A stretch of 64,000 bases of DNA from Pyrenula massariospora (Eukaryota; Ascomycota; Eurotiomycetes; Pyrenulales; Pyrenulaceae). Of the stretch, positions 1-64,000 are shown in pieces. Each line of letters starts with the position of its first letter. Position 1 is the first letter of the stretch. A program made the translations under genes and the position numbers. The notes below the pieces were generated by a model. The model made no database searches and was not told the DNA's origin. It saw only the letters and a program-made list of their open reading frames with translations. The stretch covers positions 806,001 to 870,000 of the forward strand of contig JAGFMI010000009.1 of the NCBI GenBank assembly GCA_021030905.1, given 5' to 3'.

Positions 1-1
1 G

Positions 2-1282
2 CGTGAGCGTAGCTGGGATTTTGTCCCTCCAGACGTCATACGCCCGCTTGCGTCCATACGGATCAACACGCTCATTATCCTCGTAATGAGACTTGGAATG
101 GAGTGGCGCGGTCTTTCGCTGGCCTCTTCCAACCCGGAGAATGCCCTGTCCGCAGACGGCAATGGCTATGTCATTGGTTCAACAAGTATACGTGGGCTCG
201 GCACAGTAATCAGGTTTGGCAACACCGGCAAGACTTCGCAGCCTACAGCGCGCATTCCAAGCGCGGCTGCTGATAAATTGCTTTTCGGGATACTTCCAGG
301 ATGTCGGACACCAAATAGACAGCCGTTGTGCAGTGAATACAAGCTCATTGGTGACGATCGAAGAGTGTCCTTCCGGCAGATCTTCGAAGACCTACGTGTT
401 AGCGATCGTACAATCGAAGACTTTTGCGATCGGGCCCTAAGAGAGAAACATGGATTTCGGGAGAGGATCTTCATTCGATGTGCCATCAATGACACGCTCG
501 TCTTGCTTTGCCCATTCCTGCCCTTAGAGAATTGCCCTAACACCGACGTTGTTTTCTACGCCTGGTCCGGACAAAATCGAATGTGTTCGCTGGTGATGTG
601 GGAAACGAGGAGACCGCTCTTTACACTGCTGGGCGCCCGTCCGAGAACAAAAGAGATGGATTACATCTATTCCGCCCTCAAGGAACTAGAAGGAAAAGAG
701 GAATATAAATACGACTACTACCACGTCCCCCGCACCGCTCCTCGATCAGTCATGAACATGACCCAAGAACCCAACATCCCTCGACCGGACCCCAAAACCG
801 TCCAAAACTTCGCCAACCACCTGCGCAGCTTATTCAACCACACAACCGCCTACTTCGACAACCTCCAAGGCCCCTCGCTCTCCCCCGCCAACGAGAAAAC
901 CCACCCCACCCCGCAGCTCACCTACACCGACCTGGTCGGCGCCCACGCCGAGCTCCGCTGGCACGCCGGCGCCTTCGTCCGCGACGCCGGGCGCTTCCTG
1001 CACTGGCGACCGCAGGGAGACCCGGCCTGGCCGCGGCCGTCGCCGGGTTTTCCGGAGGCGTGGGACACGACGTACGCCACTGTGGAGAGGTTGCCGGAGC
1101 TGTGTGAGGATCTGAGGAGGAACAAGGGGTGCCGGTTGAGCAACGAGAGCATGGAGGAGGCGTGGTGGATGCTGCAGCTGAGGGGGGTTGTGTGGACGAT
1201 GAGCGTGAATTGTTTGAATCCGGGGGATGAGCCGATTGCGTCGAGTTTTTGTGAGAATCAGACGTTGGTTTGGATGAGCTGA
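2..1282 (+). CDS. Conserved fungal protein of unknown function, 5' partial
   Basis: The reading frame is open from base 2 to the stop at 1280-1282, 426 codons, and enters the window already running. The ATG at 86 is therefore probably internal: the codons before it read RERSWDFVPPDVIRPLA, which looks like genuine protein. From memory, the SWDF...PLA opening followed by a Gly-Met-Glu-Trp stretch and a STSIRGLG block resembles a fungal family sometimes labelled modin-like; I could not verify this and no catalytic motif is visible. The C-terminal half has a Trp-rich block (residues roughly 310-400). Coding-strand composition goes from C-rich around 780-1000 to G-rich after about 1040. It is convergent with the LanC-like gene. 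Coding status is firm; function is unknown. Confidence 0.7.
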   Translation, partial: RERSWDFVPPDVIRPLASIRINTLIILVMRLGMEWRGLSLASSNPENALSADGNGYVIGSTSIRGLGTVIRFGNTGKTSQPTARIPSAAADKLLFGILPGCRTPNRQPLCSEYKLIGDDRRVSFRQIFEDLRVSDRTIEDFCDRALREKHGFRERIFIRCAINDTLVLLCPFLPLENCPNTDVVFYAWSGQNRMCSLVMWETRRPLFTLLGARPRTKEMDYIYSALKELEGKEEYKYDYYHVPRTAPRSVMNMTQEPNIPRPDPKTVQNFANHLRSLFNHTTAYFDNLQGPSLSPANEKTHPTPQLTYTDLVGAHAELRWHAGAFVRDAGRFLHWRPQGDPAWPRPSPGFPEAWDTTYATVERLPELCEDLRRNKGCRLSNESMEEAWWMLQLRGVVWTMSVNCLNPGDEPIASSFCENQTLVWMS

Positions 1283-1787
1283 AGGGGAAAGAGGTATATT
1301 GGTGCTGTACCACTTGCATGTTGTTGAAAGATGAAGAATATAGGATGCGAGGACCGCTGTGCCTGCAACCGTCAGAATGGCGGAGCTCATTTTGCGATAG
1401 ACCCTAGAACTAGAACTAAAAATATTTGTCAGTCCTAGAACTGCAAAGTGAACGGCTCTTTATCCCAGGCCGATTTCGATAAGCCTAAGTAAATGAATCG
1501 AGACAACGAGTGCAGTAAAGCTGGAGCAAATCTAGACATGTGTAGTTGTAGGCCACTTAATACCTCACTACCATCCCAAGTATCATCCCCCAAAATGAGA
1601 GCCGATAGATGGACAAAGAGAAAGCTGGAAAATGACAAGTCCTACGTTGCAAGTTGCGGAACGCCGACATCTCTACGGAGGAGGCGATCACTTGATAACA
1701 CCCCATAGACCCCAACAGCAGGTTATAGAAACACACAACTCCCTAACCACTCATAACTGCCCCCTTACCATCACCACAACCCCCCAA
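1283..1787. other. Intergenic, convergent 3' ends
   Basis: This spacer lies between two convergent genes. I see no convincing ORF, RNA or repeat; 1750-1900 is strongly C-rich because it runs into the end of the LanC-like gene. Confidence 0.5.
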
Positions 1788-2900
1788 TCAAACATCATTA
1801 TACCCCACCACCATTCCCCCCACCCCCTTCCCCGCCACCGCCCAAGCCCACGCCCTCCCGGCCTCTCCCCCAAAAAGCCCCCACGGATGATCACTCCTCC
1901 TGCCCACCCCCACCCTCCCCAACCTCTCCGCACAACTCCCCTCCAGCAGCGCCATCCTCTCCCCCTCCCCCTCCAGCGCCAACGCATTCCCGCTCGCCCC
2001 GTGACACAGACACGCCTCCTTCTCGATATCCCCGCGCGCCCGCACGCACTCCTCCCCCCTCGCAATCGCCTGCGCGATCCTCGACGCGAGGGAGGGGTAG
2101 TGCTCCGCGATCGCGCGCAGGCTGATGAGCACCCCCGGCGCGCCGTGGCAGAACTGCACCAGCCGATCGCCGTTGCTGTCCGCGCTGCTGGTGGGCCAGT
2201 TGCCGGAGGGGAGCTGCGCGTCCAGGAGCGCCGCGAGGGGGGGCGCGAGGGCGGCGTAGACGGGGGTAGCGGAGGCCGGGGGGAGCAGGGTGGCGGCGGA
2301 GAGGGTGGTTTGGGTGATGATGCCGATGGTGCCGTGGGCGGCGCCGAGGTAGGGGAACCCGCGCCAGGTCCAGGGGTGGGGGGTGGTGAGGATGCGGTGG
2401 ATTACGGCGCGGGTGGTGGATTGGAGGGTGGTTGTTATTGTGTTGTTGAGGGAGGAGGGGGTTTTGGAGAAGTGGGTGTGTAGGCGGCGGAGGATGTAAA
2501 GGAGGCCGGAGAAGCCGTAGAGCCACTCGTTTGAACAGAGAGACGGATCATTTTGGGTGAACTGTGTGGCGGTGGTGCATAGCTCGCCGATTTTGGGACC
2601 AGCAGTCAACGGGTCGAGCAGGCAGGAGAGGGTGGTTGAGGAGAGGTAGTTGTTCGCGATGCCGCAGTGGGAGGGGTCGAGGTCTTTGGCTCGAGGGGTG
2701 TTATCGAAGTAGCGGCGTGCCCAAGTTTCTAGATCGTATCCTTGGACTTTGAGGTCAGGATAGAGAGGGGAAAGAGAGAGAAAACAGAGACTAATAGAGT
2801 CGAGGCCATCGAAGAAGCCTACTGAGCGAATTGGTGAGCCGGGGGGGCAACCCGTTAGAAGTCGGTTTAAGGAGGCAAGGAGCTCTGTCTCAGGATCCAT
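1788..2900 (-). CDS. LanC-like (LANCL) protein
   Basis: This single-exon gene encodes 370 residues from the ATG at 2898-2900. It shows the LanC signature motifs in order: GAAHGTIG (about 186-193), FCHGAPG (250-256) and LCHGASGN (298-305). Cys251, Cys299 and His300 match the three zinc ligands of the LanC/LANCL alpha-toroid fold. In bacteria LanC cyclases add Cys thiols to dehydroamino acids in lantipeptides; animal LANCL proteins add glutathione to dehydroamino acids in proteins. Which of these applies in fungi is not shown by the sequence. There is no signal peptide, so it is probably cytosolic, and no LanB/LanM partner or lantipeptide precursor lies beside it. Length fits the eukaryotic family. 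The coding strand turns G-rich over the last 300 bases. Family assignment is confident; the substrate is unknown. Confidence 0.85.
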   Translation of the reverse strand: MDPETELLASLNRLLTGCPPGSPIRSVGFFDGLDSISLCFLSLSPLYPDLKVQGYDLETWARRYFDNTPRAKDLDPSHCGIANNYLSSTTLSCLLDPLTAGPKIGELCTTATQFTQNDPSLCSNEWLYGFSGLLYILRRLHTHFSKTPSSLNNTITTTLQSTTRAVIHRILTTPHPWTWRGFPYLGAAHGTIGIITQTTLSAATLLPPASATPVYAALAPPLAALLDAQLPSGNWPTSSADSNGDRLVQFCHGAPGVLISLRAIAEHYPSLASRIAQAIARGEECVRARGDIEKEACLCHGASGNALALEGEGERMALLEGSCAERLGRVGVGRRSDHPWGLFGGEAGRAWAWAVAGKGVGGMVVGYNDV

Positions 2901-3507
2901 AGGGCCCGTTGTCGAGAAGTGTAGAAGAACGAAGAAACGGGCGCTACTCAGTGTTGTGAACTCTCAGTGATATCGCTTGCAGCGATCGAGCGTCTCTGCA
3001 TAGATGTTGCTCGATGGGTCCCCGCGAAAATGCCTACTCTTAATGAAGAAATTTGGATTGCGAAAGCCCTAATGTAGACATTTCAAGGAGTTTCCATCTT
3101 GTCGGTGTCTTTGTAAGTGGCTGTAAGGCATGCAATACCGAACTAAGTTCCAAGAACCACTGTAAAGGGAGACGCTTCCTTGAGAATGGTTAGATAGACA
3201 AAAGTCTGAGTCTCAGAAGGTGTGCTGCATTCAAATATTGGCCAGGCGGGCACCAGTGCCAGTAATCAAATGTGCTACAGATTGTGATCCCGGCTCTAAC
3301 TGTAAGAAGCCTGACTTATCTTCTACTAGCTTCGACGTTCCCACCTTTCCAATATTTACATTTATTACGATTACCTATTCTACTGCGTCTTAGTATGACG
3401 GAGCCAAACCTGACCAGCTCAGGAAGACAAATTACGCCTCCTCCATCCCGTTGCCCTCCCAGTCGGCGCCAGCACCTCTACACCGTGCGTTATCACTTTC
3501 TCCTCGA
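2901..3507. other. Intergenic
   Basis: This holds the upstream region of the LanC-like gene and the 3' flank of the GH5 gene. The only open stretch (3272-3511, plus) has no recognisable motif and I do not call it. Confidence 0.4.
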
Positions 3508-4570
3508 CTAAACCGAACCTAAAATCTGTGGCAAGATATGTACATATGCTTTCCCTTGTGGCGGCTCCATATCGAAAATGTAATCCTTAAACCATGGCCC
3601 ACCACCCCACCAGATCCCGCCCAGCCACACATCCTTGTTGTCACCCATAAATCGCACCATATCCGTCACGGCATGATAGCATAGATCATTGTCCCCTCCC
3701 GCAAACTCCCCTATCACGGCCTTCTTTCCGTTCTCTTTCAACCATTGCGTTGCATCTCTCAGGCGCTCTGAGCCGATAATTGGGCTGACGCATTGGTCTG
3801 TCTTGCCAGAGCCATCGTCATCGAGGTATTGGTGCATTTCAAAGATGATCTTGTTCTGAGGGTCAGTGAGCTTGATCATATCAGTGTTGAACTGCCGCCA
3901 TTTCCATGCACCCGTATATGAATTCCCCTCGACGAAGATGTACTGCGTTGTGGCCCCGGCAGCACGGATCCCGTCTATAGCTGCTTGGTTGAGGCGTACG
4001 ACAAGATCCTCATCCATGTCGTGGTACTCATTGTTTGTGTCGAAGATGACGTGGTCATTGCCATTGAACTTGGTGGCGAGGTTGGTCCAGAAAGTTTGGA
4101 AATCCGCAGTGTTAGAGATGACTGCGCCGTTGTATCGGCCATAATTGTGTGGGTCAATGACGGCATAGCCACGCTTGTCGGTGATATGGGTGACGACTGT
4201 GCTTAGCATGGCGAGATAGGGTCCTTCTATCGAAGCAGTCATGCTTCCGGGGGCGAGGCGCTCCATCAAGAAGGGAATGCGGAAGATGTTGAGGCCCTGG
4301 TTCATCAGAGTGTCGATGGTAGCAGTGCTAGGGAAGTTGTAGTCTTTGTCGTAAACTCCCGGGAGGTTATGCTCGCCAAATTCGGCACCGGATTGATTTA
4401 CCCCGAACCCTTAAGAAATGTTAGCCGTAGCATGAAACCGGGAAAGAGTCAGGGATGAGAAGCCTACATTGAAAGTTTCTGACGCGTTTGGTGGGATTCT
4501 TTTCGACCGGCGCTGCCGAGGTCAGGACTACAGTGGTGGTTACAGCTGTTATGAGCTGTACTAATTTCAT
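3508..4570 (-). CDS. GH5 endo-beta-1,4-glucanase, secreted
   Basis: Two exons, 4570-4468 and 4409-3508, are joined across a 58-bp intron (GTAGGC...TTAAG, with a GCTAAC branch site). The join restores the GH5 opening FQWFGVNQSGAEFG and gives 334 residues. The N-terminus (MKLVQLITAVTTTVVLTSA) is a signal peptide followed by a short propeptide. Glu161 (NNEYHD) is the expected acid/base and Glu268 (VIGEFAGG) the nucleophile. These mark the fungal GH5 cellulase type that hydrolyses internal beta-1,4-glucosidic bonds outside the cell. No CBM1 cellulose-binding module or Ser/Thr linker is present at either end, so it would act as a bare catalytic domain. The start is the first ATG and fits the signal peptide. 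Confidence 0.9.
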
Positions 4571-5726
4571 ATCGAACAGAGCAGGCGTCTAGCCTGGAAA
4601 AATTGGTGAAAAACGAGGGACCGAAGGAGTAAAACGGAACTAAACGTGTGTAGGCCAAACAAAAGAAATTGAGACTATGCCTTGCCTTTTAAAATGAAAA
4701 AGGCTTGCTTTTGCCAGAGTCAATTTAAGTCCAATGAATACGAACTCCACCTAGTTGTAAGCAAAGCAACAGAATTGAAAACGCAATTGCCTCCACCTAG
4801 ACATCTACGAAGGGGCTAGCCAAGCGGAATAGTTCGACCTAAGGTCGCCGCTGGAGTTCATACTAGTACTCTTTTGACCTGACGATAGTGTGGTGCAGGG
4901 ATCGCTATGGTCGTATTGTCTTTGAGCCGACATTTCTCGTTTGGGGCTTTGAAGTAATGGTTGGTGCGGATGGAGATGAAATAAAACGTGCGGTCGAAGG
5001 TGGACCCTGTTGGTAGCTTCGGCCAAGAGCTGGAGTGCATGAACAAGGTGTTCCCGGTGCAAAATCAGAACTCCAGACGTTCTGAATGTATCAATATGAG
5101 GATCAATCACATTACATGCGTGAAATTTGATGTTGTTGGTCGTGAACGTGTTATGGTGCTATGATATCGCCGGGAGGCCACTTGCGGATAGTCTCTTCAA
5201 AGCCTCCGTTGTCGCTCTACCTGCGCCACCCACCACGAGGAAGAGCTGCTTCGGTGTCTCCTATTGGATCAGACGTTGTCTTGAAACTCTTAAACTTTAC
5301 TATGCTCGGAAAGCAGTCTTTACGAAATTTTGCGCAAGCTAAGAAAGCTCGCTGTATCAAAAGAGGCTAATTATCCTTGAATACGATGGACTACCAGCAA
5401 ACTATAGCAAACTCAACATAGGCAACCATCTTGTTACATACCTTTCAAGTCCTCTTGCAGTCTGCAAAGCTCGATACCTTTACAAACGTATTTTCAGATT
5501 ATGGATCCTGAAAAGGAGGCTGTCAGTAGTCGAAGGAGGCTTAATTAGCCTTTAAGGAGAGCACTCGACGGGATACTAAAGATACTTGTATCCCAGATCA
5601 TGCAAATGCTCAATTCTACACCAAACGACCAGTGATGCTTCGGTAATTATGTACAGAAAAATTTGTTACAGCGCTGTTAACGTGTCAAAGAAACGCTTGC
5701 GATAGCCTGGGCTTGCAATGGCCTGG
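4571..5726. other. Intergenic with one doubtful short ORF
   Basis: This separates the GH5 promoter from the 3' end of the ABC transporter gene. The minus frame at 5046-4858 (62 codons) reads like protein (PTGSTFDRTFYFISIRTNHY), but it has no clear start, partner exon or known motif. I see nothing else. Confidence 0.3.
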
Positions 5727-8700
5727 CTATCTCTTCTCCACCAGGATGAAATGCATGGCCAGATACCCTAAGATCAAGAAAACTCCGATAAAGACAGCTA
5801 GGCCGATGATATCAGCCCACATCGCAAGAGCATCGAAACCGAATGAACTGAGAATAGATGCGCCAGGAACTTCGATGTCGAGGCCAAACTTGTGGTCGAT
5901 CAAGGTTAGGTATCGAACCTCATTCACTATCAATGATTCAAAGCCATAGTGGAAAATTGAAAGCTTCAAACTACGTTAGTTTCTAACGATTAGAGAAAAT
6001 TCGGCGGGAACACTCACCGTCTGCAACCACAAAGCACCCTTTGGTATCTTGTCGTGATTTAGAAGCAAGCCCGCAAAAAGCAGACTGAATAGCATGGTCA
6101 GGCTCCCTATTAGGTTTGCGACAGATGCTTCCCTAAAAACAATCCCAATGAAGAGACAGATCGCTGCAGCCGCAAAATTGAAGAGGACCAAGATCAAGAT
6201 GAATTGGAAGAATTCTGGCCACGCCGGAACGAGACCCACCATCGGATAGACGATCACGCCGAGAATAATCGGCGGAATCAAGCGTAGGGGGACAATGTCG
6301 AACACCACCTTGGCAGCAAAATATGTAATGGGATGATAGTATCTATTGGCCCGCTCGCGCATGAACAAGAGCCGCTCAGACTGGAACACTGTCAGAGAAG
6401 TTAAAGTGCTGAAGCCGAACAAGGCGAGTATGAAAAAGAATAGACCCAGTCGATTCTGGAAGCCGGCAATATCTTCAGTCAAGCCATAGAACAAGTAGCC
6501 TGATAAAACCGCGAGTAAGATTGCGATCGCATAATGTGTGAGCATTAACATTGGATTGCGGTAGAGATTCCGCCACATACGCTGCGACAAAATGATAAAC
6601 TGCCGCGGGAGACTGACGTGACGGTACGTTCTTTTAATACTTTTAGAGCTACCATTGACAGCATCTTGTTGTCCACCATTCGCGGCAGTCGCGCCGTGAA
6701 CGGCTGCATTGATTTCGTCGTGAATAGAGCTCGCAACTTCTGAGTTGACATAGCTTGAAACAATGATATCAAGGCCTGTGTCTTGATTCAATGCTGTTGG
6801 CAGCAAATGGTCGGGATCTTCCAGAATTTGCGGCGGCACTGCCCCGTGCTGCCTTGAAAGTCTGAGCCAATCCTGATGATTCATACTTTTACCCGAGACA
6901 TTGTCCTCATCGTCCGTTCGGGGAGTCGGCGGTGTATTGTCATCTGTATTGCTTTTCTTCCGCGTATAAAGCTGACGGTCTTGCTTCTGCTTGAGAGACT
7001 GCCTACGTCGGGTTTTAGGGCGTCCTAAAGATTCCTTTGGACTCCCATAATTGGTCGTATCGGCACTGATATTTGATGCGCTCGCAATCGACTTGATCGC
7101 TCTCATACTACTAGACGTTGTCTTGAGTCCATCTCTCTGGGTCAGGTCGATAGGTTCTTCTTCCGATATGGGAGACTGAGCGGTACCAGCATGCATGGTC
7201 AGATCGACAAGGTAATCAGCAATGTTGAAGCCTGGCGGGCATGAGAATCCAATATGGTCAAAATAGGCTTGGCAAGCGGAGAAGGGACCTGAGTAGACCG
7301 TGTTGCCTTTTGCAAGCAACACAAGCTGATCGAACAAGGCGACGATGTTTGAACGGGGTTGATGAATGGTGAAAATCACCGTCCGGTTGTAGGTCTTTGC
7401 AAGGGTCACTAAGCATTCCACCACATTAAATGCATTGAAAGCGTCGAGTCCACTTGTTGGCTCATCAAGGAAAAGGATGCTTGGACTGGTGACCAGCTCG
7501 CAGGCTATACCGACTCTGCGTTTCTCACCTCCGGATATGCCTCGTCCCCGACCTTCCTCAGATCCTATAATCTGATCTTTTATGTGGTAGATACCGAGCT
7601 GTCTCTCCACTTCGTAAGCCCTTTGTTCTTTGGCGTTTCGACCCATGTCACGTGGTAATCTCAGCAACGCGCTCGTTAGAATTGTTTCATGAACAGTCAA
7701 CGTTGGCAACATTGTGTCTTCTTGATCAACAAAACCGACAACGCTTCGGAAATCATTGTCATCAACAATTTCCCCATTGACGTAGAAGTTACCTTCCGTC
7801 ACTCCGCGTTTATTCTTTCGAGCAAGTATGTCGAGAAATGTAGTCTTGCCGGCCCCTGAAGCACCCATGATTGCCATTAGCTCTCCGGAATGAGCGACTC
7901 CTTGGATGCCAGACAATATCTGCTTGCCATTGAGATTGTAAGAAACATTTTCAAATTGAAGCGATGCCGGTTTATGTTCAGACAAGAGTTTAGCGCCTTC
8001 GTCATCAGAGTCGTCTAACCGTATGGCGCCGTATTTTCTATACTCCGCTCTTCGGGCAAGATACCAGCCGACCAATATCAAAGCTACCACTAGCAAGGCG
8101 CAGCCAGCTATAACGCCAGCAATGACCGGAGTGTTGATCTCCTTAATCGGTTTCTGATACCCTGGGACGTCCGTTTTGTAAAGGCACTCCCCAGACCGGC
8201 ATGATAGGGAGATGCTTTTATCGCCGAAGATTTGTTTTATGAGGTCGTTCATAGCCGGCTCCTCAAAATAGCTAGAGTCTGTCAGACTCCCTGGTAGAAG
8301 TTGCGACCTAAATGTTGCAGGCCCCTTAATTTCTTCCTTCAAAAAGTCTCCAATGTCGACAGAACCTTCCTCGCCGCAGAGCATTCGTCCTCGAATACAT
8401 TTGCATTTGATGTTGTCACACTCGTATCTTGTTTCATTGCGATCTTCGTAGTTTGCCCCTGACCAAGAACAAGTGTCGAGGGCGCAATAGAATGATTCTT
8501 TTTGGTCCACCCAAAACTGGAAGTTGCAAGTCTCGTCATCGGCGTTGCAAGAAAATGTAGCTTGGGGTTTTTGTTCTTTCAGTTGGTCCAGAATCTTCCG
8601 GTTTGTAACATTACACATCTGAAAGTTTTCCTTGACCACTGGACCATGCTTGTAGCAGACCCCACCCTGTCCGTCTGCTTGCGGAGGCATCATTGCGTTG

Positions 8701-9083
8701 CATGCGAAGTCCTCGGTACACACATTGCAGTTGACACCCTCCCAGCCCTCTTCACAATCACAGTATTTGCCTTCTCTTGGAGCCCTTTGCTTGCCATCTG
8801 CTAACGACCCACACACTGGCTGCGAGCAGTCGTCCCCGCCGAAACCTGGTGGACAAGTACATTTTCCATTGTATTGACTGCATTCAGCATACTGAGCACA
8901 GGCAAATTCTTCATACTTGCAGTCGAAGCATCTCGGACATTCTGGGCAGCCCGGGGGACGCTCGTCCTGCAAAGAAAATGGCGACTGAATAAGGCTGGAG
9001 CTGCTAACGTTTCTGTATGCGCTGACGGTGCATATCGAGGGGATAAGGAGGATTTGAGAGATGGCGAGACTGATTGAGCGCAT
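5727..9083 (-). CDS. ABCG-type half transporter, Adp1-like, with EGF-like ectodomain
   Basis: Two exons, 9083-6018 and 5963-5727, flank a 54-bp intron (GTGAGT...TTTGAAG, branch AACTAAC) and give 1,100 residues; the splice restores [14 protein letters not shown]. In order: signal peptide ([20 protein letters not shown]), a Cys-rich EGF-like ectodomain (about 40-250), a TM helix near 320-340, an ABC domain with Walker [10 protein letters not shown] (about 407-415), signature ISGGEKRR (about 516) and Walker B ILFLDEP (about 537), a charged linker, and an ABC2 membrane domain. This layout is that of the yeast Adp1/fungal ABCG group; the substrate is unknown. The open frame extends upstream to about 9191 but without an ATG, so 9083 is the first credible start. 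It is divergent from the aminotransferase gene. Confidence 0.92.
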
Positions 9084-9603
9084 GGGGACTACTGAGCTGA
9101 CGGTGGTGACGTGCGAAGGCACCCGGTTGATGCGGAGCTTGAGGATAGAGGAGAGGAAGGAGAGAGCGAGGTACGATGTGAAAGGGTTCAAATGTCCTGT
9201 ATAGTTATCATGGGGAAGACCTGAGCTTGGGTGGGTCTGGCGAAGACTGCGAGAAATTGCAGCAGGTCATAAGACAGCTTGATAGGGTATGGAGGGTGCA
9301 TCACGATTGCGGGAAGCTTGAGGTGTGGCGGGGAGATTATTGGAGCTGGAGCCGGAATAGCTTCCCGCCGAGCCTTGGCTGCCCCTTCGCCTGATCCTGC
9401 CATGTCTCAACGACTTCGCTAAATTTCACCCCACACAACGCCCGTCTTAAGGCCGTCGACATCGTCACGCCTTTTCTTGACAACGCCAAATACCCAACCT
9501 TTCACAATGGATGTCTGCCCATATAAGCCAGTTCTGCCAAAATCTCCCAAAGTGCAACTTGTTCGCATCAATGTTTGGCGAGCCTTGACACCAATATTTG
9601 AAT
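9084..9603. other. Divergent promoter region
   Basis: About 520 bp lie between the ABC transporter and aminotransferase starts and must hold both promoters. I see no conserved gene in it; the minus ORF at 9403-9188 has no motif. Confidence 0.4.
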
Positions 9604-10860
9604 ATGGTTAAAGTCGAAACTTTTGAGGTGGAGGCTGTATGTATGTCCCCTTTCTCCACCACATGAGCTTACATAGTTTAGTGGATGGATGACCATGAGA
9701 CGACCGCCAAGTACAATATAGCAGAGACATGTGCCTCGTCTATATCAGTCGACGATTTGGTAGCTCTGTCGTCCGACAAAACCTCGCCGCTTTCTACTTC
9801 ATTAAAGCTACTGTATGGCGACATTCGAGGCAGTAATGCCACCAGATCTGCACTTGCAGGTCTCTATTCAGCCAAGGCCAGCTCTATGCTGCCAAAGGAA
9901 AATATTCTTCTCACTCCTGGGGCAATATCTGCCAATTTTCTGGCCTTCTACACCCTCATCCAACCCGGAGACCATGTTATATGCCACTACCCGACCTACG
10001 AACAACTTTACAAAGTACCGACGTCCCTCGGGGCAGAAATATCCCTTTGGCGGGCGAAAGAAGACCAAAAATGGCAGCTGGACATCGAAGAGCTCAGGGC
10101 GCTCATCAAACCCACCACTCGGCTTATAATTGTCAATAATCCTAATAACCCTACCGGCTCTGTCATTCCGAAAAGCACACTTGAGAGCCTTATTGAAGTC
10201 GCTCGCGAGCACAAGATCACCATCCTCAGTGACGAAGTGTACCGCCCGCTTTTCCATAGCATCAACCCGATGGACGAGGAATTTCCCCCTTCGCTCTTAA
10301 ATATGGGCTACCCTGATGTCCTAGTTACAGGCTCCATGTCCAAAGCTTATGCTTTGGCAGGCATTCGTGTTGGCTGGATCGCATCAAGAAACCGTGACCT
10401 GATTGAAGATCTTGCCTCTAGCCGACACTACACGAATATTTCCGTGTCCCGACTGGATGACCATGTTGCCGGGTTCGCGCTCAAGGAGGCAACCATCCAC
10501 GGTCTTCTGGGTCGTAACATTCAACTCGCCAAATCAAACCTCGTCATGCTAGAAAACTTTATCGAACGACATCCGTGGGCTTGTGACTGGATAAAACCTG
10601 TCGCAGGGACGACGACCTTCGTCAAATTCTCGAAAATGGGAAAACCTGTTGATGATGTTGCGTTTTGCGAAAGATTGCAGGAGAAGACCGGCGTTTTTTT
10701 CGTGCCTGGCTGCAAATGCTTCGGCAATGGCGTTGACTTCAAAGGCTATGTGCGTATTGGATTTGTGCAGGAGGAATCTGTGCTAAGAGAAGGATTGGCA
10801 GAATTGAAGAAGTTCTTGGAAGATGACTTCGAAAATGTTCCGGTCGTAAAAAAGCAGTGA
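9604..10860 (+). CDS. Fold-type I PLP-dependent aminotransferase
   Basis: Exon 1 (9604-9636, MVKVETFEVEA) and exon 2 (9682-10860) are joined across a 45-bp intron (GTATGT...TTTAG), giving the opening VEAWMDDHETTAKYNIAET and 403 residues. The class I/II aminotransferase signature is complete: VNNPNNPTG (162-170), SDEVY with PLP-contacting Asp195 and Tyr198, the Schiff-base Lys232 in SMSKAYALAGIRVGW, and a phosphate/carboxylate Arg near the C-terminus (YVRIGF). The enzyme transfers amino groups between amino and keto acids; the exact substrate cannot be read. There is no targeting signal, so it is probably cytosolic. It shares its upstream region with the ABC transporter, but nothing shows a joint pathway. 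Confidence 0.9.
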
Positions 10861-11893
10861 CGTATCCAGGTGGCCTGTCAATCATGGCTCTGAAGCCATC
10901 CTCAAGAAGGAGGGCGTCATTGTCTAACCAATACTCAATCAAAACCCTGCTCATCCTGACCTATTGATCTGAATCTTATGTGGTGATCTTAAGACTTGAT
11001 TGCCGACGTATCTCCTTAAAGCTTTGGGCTGGAAATATATCGCCATGAAGTCACTCACCATCGACCAAGGCTGAAGACTGTCGACTGCCCAATAGCTGGA
11101 TGTGTGAATATTGGCTTGATGGATTGAATAGCACCCGCAAGCCAATGTCATGGATCATGAGATATACCTGAGAGTCATAGCTCAGAAAACATATGGTCAA
11201 GGAGGCCCCTGGAGAGATTCTTTTTATTTCTTTGATTAGGGATCTACCCTAAAACCTAAGGGCTTATTTGATCACAGGACTAAGCTTAGAGACTCTTGAG
11301 TTCTTAGACTTATTTGGACTTCCAGAGCAGAACCGACATACTTTAGGTAGGTAGCCACTGATCGCTCACAACAGCCTTATGCGATGCCAAGCCAGCCTGG
11401 GCGCATTGTCCCCGCAACCCCAAGAAGGCAAAGTGACTGCCTTCACTTTGCACCCTTGCATCCATCCTTTGCACTAAGCTCCAGGACAGTACACTCAGCT
11501 GTAAATGGTTGTTGGTGGCTCACTTTCCATGAAGATGCCTAGCTTCATGTATTTAGTCTCCTCGTCGAAGAATAGGTTTAGGATTCAACATCCTGCCAAT
11601 CATGGAGTCTCGATTCCTAATGCAATACATCATGATCCGCAACACTTTGGTTTGCGGCTGGAAGAAGGACACAATGACTTTAGACCGCATCACTGGCGAG
11701 ATGTTGCCAATAGGTAGGGGATAGCTTTGTTCCTATTGGTGTCGAGCCTGTCTTCTCTCTTCGACGTCCTTTACGCGGCTTTTCAAATTGTCCTTTGCGT
11801 TGTAATGGAGTGCATTCAATATCTGCAGATTCCTTCCATTGTCATTCGGTTAGGCAACACGGGAAAAGCATAGTTACTAAATCTACGTTCGCC
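10861..11893. other. Intergenic
   Basis: One kilobase separates two plus-strand genes. The ORF at 11505-11717 and the frame extending the SDR upstream of 11894 show no protein signature. Short direct repeats of CTTATTTG near 11261-11315 are not flanked by inverted ends. Confidence 0.4.
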
Positions 11894-12937
11894 ATGCAAG
11901 CCGTCAAGAATACCGTCGCCGAGAACCTTGGCGGCAAAGTCGGCGACGTAGCACACCAGCAAGCTTTGGCAGAACACCAGTTCTCTCTCAATGATGTGCC
12001 TGACCAAAGTGGCAAGGTGGCGGTCGTCACAGGAGGATCTGAGGGTATAGGTTACGCTGCGAGCTTCACGCTTCTGCGTGCCAACCTCACCAAACTCTTC
12101 ATGATATCAGTTGATGAGGGTACAAAAGAAGGTGCCATGGACGACATCAAATCCAACCTGGGAGCCGATGTTGCATCGCGGGTTGTCTGGTTCCAGTGCG
12201 ATATGGCAGACTGGAACAAAGTCGCGCAGGTCGCCAAGGAGATATCACAACATACGGACCGTATTGATATCCTGATCAACAACGCAGCCCGTGGGATCAT
12301 GACCTATCAATTGACCCCTCTTGGCGTCGATCGCCATATGGCCATCAACCACATAGCCCACGTCATCCTCACCTCGCACCTTCTCCCTATCCTCAAGAAA
12401 ACTGCTTCCGCCGGCCACACAGTCCGCATCCAGAATCAAGCCTCCAATGCTCACCAAGCAGCGCCCTCATCCACCAGATTCGCCTCCCTAGATGAGCTGA
12501 ACACCGACCTCGGCGCCAACGGCCAATATGGCCGCAGCAAGCTCGCCAACATCCTCTACTCGCGCTACCTTGCCCGGCACCTCACATCATCGCACCCCAA
12601 CATCCTCGCCAACGCCACACACCCCGGCTTCGTGGAGACGAAAATGTCCACACAGGACGTTCATGAACCATTCCCAATTGCGGGCTACGCCATGAGCAAG
12701 CTGATGGCTCCGATCAAGAAAGACCAATGGATGGGCGCGGTCAGTACGCTGTACGCTGCTACGGTGATCGAGAAGAGTGGAGAGTATATCTGTCCGCCTG
12801 CGGTGCCGGAGCCGGGGAATGCGATGAGCCAGGACGAGGCATTGGGGGAGCAATTGATGAAGTTGACGAGGGAGGTGGTGAAGGAGAAGACATATGAGCA
12901 GAGTGCGGCCAAGGGATGTCCATTTAAAGATTGTTAA
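11894..12937 (+). CDS. Short-chain dehydrogenase/reductase
   Basis: A 347-residue single-exon SDR. The frame is open further 5', but the peptide there is unlike the family and the ATG at 11894 (MQAVKNTVAENLGG) gives the usual length. The Rossmann motif TGGSEGIG lies at 46-53, NNAARG at the end of beta-4, and the catalytic pair is Tyr212 and Lys216 in YGRSK. It should oxidise or reduce an alcohol/carbonyl with NAD(P)(H); the substrate is unknown. The Ser-bearing strand reads QNQASNAH rather than the common NLSS form, so the catalytic Ser position is somewhat unusual. The C-terminus ends in a Cys-Pro-Phe-Lys-Asp-Cys peptide. The coding strand shifts from C-rich (12340-12650) to G-rich (12740-12910). 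Confidence 0.88.
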   Translation: MQAVKNTVAENLGGKVGDVAHQQALAEHQFSLNDVPDQSGKVAVVTGGSEGIGYAASFTLLRANLTKLFMISVDEGTKEGAMDDIKSNLGADVASRVVWFQCDMADWNKVAQVAKEISQHTDRIDILINNAARGIMTYQLTPLGVDRHMAINHIAHVILTSHLLPILKKTASAGHTVRIQNQASNAHQAAPSSTRFASLDELNTDLGANGQYGRSKLANILYSRYLARHLTSSHPNILANATHPGFVETKMSTQDVHEPFPIAGYAMSKLMAPIKKDQWMGAVSTLYAATVIEKSGEYICPPAVPEPGNAMSQDEALGEQLMKLTREVVKEKTYEQSAAKGCPFKDC

Positions 12938-13203
12938 TATATTTTGAACAACACAAAAACATTATTATCAAGAATTATATGATCACCTATCTAGCAATGT
13001 GGATCAATCAATGAAGCTGCTACCTGAACATACCTTTTCAAAGTGTTCGCTATCTGCGGTATCTTGTTGTAGCAGTCTCCGGAGTAACCTCCCTTTGGAC
13101 TTGGTAATGGAAAGATTGCTGTAAGCAAACGTGCATCCCCGGCATCAGTATGACTGTCAAAAACTGTTGCTTAAGATCAATACCAAATACCATTACCACA
13201 ATA

Positions 13204-14838
13204 CTACATCCTTTCAATCAAAACAGCCTCCGCTCTCCGTATATTCACTCCAACCGCGCCCCCTGCCGCAACAACTACCGTCTCATTTCCTCTTTTCCCA
13301 ACCTCTGCCCCGGACACCGTATCAAAACTCACCCCATCAACAGCAACCCCACTCTTTGCATTACTCCCCGGCGCCGTCATCCTCACCACCCTCACCACCT
13401 CCCCCTGCGCCCACCCCGTCTGGACCGTCACATTCCTCACCGGCCTTACCCCCGGACTCACAAACCTCGAATCCGTCGAGCTGATCGTACTCGGATTCGA
13501 CAACCCCTGGCTCGAATTCCAAACCCCCATATCCAACAACACCACCTTCTCCAACCCCCCACCCCCTCCCTGCCCCTGCACATAAAACGCATACCCCGAA
13601 AAATCACTCGCATTCGCATCCGGCAACGCCTTCACCCCCAACACACCCCCTCCCACCCCGTTCCCATCCCCAAGCACCCTCGCCACAAATATGTGACTAT
13701 AAAAATTCGCCCGCACCCCCGCCGTCAAACTCTGGCCTTGATAACTGTACGCGAGCGGCACCCACGCGCTATACTCACTGCTACTCCCCAGATGAAAAAA
13801 AACTTTGCTAATCCCCAAGCTCGCAGACAGGAACACGTAGTCCACGCCCCACAGCGCGGCCGCGAACACGTCGGACACGCCGCTGCGGCCCGAGCAGCTC
13901 GCGCTGTTGGTCTCGCCCATGACGAGGGCTGCGCCGGCGGATTCGGCGGCGGCTACGGCGGGGATGTATTGGGATACGTTTGTGTGGAGGACAAGATGGT
14001 TAGTGAGGAGGGTGAGGGAGAGGCGGGCGCGGCGGGGGGCGTCGCAGGTGGATTGGGGGTAGAGGTGGACGCTGAAAGTCGGGATGGGGGTGGTGGGGGT
14101 GTTAAGGAGGCCGGCGGCGGTGAGGCGCGGGATGGTCATGTCGTCGTTGTCGACGGATTGGTCGGGGACGAGCGGCGGGTCGGCGAAGACGGCGGCTTGG
14201 AAGAGCGGGGGGGAGGGGGAAGAGGTGTACCAGGCGGACTGGAGGAGGGAGGTGGAGAGGGCGCGGAATTGGGGAATGTAGTCGGACACGTTCCAGTGGG
14301 TGGCGGGGCGGTAGCCGTCGGAGACGTAGTGGTCGACTTCGTTGCCGAGCTCGAGGAGGGTGAGTTGGGGGCCGAGGGTGGAGGCGATGGATTGGGCTTC
14401 GGCGAGGGCGTTGGGCCAGGGGCCGGTGCGGTCGGCGAAGTTGAGGGTGTAGGTGAATTTGGTGCCTTTGGGGAAATATTTGGGGAGGGGTGTGTAGTAC
14501 CCGCTGGAGATGTTGAGGGCTTTGGGGCTGCTGCGGCTGGGGAGAAGCAGGTAGGGCTCAGTCTGATCGGCGTGGAAGTATGTGTAGTCAGAGCTTGAAC
14601 CTCCGATACGGATCTCGGGAGGAACGCCTATGAGATTCGTGATATAGGTCATGAGACCGGAGGTTAGGTTGCTCGCAATGTAGTCTCCTAGCCATAACGG
14701 TTCTATGCTGTACCCGTAAAGATTCGGGCCGACGGATCTTGCATTGGCTGGGCTGGGTATGGATATTGTGGCCTGGCTTAGAATACCTGTAGCCTGTACG
14801 ATGAGAAATGCGATCGAAAGAGAAAGTTCTGAGACCAT
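13204..14838 (-). CDS. GH79 family glycoside hydrolase (beta-glucuronidase type), secreted
   Basis: A single exon encodes 544 residues from the ATG at 14836-14838. The N-terminus (MVSELSLSIAFLIVQATGILS) is a signal peptide. The (beta/alpha)8 domain carries Glu167 in LELGNEVD, the expected acid/base, and Glu309 in VMGETNSASCSG, the expected nucleophile, in the arrangement of fungal GH79 beta-glucuronidases. The last 130 or so residues form the family's beta-domain. Many N-glycosylation sequons support secretion. It would remove glucuronic acid (or 4-O-methyl form) from arabinogalactan-type glycans; the exact specificity is inferred. The coding strand is C-rich in the 5' half (14550-13930) and G-rich in the 3' half (13800-13200), a striking switch inside one exon. 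Confidence 0.88.
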   Translation of the reverse strand: MVSELSLSIAFLIVQATGILSQATISIPSPANARSVGPNLYGYSIEPLWLGDYIASNLTSGLMTYITNLIGVPPEIRIGGSSSDYTYFHADQTEPYLLLPSRSSPKALNISSGYYTPLPKYFPKGTKFTYTLNFADRTGPWPNALAEAQSIASTLGPQLTLLELGNEVDHYVSDGYRPATHWNVSDYIPQFRALSTSLLQSAWYTSSPSPPLFQAAVFADPPLVPDQSVDNDDMTIPRLTAAGLLNTPTTPIPTFSVHLYPQSTCDAPRRARLSLTLLTNHLVLHTNVSQYIPAVAAAESAGAALVMGETNSASCSGRSGVSDVFAAALWGVDYVFLSASLGISKVFFHLGSSSEYSAWVPLAYSYQGQSLTAGVRANFYSHIFVARVLGDGNGVGGGVLGVKALPDANASDFSGYAFYVQGQGGGGGLEKVVLLDMGVWNSSQGLSNPSTISSTDSRFVSPGVRPVRNVTVQTGWAQGEVVRVVRMTAPGSNAKSGVAVDGVSFDTVSGAEVGKRGNETVVVAAGGAVGVNIRRAEAVLIERM

Positions 14839-15511
14839 GATTGCGTATGGACAATAGGAAGAAAGAGAAATCGCGTTAGAGAAAGCCTACCTTCTTACCT
14901 CGAGAAAACAGCCGTCAGCGCCCTTGGCGCGTTCTGTTAGGCTTTGAATAAGGAAGGTGTTGATTCCCGGATAAACATGAAGCGCTGCACAATGACGGCG
15001 ATTTCGCGATCAGGTACCTCTCATAGTCTTCAGGAAGATCTACTGCCAAGCCAAACAGGGAGGTCAAGCCTGCAGCGATGCGGGGGGGACTTCGGGTAAA
15101 CAATGCCACGACGAGCCGAGGAAACAATGGGCAACAGATGCAAATAAACCATACTTTCAAGAGCAAATCTTGGGATACTACCTCTAGGAAGGAAACATAT
15201 TCGGACTTTGCTGATCTTGGCTCTGGATATCAGATGCCACGAAAAGCAGGCTTCCAGCTGCATCGATTAGTCAGATAGCCATCTAGTTGCTATTATGTAG
15301 AAGGGTTCTGCTCATGTCCGATAGTGACGGTTTTGAAAATTCTCGGAAGACACAGTGCGGGTTCTCGCAGGCGAGGTTCAGCCATGAGATCATAAACGTT
15401 TTGATTTATCTCAAGATCTACCACAATCTTCATTTTGTGTTCTGATGTACTTGCGAGGATTATTTGTCTCATGGGCGAGCTCGCCGAGATATCGAGAGCG
15501 GTCTCTCTATA
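14839..15511. other. Intergenic
   Basis: This carries the GH79 upstream region and the BTB gene 3' flank. The small ORFs near 14915-15278 overlap on both strands and show no motif. Confidence 0.4.
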
Positions 15512-16342
15512 TCAAGGAAATGAGCTTGTGAGCATTTCTTCATACTGGTCGGTCCGGCGTGCAAGGTCCTTGACCAGTCTGCAAGCGATATCGCTGTTCT
15601 CGGCAAGAAGAGCCCTGAATTTGGCCTGTGCGATCAATGCCGATGCATGGCTAGCCATCTCCTCAATCGCTACTGCCTTGAGAGTATCGAAAAGTTGGGA
15701 TCTTTTGCGTTGCCAAACTCTTTTGACCCATTGCTCCCACTCTCTTATGACAAGGTCAAGGTCGCTCCTAACAGATCGATCGCCCACTTCGTGCAAGAGC
15801 CTTATTAAACGATTTTCCATCGCATTAGATAGCTGCGAGACGCCGTATCGATTGGCTATGTCAAGTAGTTCGAAAATGAAATGCAATGGGAATTCTGGTA
15901 GGTCTTCCAAGCCGCCTTGATCGTCGTCTTGCAGCAAGCGTAGGATATACATCATGACGAGTGGGTCCTCACGGTGGAATATGATGCCTAGTGCCTCCCC
16001 ATCCTTGATATCACGGAGTCAGATGTTTTCAAGCAGCTATTTGTAGCCTGCATCATGCACTTGAAGAGCACTTACAACAAGCCTATGGCTCCCCAATCCG
16101 TCTTCGATGATAGCCGTAAAGACCTCACTACAAACCCGTAGATTTTCTCGCCAGAGACGATATTCTGCGCCGTCGCGGGTGGTGGCTATGAGATCATATT
16201 CTGGCTTCCCCGTGTTGGCTTGGCTGCTAATCCAAGTCAGTACGATATCCCGTCAAGTCACAGCCGCTAGAGCTTACACTGGCTCGGAAGTCGTGTACGT
16301 GATTGTAGGAGGCAAAGGTCGAGTTTCGGCAGCCAATGTCAT
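15512..16342 (-). CDS. BTB/POZ domain protein
   Basis: Three exons, 16342-16278, 16226-16076 and 16003-15512, are joined by introns of 51 and 72 bp (GTAAGC...TTAG and GTAAGT...CAAG). The product is 235 residues. Joined, it reads as a BTB fold: YDLIATTRDGAEYRLWRENL starts the domain, followed by VCSEVFTAIIEDG and, after intron 2, EALGIIFHREDPLVMMYIL and ELLDIANRYGVSQLSNAMEN. This is typical of short fungal BTB proteins that are thought to mediate protein pairing or act as Cullin-3 adaptors; no second domain is present, so the partner is unknown. Both splice junctions keep the frame, which supports the model. The C-terminal 100 residues are helical and charged. Confidence 0.78.
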
Positions 16343-18233
16343 GGCTTTGAAGCTACTTCGTTTAAGGCCAAAATTGAAGCACGAATACCTGAGGTATTGT
16401 TTGTGCGAAAATCGCAGGGTTGAAGAGCTGGTAAAGTATTCGGAAAAACCAAGGAAAACGGTAAGAGAAAACCTGTAGTGAGCGGAAAGTCATGCATCCA
16501 AAGCCATTCATAGAGATTCCTTAGGATTCTGAATACCGTTTGTGTGTCTTATATCAGTAATGCTTGACGAATCCTAGTTTCAGATTTCCAAGTTTCAGAT
16601 ATCCAAGAACGTATTGTGTAGGAAAGCTAATGTTGAGATGCAGACAGTGTACGCTTAGGTACGCTTTGAAATGCGCGGTCATCACCTCAGTTGGTGATGA
16701 CCAGAGCTTCATTTCAAAAGTCTTGCCTCAAAAGAGACGGAGTGTTGCCTGACTGCAAAATCGGAGCCTAGGGAAAAGAGGAAAAAAGAGTTGACTTCTG
16801 AAGCCGCAAATCTATCCAAGGTCTTGGCATTAAAAACCCTAAAAATCTGCATCGCCATCACGGTGCTGCTCACTTCCCTCTTTCCATACTCATCCTTAAT
16901 CCTCCCTTCATAATCTGTTTCCGTTTTTTCTTCCTCTCCATTCACGTCGATCTCATTCCCCCCTCTCATCACCATCGTCACCATAATCCGGGATCGCCGA
17001 CGGCCCCATCCCAAGGGGACATTTGCGGTCTGGCCAACGACTGGCTCGCCTTTGGTTTGTGCAACGCGGCATTTCGTCGTTCCGCTTACGGAACTCTATC
17101 ACTCGTATTCGGTCGGAGATGAAGGCTTGGTCCTCTGACCAATCATATCAGGTGCATCTTCCCTCTGTTCATCTTGCCGATCTAAGGCTGGGGGATACGC
17201 TTCACCTGATTGGTTGCCAGAAGCAAGCACCCATTTCCAGCCGGATATGAGACATGACTCGGAGCGCGTGATGAGGCGTCAATTGAGGTACGTAAGAGCT
17301 ACAAGTAGGATTCTGCAGTCATGATTTAGGTGTATAATTGGCCCTTAGTAAAATAAGCTGTACCTTAGAGACACTGTTGTTCGGAACAACGATGTTCTGT
17401 CCGGAAAAGATTATAAGGCATGATGGGTCGATCTTACCCAAGAGGGAATTCGGAACGATGGTTTTTTGTCCAAAATTGTTGGGCCCTCGGGCTGAAACTC
17501 GACCAAAAGTGACCGGCCTCAGCATCGGCTTTGGGTTGCTCTTATTGGTATTTTATGTCAATTAGCTCATGACTCAGCCAGGCTGCAAGGTTACACACGG
17601 CTGAGTCATGTAAGGATGGAGAACCCTCATTCTGAGGCATGGACCCGGACTCTTAGTAAATCTCACAGCTTGAGCGTTTATGGGTTGTTTTGTTGTGTGC
17701 TGAAGATTTCCTGTATAGAAGTCATCTGTTTCTCTCTAAAGTTTGGGCTTAAGCAGCCAGAAAGAATGCCTTTTTCCTTACAGGACACCTTAGAAGTAAC
17801 CCTTTCCAGAAACAGGGCACCTAGCTGAGAAATCACGAGAAAGGTAAGCGCCTGTGCCTACAGAAAAGTCATAAATGCGTTATGATTGGTTTGACTCCAC
17901 AAAGGCAAGGCTGGAACACATCTCTTGCACAGGCTAAATTGCTTGGCATTTTGCTGTGAGATTATTTGCGCCATGAGGGTGTATTTGTGTTGGTTGAAGA
18001 CAATGTGTCACACCTAAGGAGGCGGAGTATGCATCGTGCTACATTGGATGGGTGGTACAGCATGCAACAGCTGAAGTGAACAGTGCACAGATGCGACGAG
18101 AATTGTATCCTCCTAACTAAAGCGCTCTAAAGGGCTGTCAACAAACTTATGAATCATAGGCAGAGGCACTTCAATGTTCGCACTGGAAGCCAGCGAACTT
18201 CCAATCTGAGAGCCTCAGCGATAGTACATCGAA
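16343..18233. other. Gene-poor stretch of about 1.9 kb
   Basis: Several ORFs of 60-120 codons occur on both strands but none has a motif or credible splicing. It contains a 12-bp inverted repeat (17568-17610) and a poor near-duplication around 17375-17484. Confidence 0.4.
17568..17610. repeat. 12-bp perfect inverted repeat with TGACTCA cores
   Basis: CATGACTCAGCC (17568-17579) and GGCTGAGTCATG (17599-17610) are exact reverse complements, 19 bp apart. Each arm contains the TGACTCA/TGAGTCA core that Gcn4/CpcA-type bZIP factors bind. It could equally form a hairpin. No gene starts immediately beside it. Confidence 0.7.
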
Positions 18234-19246
18234 ATGACGACGCCTTCGCCAACCCTCCCTGGCACCTTTACCCCTACGGCGCAGGGCTGTTATCGAACTG
18301 ATGACTTTTGGATATGGGACTATGAGAATCCACAAGACCGTCGTACGGTCCTCGGTGGTCCTTCAAAGACAACAAATTGTCTTCCATCGTCATGGGGCCC
18401 GATAGTGACGTATGCCGGTAGCGCATGTCCAATTGACTATACCGCAGCATGCCAGGCGTCAAGTCCACAGCCGGTAGTCACTTGTTGTCCTAGGTGAGCA
18501 GCGAGAGCCCAAACTCTCACCGAAATGTGCGGCTGAGCTGATGAAGTCACTGCTGGCCAGGATGGACAACTTTGACTGTGTGCAACTCCAGGTATTGAGT
18601 CCTGGAATACATGCTGAGCAGTTTCGCTGCGTTAGCCAGTGGACTAATAACGACACCATCGTGGTCACACAAACTGATTTCGTTCAAAATACACAGGCGG
18701 TGGAGACAAGGAACAGACAAACTACTCAGCATCTCCTCGCATTAGCCATTCTATTCGTCAGTCAGGTCAGTTCGGGAACCCCTTTACCATGTACGCTAGC
18801 TGCTGATACGTATTGCGATGCAGACAGAAACGAGCTCTATAACACCGGTATCTAGCTCATCCGCCACCAAATCTTCTTCATCCACAGCTGCCCCTTCATC
18901 CACATCTGCCCCTCCATCCCCCCCAATCCCCACTCCCAAGACCAAGGGCGGGTCGACGATCAACTCTGTCCAAGCAGTCGGCATCGGTGTCGGTGTGGGC
19001 GTAGGGATACCTTTCATAGCATTCCTTGCATGGCTCCTCCTTCGCCGGAAGAAGCCAGCACATAAGGCAGGGCAGCCTCCCCAGCCCGTCGAACTCCCAC
19101 ACCAGGCAGCCACCTTTTCATCAAGACCGACTCATTCCTCAAGGCCAATGGAGTCCAGCCTTTCGTCGAACCCTTACTCTTCGACTGAGCTACGAGGAAA
19201 TCTCAATCCGCAAGAACTTGCTAGCAGTGACTCCCGTAGGTCATAA
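18234..19246 (+). CDS. Single-pass membrane protein with Cys-rich ectodomain
   Basis: Three exons, 18234-18493, 18561-18765 and 18824-19246, have clean GTGAGC...CCAG and GTCAGT...GCAG introns (67 and 58 bp) and give about 295 residues. The first two exons encode a Cys-containing domain (CYRTDDFWIWDYE, CPIDYTAACQA, TCCPR, FRCVSQW, VVTQTDFVQNTQAVETR). After the second junction comes a Ser/Thr/Pro-rich linker, one TM helix (VGIGVGVGVGIPFIAFLAWL), a basic stop-transfer RRKK and a Pro/Ser-rich tail. Many ascomycetes have proteins of this layout, usually of unknown role and sometimes thought to sense the wall or surface. There is no obvious cleavable signal peptide. The order of domains makes sense only after splicing, which supports the model. 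Confidence 0.65.
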
Positions 19247-20013
19247 ACCTGAGCTTAAGGGATCTGGCACGGAAGATGCAGAATATCGGAGGTCTGCGTG
19301 AGAATTCTGCTTGGGTTGAGTCCGCGGAGGTGTGAATTGTTGATCCCGAAAGGATCCGCGCTCAATTTGGAGTGAACTCTGTTGCGCTGGGTTAGGGGGG
19401 TTGTCTCCTACGCAAAATCAGCACTCTGGAAAGGATCTTCGGTTCTGTCTAGATTTAATCGAATTGATCTGTCTGCCATTAATACAAGCGAATCTTCAAG
19501 GAGCCGTTAGACCGTTTTAACCGACCTGAATATGGGTATCAAACTTAAGACCTGTACGTCGCTATACGTGCGCCATTAGTGCAATCATTAAATCATGCTA
19601 AAATACAAAAACTTGCTCGCAGAATACTACATTTTGAACCCAACCGATAATACCATGCCATTGCTGGTCCAGTTCGTATGCCTAGTCCACTACACCAGCG
19701 TCAACTGGCGCCAACGTCTCCCTTTCCTCCTCCCTTCCTGCCGCTTTAGTCCTTGCACTACCGCCAATACTACTGATAAACTGAGAGCTGTACTGGCAGG
19801 CCTGTTGGATCCCTCAACGCTCTTAACTGCGAGCTGTTTACGAGGACTGGATCAGAATTCTAGGATAGGTTCCAAGAAGGGAACGGAACACGTTTTGGGC
19901 TACGGTGATTGGCTGATAGGTGATATACGTGCAAACTTTAACCAAGGTTGAGATCTTAGTGATTGGCTAGTCTGTATAGGTCCTATAGAGACTAGTTAAA
20001 GCTACTTTGAGGT
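19247..20013. other. Intergenic
   Basis: I see no supported gene. The plus ORF at 19595-19951 has no motif and no credible flanking exon. Confidence 0.35.
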
Positions 20014-20715
20014 CTAACGAGGCCTAATTGGAGCTGATCTGGATCTATATGGTTCTATTTTTGGCCTAGTACAACCCCGGCATGGCGCCTCGTTATGAGG
20101 AAGCCGAAACGGTGTAGGAACCATAATAATAATAATAATAATACTACTGATAAAGGTGCCATTTCCCATCCCGGAACACGCTCCAAATCCTTCGCAAAAC
20201 CCGTCCAGACTTTCTGTATCGCCGCACTCATGGCCGTCTACCACGTAGTCGCACTAATTTCTGCCTAATATGAGAACTGCTAATACATTCCAACATCATC
20301 GGAGATCTCCGAGCTGGGCGAACGGCTCGCTACGGGATAGCTCCGTGTTTCATATCGCTGCTTACAATACTGGCCTAGGAATACTTTCGACAAGCTCTCG
20401 CACCCTCTCTGGAGAGAAGCAGCGTTCCATCTCCCGCCGGATTTCGGCTTCATCTTGGCTGTTTACGTTCATGTCTCGTAAGAGGCCACTTAACTCTGCT
20501 CCTTCAGCTGAAGACTAGCTGGCGCCCAAAAGGCCTAAGTTGAAGTTGTCTTCAGTCAAAGACTGAATACACCACAGCACTCTGTCGAAAATTTCATTCT
20601 GGTGATATTTTCTAAATTCCATCCAATATTCAAGCAGACTTGAGCACCCATGAAAGGGGATGAGCGTGAAACGACGCCGCCATAATGGGGCACGAATGGA
20701 CACTTCATGGTCCAA
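20014..20715 (-). pseudogene. Gene relics: possible carboxylesterase tail and a second unknown frame
   Basis: Reading the minus strand from 20234 gives AAIQKVWTGFAKDLERVPGW, which resembles the C-terminal end of fungal type-B carboxylesterases, then runs into an (AAT)n microsatellite. Just upstream on the same strand, a frame from 20715 reads protein-like sequence to a TAG at 20515-20517 and continues in the same frame through GLLRDMNVNSQDEAEIRREM to a stop near 20366. Neither piece has a start or complete domain. I treat both as decayed host-gene fragments; the esterase call is weak. Confidence 0.25.
20123..20143. repeat. (ATA)n microsatellite
   Basis: Seven uninterrupted ATA/AAT units lie inside the relic described above. 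Confidence 0.9.
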
Positions 20716-22033
20716 GCTGTTCTCTACGACAGGGGATCGACACGAATTGAACGGTGGTACTATTCATGGGCAGTCATGCGACTGGCCCATCCCCGGGTCT
20801 GTTCTCAATTCTCCCGCGGCATTTCCATCACATAATGTATCATATGACGAAAGATTGCGAAGCCATGAAGTATGATCATCCATACGAGAGATCCGCCCTC
20901 ACAGCGTCCAGGTCAATCCCTCAAATCCTCGTTATGGGGGACAATTCTCAGCCACTGGTCGACCTCGACATTGAATATAAGTAGAGCCGAGCAAGAGAAA
21001 CGTAGCAATTGCAACCAGGCATGGTCTATATGCTTTAGAAAACCAAGCATGAGGTGGCAGTGAACCTCTGCGCGTGAAGTGGACGAACGGCATGAAGGGA
21101 AGATTCTTCGTTATCTTAGGGGTAAATGACTTTTAGGAATCGGTGCACCACGCTCCCTGTGCAGCACGTTTCATTAGCAGATGCTGATGGTGCCTTTTAC
21201 TCCCTGTTGTTGTATGCCGTCTATGTATTTGTTGAAAACCCCAAACCCAAATTCTGTTAACCTCGTTTCAGAGGTTTTGATTCTACCTGGCCCGGCATTG
21301 CTGCTCGCTGCTTTGTTTCTTAGAAGGGACCGATTTTCCTCGTCGAATCCAATCTTCAGGTATTTTTCTTTTTTCTTCCCCTTCCCTTCCAAAGGCCAGG
21401 ACTCCCAGAAAATGCTGCTCGATGAAGCCAGAGTATTTACCATGTGTCGCGTATCTGAAACTTTCAAACAAAGACTCTTCTTAGGTATATCACTAGCCTC
21501 CCTGTGAGGTGACTCCAACCTGGCTTCATGTTGTCTTGGTGTGTTTTTTGTTCCTCTTCAACATGTTTCTAAGCTCCAAATTTCGTTTCTCCAATGTGTA
21601 ACAACGAATGAGCTGGGACAGAACATCAACGTGCAAAGCAAGCTTTTCGCGACTCGGGAATGTCCGGGACAAGTTTCATCTTGGACAAAAACGATGCACT
21701 TCAGTGCAAAGACTTGTCTCGCTCTCAAGTCCGACGTGTCTTCAATTACACTGACGAAAGGGGCAGCAAACCTTACTTATAGCCACCCAACCAGCGACGA
21801 CAGACAGCAACAATCGTGGACTTCAGACAGTAATTTTTCCTACTTGCTGAACGCTCTTTTCCAAAAGGCCCCCCCCCCAAGACTTTACATTCTCGATTTA
21901 CAGAATCCAAAAGCTCTCCATTCCAACAAATCCCAACAACTGCCAATCAACATATTTCTTCCCATTATCAGCGAACAAACGCAATTCAGTCTACAACCCA
22001 ATCGCAGACAAAACCGACGACAAAGTGTCATCC
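20716..22033. other. Intergenic
   Basis: Only short overlapping ORFs occur. The last 250 bases before 22034 are C/A-rich like a fungal 5' leader, including a run of eight or more C near 21873. Confidence 0.35.
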
Positions 22034-22393
22034 ATGTCTACTCCAGACAGAACCTACGACGAACCGTACTTCCCCCACCCACTCGATCACAGCGTCTACC
22101 TTTTTCACCTCGACACCAAGCCATCGTTCTTCGTATACCACAAGTATTGCGAGTACGGCAAAGCCATCTATATTAATCCGGCAAAGAGGAGGCTGAAAGT
22201 AGAAGAATCCGGAGTTTCCTTGACGAATTGCTATTTGAAGATCGGATACGTGCGGCCGGAGTGGCTTGAAGATTTCGAAAAATTCGCTGCAGAGGAGTAT
22301 GTGGCGGGAATGGCTTTCTCGGCATGGAAGGACGCGGTGATGTATCGGACAGCGGCAGAGGGGGTCCGTCCCGTGGATTCGGTCGAAGGATGA
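22034..22393 (+). CDS. Small hypothetical protein
   Basis: The ATG at 22034 opens a 119-residue frame (MSTPDRTYDEPYFPHPLDHS...) that looks like a compact soluble protein: Tyr-rich N-terminus, then FVYHKYCEYGKAIYINPAKR, an EWLEDFEKFAAEEY helix and a short tail. There is no signal peptide, TM helix or motif I recognise. The pyrimidine/adenine-rich leader just upstream is typical of expressed fungal genes. I know no function; being a real gene is more likely than not. Confidence 0.5.
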   Translation: MSTPDRTYDEPYFPHPLDHSVYLFHLDTKPSFFVYHKYCEYGKAIYINPAKRRLKVEESGVSLTNCYLKIGYVRPEWLEDFEKFAAEEYVAGMAFSAWKDAVMYRTAAEGVRPVDSVEG

Positions 22394-22716
22394 TCTCAGG
22401 AGAATGAATTACTAGGGGATAGGTGATGGAAGGGAGCAGGTACCCATGAATCGTCGCTGCTGTTCAGAAAGATCAATGGGTGATGGAGAGATGGGATGAG
22501 ATGGAAAGGGGGGGGGTAGAAGGAACGTGTTGGTGGTAGAACTTGCTGAAAACAAATAAACCCGAAGAGCGATCTTATTATCGATAATGTAATTGCTATA
22601 TTCCAATACTCCCCGTACCTGATTATCCAGATCGATCTCGTCTGCTTTGGTCTTCTTTGTTTTGGTTTGTTTCCCCTATTTCCGCCCTCAGATGAACATA
22701 ACGTGACTACTTCTCG
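22394..22716. other. Convergent 3' region
   Basis: This spacer between convergent genes contains a G run near 22510 and nothing coding. Confidence 0.4.
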
Positions 22717-23989
22717 CTACGCAATTGGAATACATGGCGACACTATCGCGTTGTAGCACTCGCGGTAGAAAGTTGCAATGCAACGATAGTAAGGCTCAAA
22801 CGCTTTCGAAAGTATCAGTTCCAAATTACGATCTTCGTCTCGCTGGAGGAGAGCCCCAAACATTGTGCCCATCATCGTGACAATCTCCGCCCACGCGGGC
22901 AACCAGGCCATGTGTTCGAAATCAATCATACAGACATCATAATCTCCAAGGTCATCTGATTCCAGATTGGATTTTGGCCGCACCAGTCTGAAATTGTGGA
23001 ACGCGTTATCCCCTTGGCGGAGTCGGGGTTCTCCGCCTCGCGCAAAGTTGTTGAGTGTGTCCAAGAAGATCGATGCAAAGAGTTTTTGCCGTGGGGAGAA
23101 GTCTTCATCGCCCTTGGGCCAGCGCAAGAGATCCTGCAAAGCACGTATCTCCAAAACATCGGAGAGCTGTTGAAGAAAATCTTTGTAGGAGTCGATGGGT
23201 CCCTTGACCTCTTTGGGATCTCGTCCACACACATATTGACAGCCTGCTGGAAACGATTGGTAATGGATACGGCCGTAGTAAGGTGGATCTGGCGCAGGTA
23301 TTGAACGGAAAAGCTTTATCTGCTCAGCAACCTTACCATATATCTTTTCTTTTGTCTTCATTTCAAGTTCGTCAAAATCATCTTGAAGCATCGTGACGCC
23401 GTCTAAGTATTCCATTACAATGTAGTAATAAGTTGGCAGCTGAGATCGATCTAATCTCCGTTTACGTCGTTCTGGAAGTGTTTCCCCTAGAGGATCTGTC
23501 CCTCGATCAGAGAATGCCGCAAAGATTTTAGGCGTGCGGACTGCATGTTCTTGAAGGAAAATGAGATTTTCGGCTTCCTGAAATTTGTATTAGCGGAAAA
23601 TATGTTATATATTTCTGAATTGCTCAATGATGCTGAACTTCTGGTCGGGGTAGGTGTAAATTTACCTGGGCAAGCTTCATGTGTCGAGAGATTTTGACCG
23701 CATAGACGTCTTTGACTCGATATACGTGGTTGTGGTTCCAATCGTAGGCGTCGCTGAAAAGATAATCATAATAGTCATCTCTACTGACCTTTTCAACGTC
23801 TGCTGCAGTAGGAATATCTGGAAGAGACTTATCTTGGGCGTAATAAGGCCATGGCATCTTTATAACCTCCTCCAGAGATCTCGTGTCTTGAGGATTATAT
23901 CCCCAAGACTGCGGCTGGAGCTTTTTATATTCGTTGATATCATCGGTACCATAATGTTTTCGCATAACCGTTGATTTGTCTTCCAACAT
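22717..23989 (-). CDS. Aminoglycoside-phosphotransferase-like (APH) kinase-fold protein
   Basis: Exons 23989-23666 and 23577-22717 are joined across an 88-bp intron (GTAAAT...TTTCAG) and give 394 residues; the junction reads KLAQ|EAENLIFLQEHAVRTPKIFA, the usual APH turn between the Lys-bearing strand (VYAVKISRHMKLA) and helix. A hinge-like YYYIVMEYLDGVTM follows. The catalytic loop is RQGDNAFHN, with Asp298 and Asn303 in Brenner-motif spacing but Arg in place of the usual His. Asp327 in MIDFEHMAWLPAW is the metal-binding residue. Fungal members of this family are very numerous and mostly of unknown substrate. There is no targeting signal. Fold confident, substrate unknown. Confidence 0.82.
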
Positions 23990-26383
23990 CTTGGTTGAGA
24001 GTCAGAAAAGTTGCATCTGAGTCGATTTGGCTAGTCGAGGACGGTCTGCAGAAATATATATCTGATCTTTGCCTTTTAGTCCGCATTCCGGATAATAAAA
24101 TCTCACCCGGAGTTCACCAAACAAAGGAACCGCAATTGTATTTACTTTTCTTGGTTAGATCCTTTGATGATGTCCGTGGAGTACCACTTCCGCAACCGGT
24201 AATTGCTTTTGGTGGAACAATACAAGCCTTTATCACATTGTCTACCTTTACAACCATTCAGAGAAATTTAGGCGATTTCCATCCACAATGTCTCGTCCAA
24301 TGGCCTCAAAGGAGGGACATCCGATTCACTGAAAATTCCCCGCTTTCCAAGTATCTTCTTCGAGCTTGCCACTTATTGACAACACGAACAAATTCTTTCT
24401 GGATCGCTCTCTCCCTTTGAGTTGCTGAACGAGAGCCAAGACACAAAGCAACCAAAAACAGAAATGCTGTCACTCAGCGTGCCAGATGAGCTGTAATCTC
24501 GGGAAAGTAGGATAGATGTTGGTGGAGGGAGGTGTTGACAGAATTGGTGATGTCTGTCTTAGACTCTATTTCGGTCACACTCAGACTCTTTCTGCTTGTA
24601 GCTCGTTTGAGCGCCGGCATTTATGGGTCTTCATGGATGGAGTGCACAGGCAGCGGAGAGTTCTTTTCGACGTCATGAAAATTAGGAGCGAAAGGCAAAA
24701 GCTTAATGTGGTGAAGCCGACATCTAAAGAATAGTTAGTAAGAACCCTCGATAACTGGAGTGACCATTTATGTATGAATGAGGAGGAGCAGGGAAGCAGT
24801 AAAAGGTGCGGCTCACACGACGAAGGGCGAGCAGAAGAAAGGCGATATAGGGCGAGTTTGGAGCCAAAGTGCAAAGCTTGGCATGCTCCAATTCAAGGTG
24901 ATCCTTGTACACAATTTCTCATATTCAACAAGCAACATTTCCGGTTAATGAACGCATACTAAGTATAAATAAAAAAGAACAAAGCTTCCTCATGTTTCAC
25001 AGTACATATTCAGATGCAATTTTGTAGGGTCGAACTAAATTATACGAAGAGGAGCGGCTTCTCAGATCCACTCTCGCGGATAATAAAAAAATTATACCGT
25101 CAAAATAATATCTGGATTTTACATATAAATAATTTTATATATAATCATGTTATTAGTAAGTATTTTTTATTGATTAAAAGCCTGTCCAGGCGAAATGGCA
25201 GCCAGATTCAGTGAATTTTGATGCTAGTTTTAGCAGGCTCTCCACCAAGCCGGCCCCACCTCTAGTCGCTACTCAGATTCCTTGAAAGAACTTCGAGGGC
25301 CTAGCTGCTTCCCATCCCACCTCACCAAATATCTTTTCCTTATAACGATGCTCATACTGCCCAATCTCGCGTTCGACACATAAATTTGACGAGCAGCCTG
25401 ACTCCACGATGACCTTCCCACATAGTAAACATGCAACACGTTAGCAGAAAAGGGAAGAGGCGCGCTAGGGGGCTTCCAATTCAGTGACCCACTATGGCCT
25501 AAGATAGCTATTCTTTCATCCTAGGTAAATGATTATGACGGCTGGGTTTCACTTGTGCACCTGGGCTCTATGGTGGAAAGCAGTCATAACCGAGCCTGGC
25601 TTCAGACACGAGCCGAACCGGGCCATCCGAAGAAACACTCTGTGATTCTACGATCTGGTTGATTGGGGCCTGAAGAAAGGCAGCCTGGTTGTGCCTGCTC
25701 TTAGTATGGTTCAATGATTCAAGGGCGAAATAGGGTCCGCTAGAGATATTGAACACTATGGGTGATATCCATGTTATGGATGGTAACTCAACATCCATTT
25801 CAATGGTACTGGAGGCAACTGCGTCTAAAGAGCATTGCGAAGTGGGCGATCTTTGGAACCTAGTTAGATCAGGCCTGTCAGCATGTCTGAGTCATGGGGC
25901 GCTTTACTCTTGACTTAAAAACATGAAAGACGCCATTTCTGTTAGTCCATACCTATATGTGCTGCGTTTAAAAAGGTCTCGCATAGGCACATGGACTCGC
26001 CACAATAGTCAAATGCAGCTAATTAACAACGACTCAAATAACGATAATCAGAGCATTAGACTTTTATATCAGTCCCCCAAAGCAACAATCTCTCTATCCC
26101 CGGTTCCAACCTTGCGATGAAGAAGCCCATCACCCTAGCAACTATAAAGTGAGCACCTCAATTTTTAAGCATAAAAAGAAGCCACGTCTTGATGTGTTAA
26201 ATACATCAGATTCCTTATCAGTAGTCGGGGACCAGTAATACGAAGACCAATTTCAAAGTTCTTTTCTATTATCCAATCTATATGCACGATTTTGTTTGCA
26301 AAATAATAGATCAAGCGTCCTATTGAATTTGGCTCACATATGGCTTACAAAATTGCTGATCTGCTTGTAGTCGAAGTAAGCAG
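23990..26383. other. Gene-poor, partly AT-rich stretch of about 2.4 kb
   Basis: The part from about 24960 to 25180 is markedly AT-rich. A minus frame at 25798-25568 (76 codons) reads like protein but has no start context or motif. I see no complete gene. Confidence 0.4.
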
Positions 26384-26647
26384 TTACAAGAAGAAATCCC
26401 TCAAGCTCTCACTCATTCCATCTACTTTGCCCTCCCTCCCTTTCTCAAGGGTAGCTAGTGCTTCCTTGATGGGGACCCGTACCTCCTTCATACCATCAAC
26501 AGGCAAGTCGAGTAACTCTTCCTGTGTCCGGCCCGATACGTTCCCGTCCCATTTTCTCTGCACCAGCAGCAACCCCGTCTTAGCCACATCGTCTCCATCC
26601 ACACACATAAAGAACGTCTTATCCAAACCCTCGACAAAACGCTTCTC
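26384..26647 (-). other. In-frame continuation beyond the stop of the 419-residue gene
   Basis: Immediately after the TAG at 26648-26650 the same frame continues for 87 codons, opening EKRFVEGLDKTFFMCVDGDD and ending LRDFFL before the next stop. The codon use and peptide look genuine and follow on naturally from the upstream protein. It is either the lost C-terminus of a truncated gene, a readthrough extension, or the end of an unrecognised splice form. Confidence 0.5.
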
Positions 26648-27907
26648 CTAGCAAAACCAAGGAAATCGTCTCACAGCCTCATCGTAGCTCCATCCGATCC
26701 TCTCCAGACCCTGTCCAGGGCGCTTGACCAACTCAGGCGCATACACCAACCGCTCTTCGCCAGGCTTCCGTTTCGCAGCGCCAGGATCAATCGACCGAGT
26801 GCCGAAACCGAGCTCCTTGCCGTGCGTGTTGTACTGGAAAACAACGAAGACTGGCTGGGCGCGCACGTCCTCGGACGGCCAGTCGGCATCGCCGTTGGCC
26901 AAGATCAGGAAGCGAGTCTGCAGGCCGTCGTGGCAGGAATACGGGATGCGGATGTGATGGGAGGCGGCGAGGGCTAGTTCCTTCCCAACGTGGCGCAAGT
27001 CTGTCTTAGATGTGCCTGAGCGGCTCACATCCCACGAGGGTAGTTTGACCATCAGAATGCCGTTTTCAACAGGGTCGGCCGTGTCGATGACGAGGATGTG
27101 AGTTTTGTGCAGATATCGGTTCTTTGCGTAGCGCATGGGATGTAGCGTAGTAGCTTGCTGGATAAGCTCTTGGGTGGAGGTCGCGCCCGAGGCAGAGGAT
27201 GCAGGCGTGAGTTTGGCTTGGACGCGGCAGGCAAAGTCCTCTGGTGACTTGTACTTGAACGCCGGCTCCAAGTCGGCAGTGACTTTGTCTTCAGATAGAC
27301 TTGAGTGGATGTATATAGGGATGTAGTAGCCCAGGGGATTGTTTTTGATTGGCGGTGGCGGTCCATCATCGTCATCATTATTGTCACCATCATCTCCATT
27401 ATCAGTATCCTCGCCATCTCCATTATCAGGGTGGAACTCATAACCCTCTTTCTCTTCGGCCCACGAAGAATTCCCGATTTGCAGATTCACTACACTCAAG
27501 CCGGCATCAACAGCCTTGATGCGAAACGAGTCAACATTGCAATTAAGCTCGTCGTCATTCAGCGTTACCAGTATGACTCCCTTGCTTCGCCATTCTTTAT
27601 CGACGGCGGCGATGAAGTATCTGGGCTCAAATGTGTTTTGCCTTCCCAGCTCGAGATGATAGTCAAAGACGGTGCGCAGCGGCTGGCCGACAAAACGCGG
27701 CGTCGAGGCGAGACGCACGCTGGTGTTCCGCTCGTTGCCCGTGTCGATGCACCCAGCCTCACACTCGCGCTCGAGGTCTCCCAACTCTGCGTCGGTCAGG
27801 TCGACGAGAGCATAGAGAGCTGCTGGATGTAAAGTCATAGGCTCATCGTGGTAACGTGCCATTGATGGTGCTCTAGGGGGTAGGGAAAGATCTGGGCTAT
27901 CGGACAT
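26648..27907 (-). CDS. Hypothetical protein with Asp-rich linker
   Basis: The ATG at 27905-27907 starts 419 residues. The N-terminal 150 residues hold a helix around LTDAELGDLEREC and a strand-rich part; residues about 163-185 are an acidic low-complexity linker of Asp, Gly and Asn; the rest includes IYIHSSLSEDKVTADLEP, ILVIDTADPVENGILMVKL, HHIRIPYSCHDGLQTRF and GWSYDEAVRRFPWFC. No signal peptide, TM helix or catalytic motif is recognised. The gene stops at a TAG after which the frame remains coding-like for 87 codons. A GT...AG segment of only 27 bases spans that stop, which is shorter than known fungal introns. Function unknown. Confidence 0.6.
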   Translation of the reverse strand: MSDSPDLSLPPRAPSMARYHDEPMTLHPAALYALVDLTDAELGDLERECEAGCIDTGNERNTSVRLASTPRFVGQPLRTVFDYHLELGRQNTFEPRYFIAAVDKEWRSKGVILVTLNDDELNCNVDSFRIKAVDAGLSVVNLQIGNSSWAEEKEGYEFHPDNGDGEDTDNGDDGDNNDDDDGPPPPIKNNPLGYYIPIYIHSSLSEDKVTADLEPAFKYKSPEDFACRVQAKLTPASSASGATSTQELIQQATTLHPMRYAKNRYLHKTHILVIDTADPVENGILMVKLPSWDVSRSGTSKTDLRHVGKELALAASHHIRIPYSCHDGLQTRFLILANGDADWPSEDVRAQPVFVVFQYNTHGKELGFGTRSIDPGAAKRKPGEERLVYAPELVKRPGQGLERIGWSYDEAVRRFPWFC

Positions 27908-28357
27908 GATTTCTGTCGATCATTAATTGAGTAGTAACATCAAATCTCGTTATTAATGAAAAAAGCCGCAGAACTCAGGTGAGATAGCTTTGATTCATTT
28001 AGAAAGATGTTTGTCTGAGAGAAAAAAAAGGAGGGCTGCAATAAACGCGGGCCGCTGATACTGTAAGTCTTTTCTTGATGGCAGTTAACACAAAGCTATA
28101 GCTGCGATACCCGAGTAGGTACTCAACTACAATAACTAGATTTCTATTCCTCCCTATTGTTATATTATTCTAGCTGATTTAGATTCTATTGCTTCTACGT
28201 GCGGTTTTGCCGTAAGTTAATAACTACTCGAAAAGGATTTATCGGTACTATATCTTATTATTTTAGGAAAAATATATATCAAAATATAACACATAATAAG
28301 AGAACGTACTGCTTTCAATATCTCGTAGCATGAGTTGTATTGGCTAGTATCTCATGC
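27908..28357. other. AT-rich intergenic spacer
   Basis: Bases 28130-28330 are strongly AT-rich with no ORF, as often seen around fungal incompatibility genes. No repeat boundary is visible. Confidence 0.5.
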
Positions 28358-30753
28358 TTAAACGATATACATAGTTTCTTTTCTCATCTCGGGAAGGTCA
28401 ATGTTCTTGTCCATGTACTCGACCACTCCAATTCTCCGATACACCCTTGGGAACATCTGGACTTCTAGCGGATATCCGGCAAGGTGCTCATCTGGAACGG
28501 ATGCCAGGATCAATGCACGCTCATGTCCGCCATCTAAGGAGTACCTTAGCCAAAACACTTTTCGGCCAATTAGCTCAAAGCAGCGCTGCACGCTGTCCAT
28601 ATGGAAAGTCTGCGCATTCTCTCCCACATGCAGATCTGCCAGCAATGTTGACTGATACCCGTGATGTAATTCTCCCAGCGTGACTTCTGCAATCTCACCC
28701 GAGAGGAACAACCACCCGCTTGTCACCTCACCAAACGGATTTTGACCTTTCAAGGTAACGCCTGAGTTGCGTAGTTCAGTCTCGACAAAATAAAACGAGG
28801 TTGATTTCCCGCGATTGAGCCAGGCCACAGCTTGTCCAACGCTGGCCCAGCTCCAGCTCGGTGCAATATAGACTGCGCCATTGTTTCGTTCTGACCCGAC
28901 GGCTTTCCACAACAGCGAGCGGGGAGCAAATCCTGGCTCCATATTCCTGCGAGATAACATCCTGTCTCTACCCGGTACCATTTGCTGGCTAACCCGGCGA
29001 GTGCTGGTAACCAGTCTGATGATCGGGTTATAGATTTCGCTGAATATTCTGAAATGAGGGCACGCCATTCTAGGAGAGGGGTATCTTCTAATGGTGGGCG
29101 AGTGACAACGAGTCCTGGAAGTTGAATGCCAATAGGTCCCTTGGCCCCAGGCGGTGGTGAAGAAAGAGCTGGAGGTACGGACTCGTCTTTCTCCCTATCC
29201 CAAGAATAAGAAGTTATATAGCGCCGTGATGGGAGTAACCACTCTTCGGTAAAACCTGTCAGAAAACCACATTCGCAGTTCAACGCTGTGATACACTCGT
29301 ACACAATCTCGTCTTTGGTAAAATGCAGCACCTTTGTACCAAGTAGACGCTCTTGGAAACACCAGGCTCTCTTAAATAGTGGATAACCGGGATATGTTGC
29401 GGAATTATCAAGGTGTTTCGTAGAGAGATGAGCCTCTGCACCAGGTCCCCATGTGAATGGAGCATGGTTCAGTCCGTGTCTGGCAAATACCTGGAAAGGA
29501 ATCTGGTCTTGGTCTATCCCTGTTATGGTAACGTGTGCGGGCCTTGAGGAAAGAAGGCCTCCATCGCCGTCTACAGCAGCAGTAGCGGCAATGACAATTG
29601 AAGCGTTGTTGTATACTGTACCCATCTTTTCAGCTTCATTTTCCCAGTCTGTTAAATAATCCTGGATGATGCACAGGGAGTCGATCCATAGATACTGGGT
29701 ACCCAGACCACGTGTCATAACGATAGCATCTTGGAAAGTCCTAGGCAGCTTTATCCACGGAATATCAAGTTTCCAACTTTCGATGGTGCTTGTTTTGGAG
29801 ACGAGGTGCTGACTTTTGCCCCAACAATGAGAAAGTGCGACATACGAGCCTGTCAACTCTGACCGCTTGTCGTGGGATTCAATAATACGAATACCGGTCT
29901 TATGTTCTTTCCCTGTGTCAATGACTCGCGTTGGTAATGTGCTTCGAGAGTTTGCTGCTAGTTTCTTGCAGAGAGGATGCATGGAAACACATTCATCGTG
30001 CCATCGTTTAACTAGTCCGGCCACTTCGGCGACACTTGGATGTGTCATCAGGTGCCGTGTTTGGCCGCCATACCATGACCTGGCGCCATTGCTTGGCTGC
30101 TCGAATTTCATCGAAGATCCGATCGTAGGCCAAGGGCAGGGCTGACCTATGGTATGTGCATTGGTATAGGGCCACACTTAGCAAACAAAATACTTACCTG
30201 GTAATGTATAAAATTCAAAACGCGCGACTAGCTCACGTGATACTGCCTCTCGCAAGGGACCAAATATATCCATGCTTTCCTCATCCATAATAACACGGTA
30301 CAGCCAAACACGGAATATGTCTCCTCTACAGAAAACAAAATCCACCTCATTATCCGCGCTTTCTTTCCATGATTCTCCGTTACTTAATCTCATGATTCCT
30401 GTGGTCAGGATACTACAAGATGGACAGCCGTATTCGGCTTGCTTTACCATCTCGTGGAACAATGCTGTAAACTGCCACGAGGTATAATCTATGCGTGAAC
30501 TACCTGCCCAGACTGGTATAGGGTCGCTATCATCGTAGAGACCCTCGCATCTCGCCTGTTGCACATTCTCGCTTCCGGTTCCATGGTTGTGTATGCGGAT
30601 GTCTGGGCGTGGCAGAATGCTATGGGTAGTACCAGGTGAGAGGTTACAGCAAATTGAACAAAAAGACAAGTCCTTTCGAAGGTTTGTATTATATTCATTG
30701 GTGAGATCGACTGGATAAGGTTGTCTGTGGATGATGATATCGGGGGAAGACAT
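28358..30753 (-). CDS. HET-domain (heterokaryon incompatibility) protein, one frame change
   Basis: Exon 1 (30753-30198, ATG giving MSSPDIIIHRQ) and exon 2 (from 30146) are joined by a 51-bp GTAAGT...ATAG intron, restoring LPGQPCPWP. The N-terminal part has a Cys-rich HET prelude (FCSICCNL, YGCPSCSIL). The HET domain follows: YVALSHCWG, LPRTFQDAIVMTRGLG, YLWIDSLCIIQD, YNNASIVIAATAA and RAWCFQERLL. HET proteins trigger cell death after fusion of unlike hyphae. The C-terminal part, recognisable by NNGAVYIAPSWSWASV, lies in a different frame from about 28.94 kb down to 28358. So the gene is either broken once or the assembly has a small error there; I found no intron that would explain it. Confidence 0.8.
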
Positions 30754-31348
30754 AATGATAGCCACATATAGGATGAAGGGATGGAGGTAAGTAATCAGGC
30801 TGAACGCCCATCTTTCTGGCGATAAGAACCTTCGAAGACTTGTATCGTAATGCTCTTTACCATATATTTCAACCTTTTGTAAAATTCTTACGGCTTGAGC
30901 ATTTTAGGTCAAGCGTGGTCAGCAAGTGTGAGACCAATTTCCGCCCCATCCTCAAGAATTGTCTCTCAGGCAGTCAGATCTTGTGACAACCATTTTGCAA
31001 CGGACTGTACGTTTTAGAAATGCTGCATAGAAGGAGAACGGAGAGGAACACCTCCCGGTCGGGGGTGTGACTCACCCTTGCCTAACTGAGAATCGCGCAA
31101 GCTACAGGCGGCGTCACCCTAACTAGGCCCAGAAGCGGGGAGAGGTCAATGCAGATTTTTGGTTTCTTGGCCAATGTCTGTGGATGCCCGTGTAGCTCCA
31201 GCGTCGAGAGTGGCAATTTCCGGTGTCAGGCAGCATATCTCTCTAGCTCTTTGTGATCGGATGAAATCTTCAGCCCCCGCCCCGCATGAAAGCACATTTT
31301 ACGAGAAGAATCTCCTTCCCACAACTCTATACAGACACCGTCGCAATA
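30754..31348. other. Divergent spacer between two HET genes
   Basis: Two HET genes point away from each other across this stretch. No other feature is seen. Confidence 0.4.
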
Positions 31349-33334
31349 ATGGCCACAAACGACTTGTACAAAAAGCTACCTCTGACATTACACGCTCAAG
31401 AGATACGGCTGATCAAGCTTCAGCCCAGTACCGACCCTGGGCCTATCGGGTGCGACTTATGTGTCTTCAATCTAGCCAAGTGCCCACCATATGTCGCATT
31501 GTCTTACACCTGGGGACCAGATGAGACATTTGCATAGATACTTGTCGCCGGGATTCTGGTTCCTATCCGTAGGAGTTTATGGATGTTTCTGGATCAGATG
31601 CGTAGAATCGGCAAACATAATTACTTCTGGATCGATGCGATATGTATAGATCAGTCTAATATTCAGGAGCGAAATCACCAGGTTCAATTGATCCGGAGCA
31701 TCTATAATGAAGCGCAGTTTGTGTTGGTGTGGCTTGGCGAGGAAGACAACCGATCCGACCTTGCAATGAGGCTCCTAAGTCATGCTACTCCTAGATCCCC
31801 ATTCTCGTTGAGACGGTTCGAAACAGACGCTCTCCTAGCATTATGAAGCAAGAATTACTGACGAAGGGTGTGGATTGTACAAGAGATAATGTCTGCCACG
31901 GCCCTTGTCTTTTACTGCGGCGGTAACAGCTGCGACTGGCAACAGTTTGCTGCTTATTTCAAGACATCGACAGACCTTGAATCCCGGAAAATAATTGGAA
32001 ACTATCCACCTGGCAAGGGCATCCTACACAGTTCTGCTGGAGCAATAGTAAGAACAAAACTCGGTCGGTATGGCAGAACATTTTCGTTGGTCACTTTGCT
32101 TTCAATCTTCTGTGACATGGAAAGCACTGATGTCCGAGACAAAGTGTGTGGCCTAGTTGGGCTAGCATCAGATAACCATGGAGTCGAAGTCGATTACTCA
32201 ATTGAGCCCGGAGATCTCTTCGACAGAGTACTAGCCAAAGCTTGGACATCGAAGGACTTGAAGACGTTCAACCAGCGATGGCAGTTTGCCCAAATGCTAT
32301 GGCAAACGTTACAAGTGGATCGTCCGATCAGTGTCAAAGATTCGTCTGGTTATGAAATTCTCATAGGCATTGAGCCGTCGGCGAGCAACCTTGGAGTAGC
32401 CTCTACCCAATGCCTAGACTTTCAACATGTCAATCCTACCCCTTTCCAGGAGCAGACGCCCCCCTTCGCACTTGGTTACCCTTCAGCCTCCTTCGTTCGC
32501 TATCCATCGTCACGCTATTCCAATAGTACCCCTCCGCTGAGTCGAAGCAACTCTGACATTTCAATTGAAACATCCCAAGTCTCTTGGCTTGGTGATTCTG
32601 ACCCGCATGCTGTGAATCAACAGCATCATTTCGCTCCCTTCACAACACAAAACCATGCTTGGGAAGCTGGGCAAGGCTATCAACCTGATAGATTGTTTCA
32701 AACCGGGTCCAAAAGTACTCATCATCAAACTGTTCGCCACGCCTCTCTTCTCGGTCATGATCAAATGTTCTCCAAACCCGATCATATCTCCTCGAGACAG
32801 CTCACTGCATCCAGTTCCTTCAATCCTCAATCTACTAGACAATACGTGTACGACTTAGATTCCAATAACAATTCCGAGGCCGACAGCATCAAGCCTACAG
32901 ATAGACGCACTCTAAGATACTTGGCGCGGAATTCTATAACTTTCCCTGGCTCTCAAGATCACGAGAATCAATCTACAGTCGGTTATTACGATCCGTACTT
33001 CTATACACAAGTGCTGAAAGGTAAGACTACCAGAGATGCTCGGCACAGATTCCCGTAGCATCAGCAGACAGCTCCTAGCGCGCAGAATTCAGACGTTCTG
33101 AGAATGAGTAACACGGAGTCTCAGCTTAGAGTTGCAAGCAGTAACTATCGAGGCCAGCAGTCCGTCAATCTTGGAATACACGGTAGACGGCCTAATTACA
33201 AACTCGTAGGGGATAATCATGAAGACGGGGAGTCGGATGATGATGCGGGGCTTGCTAGAGCACTTCATCGAGCAAAATTGACGACAGTAAGATCAGCAGA
33301 GACTGATGATTATTATAACTATCGCCATTTTTGA
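31349..33334 (+). pseudogene. HET-domain gene, broken
   Basis: One frame on the plus strand carries a recognisable HET protein over about 660 codons from MATNDLYKKLPL. It has CPPYVALSYTWGPDE, HNYFWIDAICIDQSN, AQFVLVWLGEED, RRVWIVQEI and a KVCGLVGLASDNHG block, then a long Ser/Gln/Pro-rich C-terminal region. The frame is interrupted about four times, all by stops and none by a frame change, and looks like a gene silenced fairly recently by point mutation (RIP-like or neutral). It is divergent from the neighbouring HET gene. Confidence 0.8.
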
Positions 33335-34611
33335 TATAGTATGATGAAATTCATTTTCTTCGATCTCTGCGATATGCAAATTGATTTCCTTGACATCGCC
33401 TTGCATCTCATAGCCTGCGAAAAGAAACGAGCCTTGTCTGGCTAGTTTTTTTGATCGCGGCCCCTACCGAGATATATTATGGTAGAGCTTGGAATAGAGG
33501 TAGAAATCTACGCTGTATGAGCCTTGGCAACATATTAGGAGAAAAAGGGTGTATGCTTTTAGGGTCACGTAGTTCGCTATCACGTCGACTTACAGGGTAT
33601 AGAGAATTTCTTGAAACATAACTAACATGATCATCAGAACGTGGGGTTGTGACCTGAAACGACCATTTGCTCTCGAGAGAGCCTAACAGGTTTGTTTTAA
33701 ACTTTATGCTAAGGCCATTGACGACGAGGTTAATTATGTAGTCTTCCAGGGTGAACCTTGACGGTGACGATAAGGAGGTTAGTTAAGGTGCAGGTCAATG
33801 ACGGGAGGTCCTTATGCAGAGTCTAGGGACTGGTGTCGGAGAAGATGGTGTGAAAGAGGAGAGATTAGTCTAACAATTAAGGCCGTGGTCCAGTGTGATC
33901 CAGAGAGGAGGAATGAAGGTTGGGGGCGAGACTGTGGCACTAGTTAACGATGAGCCTCAGGTAGGCGTCGCGCGACGCAGCTGACCGATTCCTGAAACAG
34001 GGTGAAAGAGAGGCAATTTTTGCTGTCTTGGCTAGAGATCGCGTAATTCATATTATCTGCCGCTCTTACTCTCCTGCTATTAATATCATTATTTTGCTCG
34101 TGAGACGCCTTACAACTGTATCGGCTCCCTTTCCTCGCCTTGCCTGTCTCCTGTTCGAGGCAATACTAAGCATATTTATTGATTTTGAAGCCATCTCTCT
34201 TCAACTAGCTCGCTTCCTAAAAGCCAATCCTATGGCTGCGCGCGCGAACATGGACCTTTTTCTGACCTTCACATGTAGGAGAAATTTCGTAGGAAAAGCA
34301 CCCAGAGCCGAGCTGTATTAGTACATCTGCCTCCATCTTTCTACATGAAGTCTAAGAACATCATTTGCTGGTCTGAATGCACAATGACATAGGTGTTGTG
34401 GTGTTCCTAACACCACAACCGCCGCTAACATTGTCCCTCCCGTGTTTGCCCATGGGGTAAATTGAAGCGAAAAAAGCAATATACATGCATCTATTCTGCG
34501 GGGTAGATAAATATACAAACCCTGCTCTCTTGTCCAATCTAGCTATCGTCCCTCTCTTATCCATCTTGTGTTACAAACGAAACGAAGTCCCTTACAAAAT
34601 CTGTCTTCAAT
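33335..34611. other. Intergenic upstream of the repeat-peptide gene
   Basis: No supported gene. It contains a 14-bp perfect palindrome (33965-33978). The last 110 bases hold an AT-rich GATAAATATACAAA stretch near 34506 and a pyrimidine-rich leader (about 34520-34570), which is a normal fungal promoter layout for the gene at 34612. Confidence 0.45.
33965..33978. repeat. 14-bp perfect palindrome
   Basis: GCGTCGCGCGACGC is its own reverse complement. It is very CpG-rich in a moderately AT-rich spacer; a dimeric factor site is possible but not shown. Confidence 0.7.
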
Positions 34612-35104
34612 ATGAAGCTCGCGATACTCCTTGCTCTGACCGCGGCAGTCTCTGCCCTCCCTTACCCGAACCCAGAAATTGATGAATTGCACGTGAGAGC
34701 GCCACCAGAGCCGGTACCTATTGACCTTGCCTGGGTCTTCCCATCTCTCGTTGGATTACACCAGCTCACATGACTCAGGATGACCAGATATACAAAAAAT
34801 CACTTCCCGAACCAGACGATGGTTTGTACAAAAAGTCTCCCCCAGAACCTGTCCGTTTGACCTTATCCAAATTATCATATCACCACAGAGCCAACTTTCT
34901 TACACCTTACAGGATGATCAGATATACAAGAAATCGCTCCCCGAACCGGACGACGGCCTCTATAAGAAGTCTTCCCCGGCGCCTGACGATGGCTTGTATA
35001 AGAAATCTGCTCCACAGCCGGTGCGTTCCGTTCGACCCTTCCAGTATCACTGGGTATTGTAACGACTAGTTAATGTTGTATAGGATGACGGCCTGTACAA
35101 ATGA
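34612..35104 (+). CDS. Secreted repeat-peptide precursor with dibasic (Kex2-type) sites
   Basis: Four exons (34612-34713, 34779-34850, 34913-35020, 35084-35104) are joined by introns of 65, 62 and 63 bp, all GT...AG and all phase 0, giving exactly 100 residues. The signal peptide is MKLAILLALTAAVSA, then a short acidic leader ending APPEP. Next come five 12-residue units: DDQIYKKSLPEP, DDGLYKKSPPEP, DDQIYKKSLPEP, DDGLYKKSSPAP, DDGLYKKSAPQP, and a final DDGLYK. Cleavage at KK in the secretory pathway and trimming would release Tyr-ended decapeptides such as SLPEPDDGLY. This is the architecture of Kex2-processed repeat proteins, which include precursors of ustiloxin-type cyclic peptides and secreted signals. 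No UstYa-type gene lies in the window. There are no Cys or Trp residues, unlike alpha-pheromone precursors. The mature product and role are unknown. Confidence 0.85.
34779..35101 (+). repeat. Tandem 12-residue coding repeats interrupted by introns
   Basis: Units begin at 34779, 34815, 34913, 34949, 34985 and 35084, each starting with a GAT or GAC Asp codon pair. Exons 2 and 3 start with the same two-unit block, differing almost only at silent sites. Confidence 0.9.
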
Positions 35105-36256
35105 GATGCTCACTCGATGGATTATCCCCTTGAGGAGCAGGATGACTCTTAGTAGGGCGATGGTGTGTACGGCCAGCGAGGGAGAGTAGTTGGACACAAC
35201 GTTTGCAATTGGTTTGCGGGACTGCTTGTTTATAATCCCTCATCGAAAAGTATCACGTATTGCACATACCGCAAAACCTTTGCATTACTCAATCTTACAT
35301 AACACTTCTATATGTCTCATTTTCTCCCTAGCACTTGCAAAGCTACATCTAACCTCTCATTCTACCCCAATATACACGTCGCGCCTCTTCCCTCCACAAG
35401 CCAGCCCGAGTCCGTCCACCTTTTTCGCGCCTCCAGATTCCAGCGGTCCCCTCACAAGAACGAACCATAAACAAATCAGCATCTTCAAACACCCCAACAT
35501 TTCCAGCTCTACCACCAGATTCCCCTACTCTTTACACTTCTAACTCCCACCACTTACACATGCTATACTCCCTCTCTCAGCTCAACTCGCCTCACCATCC
35601 CAAACCCAACCCAACCCAGTCGTAACTTGCGAAATATCTACCCAGCTTCATTCTGCAAATCATCAACAAACCACCTCACAACGTCCCAACAAGCTCCCAA
35701 ACCAAGATATGCCCCCATCAAACCTACTTGCGCGACACCAAGCGAGCCGTATATCCAGCGTGCCCCACCCCGTCCCATAGCCCCCGAAGCGATTGCTCAG
35801 TTCGCGCATAGCACTTCTCTATATTTCTCACCTTACAACCTTACTGCCTACTTATGACCTCTTTGTTAAAATTCAATTCGGTTCCTAAGCATCGACCCCG
35901 TGACTAAAGATCGCATTTCGCCCTTAAGATCAAGGTTCAGAAGAAAGGCTCTAATATTAGAGATAACTCTGTCAACGAAAACAGGACATCGTGGAGATCA
36001 CGCGAAGTCGCTGCAATTAAGCGACATAGCTTTTAACGAACGACATGTGAGACAAGATCTGACCCGAAATTGCACCGCCAGCGCGGCACAAATTGATCCG
36101 TGCTGATACTCCTTCCCATCTGGAGCCATCCTAAATACATTAGATTACCACCATCTGACTACTCGTCTTCGCATTGCTCAGCCTAGCTCCCTCGCTTATC
36201 TTGACCATATCCTCGAATTTTCTCTTGGTCTCCTCAATCCCGCTTTCGCGGATCTT
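35105..36256. other. C-rich intergenic stretch
   Basis: Plus-strand sequence from about 35300 to 35870 is C/A-rich with ORFs of 70-120 codons lacking any motif or plausible splicing. I do not call a gene. The minus frame from 36256 to about 36131 continues the small secreted protein frame past its stop. Confidence 0.35.
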
Positions 36257-36679
36257 CTATTCTGACTCGCGCTTTTCATCCATGGTCGAAACCCAGTGAT
36301 CAATGACGGGACCAGATTGGCGGTTTTTGTGAGGCTGTGCGTCATTTTTAGCTACTGGGAATTCGTTCCAGGAGTCCAATTTCTGGTTATTGTTGATACG
36401 ATGTTCATCGCTGCTAATTATCTCAGTCTCTCTATCATTGTCGCCATTGCTGTCTCTGACTTGGACCGGGTCGTCAACATCGACATTGCGCTTCAGAAAA
36501 TTCGAGAACTTATTCAGGAAGACTGGAGGTTGAACGTAGGCCTCTGGGAGGTGGGACCGGACATTGTTGGAATCTTCATGCTGAATTGAGGCATTTTTCA
36601 AAGGAGAGGCAGTGGTACCAAGGATCGAGCAGCAGAGAAGAGAAAGGATGAGGGGAAGTTGGATCAGAGTTGAAGTCAT
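36257..36679 (-). CDS. Small putative secreted protein
   Basis: The ATG at 36677-36679 starts 140 residues. The first 25 (MTSTLIQLPLILSLLCCSIL then GTTAS) form a clear signal peptide. The mature part is hydrophilic, rich in Asp, Asn and Glu, with LKR and EKR dibasic sites but no cysteine pairs, so it is not a classical Cys-rich effector. The TAG stop is followed in frame by about 40 more coding-like codons (KIRESGIEETKRKF and on) before the next stop near 36131, so the original protein may have been longer. It faces away from the repeat-peptide gene 1.1 kb off. Function unknown. Confidence 0.5.
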   Translation of the reverse strand: MTSTLIQLPLILSLLCCSILGTTASPLKNASIQHEDSNNVRSHLPEAYVQPPVFLNKFSNFLKRNVDVDDPVQVRDSNGDNDRETEIISSDEHRINNNQKLDSWNEFPVAKNDAQPHKNRQSGPVIDHWVSTMDEKRESE

Positions 36680-38080
36680 TTTAGGTTGGTTTCTTTGTAA
36701 GACGAAATCGAGGATAAAGATGAAATAGGACGACAGGGAGGAAGACGTGAACGATTAAAGAGAAAGAGGTGTTTTATAACCCTCTTCATCTTCCTCACCC
36801 CCAAACGAGAATATTTGGAATTGTACGAATCGTGAGATAAAGTATCCTTTGTTTGCTTCCATGACGTCTCTCCCTTGCGTCAGTGACGCACGTCGCCGAG
36901 CATCGATAGAAGCATAGTTCCAATGGCCCTATCTTGGGGATCGTGGCAGGGTTTTCAGCCACAGATGTGACTGGCACAGAAGAATTCTGAACACGTAAGG
37001 ATTGATAGAATATCAGTGGGTTAAGTGCAGCACTACAAAGCCGACTGTTCGACGATCTTCTCGGTAGCAAATATTCAAAATCTCATCAAGCCATAGAATT
37101 TGTCTAGACAGGCGCTTTTGTTCGGTTGTCTCGAATTTTGAAATCCTGAGAGGCGCAGGGCCAAATGAGCTGGTTGGATTATGGTTGCCGCTCACCGACG
37201 ACTACTTGAATATAGACGGGAGGAGGCTTGAGGTCGGGATGGCATCCTCGGTTTGTCTGTGCAACAGTATGCAGGCTAGAGCCTGGATTTGGGTAATAAC
37301 GTCATGTTATTAAATTCTTCCAAGTTGGGATGTTTGCCTCTAGTGTGTAATACAGCATCACCGCTGGAAAGCACCTAACCGAACATGGATTCCAAATTTT
37401 GGCCGGAGAAATGATCTACCGACATCCAGCTGTCTCTCCGTCTTTCTTGCTGTCTCGCCACTAACAAGGTGGCTACCTACGAAATAGCTCCAGTCTCACG
37501 ATTGAATCCGCCTTCGAAGGTGGTCCTTCGGCTAAGAAATTATATCCTGAAAACCATTTGCGAGCCGCCCGCGGTCCTAGAATCACAAATCTCAAGATTC
37601 TTCGGCGGCGAATACCCCGGATATATCATCTTCACCTCATATTATGTTGATTGTAAATGCGGAGAAAGGAGAGATCCTCGTGAGAGGGCCACCAGATGCG
37701 GTGGTGTGTGACGCAGCTTTAACAGTCTTGGTATCGCGCTAAAATTAATCGTTAAGATCGAGGTGTTTCCGGATAAACGTTGAAGTTTTATGACTTTAAA
37801 GATTTTTAGGTGTGCATTCGGTATGCCTGTGTACGGTGCAGGGAATGACGTTAGGTATGGTAGCACGATCTCGAGGCTGCGCCCGACTTCGACAGACTTC
37901 GCCTGACCTTATCAATGAACCAATTATTCTTTGTCTCTAGCCGCCACGTTTATTTCAGCTGCTCAGCCTGATCATGCCCTCTATCCGGTATCCTAAAGGA
38001 CCGAGTCTTCTACTCTCCGCTTGCGCATTCCGTCATCTTCGTTGTCGCATTAATTGATTCATCTGCTGATCGCCGGTATT
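36680..38080. other. Intergenic
   Basis: No gene is supported. Short ORFs at 36795-37195 (minus) and 37469-37711 (plus) have no motif. Confidence 0.4.
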
Positions 38081-40694
38081 ATGGCACCAACAGTGACGGC
38101 GAACTCGTCCTCTCCCAGCATCACTGGCGCGCAGGTGGCAAGTGACTCGACCGACTTCGTCAACACCATAGGCACAGCTATAGGGCCACTTCTCACATTG
38201 TTTGGGGAACAGGCCACTAAGCAGTTTCTCTCGATGTCTATGGGATGGGAAGACAACATTCTGCTCGCCACGGGTCCGATTGGCATTCTCACCTGTACGG
38301 TCAGTGCCATCCGCATCGGGGGTTATCGGAAGCTCCAAGCATTTATCGGACGGTATGTCCACGGTTATACCGTATAGCTATGCGTTACTTACCTGCCTCT
38401 AGGGCTCGAGAAAGCCGAGCCGCTGCAGAACAAGAGTTTCTGTCGTCGACTTCTCAGGAAACCTGCGAGCTTTGGAGTGGCCGTGAAATCGTTCGTTTGC
38501 CTGGAAAACCCAGTGAACATGGTATGAAACAACTCGTAATAGTGGGAAGAACCACCGCGCCAGGTACAGACAAGTCTGCAGACGAGTCGGAATTCCACTA
38601 TTCCGATGTTTTAGACCTTGCAAAAGCCAAAGAATACCTCAAGGTTGATCCGAATGATAAGGAGTTTGAGAAATATGCTATGGACGCCCCGAATCTTGCA
38701 CTCAATGTCCGAGATGCCATCATCAGTGCAAAAGAGTTAAGGATTTGGGCAATGGTCGGGATCCTACTCCAAATGTTCACTCTATTATATCCTGGCTTGG
38801 CAACTTACTACTCTCCTTGGAAATGGCAGCAAAAAGGTGTTGCTATACCGAAATACGCATACGGTAGCTTTCTCGCTGGCAGTATTGCTATCATAATTGG
38901 CATGTTCCTCTGTGGCCACGTCGTTGAAGGCTCAACAAGAGAATTTACATGTACGCTCAAGAAGAACAGCACGACTGCGCTCGGAGTACAACAAGTTCTG
39001 TGTTTGCAGATGGCTTCCACCGTTGGCTCTCAGCGCTTTCCGTCATACGCGATTCTTAACAGCTCTAAGGACAAGCGTATCCGTGTTTCTCGTCTAAATG
39101 ATACCGAAGAGTATTTCGAGTAAGTGACCGTACCTTCGGTTGGACTGTGGTATACTTGCTGTCAATACTCATGCGGACCAGGGTGCTGTCTACATTTGGT
39201 GCATTCCTCGCTTTCTCGGGCTTCATAGTTCAGTTTGTGGGCTTAAGTGCTCTGCACTGGTCTGCAACAATACTTGTGCTTGGAGTAAGTCTCATTATGA
39301 CGGCCCTGAGAGCATGGGTCCGGAGAGGTCTGGCGAGCGACCCTACGGCCATTTCGATTCCGGAGAATTTCGAACTTGTCTGGCTCGCACTACGTATGGT
39401 AGAGAATGATTGGCAAGACTTTTTGCCATCAGAGAAACACGGCATACTGTCACCAGAAGCTGGTGGACAAAAATCACGGCACCCTCTATCCCGATTATTA
39501 GCCCGCGATAAGACTTTGGTGCCTGAGCCTCGACCTCTTGATCCTTGGCGAGACTGCTGGTGGGGCGTTTTAACGGGTAACCTCGAACAACGTGGCACAT
39601 ATATGTCATGCGGTTTTGCTAAGAACTACTTTCAGCAACTGAATCAGCATTCTAATACAAAATTTGTACTTGGATTCACGCCTTCTAACCTTACAGCGCA
39701 GAGTCCTTGCTTTAAAGCCATCGTAGATTTAGTCTCAATTTCTCCAAACATACCTCTCGGGGGTTATATTAAGGTTGCCTCGCGACTGGCAGCCGCTATA
39801 GTAGAGGTTACAAAGATTCTTTCTTCGGATGGTTTGGTTCGTTGGAAGCAGGACCAAGCTCCTTGGATCGGCAATCACTGGCAGATCGACGTGCAGAAGA
39901 AGTTAGGAGCAAAAACCCCGTGGTTTGTTCGTATAAATGAAGGCGAGGCAACACTGATCCAGGAACTTACTGCAGGCCTTTCACTCTGGGTATATTCCTT
40001 GGTTTGTGCGAATAACTTACTGGATGTCGCGGAGGAAGGCTTATCCTCCCTGAGCCTCCAAAGTATAGCTTCAGGGGAATCCCATGACTTTCTACGGATC
40101 ATAGCCAATACAGGATTCATCAGCGTGAAAGATTTAAAAGACTGGTCTCCGAGAGGATTCACGACCGTACACAGCTACAATGGCGAACATCATGTGAGCT
40201 CGAATGGTTCGTGGACAAGGGATGGCGCAGCTTGGCCAGTGTTTGGACTGTACCATTCTGCTGCGTTTAAGTAAGAAGGTATTCCTAAGTTATCGACTGT
40301 AATTGCTAAGTGGTACCACAGAAAGCATGAGGATTATATCGATACGGGTCGTACCAGCACTAATTTTCAATTTATAAGCGAGCAGCCAAAAGCCCAAGAG
40401 AATGAAGACATTATATGGAACTACAGAGGCAAGAGGCCAATCGAAGAGGAGTGTGCTCGAGAGATTTTCTCATTGTTCATGCTTTCTATTTGTGTGAGCG
40501 TGGAACGTGTTGAAGGCAGAACGGAGCGGCGGCCTTCTGGCAGAATTTCAAACACAGTATTCGAAGCTTTGGCTCAGGCGACCGTCGACACTAAATTTCT
40601 GCCCTACCCCACCGAGGCTTTGCTGTTCATTATCCCAGCCTTCGCCCGATTTAGTCTGCTCCCGTCCGAGGAAAGAAGACAGCGGAGATTCTAG
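38081..40694 (+). CDS. Multi-TM fungal membrane protein of unknown function
   Basis: Four exons, 38081-38352, 38403-39119, 39182-40270 and 40322-40694, are joined by three introns of 50-62 bp (GTATGT...CTAG, GTAAGT...CCAG, GTAAGA...ACAG), and all junctions keep frame. The product is 816 residues. The N-terminal part (LLTLFGEQATKQFLSMSMGW, then ILLATGPIGILTCTVSAIRI) and GRARESRAAAEQEFLSSTS are typical of a large, uncharacterised ascomycete family that I recall often lying near HET or NLR genes. About four to six TM helices occur before residue 420, and a long soluble C-terminal half follows. No enzyme motif is visible. The C-terminus is the least certain part: an acidic tail in another frame (40687-40734) could belong to a different splice form. 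Confidence 0.78.
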
Positions 40695-43103
40695 TGAGAC
40701 AGACGATCTGGAGTCGCAAGATCTGCTGACATAAAACAAACTATAAAGTTATGATCCTGCGATATAGGTGCGGACGTTCGCGCTAGTCAAGAGTGATCAG
40801 CTCGGGCGGCTATCTCGCATCAAATAAGCGCCACTTGCGGCCATACAGCTGATGCTGACTTCTAAAAGCGGCTATCGGTCTCTGAGGCCTGGATAGAGGG
40901 CCTTTCTGAGGTTTAAGTGATATGGGCTCGACGGTGGCCCTGTGGTTGAATGAGGCTTTTTGCGCTAAAAGGACATGGGCTTCGCAAATAATGCGAACGG
41001 CGGCAACACCTCTGCAATTTTTCATATTGGAGGGATCACGGTACCTCAGGAGCAGCTTAAGCAAATATTCCAGGTAGAACATCGCAAAATTCGAGACGGG
41101 TGGATGCTCTCCATGGTTTTGAAGCCGAAATGCCTCTGATTCTGTGCGCCACGGGTAGAAATTCATTACACCTGGAAATCTGTCCCCTTGCTCATTGTGC
41201 GTACCCGATAAGCGTCTCTCTTATTAAATTGCTCGCTGTGCCATTGCTCGTGCTGCTACCCTCACTCGTTGTAGCCTTTTCAACAGGAGTGCCCGCGGAG
41301 CCATACCGCCAGCTGAACGCCGAGCTGTAAATCGCTCTCGAAATCGCCTGTCCGATTCCGCCACAGCAGACTTGCTCAAGTCATTTCTAACGTGGAGTCT
41401 AGACCGAAACAGACTTGCACTGAAAAGCTTGTTATATCTAGGGCAGGGCTCTTTCCCTTCGGAAATCTTGAACTAAAGACAAATCTAATTTGTAGCTTGG
41501 GAGCAAAGAAGATGAAGGTGAGCTTCATTTTTGAATCCGTTAATAAGAGCACAACATAACGGGAGTATCGGCAATACTTCTCGCTAACATGTGCGTTGCT
41601 TTTCAACGTGAGGCATGTATTCATAGCGCGGCAGAAGTAGCAAAATACACAGGCTCTTTCTTGTTTTCACTTTGATGAGTGCTGCCTCCGTAACAGGCAA
41701 CCTACTTCCACATTAGGCGAGCAACTACGTCGGACACCTCATCTTGACCTTTACGGACGCTTCTCCCAAAGTCTAATTCGTTTTTTGGAATGGGGATACA
41801 GCGTTGAGCTATTCCTTCCTAAACGAAGGGAAAAATAAGTGCTCACATCGACGGTTGGAACCAAAGGTGAGAGACGCGTTCTTGGCATAAATACCACCAG
41901 AGAACAGTGTTATATGCTCGCTACAGGCAAGTTTGACAGCAGAGAGTCTTGAGTGTGGAGCTATTTATGACTACAGTTAGCTCTGAGTCTCATCCCCTGC
42001 AGATCTTAATATCAACGCCTCGCACTTCTCATGGGATAAATTAAATCAGATGGAGAGTCAAGGCATAGACCCGTATGGAGTTCGTCTGATCCAAGTAAGC
42101 GGTCCAGAACCGCCTACTCTCTACAAGTCTCCTTCAAACCCCAATCTTCACCCCAGCCCCAAAACAATCCAACACCGACCTCTCCCACCCCAGCGTCGGC
42201 AGAACCACCCTCCAATACCGTGATCCAACCAGACATTCTACATCTTCCGCTCATCCCGCCACCACAGTACCCCCGACACCTCCCACACCGGCACTGCTTC
42301 TCAACCCACGACCTCCCCACCCTCAGCGTGCCGCAGGAACTCCACCGGTCGACCTTGAATTCCGGACCCTCGACAGCACCGGCAAATCGCCTGCGCACTT
42401 TCTAAAGAATGAAAAATAGTCAAGCAAAATCCACTCAAAGCACACCCATACACGGTCCGTTTGGGGAGCCGGGCCGTGTGCAACGGGATACGTGACCACG
42501 CCATCCCTACGAGTTTTGGCGGATAACGTGACGCCTGGTCCGTAGCGTTTGTTGTTGGATGATTGTACATACGCAGTGTGGGCCATACCATGCTGGGCAA
42601 GCAATACTCAGGCATTTCGCCGATCGAGGTTTACGTGGACTCGTTCGCCGGGGCTGGATGCGTGGCTAGGCTTTCTGATGTCGGGTAATGGGTGAGCGTT
42701 CTTCTTGGTTCTAAGAGATGGGTGCGATTGGTGTTAGTATTAGTGAATGATTTAAATTGAACAGTAAGAGAAGGTGAGTAGCTGGTGCACCGCACGCGAG
42801 GATGGGTGGGCGTAAGGCGGCATCACCCTGGCGCTTGAAGAGGGTGAACCTCAGCGCTGTATTTGTAAGATCGTGGCTTCATTGCTGGACACTCAACGGT
42901 TGCTGCTGGTTTCCCTGATCGAGGGCGCTGATGAATGTCGGTGCCGGATGAGCTTGGGGTGGAACAGCAGTGGCTAGAAACTAGTACCCTCTCTACTGTT
43001 GATAGGTACTTGACTGTTTCTTAAGTAACAACTATTTTAGTAATTCGTAGATATTCATAATACATTACAAGACCGCATCCCGTTTGTAGTCATTCCCACT
43101 CAT
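40695..43103. other. Gene-poor stretch of about 2.4 kb
   Basis: Overlapping ORFs at 42114-42615 on both strands are Pro- or Gly-rich artefacts of a C-rich tract, or very old relics. I see no supported gene, RNA or element. Confidence 0.4.
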
Positions 43104-43670
43104 TCATTCAATCTCAATCCCCTCCTCCCTCAAACCCCCCGTCGCAACCCGTCCAAACACCCCCTCCGCATCCTCCCCATACCCCTCCTCCCAAAACATC
43201 CCAGAGCACCCCCTCCCCTCCCTCATAGCCCTCACCACCTCCCCATCCATAACATCATCGATGTAGCACGGCCCAACGAGCACAAACCGCGCCCCCCTCG
43301 GTCTCAAGACGAACGGCATCTTGGCCCCGCCGAGGATCGCAAGCACTTCGCCGTCGTCGGACGCGGAGGGACCGAGGCCGAGATGGCCGTTGGAGGTGAG
43401 GAAGATGCGCCGGCCGCGGCATACTGTGGTGGCGACGCGGAGAAATCCCTGTGGTCTAACGGTTTTATAGGTGAAGCGCGCATGATTTCGTGTTGAATTG
43501 AGGTTTCCGGTGTTTATTGAGGTGGCTTGTTCACTTCCTCTCGAAGTCGCATTGTCAGTCTCGGGTGAGCCTTTCTCGTTCTCTTCGAGTGGAGAGGTCA
43601 TCACACGATCATGTGAAACGATTTTGTCTGCGTCTAGTGATATACGCAATTCGGGAGGCAGTTTCGGCAC
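43104..43670 (-). pseudogene. C-terminal fragment of a HET-domain gene
   Basis: The frame carries the end typical of many HET proteins: RRIFLTSNGHLGLGPSASDD, a Gly-Asp/Glu-type EVLAILGGAKMPFVLRPRG, and ARFVLVGPCYIDDVMDGEVV. The HET domain itself and a start are missing; nothing upstream restores them. It is a truncated relic. Its last 300 bases are G-rich on the coding strand, as in intact genes here. Confidence 0.7.
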
Positions 43671-44389
43671 CGTGAGTCTTTACAGATGGGTTGAATGGCT
43701 TTGTCATTGTAGTACGATCTGGCTCATGGCTGTCGATATTAAAGCCTTACAATCATCAACCTTGGTTCTTGGATTGATGATTAATATAACAAATTTCTTA
43801 CTTTGATATAAGGCTCAACGTGCTTGTTCTCAGACTCCCACAGTTTTAGTCGTCTCTTGCCGCCAGTCGATCATAGTTTCCAGTTTTAAACGCCGTTTCG
43901 TAAACCTCGATATTGGTCATTAATCCAGCTATGCTTGTCTTGAATCCACAATATCAGTGTAATCCTCTGCGTTTTCTCTCGCTCGTTGAAACAGGCTGGC
44001 TGTCTGTTTCAGGCTGTTCTCTACAGGCCGCGCTACATCATCGGTAACGACTGAATCTTTCTGAATAATTCAGTTATAGCCTGGGCCCATCTCGAGAAGC
44101 GTAGCCGCAGAACGTCCAGCTCTGTCTGATAGTGTTGTGGTGCGTAGGGTTAGCTGAATATAATAAAGGACAACCGCAACGAACGAACAACAGCAAGAAC
44201 ACATCATAGCAAACAGAACATATGGAACACATCTCAAATCAACAAGTGTGTCATTGTCTATGTGATGGCTAGTCGTCCACGAAGGACATGTATAGAACTA
44301 CTCTACTAACCCTATTTGGCAGAGTTGCCTTGCTAGACGTGACCGGAAACCCCATGACAATACGAAAGTCACCCTCTAGGGCTTAACTT

Positions 44390-44478
44390 ATACGGATGTA
44401 GTCGAAATAGTCAACGCAGTCGGTGAAGAGACTAGCAAAGCTGACAGCTCTAATGACTAGGCCGGCGGCTTCCGCCAT
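44390..44478 (-). pseudogene. N-terminal relic of a HeLo (prion-inhibition and propagation) gene
   Basis: From an ATG at 44476-44478 the minus strand reads MAEAAGLVIRAVSFASLFTD and on to a Tyr-Phe-Asp-Tyr motif, the start of the HeLo domain of HET-S-type incompatibility proteins. Only this short part is recognisable. It is a broken fossil lying between HET relics. Confidence 0.55.
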
Positions 44479-44602
44479 ACAGAGATCTTGAAAATAACAT
44501 AATGTTGTAGGAAAAGGTGTTCCAAATACGAGATTTCCGAGGACGAGCACGTATGCCAAGACGAGTAAAAGGTACTCCGAACTCACTTCCCAACCGGGAC
44601 TG

Positions 44603-44666
44603 GGTGAGCGCCGCTCTACGCTCACCAGTTGGTACCCTGGTCGCGCGAGCTGTGGTGAGCGCTCAC
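44603..44666. repeat. Cluster of GGTGAGCG inverted repeats
   Basis: GGTGAGCG (44603-44610) pairs with CGCTCACC (44619-44626) around an 8-base loop, and GTGAGCGCTCAC (44655-44666) is a perfect 12-bp palindrome of the same half-site. Confidence 0.65.
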
Positions 44667-45065
44667 GCTTGGTCATGGTCGAATCAGCGCCTGCTGCTTA
44701 GGTTCATCTGATTGGGGGCCGCAACGGGGACTATGGCTTCCCCAGCTCTATCCTGGCCCAGGACCGATTGTAACAGCAGCGTAAACTATCGCCCTTCAAT
44801 TAAACTACTGCTTGTAAAGACTGTCCTAACGTTAAACACTTATTACCGCCCATTTCACCACACGATGATGGAAGATGGAACACGGGTCTATCGTCCCTTG
44901 CCGCTGTGTCCCTCTTAACTGTACCCCTTTCTTAGGTGATGCTAGCCGTCCGGGCCACTAGCTTATACGCGACGAAACACCTCTCAACGGTATCCTCTTG
45001 ACTCGACCTTAAGCCGTACCCATAAGCTTGACTTTCTACATGGGCGATGACTTCTCCAATCTTGC

Positions 45066-46952
45066 TTACTGATTGGCGCTGATGATTACGTCAATGGGAA
45101 GCTCCACGTCAGCTTCGGTATACCAGTCCATGGCGATCATATTGAGATAGGGCTGCGCTTGAATGACTTTCCGGGCAGTGCTGTTCAATTTCCTCGACGC
45201 TCGTTGCAGGATCTTGACGTTGTTCTTGTCAGCATTGTAGCAATTCAAAAGAATGCAACCGGCAGACTCGTTAATGCCAGGAGTCATTGTCAGCCAGTGC
45301 CCGTAGAGACCTGACCCTGGGCTGACACCCTGCTTGGACGGATACACTGTGTCACCGTTCACGTTGAGGATCGAGTGTGGATATTTGCAGTCATCCGGGT
45401 CGATCCATAGAACTTTGGAAGAACCTGCGGTAATTGTGGAAAGGGCAAGGGAGCCCAAATTCTGGAAGTTAAAATGGTGGTCAGGGGCAGCGCCCACAGG
45501 CATCCAAAGCCACTGGCTGAGCTTGTCTTTCACCATTTGCGCCACTTTTGCTGCGTGCGTCGCTTTGTCAGGTTTGTCGAACGTACCGGCGTTATGTGAT
45601 ATTTGGAAGATCGCGAACTCGGTGGCTTTGCTGTTCGCGCTGAGAAAGTTCTTGATCTGGTCGAGGACAACTGACAAGGACGGACATCGTAGTCCGTGGT
45701 GGAAGTAGTAGTCTCCAACACGCTCATCGTAGTAGATGCGGAGGTCGAAGAAGCGGACGCCATCTTCAAGCTGTTTCTGGATGGTTCTAGATGCATCGTG
45801 CGTTTGACTAATGAAGGAAACCTGTTCCATGAGCCAGGTATATGCTCTCTGGCCTATGTAGTATTTCTGAGACTTGAAATCATGCTTCGCAGGAGCCGAA
45901 TCTGGGGAGACGTTGTTCAGAAAGGCGAAGTCGTACAGCACGGTGGACAGAAGGAGTTCTGGTGCATAAGCAGCACTGTCGTGGGTACCAGGTATTTTGA
46001 GCTGTGACAGTGTCTTTGCTTGAATGTGAGCATTCGACATCCAGGATCTATGATCAACAGTACTTGTCGCCGGCTTGGTATGTTCTTCAAGATTATACCT
46101 CTCCAGCACGCCTAGATCCGCGCCGTTGGGTATCAAAGCCTTGATCTTGTCATTCAATGCCCTGACAATGTCATTGTTCATGTTGGTATTGACAACGCCA
46201 GGCACGTAATAAGATACAGGTCCAGACAAAGGGATGCCATCGATGTCATTTACTGCGCATTGTAGGCGAGTGACTTTGATTTTCAGCTTTTCTTCCCTGT
46301 TAATGGTGTCGATGGAGACACTGAGCATTAGTTGTAGGCCGCTGAATCCTACATCAAATGGCAACTTAAAGGATCCTGTAACTCGCCCAGAGTACTTGAG
46401 CACGATATTTGCGGTCCAGGGAGTCTTCTTTCCCTGCTTCGACACAGCGGCGTAGGTGCATTCAAGTTTGTTTATGATGACGTCCCAGATTTTAAGCTCG
46501 GCACCTTTCACGTCAAGTGTGATATTTTGAGACTTAATGAAATCTGTCAATGCTTCGAGGTTGGCATCGACAACACTGTTGATCACGTTTCGCATTTTGC
46601 CCTGACTAGCAAGAATCCAGAAGAAGAAATCCCATCCCTTCGCGTTGCCAGGATCGGTGGGAGCACATATAACTTCGGACTGACCTCCAGACGAGCTTTT
46701 TCTATACACACCGGTCACGAAGTGAATCCGGCCCAGATTCACGCCAACCGCATTATTGAGCCATTGTAGGTCAATCGAGGACTGGTTGGGTGACTCATCA
46801 GCTTGTATTCCGGCAGGAGGATCTGGCTTCGCAACACCAGCAGCAACGACCAGAGGTGTGGCTAGATCGTTCTTAAGGTAATGGGAAGTAGCGTTGATAC
46901 TGATATTGCGAGGTCCGTCATTGAGGACTTGAACCTGAGCTGAAGTCACCAT
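45066..46952 (-). CDS. PI-PLC X-domain phosphodiesterase with novel N-terminal domain
   Basis: A single exon encodes 628 residues. The C-terminal half is a PI-PLC-like TIM barrel: LKIPGTHDSAAY with His324, QLEDGVRFFDLRIYY with Asp403 and Arg405, and YYFHHGLRCPSL with His418/His419, the expected general base and acid of phosphatidylinositol phosphodiesterases (bacterial-type cleavage to a cyclic phosphoinositol). The N-terminal 300 residues (VQVLNDGPRNISINATSHYL, NNAVGVNLGRIHFVTGVY, LPLSGPVSYYV) are strand-rich and I do not recognise them; a lipid- or partner-binding role is a guess. There is no signal peptide. The next gene upstream on the same strand is the actinoporin-like gene, 780 bp away. 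An interrupted intron-free frame of this size is unusual among its neighbours and would fit gene transfer, but is not proof. Confidence 0.82.
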   Translation of the reverse strand: MVTSAQVQVLNDGPRNISINATSHYLKNDLATPLVVAAGVAKPDPPAGIQADESPNQSSIDLQWLNNAVGVNLGRIHFVTGVYRKSSSGGQSEVICAPTDPGNAKGWDFFFWILASQGKMRNVINSVVDANLEALTDFIKSQNITLDVKGAELKIWDVIINKLECTYAAVSKQGKKTPWTANIVLKYSGRVTGSFKLPFDVGFSGLQLMLSVSIDTINREEKLKIKVTRLQCAVNDIDGIPLSGPVSYYVPGVVNTNMNNDIVRALNDKIKALIPNGADLGVLERYNLEEHTKPATSTVDHRSWMSNAHIQAKTLSQLKIPGTHDSAAYAPELLLSTVLYDFAFLNNVSPDSAPAKHDFKSQKYYIGQRAYTWLMEQVSFISQTHDASRTIQKQLEDGVRFFDLRIYYDERVGDYYFHHGLRCPSLSVVLDQIKNFLSANSKATEFAIFQISHNAGTFDKPDKATHAAKVAQMVKDKLSQWLWMPVGAAPDHHFNFQNLGSLALSTITAGSSKVLWIDPDDCKYPHSILNVNGDTVYPSKQGVSPGSGLYGHWLTMTPGINESAGCILLNCYNADKNNVKILQRASRKLNSTARKVIQAQPYLNMIAMDWYTEADVELPIDVIISANQ

Positions 46953-47735
46953 TTTGGGTTGATATGAACACTTGAGATCCGTAGGCTACAAGAGAGAGAT
47001 AGAATCGACCACGAGATATACATCCTTGGTCAATCCGATCTAGCAGGTTCCAGGCAGCATGATTGGCAAGAGGTTACTGTTCTTGCCCACCACATCAGAC
47101 AGGCCGACAGCCATCCGGTTGTGCACGAGTCAGGTTGGCGACGTCCATCATTCGGCCACCGGGAAACTCCTTGTTGTTAGTCGTCCCAGCGGGACACGGT
47201 GTAGCATTGTGCAGGAGCTGAGGTTTTGGGCTGGCTGGTAGCTAACGATCTTTGGTGACCGTCTCGGTAACCTTTGCATGGTCTAGACGTTCGAATGACT
47301 CGAAATCAAAAATTCTGTCCGGCGTGGCGTAGCTGAAAAGGTGGAACTCCTAGCCAGGCTTGTGTCGAGTAGTGTAGTCTACCTTGTAATTGGCAGACAT
47401 TTGCCGTGAGTCTTCTACTGAGTGTTGGATTACTTAAGGTGTGTAGGGTTATCAGTCAGAGGCGGAGGAATGGAGTGGTAGCTGGCAATGGAAGCCAATC
47501 TAGAAAGGAGAGAAGAGCAGTGAGCGATATGGGGGCAAGGTCAGATGCAAAATCCAGCCTCTAAGCTACATCAATGTTCTTGTATTCGTCTAAGATCGCC
47601 GGACCCAAAGCGTGAAAACACCACAGATCAAGGCCAGAATCTAGCGAAAGAACTTGAATTGACTAGTGGACTTGACTGAGGAGCGAGCACAAACTTGATG
47701 ATCAGCTAATGACTATTTACGGCGTACGCCTTAGT
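46953..47735. other. Promoter region of the PI-PLC gene
   Basis: This lies between two minus-strand genes. No ORF with a motif is present; the plus ORF at 47059-47241 is not credible. Confidence 0.4.
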
Positions 47736-48389
47736 CTAGATATTCACTTGAGTCACAGTGTAGACAGGCCGTTGACCACCATTGCATGAGACCTCGAACT
47801 TGATGCTGACAGCATTGTCATCAATGTCCACGCCCGTGTACTCCTGTTTTGAGCTGATCTTGTTCCCGTTCTCTTGAGCTTTGTCATACGCGTCCTTACA
47901 GGTGATTGATTCAACAACTGCCGACTTGTAGGCGCCGTTCCATGGCGCTGTCCAACCCTATTAAATTAGTAGGTTGTATCGTGGACCAAGCCAGTACTCA
48001 CAAAGGACAAATTCACTTCTATACCGCTCTGTAGCTGCAAGTCGAAGCCGTTTGCTCCCGTAGCACCAGTGAGGATCGAACCGTCCTTGTTGACAACAGT
48101 GAACTGACCAATGGACCAAGCATCCACATCGCTTGGGTTGGTTTCGAATTTCCCGCTATCGAAATATACGCCGGACCTAGTCGCAAGCTTGAACTGTGTG
48201 CAGTTGATCACGATGCCTTGAAGCCATCGAGATTTGTTCTTGGTAGCTTTGCTAGGCTCCGGGCGCGATTGTTTGGCCGCCTAGATGATATCAGTTGAGT
48301 GGCGTCTCTGGAGTGCGGTTTACTTCTACCTGTTCGACCTTTTTGGAGAGGTCGGCAGACTTCAGAAGTATCGCGTTAATCTCAACCAT
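47736..48389 (-). CDS. Small protein with actinoporin-like features
   Basis: Three exons, 48389-48330, 48280-48002 and 47957-47736, are joined across introns of 49 and 44 bp (GTAGAA...CTAG, GTGAGT...ATAG), both phase 0, giving 186 residues. The N-terminus (MVEINAILLKSADLSKKVEQ) can form an amphipathic helix. A beta-rich body follows: GIVINCTQFKLATRSGVYFD, QFTVVNKDGSILTGATGANG, GIEVNLSF then GWTAPWNGAYKSAVV. The order helix / N-x-T / Y-F-x-S-G / K-D-G...GATGA-F / hydrophobic strand with aromatic-Pro loop follows that of actinoporins and related fungal fruit-body lectins, which bind sphingomyelin or glycans. The similarity is by eye, so I offer it as a hypothesis. There is no signal peptide. 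It is divergent from the zinc-PLC-like gene. Confidence 0.6.
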
Positions 48390-48723
48390 GTTTGAGCTCG
48401 CTAAGTCGTGATTCTCTGTAAGGTTCGGGTGAGTAAATCAACAACTGGGTGGGAAACAATTTCCAACAGTGGAAGTTTGGAACTATTTATGCACGGTTCC
48501 TTAGTATATCCCGTTTTCTGGACGGTCAAGCTGTCGTGCTCGCTTCCTTTCATTATGCAGAGCTTTGTGGTTCAGACGTACGTCGCTCATCCTAAGCTCA
48601 GGAGTTTGAGCTGAACTTTCATGCCGAGTCCAATCACGAAGTAAAATGCAGCACGAGGTGGATAAATTATCATGGCTTAGCTGAATAGTCGGCCAATGTC
48701 AGTGCTGGTTGGCTGAAGGATTG
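48390..48723. other. Divergent promoter region
   Basis: Start of the shared upstream region between the actinoporin-like gene and the zinc-PLC-like gene. No motif is clear. Confidence 0.35.
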
Positions 48724-49329
48724 ATGCTTCGGAGTGGACAATGCGTCGTTGATGTACTGTCCGACCGCATTTGGACGATATCACCAAGACTCAAACGCCA
48801 CATCAGCGACCGGGCCGGTGGGTCAAGTGGATATGGTATAGTTTTCCGCGTAAATGTCTCAGCAGATGGATCGAGAGGCGTCTGCACAGCATCCAAGCTT
48901 CGCTCACGCCCAGGTAGATTTGTATTGGCTGTTCAAGCGAAGAAGCGGAATGCAGGCGACTCGTGGCTGACTGAAAACCACCCCTCCTTTCAAATCGCGA
49001 CACATTGCAGGAAACTCAGTATTGACACAGATCGTCACGCTGGCTATCATCACGGGAAGGTTGAGATCAGCAATCAGCCAGCCACCAACATCGCCAGTGG
49101 ACACACCACACCGATCGGTCCAGACTGTGAGAATGGGCTCTCGCAGCTAGTCATGGCAAACAAGGTTCCTTGTTCAGGAGATGTCCCAATACGGACGGCG
49201 CTTACTTCGCCATGCGATTTGTCGATTGATCAAACAAATCTTTCGCAATCTCTGTTGAACATTCCTCCTGTCATCACTGAGTCGAGAGTCTTGCTACAAT
49301 ACCACGTCGAAGACACTGCATCAAGATGA
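48724..49329 (+). other. Long upstream ORF, doubtful
   Basis: An ATG at 48724 opens about 200 codons whose TGA overlaps the ATG of the zinc-PLC-like gene. The peptide shows no known domain or signal peptide. It may be chance, a long uORF in the leader, or a real small gene. Confidence 0.2.
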
Positions 49330-52037
49330 AGCTGTCGGTAATACTCGCAAACCTCATTCGGCTTTCGCCATCACTGGCTACTGCAAGCACATGGGATGAC
49401 TCATCTCAAGCGTCTCATGAGTCAATGCAAGTGACGCTCCAGCCCGCAACTTCTAATCCTGTTGAAGTTGGGCTCCAGAGAAGCAATAATTTGGGTAAAC
49501 CGAGCTTCAGGCCAGCTTTTGAATCACCTGAGCATGTGAGTGTGATCCATTGCAACTGCGGCTGCAAACTGATTCCATCACAGGCTTCGATCGGTGATCG
49601 GCTGATTTTGAACTTCCCAAACTCACAAATCCGTGGTGCTGATTTTGGTTATAACGTGAAAACCACTCGTCTATCATTTGGAGATGTCGTAGCTCTGGCA
49701 GCTGATTACTTCTATCATTGGAAGGTTGGATCATGCTATCCCTCCATCAGCGATAATTGGGATCGAAATCCATCACGAAGCCGTGAGATTGCAGCAGATA
49801 ATGTCGACCTACTGCGGACTGACTGGGAGGGGTTTCTTAACAATGTCTTGAAGGGAATTCACGAACAGGGAAATAGAGCCAGTGACGCGGCGGGGAAGGG
49901 CAAGGACGTTGCGCAAGTTTATAAGGATCTTGCAAGCGAATATGACAACTATTTCACTCTGAGCATGAAAGGTGGTTATATAGTCATCGCTCTATGCAAC
50001 CCTGATCACTTTGGCAAGGATGCTGAGCGCGCTTACAGCTCGGTCCACGATGTTGCTCTCGCCTTGACGAAAGAAGCAGCCAGAACACAGAATCAAACGA
50101 TGCTGAAGGAGGCATATTTTACTGAAGCATACGCCCAGCACTATCTCACAGACATGTTTGCCGCCGGCCATCTCCGGCCGCCTCGACGTGTACTGCACAG
50201 CGGCTCAATTGACGTCAGTTGGATGCCGGGCGACCGGTGCACTCAGAAGCAGCACGACGAGGATGGTGCGAACGGTCTCTGGGTCACAAATAAGGAAGGC
50301 CAGTCTTGGTCATGCTATGGCGACAAGCAGCTTGCACAGGGTCGTTCAGCTAAGAACCGCCAAATGGTGAGGTCTGCTTGTCAAGCAAGTGTTGACGAGA
50401 TCTGGGACACGTTTCGAACAGGGAACAAGCCAGAATCTGACAGCTTCAAAGCCTTGCGAGTGACTCCCTTGCCTGAGTTGACGTTTGGTCCTACAAATTC
50501 TGTGCCATTGTTCCAAATTAGTCCTGATGACAAGGATATATTGCTCTACAGGGCAAACGTTGACGCTCGCCAAAACTCTAAAACCCTAAAGAAACTCGGT
50601 CTCAAACAAACCAATGACGCATTTTTAGCACTTCGGAAGGAGATCGAAGCAGCGGGTGCAGCCATCAATATGTACGTGTTCACCAAAGCGTTCACGTCAG
50701 ATCAGGGATTTCTTCATCTTGGAGCTTTCGACGTCACAGACGCCAAGTCTCAGACCGTAAAAGTCGTCGCAAATTTGTACGGTCAGGTCGATGCTGGGGA
50801 TGAGGGACAAAACTGGGGTATGACAGCTCAAGGAATTTTAGAGCTGCAAAAGCCCCCCAAGAAGCTTAGCTGGAACAGCGTGAAGCGTATTGGTCCTAGT
50901 GTTGACATTTTCTCCCTCATCGGCACACAGGCTGAGGGCAACGGCAAGTACAGTGCCGTCCATCTCGGTCTATCGGTTAAACAAAATCCCAAAGGGCAAG
51001 CAAGCATTACACAGGTGTGGTCAGAGCAGGTCATGTCTGCAAGTCGCAGCGATGGCTGCACGGAAGTCATCTATGGTAACTTTGATCGGGCCGTCACCCA
51101 CAACACCATGGTCAAATATTTTGCAGACGATGGCGGCACCTCCGCGCTCGAGTTTTGGAAGCTGGATGTCAAGAATGGTGCGCCTCCCAGCAAGTATTCG
51201 GTTGAAGTTCCGACTCTAAAGCTCAACTTCCTCCTTGCCCACAAGCTGGCTTCGTCTGATCCCCACGACACAGTAGTTGCTCTTGCTGGGGGCGCCCTGT
51301 CCACCAAGCCCTCGACATGGTATTTCACCCACGCTGTAAACGGCACCCTCATGACAAGTACCGTCGTGGAGCCCAACAGGGTTCGCTCACAAGCACTCCT
51401 GTCCCATCCCAATGGCTATCTTGTTCGGCTCTCCTATGGAGCGACCTTCCCGATCCAGCAGACTATTCAAATCGAAACTGTCACGCCAAATCGTGCGGAA
51501 AATGGTGCCGTCACCATTGCAGCGTCGCAGAAACAACAATACGGCATTACATGGCACGGCCTGATTGAAAACGACTACCTGCTCTGGTTCCTGCACGATG
51601 TGAACGGCGATGGCGTGCTCGATCTAGTTGCTTATTGCAGTGATGCAAGCAACGTCTTCATCGATGTAGTGGTATTCCCAGGCCTGAAGGATGGTACATT
51701 TGGGAAACCAGTGGTAAGTCCTATTGCGGTTGACCGCAACATTGGCCGGCTCTTCACGGCCGGGTTCATGACCCCACTCTACACCTCGCAAGCCAGCTAC
51801 ACGTATCCTGGAACTGGCGGCAAAAAAACGACGGGAGCAGTCATGTCGTTCTTCGATAATTACGGAATCATTGGAGCCAGGATTGTGGCGCCCGTGGGAG
51901 GAGGCAATTATGCATATAGGCTTGCTGGACAGGATGGGGCGATAGCTGGGCAGCGGGTATTGACTATTGGATCAAGACCGGCGAAGTGGATGGAGGGCAC
52001 GACTGCAGCACAGCCGGTAGGCATCGTTGCCTTTTGA
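49326..52037 (+). CDS. Secreted zinc-dependent phospholipase C-like protein with FG-GAP-type segment
   Basis: A single exon of 903 codons starts at 49326 with a signal peptide (MKLSVILANLIRLSPSLATA). Residues about 120-370 resemble the zinc phospholipase C/S1-P1 nuclease fold: FGDVVALAADYFYHW, then AYAQHYLTDMFAAGHLRPPR with His272, Asp276 and His282 in the H-x3-D-x5-H zinc spacing, followed by KQHDEDGANGLWVTN and SCYGDKQL. The C-terminal half is strand-rich and carries DVNGDGVLDLVAY near residue 757, a calcium-binding FG-GAP/VCBS-type repeat, plus VFIDVVVFPGLKDGTFGKP. This suggests a secreted lipid- or phosphodiester-cleaving enzyme with a propeller-like binding part. The substrate is not proven. 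The lack of introns over 2.7 kb and the bacterial look of the domains would fit transfer. Confidence 0.75.
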   Translation: MKLSVILANLIRLSPSLATASTWDDSSQASHESMQVTLQPATSNPVEVGLQRSNNLGKPSFRPAFESPEHVSVIHCNCGCKLIPSQASIGDRLILNFPNSQIRGADFGYNVKTTRLSFGDVVALAADYFYHWKVGSCYPSISDNWDRNPSRSREIAADNVDLLRTDWEGFLNNVLKGIHEQGNRASDAAGKGKDVAQVYKDLASEYDNYFTLSMKGGYIVIALCNPDHFGKDAERAYSSVHDVALALTKEAARTQNQTMLKEAYFTEAYAQHYLTDMFAAGHLRPPRRVLHSGSIDVSWMPGDRCTQKQHDEDGANGLWVTNKEGQSWSCYGDKQLAQGRSAKNRQMVRSACQASVDEIWDTFRTGNKPESDSFKALRVTPLPELTFGPTNSVPLFQISPDDKDILLYRANVDARQNSKTLKKLGLKQTNDAFLALRKEIEAAGAAINMYVFTKAFTSDQGFLHLGAFDVTDAKSQTVKVVANLYGQVDAGDEGQNWGMTAQGILELQKPPKKLSWNSVKRIGPSVDIFSLIGTQAEGNGKYSAVHLGLSVKQNPKGQASITQVWSEQVMSASRSDGCTEVIYGNFDRAVTHNTMVKYFADDGGTSALEFWKLDVKNGAPPSKYSVEVPTLKLNFLLAHKLASSDPHDTVVALAGGALSTKPSTWYFTHAVNGTLMTSTVVEPNRVRSQALLSHPNGYLVRLSYGATFPIQQTIQIETVTPNRAENGAVTIAASQKQQYGITWHGLIENDYLLWFLHDVNGDGVLDLVAYCSDASNVFIDVVVFPGLKDGTFGKPVVSPIAVDRNIGRLFTAGFMTPLYTSQASYTYPGTGGKKTTGAVMSFFDNYGIIGARIVAPVGGGNYAYRLAGQDGAIAGQRVLTIGSRPAKWMEGTTAAQPVGIVAF

Positions 52038-52084
52038 GATCATTGCAAGAGCATGAGGTGAGAGATGTCTGCTTCGTTTGATAG

Positions 52085-54210
52085 TTATCGAACATTAGTA
52101 TCGACGTCTGGAAAGGCTGAATGCAGTCCGTACGGAGTAAAAGGTGGATCAGTATTTGTCTCAAAGAAGTCTTTGTTTTCTGAGCACAAGTCTGCCGCGG
52201 GATAGCTACCTAGATAGACACGCTCATCGCGTTGAATCCTGAAGAGCCTGGGCACAAATAGCTTTGAGTAAGCCTGCGGACGCATCGAAGGAGTCTCCAA
52301 GAGACCACGGGCATAGAAGACTTGCCCCCGGTAGTCCCCATCTCGGGACCCAAGAGTAAGGTCCAGCTTGATGACTGAAGCCTCCATCTCGGTCGTGGCC
52401 CGTGGTTTGAATCCCTGCGTCCAGAAGCAGACCAAGTGGGTCCCGGCTTGGGTCTGCTTTATTCAGCATTTTTTCGCTAGAGAGATGCAAATTTCGTCAA
52501 ATGTCATGTTGTAGTCGACTAGAATCAAAGGGGTATGGTCCTCTGCGGACGGAACCATGGGATGGTGGTCAATCGTTTGAAGACCGAGGAGAGCAAAGAT
52601 CACGTCCTTCTCTTCACTCTTTTTGAAGGCTGCTGTCAGGCGTAGCAATTGCAGAAACGAGATTCGAAGGGGGTACTGTAGATTATGAGCGGTAAGTTGC
52701 CCAAGTCTAAAAACAAGATATGCATTATAAATATTCGACAGCTGAAACTTTTGGACAATGTCGTCGTATGATGTTCTCATGATAGCGGATGCCACTCCAA
52801 TCCATTTCCAGTCAATGCGGAAATTGTGGTAGAGAACGTCGACCCGTCGGGATAGCGCTACCTCTTGTATGACCCATTTGCGACCGAACCACGAAGATCG
52901 AAATAGACAGTCAAGTGGATGCTTGGCAGCATCAATGTTCGCATATGATGGTAGCTAGTTGAAGTCTCGTCGACCACGTTCCGAGTTCTCACTTGTCCAA
53001 GGACACGATGCTCTAGAGCCGTCAGAGCAGGATCCAGGGTCTAGCGAAAAATACTCTGCGGTGCCCCAACCACCACTGTTTTCACTGACAATGTGGCAAA
53101 TTGTACTCATTGCAATTTCGGGGTCGTGAGATGTCGATGTGTTGTCGATGGTGTCTGCCGCCGAGGGTGTTCGAGCCATTCCTAGCCAAACGATGGTTCG
53201 GTAGGCTTGAATATAAATTTGTGACACAGCCTGAGTCTGTTCGCTTCTTTCCTTTAAATTCTTCTGATCAATACAGATGGCATCGATCCACAATGTTCTG
53301 ACATGTAATGGATCTCTGATGCGAGTCAGGGCGAGCGCAAGGCTTGTTTAAACCCCTAAAGCATTTCCATTGCAAAGCACCTCTAGAGCTTGTCCCTCAT
53401 CACGCCGCTACGGTTCTGATATGAGTTAGAATCTCTATTCAATAACAAGCTGGACGGTAATCTACCAGCTGTGATATTATTCTCGCCTTCGCCTTCATGC
53501 CACGCATAAGAGAGACTTTCATACCTCTTGCGCATTTCGCTTCTGCGAAAAGCCTTGAGAAAGCACGACAATGGCGTCGAAAAGTCCCGACCGGGTTCCA
53601 GAAAGAGCAGTCGAAACCACGAGTCATCGGGCAGAGGCTCATATAACGCACAACTAGAATTTAAGGAGAGCAATCCCACGTCCACTTTCGGAAAGTACCA
53701 TTCAAATTTCAACAGATGAGGAGCTGGCAATTTTGGAACTGCCGCTGTGTCGCGTCCGGCACCACCTACGGTAGAAGAGAAGGTCCTGACTAGACGGAGG
53801 CAAGAATTTGCCAAGGTCAGCCTTGCCGCCTATAAAGTCCAGAGGCTCAGTGTCAGAAGTACACTTACAATCTCTACTATCAGTCAACACTTTCCTTTGC
53901 GAGTCGACGCGATAAAATGAAACTTGGCCACCAATGACACCCAAGTTCTGCCATCCCAACTCTGCTTCTGGGGTACGGTCGCTTTCAGCACTAGTCTTCG
54001 TACCAGACAATTAAAATTCATGCCATTTCTGCAAGGAACAATTAGCGCTAGCTCAAGCCAGTGCCCGCTTAATTGAGGGCTGGGCGTGTCGATGGAGAAT
54101 AAAGGTGCTACTAGGAATATATCAAAAAGAACCGCACTTTCCTGTAAGAAGGAAGACGGCTTCACCTTTCTAGCTTTGAAAGTCCAAGGTTCTTCGTCTA
54201 AGTCACTCAT
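52085..54210 (-). pseudogene. HET-domain gene, broken
   Basis: The minus strand from about 53.8 kb carries YEPLPDDSWFRLLFLEPG, RKRYESLSYAWHEGEGE, then LWIDAICIDQKN, YRTIVWLGMA, RKWVIQEVALSRRVDVLYHN and DVIFALLGL, the classical HET order, and near 52.35 kb a GPYSWVPRWGLPG block. These pieces lie in several frames. One clear intron (branch TTCTAAC) sits after the SYAW block, but other interruptions remain. An upstream piece from 54210 (MSDLDEEPWTFKARK) may be a first exon. I judge it a decayed gene with several breaks. It is convergent with the zinc-PLC-like gene. Confidence 0.7.
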
Positions 54211-54997
54211 TATTAGAATTGTCGTAGTCTCCTAGCATCTAATACTTTAAAAACAAAGTGCCTCCTCATCAGTGATAAGAAGTGCTGTGAGGAATAAGTC
54301 GTCGGTCACAGTTTGGTCAATGAGAAGGACCGAGAGGAGTTTATCTGAGTACTTCCGTCACATAATAATGCCTCTTTCGAAAGACAGAAGAGTTCCTCTG
54401 ATGTCGTCCTCAACTCGAGGACAGCGGGCTGTCCAAAACCTCTCTTCCAAAGCCTTGCAGCCTACGGCTTTCCCCAGGACAAGCATCGAATAAGGACGAG
54501 ATGCATGCGCAAGTAGTTCAGGCTAAAGAGCCATTGGGGAAGCCTTGCTGGGAGCCTTTCCAGGTTCCTGTAACGGTATTCGCTTAGGTTCGGCGAAGCC
54601 GTAGGTTTGAACACTGTCTACCAGAATAGGATTAGCGCCCTGGGCTCAGCAAGGCTGCCATGCCATGTGTCTGCGCAGGGCCGAAGGGGCCTGGACAGCT
54701 TACTCTGCAGGGTGCGCGTGTTAGTAAGATGTTTGCAAGCCATGCAGGTGCACCCTGACTGCTGGCGCAAGGCTGTGTGCATATCGAAATGTCCGATGAT
54801 TGATAAAACGCGCATTGTCTGAAACGCGCAGGTCCGAGCCTGATCCGACTTCCACCGGCGGAAGGCCAGCGGGGAAATGCATGCTAGATACAGTGCTTGC
54901 AGTGTTCCGCATAGCGCTGCCTCTTCTGTGACCAAAAAGCTACACAAAATTACGGGCTGGATAGACAAATTCCTACTCCTTTGAGCCGCTTCTGACA
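54211..54997. other. Intergenic
   Basis: Both-strand ORFs at 54272-54912 show no domain. It holds the promoter of the DUF924-like gene. Confidence 0.4.
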
Positions 54998-55996
54998 ATG
55001 GCTGAGAGCGAATATGGCCGCTCAATTGAAGACCAGCTGAAAGAACTGCTGAGGCCAGAGGTACTTCTCAAAGTGCACAGCATTCGCTTCCCATGGCCCA
55101 AGACCTCCAAACTCAGCTGGCAACATGTTATGGATACTTTGTGCAAAGATATACCTGAGATAGATCAAGCCTTGTACGGCTTTTTGTTCCCTGTCTGGCA
55201 GGCGATGAGCGAGATGCCGCTCAGCGAACTGCTCAAGATTGACCTACACCGGCTTTTACTTGACTGTGAGGGGCCAACTTATCCAGAACAGTGTACTGCG
55301 TTGGTATGGCTTCTAGATCAGACTAGGATGTTCTTTAGAAGCACAGATATCCGCTACACAAATTGTTCCTTTGATCCTCTCGCTGAAAAGACAGCAGCAA
55401 GTATGTTCGATGACCAAGGTGGAGGTACCGGTGTTCCGTCCGAGAAATCGCCGCCCTCAAAAGAGACGTGGCTTGCACGAGGCTGGAGCTTCGACCACTA
55501 TGTTGCTAGGATGGACTGGATATGGGCTGCGCTTGAACATTCGGAGCTATACATGTCGAACTATTGGGCACTGAACAGAGGATTTCTCCTCCGTTTCCGA
55601 GCGGAGGTTGAGCAGTACTCGGGCAAGAAGGACCCTCACGCTCAGACTCAGGCAGAAGACGAGAAGAATCTAGAGCTTCTTAGCGAACTTTGCAAGAGCG
55701 ACGCGCCATCAAGGGATAAGCTCGGAAGAGATTTGGACATAGTCGATTATGTCTTTCCAATGCTGCGGATGAAGACTGCGCATCATCCAATCGCTGACCA
55801 TTTTGGCCGTTATCCATACAACAACGATCAGATGGGAAGAGACTTTACTGAGGCCGAGATTGAGTGGATAGCAAACGGGAGGGCAAATCAGAGGGTGCCT
55901 GAGCCGCTGAGAGGTATGATCAGAAAGGATGTTGATGAAGGAACGTGGACACCCTTACAGGGAAATCCGATATTTGAGCGAAGTAAAGGTTCGTGA
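54998..55996 (+). CDS. DUF924-like protein
   Basis: A single exon from the ATG at 54998 gives 332 residues. The C-terminal segment HHPIADHFGRYPYNNDQMGR followed by a Glu-rich helix and FTEAEIEWIANG is the hallmark of the DUF924 family (usual form RFPYRNxxLGR). The N-terminal part is helical, with LSWQHVMDTLCKDIPEIDQ and LDQTRMFFRSTDIRY, also as in the family, where a helical TPR-like fold is expected. Fungal members are longer than the roughly 190-residue bacterial ones. A linker of Ser/Gly/Pro lies around 140-155. Function of the family is unknown; there is no signal peptide. Confidence 0.72.
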   Translation: MAESEYGRSIEDQLKELLRPEVLLKVHSIRFPWPKTSKLSWQHVMDTLCKDIPEIDQALYGFLFPVWQAMSEMPLSELLKIDLHRLLLDCEGPTYPEQCTALVWLLDQTRMFFRSTDIRYTNCSFDPLAEKTAASMFDDQGGGTGVPSEKSPPSKETWLARGWSFDHYVARMDWIWAALEHSELYMSNYWALNRGFLLRFRAEVEQYSGKKDPHAQTQAEDEKNLELLSELCKSDAPSRDKLGRDLDIVDYVFPMLRMKTAHHPIADHFGRYPYNNDQMGRDFTEAEIEWIANGRANQRVPEPLRGMIRKDVDEGTWTPLQGNPIFERSKGS

Positions 55997-57231
55997 AGAA
56001 TGAAGGGGCTGAAGAGGCTGAACAGGCTGAAGGGAAACAGTGAAGCTGGTTCTTGTTCTCCCCACTGGTGGCTGTCTCCAGGCTCCACCTATTTCATCAG
56101 GGGAATAGAAGCCTTTATCTCGGATTGCAGGAAGAGGAATCTTGAGCATTTTGAATCTAATAGCAAACTGTGACTGATCCGCTCGTAAGCACGCTGCAGG
56201 TTGACAGAGCCTGTGCAGTTATTGCTAATGATGTGTAAGGATATGCAGCTGCAGGGGAATCTCGACCATGTGCAAAAAGCGAAGATTGGAGATTTGGAGA
56301 AGATCCGGCCCTCTCCTCATGCAGGTAAGCCCAACCCTGCATCAGGCACGCCCCAAATCAGATTCACATGCTCCCAAAAATTGCCCTCCAGGTGCAAAAT
56401 ATTTGCCCAATCACCCCCGGCGCACCCCTGATCGGCGCACACCCCATCCAAGCCTCCGGGCTCGCGCGGCGCCTGCAGGGATTCAGCTCCTGGGGGCTAT
56501 GCACCAAGCCAACGGGACCTGACGTATGTCGTAAGGGAGCAGGGACCGGACACTATTTCACGCAGCGCCCGAATGCTTGGCTTTTGATGACGAGGATCGT
56601 TGCTTTGGGCCGCCATTTGTGGGGTTCAGCTTGTACCAGGGTCTGGCAGATACGGCGGATACGATAGGTACAATAGAGGACAATGGCGAAATGGACGGAG
56701 AGATTTCCATCGCCGATTTGATGCACAGTGCCAGAACAGGATTGCTTTGCCGATGAGGGATGGGGATTGTTAAAGATGTGAAACAGGATGTGAGATTGTC
56801 CAGTGCTAAGAATGGTAACAAACATTGTGCAACAATGACTTGCGTCAATCCTCTTGCCTCATCAGCCCGGTGAAACGACATGCATCGCAGTCTATCAGCT
56901 GTCTAGATACCCTTACTCCGTAGCCCTACCCTGCCCAATGCCCTGCCCAATTCCCAAGGGGTATAATGAAACGTAGCCCGAAATTTCAAGTTCTTTACTC
57001 CTAACCCAGTCCGATTCATTGCTCGCGTGCGCACGTGCAAAATGGTGTTACAATAGTTTGAACTTCCCCAACACCATGGCATAAAATTCGAAGGAATTTT
57101 TTTTGTATTATATTTTGAGAATAGAAGACGTATAGGCCATAGATAGAATCGAATCCGTCGAGCCGGCGGGTAGGGCCATGTAAAGCCAGAAATTGTGGAT
57201 GCTCTCTGGCTGCCGGCGAGGTTGGCAGAGA
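55997..57231. other. Intergenic
   Basis: Short ORFs on both strands overlap and have no motif. A T/A-rich patch lies near 57090-57120 and nothing else is evident. Confidence 0.4.
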
Positions 57232-57605
57232 TTATTTCCAGCGTCCGCCATCGATGTTCGCCGGACGCTTGGGGTCATCGGAAGCTCTTCCGGTATTATG
57301 GACGACTACCTTCCGGTCGTTGCTGCGACGACGGTAGTGTTCATCTGTGGGAATTATGAATCAGTATGATTGTCAAGCAAGAGGTAGGGTTCGGAAAGCG
57401 AACCTCGTCCGTCTCGTTTGGAAGAGTAGTATCGCTCGCCGCTGTCACGGCTGTTGTGGCTGGAGACAGAATCTTGGTAGTAGTGTTTGGTAGGCATATT
57501 GTCCTGTTGTTGTTCTTTGCTCTTGCCTTTCTCTTGCTGGGTATTTTCAACCTTGTGAGATATCGTGCCGGAGGATGGTTTTGTTTCTTTCTTTGACGGT
57601 GCCAC
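57232..57605 (-). CDS. Small hypothetical basic protein, 5' end unresolved
   Basis: Two exon pieces, from about 57605 to 57404 and 57344-57232, are joined by a 59-bp intron starting GTTCGC and ending CCACAG. The splice gives SKRDGRDEHYRRRSNDRKVV and on to a C-terminus IDGGRWK. The visible part is about 104 residues, hydrophilic, rich in Ser, Lys, Arg and Tyr, probably disordered (TKPSSGTISHK, QQEKGKSKEQQQDN, SVSSHNSRDSGERYYSS). There is no ATG at the left end of the open frame, so a further 5' exon upstream of about 57605 is likely. I know no function; the coherent C-terminal extension after splicing is the main support. Confidence 0.45.
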
Positions 57606-59882
57606 GCTCGAGACCCTTATAGGGGAGAGATATTCGAAGGTGTGGCAGCGAGGTAAGCGGTGATGGGCAGGAGGTAGGTGGCGTAGTAGTGCTCTGTATT
57701 AAGAATTATGGTGGGGGCGGAACGTCGTCGAGGGCAGGCAGACGGTCAGCGTGGTTCCTAGAGGAAGGCGTTTGAGTGTTTCAGTGATCGTTTGAGTGAT
57801 GGAAAAAACGAAACGAAAGACACAAAGAAAGAGGAGGGTTTTTGTAGGCGAGAGGAAGAGAGAGACAGAAGGGTGGATCGCGACATGATAGCGGAGCAGT
57901 GCCTCGACGCCTAGCCTAGGAATCAGGCAAGTGGTAGGCAACCGGCACTAAGGACGTTGAGAACAGTCATCACGTTGTTTACGTTTAACGTTTGCAGCCA
58001 AGGAAAGAAATAGCGGAAGGTCTCAGAAGAAGGTCGAAGGGGCCCTTTTGCACCTTTGGCGGAGCGAAAGTGGTTTGGCAGGAAACGGATGCCTGAAGGC
58101 GGGGAATGTGGGCAAAATCGCTCGCCGGCCATAGGCGCGGGCGGTGACCAAAAAGAGGACGGTCTCAGGCGCCACCGAGGGTCTTGTCTGGGAGTTCAGA
58201 AGGCATCAATTATGACTCTATGATTTTTGCTGCGGTTCATTTGACGCCAAGGTTGACTTTGGCCTGCAGCGCGGCTGAAGGAACGGTGGCCTGTGGTTGG
58301 CAGCTTTAGCGTCGCTAACTGCTTTGCTTTCACCCCGTCCTCTCGGAATGCTCGGCCTTCGTCCCCAGGAAAGAGAGTAATGTAAGGAACGGGGGTCAGC
58401 GTTCACCCTGTCGTGGAGTGTAATCGCCGCATTGGCCAAGATAGTCTGTTTCAGAGGTGTCGGGGCGAAAAGGAGGAGGACGAGGACAGGAGAGAGTTGG
58501 GGATGGGTGGTCCCTGGCAGACAGCCTCACTCGCCCTCTCAGGGCAATTGGCCACCCACCCTGCCTCCCCTCAGCTCTGTGGCGCCCGTGTCCTCGCGCC
58601 ACAACTAGCACCAATACGTGCGAACAGGCACAGCCACCTCCCGTCCTGGTGAACTTCCGACTTCTTAGCCAGAAGCTCGACAAGAGACCGCTCAAAGACA
58701 CCCTCGCGCTGGTGCAGCCTTGCATCGCCCCGTTCAGTTCTCATACTATCGTATCCCTTAGTGACGAGGCTGGGAGTCGAAAGATCCAACGTATGCCATC
58801 ACTCCCTCGGACCTACCCGAAAAGGAACTTAGTTCTCCCGTCCCAAGACATCAGTGACGGTCACATAGCTTCTGCGAGGCATTTTGCCTGGCTCTCCCTG
58901 ATTAGCCTACAATTTGGAGACTAAAATTGAGTACCGTCGATTTTGCCGGCTGCTGTAGCAAGATGTCTAAGATTGAAACAATCATGGCTAAATATGCTAT
59001 CAAAAGCGCTTAAGTGCAGCTCACAATTGTCAATCAAAAGCATGCTGCTGCAATGAAATGAGATCCCCATAGACTAGATAATTTAGCTCCCTCTGTGCGA
59101 TAAAGCTTACGTTCGGGTTGCCGACGCCTTAAACTCAAGGTCCCATTGACTTTGTCTAGGCTGACGCCACCTAATAGAGAATAGCTTGCAAACGAGCGGG
59201 TAGACAGGAACCTCCAATATCAATTGCAGCAGGTCCTCGACCCAGTATCAAGTCTCAAGCTGTTCCCCCTGTTCGCAAATAGATTTGTGCCAAATGATCT
59301 GGATTAGCTGAGCCAATTTCTTGAAAGTTATGAGCGCTTTGGTTGTGCTGAAAGGTCTTCAGTAGGCTAAAAGGCGCACATCTCCAAAATTGGGGAATTC
59401 ATACAAAATCCAATGATCATCAAATCGAAGAATGCTAGTCAAAATAATTAGGAAGTTGAAGGAGAAACTAAACCTTGGAAGCAGGTGACATCGAACATGA
59501 TGCCACTTGACCTACGTAGGGTATAGTATGCCTCTACTTACAGGCTTAATTCTCGTGGTCTGAAGAATCTATTATTGTGAGCCTTACGCGTCTCGGTGGA
59601 ATGGTTTTATGTTCGATAATTCCCCTTGCTGAGACGCGAGAGCTGGCTTACGAAATAGGTGGTGGTAGTCCCTCAAGTTGACTTTAGGCGACCCCGCACC
59701 GCGAAAAGTTTCCCAATAATTTTTCTTGAATATTTGATCAAGAATTCCGTAACTTGGATGATGGTCATAATAATGAGCAGAATATAGAATGCTGCGCTGA
59801 CTGCAACTAGCGCTTGATAGCAGTATAGATCCCAATTTGACATGCCACAATTCTTCTCACAAACTAATTGTCTACCTACCAG
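57606..59882. other. Long intergenic stretch of about 2.3 kb
   Basis: It probably holds the missing 5' part of the small gene and the Utp4 promoter. ORFs at 58396-58924 on both strands overlap each other in a GC-rich tract and are not credible. I see no RNA gene. Confidence 0.4.
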
Positions 59883-62840
59883 ATGAACATCCACCGCTGT
59901 CGCTATGTTCCGTATCCCCCACGAGCTATCAACTCTGTCGCATTTTCCCACCACCCTAATTCCGATGCTGGAGCCCGTGGCCCGGGGAATCTTCGACTTG
60001 CTATCGGACGTGCGAATGGCGATATCGAGATTTGGAATGTTTTAAGAGGATCATGGAGTCAAGAAACAATACTGAGAGGCGGCCGCGACAGAACTATTGA
60101 GAGTCTTGCCTGGGTACAGGATCCCGATGAAAAGGAAGGAAGCTCTGATGGCGACGAGCGGCCGGGGAAGATACGTCTTTTCAGTATCGGGCTCTCTTCA
60201 TATGTTACAGAATGGAATCTAGAGACTGGTACCCCCATCCACGAAGCTAGTAGCAACTTTGGCGACATATGGTGTTTATGTCCCCAACCTAAGTGGAAGG
60301 ATATGAAAAGGATAGATGCCTCGCGTATTTCAAGTTCCGAAGAGACGTACCAAGGACAATCTCTGGCGGCGGGTTGCTCAGACGGCACAATCGTACTCTT
60401 CAGCACTGAAGATGGCGAGCTTAAATACCTACAGACTGTCGGCCGCCCAACCTCAAAACGGCCTCGGATCCTTAGTCTGGCATGGAAAGATCGTAATACA
60501 GTTGTAGCTGGCTACGCCGATGGCACGATTCGAATCTACGACGTCGGACGCAAAGCAGTTCTACGAAATATGAGCTTAGGCAAGCCATCCGATGGAAGTA
60601 ACAGCGTTCTAGTGTGGTCAATAAAGTGCTTGCCCGATGGGACCATTGTGTCTGGTGACTCTACAGGCGAATTGAAACTTTGGGATTCAAAGACCTACTC
60701 CCTATTACAAAGAATCAAAGCGCATGAAGCTGACATACTTGACGTTGCTGTCAATGGAAACGGAGACACCATCATCAGCGGTGGTGCAGATCGCCAGACA
60801 GCAGTATACAAGCTTCTTGGGGACAAGAGGTCAATAAGACCACGCAAGTGGGCTGAAGTGCACCACCGTCGATTTCATCGACACGACGTCAAGTCTCTGG
60901 CAATATTTGAGAGCAAAGAAATCAGCATCCTTGTGTCAGGAGGACTCGACACTGTTCCCGTCCTCGTTCCGTTACGCGAGTGGAACCATGAGTATCAGCG
61001 CTCCTTACCAAATTTACCGCAGTCTCCGCCTATTTCGTCTGCCCCAAGAGCCCGACTGTTCGCCGTTTGGTGGGATCGAGAAATTAATATCTGGCTTCAA
61101 AGAACACCGCTGGGCACAGAAGACGCCAGTCTGCAAGAGGAAACTCACGCATCTGGTGAGCTAGCCTGTCGGCTACTTCTGAAGGGCGATGAAAATATCA
61201 CCGATGCCCAACTCTCAATGGATGGAAGACTTCTCGCCGTCGCAACGACTTCTTCGGTCAGGGTTTTCGAGCTCAAACGGCGCAAAGGAGCGCGACAAGC
61301 TCAACTCCGGGTAAGACAAATTGAGGTTCCAAAGTCAATTAGAAATAATGGAGGGAGGCGATTAGTATTTTCTCCAAATGAGCTATGGCTCTGCATTGTA
61401 CAGCTTGATTGCAATATCATGCTAGCTAGACTGAGGAAGGACACGAGGGACCTCGTCTACGAGGTCTTGAATATGTCTAGCGAACTACGCAGGCCTTTAC
61501 GGAGAATTCAAGATCAGAAAAAGGGAAGTGGTAGCTTTGGAAGTCATGAAAGAATGATTAGCGGCATCGCTTTTTCCTCTGATAGCCGGATAGTAGCCAT
61601 AGCCGACATTTCCGGGGGGGTCGACACTTGGACATTGGAAGGCCAGGAAGAACCTGACGATTTGCCGGTGACAGAAGTGAACGGAAAAGGTATCAATCAT
61701 TCTGCACCATCGCTGAGCGCAAGTGAATCTGAAGATGAGTCCGATGACGAAAAACCAAAACGGATACTTGGTCAGCGGTGGATACCGACACCGTCGCCAT
61801 CGAAGCTTCCAAATTTGAACGCGCCAGTCCTATTCCTTTCATTTAGACCATCAAGATCTGCAACCGCAGAGACAAACACAAACCGCGATATCGGCGTCCA
61901 TCCCACTCGACATAACCCGCACCCTCATTCTCATGATTTACCGCCCGAAGTTGAAAAGCTTATAGTAGTCACGGCCCACAATCATCTCTTCGAATTCGAT
62001 GTCACGAAGGGCAGGCTTTCCGATTGGGCAAGGCGAAACACAGCGTCGCGCCTCCCAGATGACTTTACTCGGATCAAAGATAGGGCTATGGGCTGCTTCT
62101 GGGATCTGACCACGAGCCAGGATCGACTTTTTCTTTATGGAGCAAGTTGGATCTACATGTTCGACCTGAACCAGGATTTGCCAAAGCGTACTGGTACAGA
62201 GCCTGTACCAAATAACAGAAATGCTGCAGTGACTACACTTGGCAAGCGAAAGCGAGAGGATGAAGCGAACGGTGACCAAGAAAAGCATCAGCATCAGCAT
62301 CAGCATGGCAAGACGCGCAATACGGGTGCAGGGGACGCAGTTCGAGAGGGCGAGTCATACGGCAGGTTGCGGGAATCATTTAAGAAGTACACTAACATCG
62401 ACGAAGAAGGAAAGAGCATTTCGTTGACGAGGCAGATGACGCCGATGTCGGACGATGACGAAGATCATAGGGACACTGGCAGCGTGTTGGCACGCTTTTG
62501 GGGTGGTATCGATGGAGGCAGTCGAACAGACCAAACGCGCGATCAGCCATCGCCAGCTGTAAATGGCGGCACCTTCGAGGATTCTGTTGTAAACGGAAAC
62601 CACCAAGATCGTGTAGTACGACAAACAGCGCGACAAACATGGCACACTCACAGCTATCGATCAATCTTGGGGATTGTCCCTATCAGCGAGCTTAATTGTT
62701 CAGGCGGGGACGGCGCAGTGGAGAATGAGCACGGTGTACCAAAGACAGAACCCGGGCTCGAGGTGGTAATCATAGAGCGACCACCTTGGGATGTGGATCT
62801 TCCCCCCAGATACGATGGAGAGCAGGACTGGGACAACTAG
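59883..62840 (+). CDS. UTP4: U3 snoRNP / t-UTP component Utp4 (cirhin homologue)
   Basis: A single exon of 985 residues starts at the ATG at 59883; MNIHRCRYVPYPPRAINSVA is the conserved Utp4 opening. WD40 repeats fill most of the protein: AIGRANGDIEIWNV, SYVTEWNLETGTPIHE, LAAGCSDGTIVLFST, VAGYADGTIRIYDV, VSGDSTGELKLWDSKT, IISGGADRQTAVYKL, as expected for two beta-propellers. An acidic Ser-rich insert (SASESEDESDDEKPKR) and a His/Gln repeat near 62287-62308 lie in loops. The C-terminus ends in the typical IIERPPWDVDLPPRYDGEQ. Utp4 acts in the nucleolus in the t-UTP subcomplex needed for pre-18S rRNA transcription and processing. It is longer than the yeast protein because of the loop inserts. 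This is the firmest housekeeping gene in the window. Confidence 0.95.
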   Translation: MNIHRCRYVPYPPRAINSVAFSHHPNSDAGARGPGNLRLAIGRANGDIEIWNVLRGSWSQETILRGGRDRTIESLAWVQDPDEKEGSSDGDERPGKIRLFSIGLSSYVTEWNLETGTPIHEASSNFGDIWCLCPQPKWKDMKRIDASRISSSEETYQGQSLAAGCSDGTIVLFSTEDGELKYLQTVGRPTSKRPRILSLAWKDRNTVVAGYADGTIRIYDVGRKAVLRNMSLGKPSDGSNSVLVWSIKCLPDGTIVSGDSTGELKLWDSKTYSLLQRIKAHEADILDVAVNGNGDTIISGGADRQTAVYKLLGDKRSIRPRKWAEVHHRRFHRHDVKSLAIFESKEISILVSGGLDTVPVLVPLREWNHEYQRSLPNLPQSPPISSAPRARLFAVWWDREINIWLQRTPLGTEDASLQEETHASGELACRLLLKGDENITDAQLSMDGRLLAVATTSSVRVFELKRRKGARQAQLRVRQIEVPKSIRNNGGRRLVFSPNELWLCIVQLDCNIMLARLRKDTRDLVYEVLNMSSELRRPLRRIQDQKKGSGSFGSHERMISGIAFSSDSRIVAIADISGGVDTWTLEGQEEPDDLPVTEVNGKGINHSAPSLSASESEDESDDEKPKRILGQRWIPTPSPSKLPNLNAPVLFLSFRPSRSATAETNTNRDIGVHPTRHNPHPHSHDLPPEVEKLIVVTAHNHLFEFDVTKGRLSDWARRNTASRLPDDFTRIKDRAMGCFWDLTTSQDRLFLYGASWIYMFDLNQDLPKRTGTEPVPNNRNAAVTTLGKRKREDEANGDQEKHQHQHQHGKTRNTGAGDAVREGESYGRLRESFKKYTNIDEEGKSISLTRQMTPMSDDDEDHRDTGSVLARFWGGIDGGSRTDQTRDQPSPAVNGGTFEDSVVNGNHQDRVVRQTARQTWHTHSYRSILGIVPISELNCSGGDGAVENEHGVPKTEPGLEVVIIERPPWDVDLPPRYDGEQDWDN

Positions 62841-64000
62841 CGAGGCAATTTTGTCATTATGAAAAACGTTGAATGATCAAAGAACACTAGGAAGATCTAC
62901 CTCGTGAGATGTACGGTAGATCTTTGCGATATTGTTTCTGCTTGCTCATCATTCTTGATGTCAACCATACCGCCGGTATCAGCATACCCGGGGCCACCCG
63001 ACTGCGAGCTTAGGGTCACATTGTCCTAGCAAGGAGGGTCATTTTTTTACTACTCGGCGGTGATATTCGATTGAAGCTTTGTCACCCTGAAAATACTTTC
63101 TAGGCCATGCCGCATACGCAAGCCCAACAGCAGTGGCAAGAAGGCCCCTCACACTGCGTAGGTCGTCACATGAAAAGTAAGCACATTCTCCACTATTCGC
63201 CTGTGGTGACTGTCAAGCTCTCTTCCATCTAGAAAGGATAATTTTTCTACCTTCCTCTGGAGGGCACGTGTGAAGGACGAGGTCAATATAGTCTGAGGAG
63301 AGGCTTGCACATTTCACGCGTGAGAGAAGGCCGGACGGCTACATTGGTGTAGGGTAAAAGCCTTGCTGGAGGGCATGCATGGGCAGATGCCGCTGGCGCT
63401 AGACCGAAGGCGACTAGCTGCCAGGCGTTGCATTGCGCGTCCCCAATATCGCGCCTCGAAACGGAATGGCGCCAGAGCCTCAAATACTGTGACTTTAGAT
63501 CGGCTGCAGGGGGATGCGACTGCGCTTGGATATTCATAGCTCCACCTACTACTACAAACCCAGACTTGTCTACGCGCTTGCGCCATGTTCAAGAATCGGT
63601 CTGGCCGCTGGTCAAAGAAGTCAAGAAGATACAAACAAGCGCCGGAGCTGGGCTTTTCTTGGTCTCTACCAAGTGCGACGTCTGCCAGTGCGCCACCGGA
63701 TCGATCATTGATTTCTCGTGTCGTTCTTGTACGTGTCGCTCAATAACGGCGTAGGATGCATCCGTCCGGCCCACTGTTTCATGATTTGAGTGGGTGCGTA
63801 ATCGACGGGCGCCTCTCGTAGACGAGCTTCTGCGATTTCTAGACGCAACTTTCCAAGCGCACCGTCTCGAAAGACGCGGCCGAAGATTCGGATTTATGAG
63901 AAGGTGAAGAAGGTTATGGATAAAGAATTCGAGCGGTCCCGAGAGTGGTGATTTGAATTCGGCGGCCACCGAGGAGCGGCCGGCGTGGATGGGGGACACG
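62841..64000. other. Intergenic to the right edge
   Basis: ORFs at 63283-63999 on both strands overlap and show no domain. A gene running in from the right cannot be excluded, but none is supported. Confidence 0.35.

Follow-up and report, generated by a model that had tools for sequence, protein, structure and literature searches.

What is made from a four-exon gene whose spliced product carries six near-identical DDxxY units separated by lysine pairs? This question is raised by a locus in the window, that is, the whole analysed stretch of 64,000 nucleotides (C33:806001-870000) of the Pyrenula massariospora genome, which was searched over 37.8 Mb in 33 contigs. Peptides of fungal KEX2-processed repeat proteins (KEPs) are numerous and mostly without known function; the roles established so far are those of pheromones, toxins, wall factors and effectors. 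The gene described here quite probably encodes a protein of this kind, from which secreted, most likely linear DDxxY peptides would be released.

Gene model and architecture of the precursor

The initial annotation had placed a gene with three introns at this locus, encoding 100 residues with six repeats; its coordinates and all of these features proved correct in the gene model (Table 1).

Table 1. Features of the precursor gene and its immediate surroundings (positions in the window).
Feature	Position	Strand	Basis
Whole coding region, four exons, probable 100-aa KEX2-processed repeat protein	34612..35104	+	gene model, translation, synonymous pattern between copies, relative P0001
Exon 1: signal-peptide-like stretch and leader LPYPNPEIDELHVRAPPEP	34612..34713	+	translation, hydropathy
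Intron 1 (predicted), 65 nt, phase 0, P/DD joint	34714..34778	+	prediction
Exon 2, 72 nt: DDQIYKKSLPEPDDGLYKKSPPEP	34779..34850	+	gene model
Intron 2 (predicted), 62 nt, phase 0, P/DD joint	34851..34912	+	prediction
Exon 3, 108 nt: DDQIYKKSLPEPDDGLYKKSSPAPDDGLYKKSAPQP	34913..35020	+	gene model
Intron 3 (predicted), 63 nt, phase 0, P/DD joint	35021..35083	+	prediction
Exon 4: DDGLYK and stop (TGA)	35084..35104	+	gene model
Possible worn-out further DDxxY unit(s) past the stop	35138..35170	+	CAG/GATGAC joint at 35138, GGCGATGGTGTGTAC at 35156, interrupted by stops
Perfect inverted repeat GTTGTGGTGTT-CCT-AACACCACAAC, 11-bp arms, 3-bp spacer	34395..34419		193-217 bp upstream of ATG
TATA-like ATAAATATACAAA	34507..34519	+	about 100 bp upstream of ATG, by eye

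The spliced product begins with MKLAILLALTAAVSA, which is followed by the leader and the repeat array DDQIY-KKSLPEP-DDGLY-KKSPPEP-DDQIY-KKSLPEP-DDGLY-KKSSPAP-DDGLY-KKSAPQP-DDGLY-K. The six DDxxY units (DDQIY, DDGLY, DDQIY, DDGLY, DDGLY and DDGLY, in this order) are separated by five KKSxPxP linkers. All five dibasic sites of the precursor are KK, and KR and RR are absent; only one K follows the last unit, and one R, not KK, stands ahead of the first. Mean hydropathy is +2.4 for residues 3-15 versus -1.5 for residues 17-100. The first 15 residues form the hydrophobic N-terminus, with a fitting cut after AVSA, and they likely represent a signal-peptide-like stretch that would be removed at this point. 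Translation and hydropathy support the earlier description of a secreted-type (putative) N-terminus, a short leader and near-identical units separated by dibasic sites.

A KEP repeat, as defined in a passage of PMC7329392, comprises at least three tandem repeats of at least 8 residues between KR, KK, RK or RR; the array contains four 10-residue units between KK sites in addition to two end units. The precursor plan proposed in the initial annotation matches KEPs in the sense of the defining passages of PMC6339444 and PMC7329392, with which the window gene shares a signal-like N-terminus, at least three near-identical units and small size. According to a passage of PMC7329392, the mean number of KEPs per ascomycete strain is 5.25. 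A difference from the KEPs as surveyed is that predicted introns in phase 0 interrupt the units of the window gene. Neither survey uses intron, exon or splic- in its main text, and the literature search found no matching paper on introns in such precursors; for the Epichloe gene gigA, passages of PMC9233826 give no intron detail, and in those of PMC5514056 "gig-" mostly stands for giganteus.

All three predicted introns have GT..AG borders, all three are in phase 0, and each splits a unit at the P/DD joint; judged by eye, intron 1 has a weak donor, GTACCT. Splicing at the three joints is read from the nucleotide sequence. If predicted intron 1 were retained, the protein would end before the first unit and contain no DDxxY units; two units would be left on retention of predicted intron 2, and five of the six on retention of predicted intron 3, which is therefore the least supported of the three. 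When exons 2 and 3 are omitted singly or jointly, the frame remains intact, and four, three or one units remain. Since the introns are all in phase 0 and lie at the same P/DD joint, exons 2 and 3 have the appearance of frame-neutral cassettes that arose by duplication. Introns 2 and 3 have a common stretch, equalled in 0.75% of 2000 shuffles, while the similarity of intron 1 to intron 2 (50% of shuffles) and to intron 3 (74%) is unremarkable. Because only one pair exceeds the shuffles, there is weak support for the introns having arisen from each other, and the common joint and phase are better evidence than intron sequence similarity. The exon layout suggests that such precursors may gain copies by duplicating intron-flanked cassettes.

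Selection on the units and their conserved core

Fifteen bases distinguish the two 72-nt copies, one of which is exon 2 and the other the opening 72 nt of exon 3. Thirteen codons are changed, 11 of them synonymously and 2 non-synonymously. The two residue changes compare with a mean of 9.9 in simulations, and none of 100,000 simulations gave a value as low. As the copies differ mostly synonymously, the spliced frame encodes, or until recently encoded, a protein under selection. When residues 17-100 were shuffled, two DDxxYK occurred in 5 of 100,000 cases, and more than two never did.

The initial annotation had recognised no counterpart of the repeat. This has to be corrected, since a protein search found a relative, P0001 (92 aa, E=1.6e-4). 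It was the single match at E up to 10 in 5.8 billion proteins, a count that need not reflect rarity. The C-terminal side of P0001, VPEPDDGLYQRAEEAPGSDDGLYRRVKAPDIDDGLYRRADAPESDDGLYRA, contains four DDGLY units followed by QR, RR, RR and RA (the protein end). A basic residue thus follows the tyrosine in three of the four units, RR in two, and proline is at position -3 in all four. P0001 differs from the window protein in its linkers and in having RR or QR in place of KK. Its four units lie within one open frame, and the splitting of units by introns is not common to the two genes. The called N-terminus of P0001 is without a clear signal peptide by eye; like the finding of a single relative, this counts against the KEP reading, but the start was perhaps miscalled.

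When the ten units of both proteins are compared, D1, D2 and Y5 never vary, nor does the proline at -3 (10/10), and G3 and L4 are present in eight. The tyrosine is followed by a basic residue in nine units and by two basic residues in seven; the remainder are QR, the terminal K and RA. The linkers diverge between the two proteins. Given that DDxxY and the proline at -3 are kept while the linkers are changed, DDGLY, not the whole decapeptide, is likely the conserved core. A core that is fixed while its surroundings change points to a specific receptor or target.

These data also bear on a secreted repeat protein working uncut or as wall-bound fragments, like the Rep1 peptides of Ustilago. The window product is predicted to be a small, acidic, secreted-type repeat protein, and a passage of PMC6339444 describes Rep1 as cut by KEX2, with the peptides attached to hyphae, which speaks for such a function. 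The basic residues that follow the tyrosine in nine of the ten units, two in a row in seven, argue against it, as does the length of the DDxxY units, which fall far below the 37 aa given for Rep1 peptides in a passage of PMC6339444. We consider this explanation very unlikely, and the KEP reading is retained.

Other searches were made with the precursor. A two-sequence profile of the precursor and P0001 revealed nothing beyond P0001 among 1706 candidates, and a 203-aa composite query gave no match at E up to 10 among 7977 candidates (P0001 is too short to count among them). Neither the viral contigs (20 pattern stretches) nor the prokaryote contigs (93) contained a confirmed relative, as expected for a fungal gene. 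The precursor had no match in Pfam and NCBIfam (E up to 0.01 and 1) or among solved structures (E up to 1). In a protein search of the genome for paralogues, all three matches were exons of the precursor gene itself. A degenerate DNA pattern matched the genome ten times: five matches are exact and lie within the precursor gene, and five elsewhere have one mismatch, versus six in a reversed-pattern control. In the full texts searched, DDGLYK does not occur, DDGLY yields nothing on fungi by title, and further DDxxY strings yield pseudorabies virus only; such strings may be tabulated in the supplementary lists of the KEP surveys.

There is good support for the window gene as a new KEP within the published class, one whose core is conserved and whose exon layout is unusual. 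A broader proposal can be made tentatively, and we regard it as rather doubtful: DDGLY would be the core of an undescribed family of secreted fungal peptides, preserved as the linkers and the cleavage sites (KK or RR) vary. Its units would here be placed on frame-neutral exon cassettes, and how many peptides a precursor yields, and which ones, would depend on the skipping of exon 2 or 3 (6, 4, 3 or 1 units), with the frame left intact.

Proposed processing of the precursor and probable nature of the products

In the proposed processing, the N-terminus would lead the precursor into the secretory pathway, kexin would cleave after each KK, and a KEX1-type carboxypeptidase would strip the lysines. 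The expected products are acidic peptides with a free C-terminal tyrosine, [SA]xPxPDD(G/Q)(L/I)Y, which may be trimmed further at two XP dipeptides to DDGLY and DDQIY. Most likely they would be linear peptides with an extracellular role, either in signalling or in encounters with other organisms.

An XP-XP tract lies directly before DD in all six window units (PP-EP, LP-EP, SP-AP or AP-QP), and the residue ahead of it is Ser, or Ala in the first unit. Because of this extra residue, DDGLY would need one more aminopeptidase step. The tract is found in one of the four P0001 units, the second XP being absent in the other three. The mature peptide is possibly the decapeptide or the DDxxY pentapeptide, and both product sets are kept. 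These predictions give exact masses to look for: the computed [M+H]+ values are 1105.505 for SLPEPDDGLY, 1160.511 for SPPEPDDQIY, 1021.447 for SSPAPDDGLY, 1062.474 for SAPQPDDGLY, 582.241 for DDGLY and 653.278 for DDQIY.

The genome contains one match to the kexin-type P_proprotein domain (C9:270925-271095); a stop interrupts it, which may reflect an intron. The next frame at this locus contains the end of the P domain below the cut-off (E=0.0015, 19 versus 21 bits) and, by eye, a hydrophobic membrane stretch and an acidic tail. Kexins have such a membrane stretch and acidic tail, and the match likely reflects a kexin enzyme encoded in the genome. Two matches to DPPIV_N could be STE13-type enzymes. 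According to a passage of PMC6339444, KK is a less usual KEX2 site, which counts against the KEP reading; a passage of PMC9769878 documents linear peptides released from KEPs by cleavage at basic pairs and, apparently, at single arginines.

Ascomycete alpha pheromone precursors resemble the window protein in having a signal, a leader, copies spaced by dibasic sites and XP dipeptides. STE13 removes XA/XP dipeptides directly after the KEX2 site, as stated in a passage of PMC6339444, and the two XP dipeptides before DD in every window unit form a tract of this type. However, one residue intervenes between KK and the tract, which is therefore out of register, and XP-XP is present in only one of the four P0001 units. 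In addition, the short acidic DDxxY core has neither the two-Cys nor the PYG[LM]P[IV]G motif that a passage of PMC6339444 gives for pheromones. The genome's own alpha pheromone was not found: the PYG pattern had no genome matches, and the C..PGQ.C pattern had 20, each alone in its open frame, with one match in the reversed-pattern control. Split genes could escape either pattern, and this comparison therefore carries a slight doubt. An alpha-type mating pheromone precursor is a very improbable identity for the window protein, and the KEP reading is preferred.

A further alternative is a cyclic peptide of the dikaritin type, in which a UstYa-type oxidase, with its gene at another genomic site, would cross-link the KEX2-cut units through tyrosine. 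The invariant tyrosine, one per unit, could equally be a cross-linking residue, and UstYa (PF11807) gave 82 rows genome-wide at E<=0.001, where rows are exons and not genes. The DDxxY core also stands directly before the dibasic site, as the core does in asperipin-2a precursors. Like the dikaritin precursors UstA, PhomA and asperipin-2a, as described in a passage of PMC6514808, the window protein is a secreted-type precursor with several cores, basic-pair cuts and a conserved Tyr. The frequency of tyrosine in KEP repeats, 65.6% with UstYa neighbours versus 38.2% without (passage in PMC7329392), leans mildly to a cyclic product.

Against this, UstYa has no match in the 64 kb window; two rows on the same contig, within C33:606827-607521, are the nearest, about 233 kb away, whereas published KEP-UstYa pairs are on average 3.09 genes apart (passage in PMC7329392). 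Ten matches to the H..HC motif in six window frames include none that is UstYa-like by eye. Pfam revealed no tyrosinase, methyltransferase or UstYa in the spliced precursor and 39 open frames, taken from 164 window frames of at least 90 aa, many of them small or overlapping. The YxI motif is absent from the units, and unlike dikaritins, the window gene has neither a UstYa neighbour nor a YxI(G/P) or FYYTGY core. According to a passage of PMC7329392, UstYa genes adjoin 22% of KEPs, so the window resembles the other 78% in this respect, which was counted for the KEP reading. The UstA-type modification suggested in the initial annotation is therefore unsupported. A cyclic UstA-like product is possible, given that every unit has a tyrosine and that UstYa genes are present in other parts of the genome; we judge it improbable, and a linear product is the better bet.

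Flanking sequence and neighbouring genes

Past the stop codon, the 15-mer GGCGATGGTGTGTAC has two mismatches to a DDGLY unit. On its + strand the window has four copies of the pattern [CT]AGGATGA[CT], three at the exon joints and one at 35138; its - strand has none. With both strands counted, two 15-mers within two changes of a DDGLY unit are found in the window outside the gene, and eight more at three changes. These signs, noticed after the fact, are suggestive of the remains of a lost unit. Upstream of the gene, the inverted repeat listed in Table 1 is unique in the window in combining exact 11-bp arms with a spacer of 0-12, and it has no second genome copy at up to 3 mismatches; it is a possible candidate regulator site.

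A second small protein of the secreted type (predicted; 140 aa, two KR pairs) is encoded at 36260-36679 (-), about 1.2 kb from the precursor gene; it matched nothing in Pfam (E up to 0.01) and nothing else in the genome. Pfam identified HET, DUF924 and, below threshold, PI-PLC-X and APH in the scanned window frames. The heterokaryon-incompatibility (HET) stretches are at 28753-30177 (-), 31538-31843 (+) and 52958-53347 (-); two of the three lie upstream of the precursor, no more than about 6 kb away. HET genes together with numerous UstYa stretches would fit a filamentous ascomycete; a search for 5.8S rRNA gave no match. Further off in the window are GH5, an ABC transporter, an aminotransferase, a short-chain dehydrogenase, a GH79 C-terminal domain, WD40 and a LanC-like frame at 1791-2963 (-) (PF05147, E=1.5e-24).
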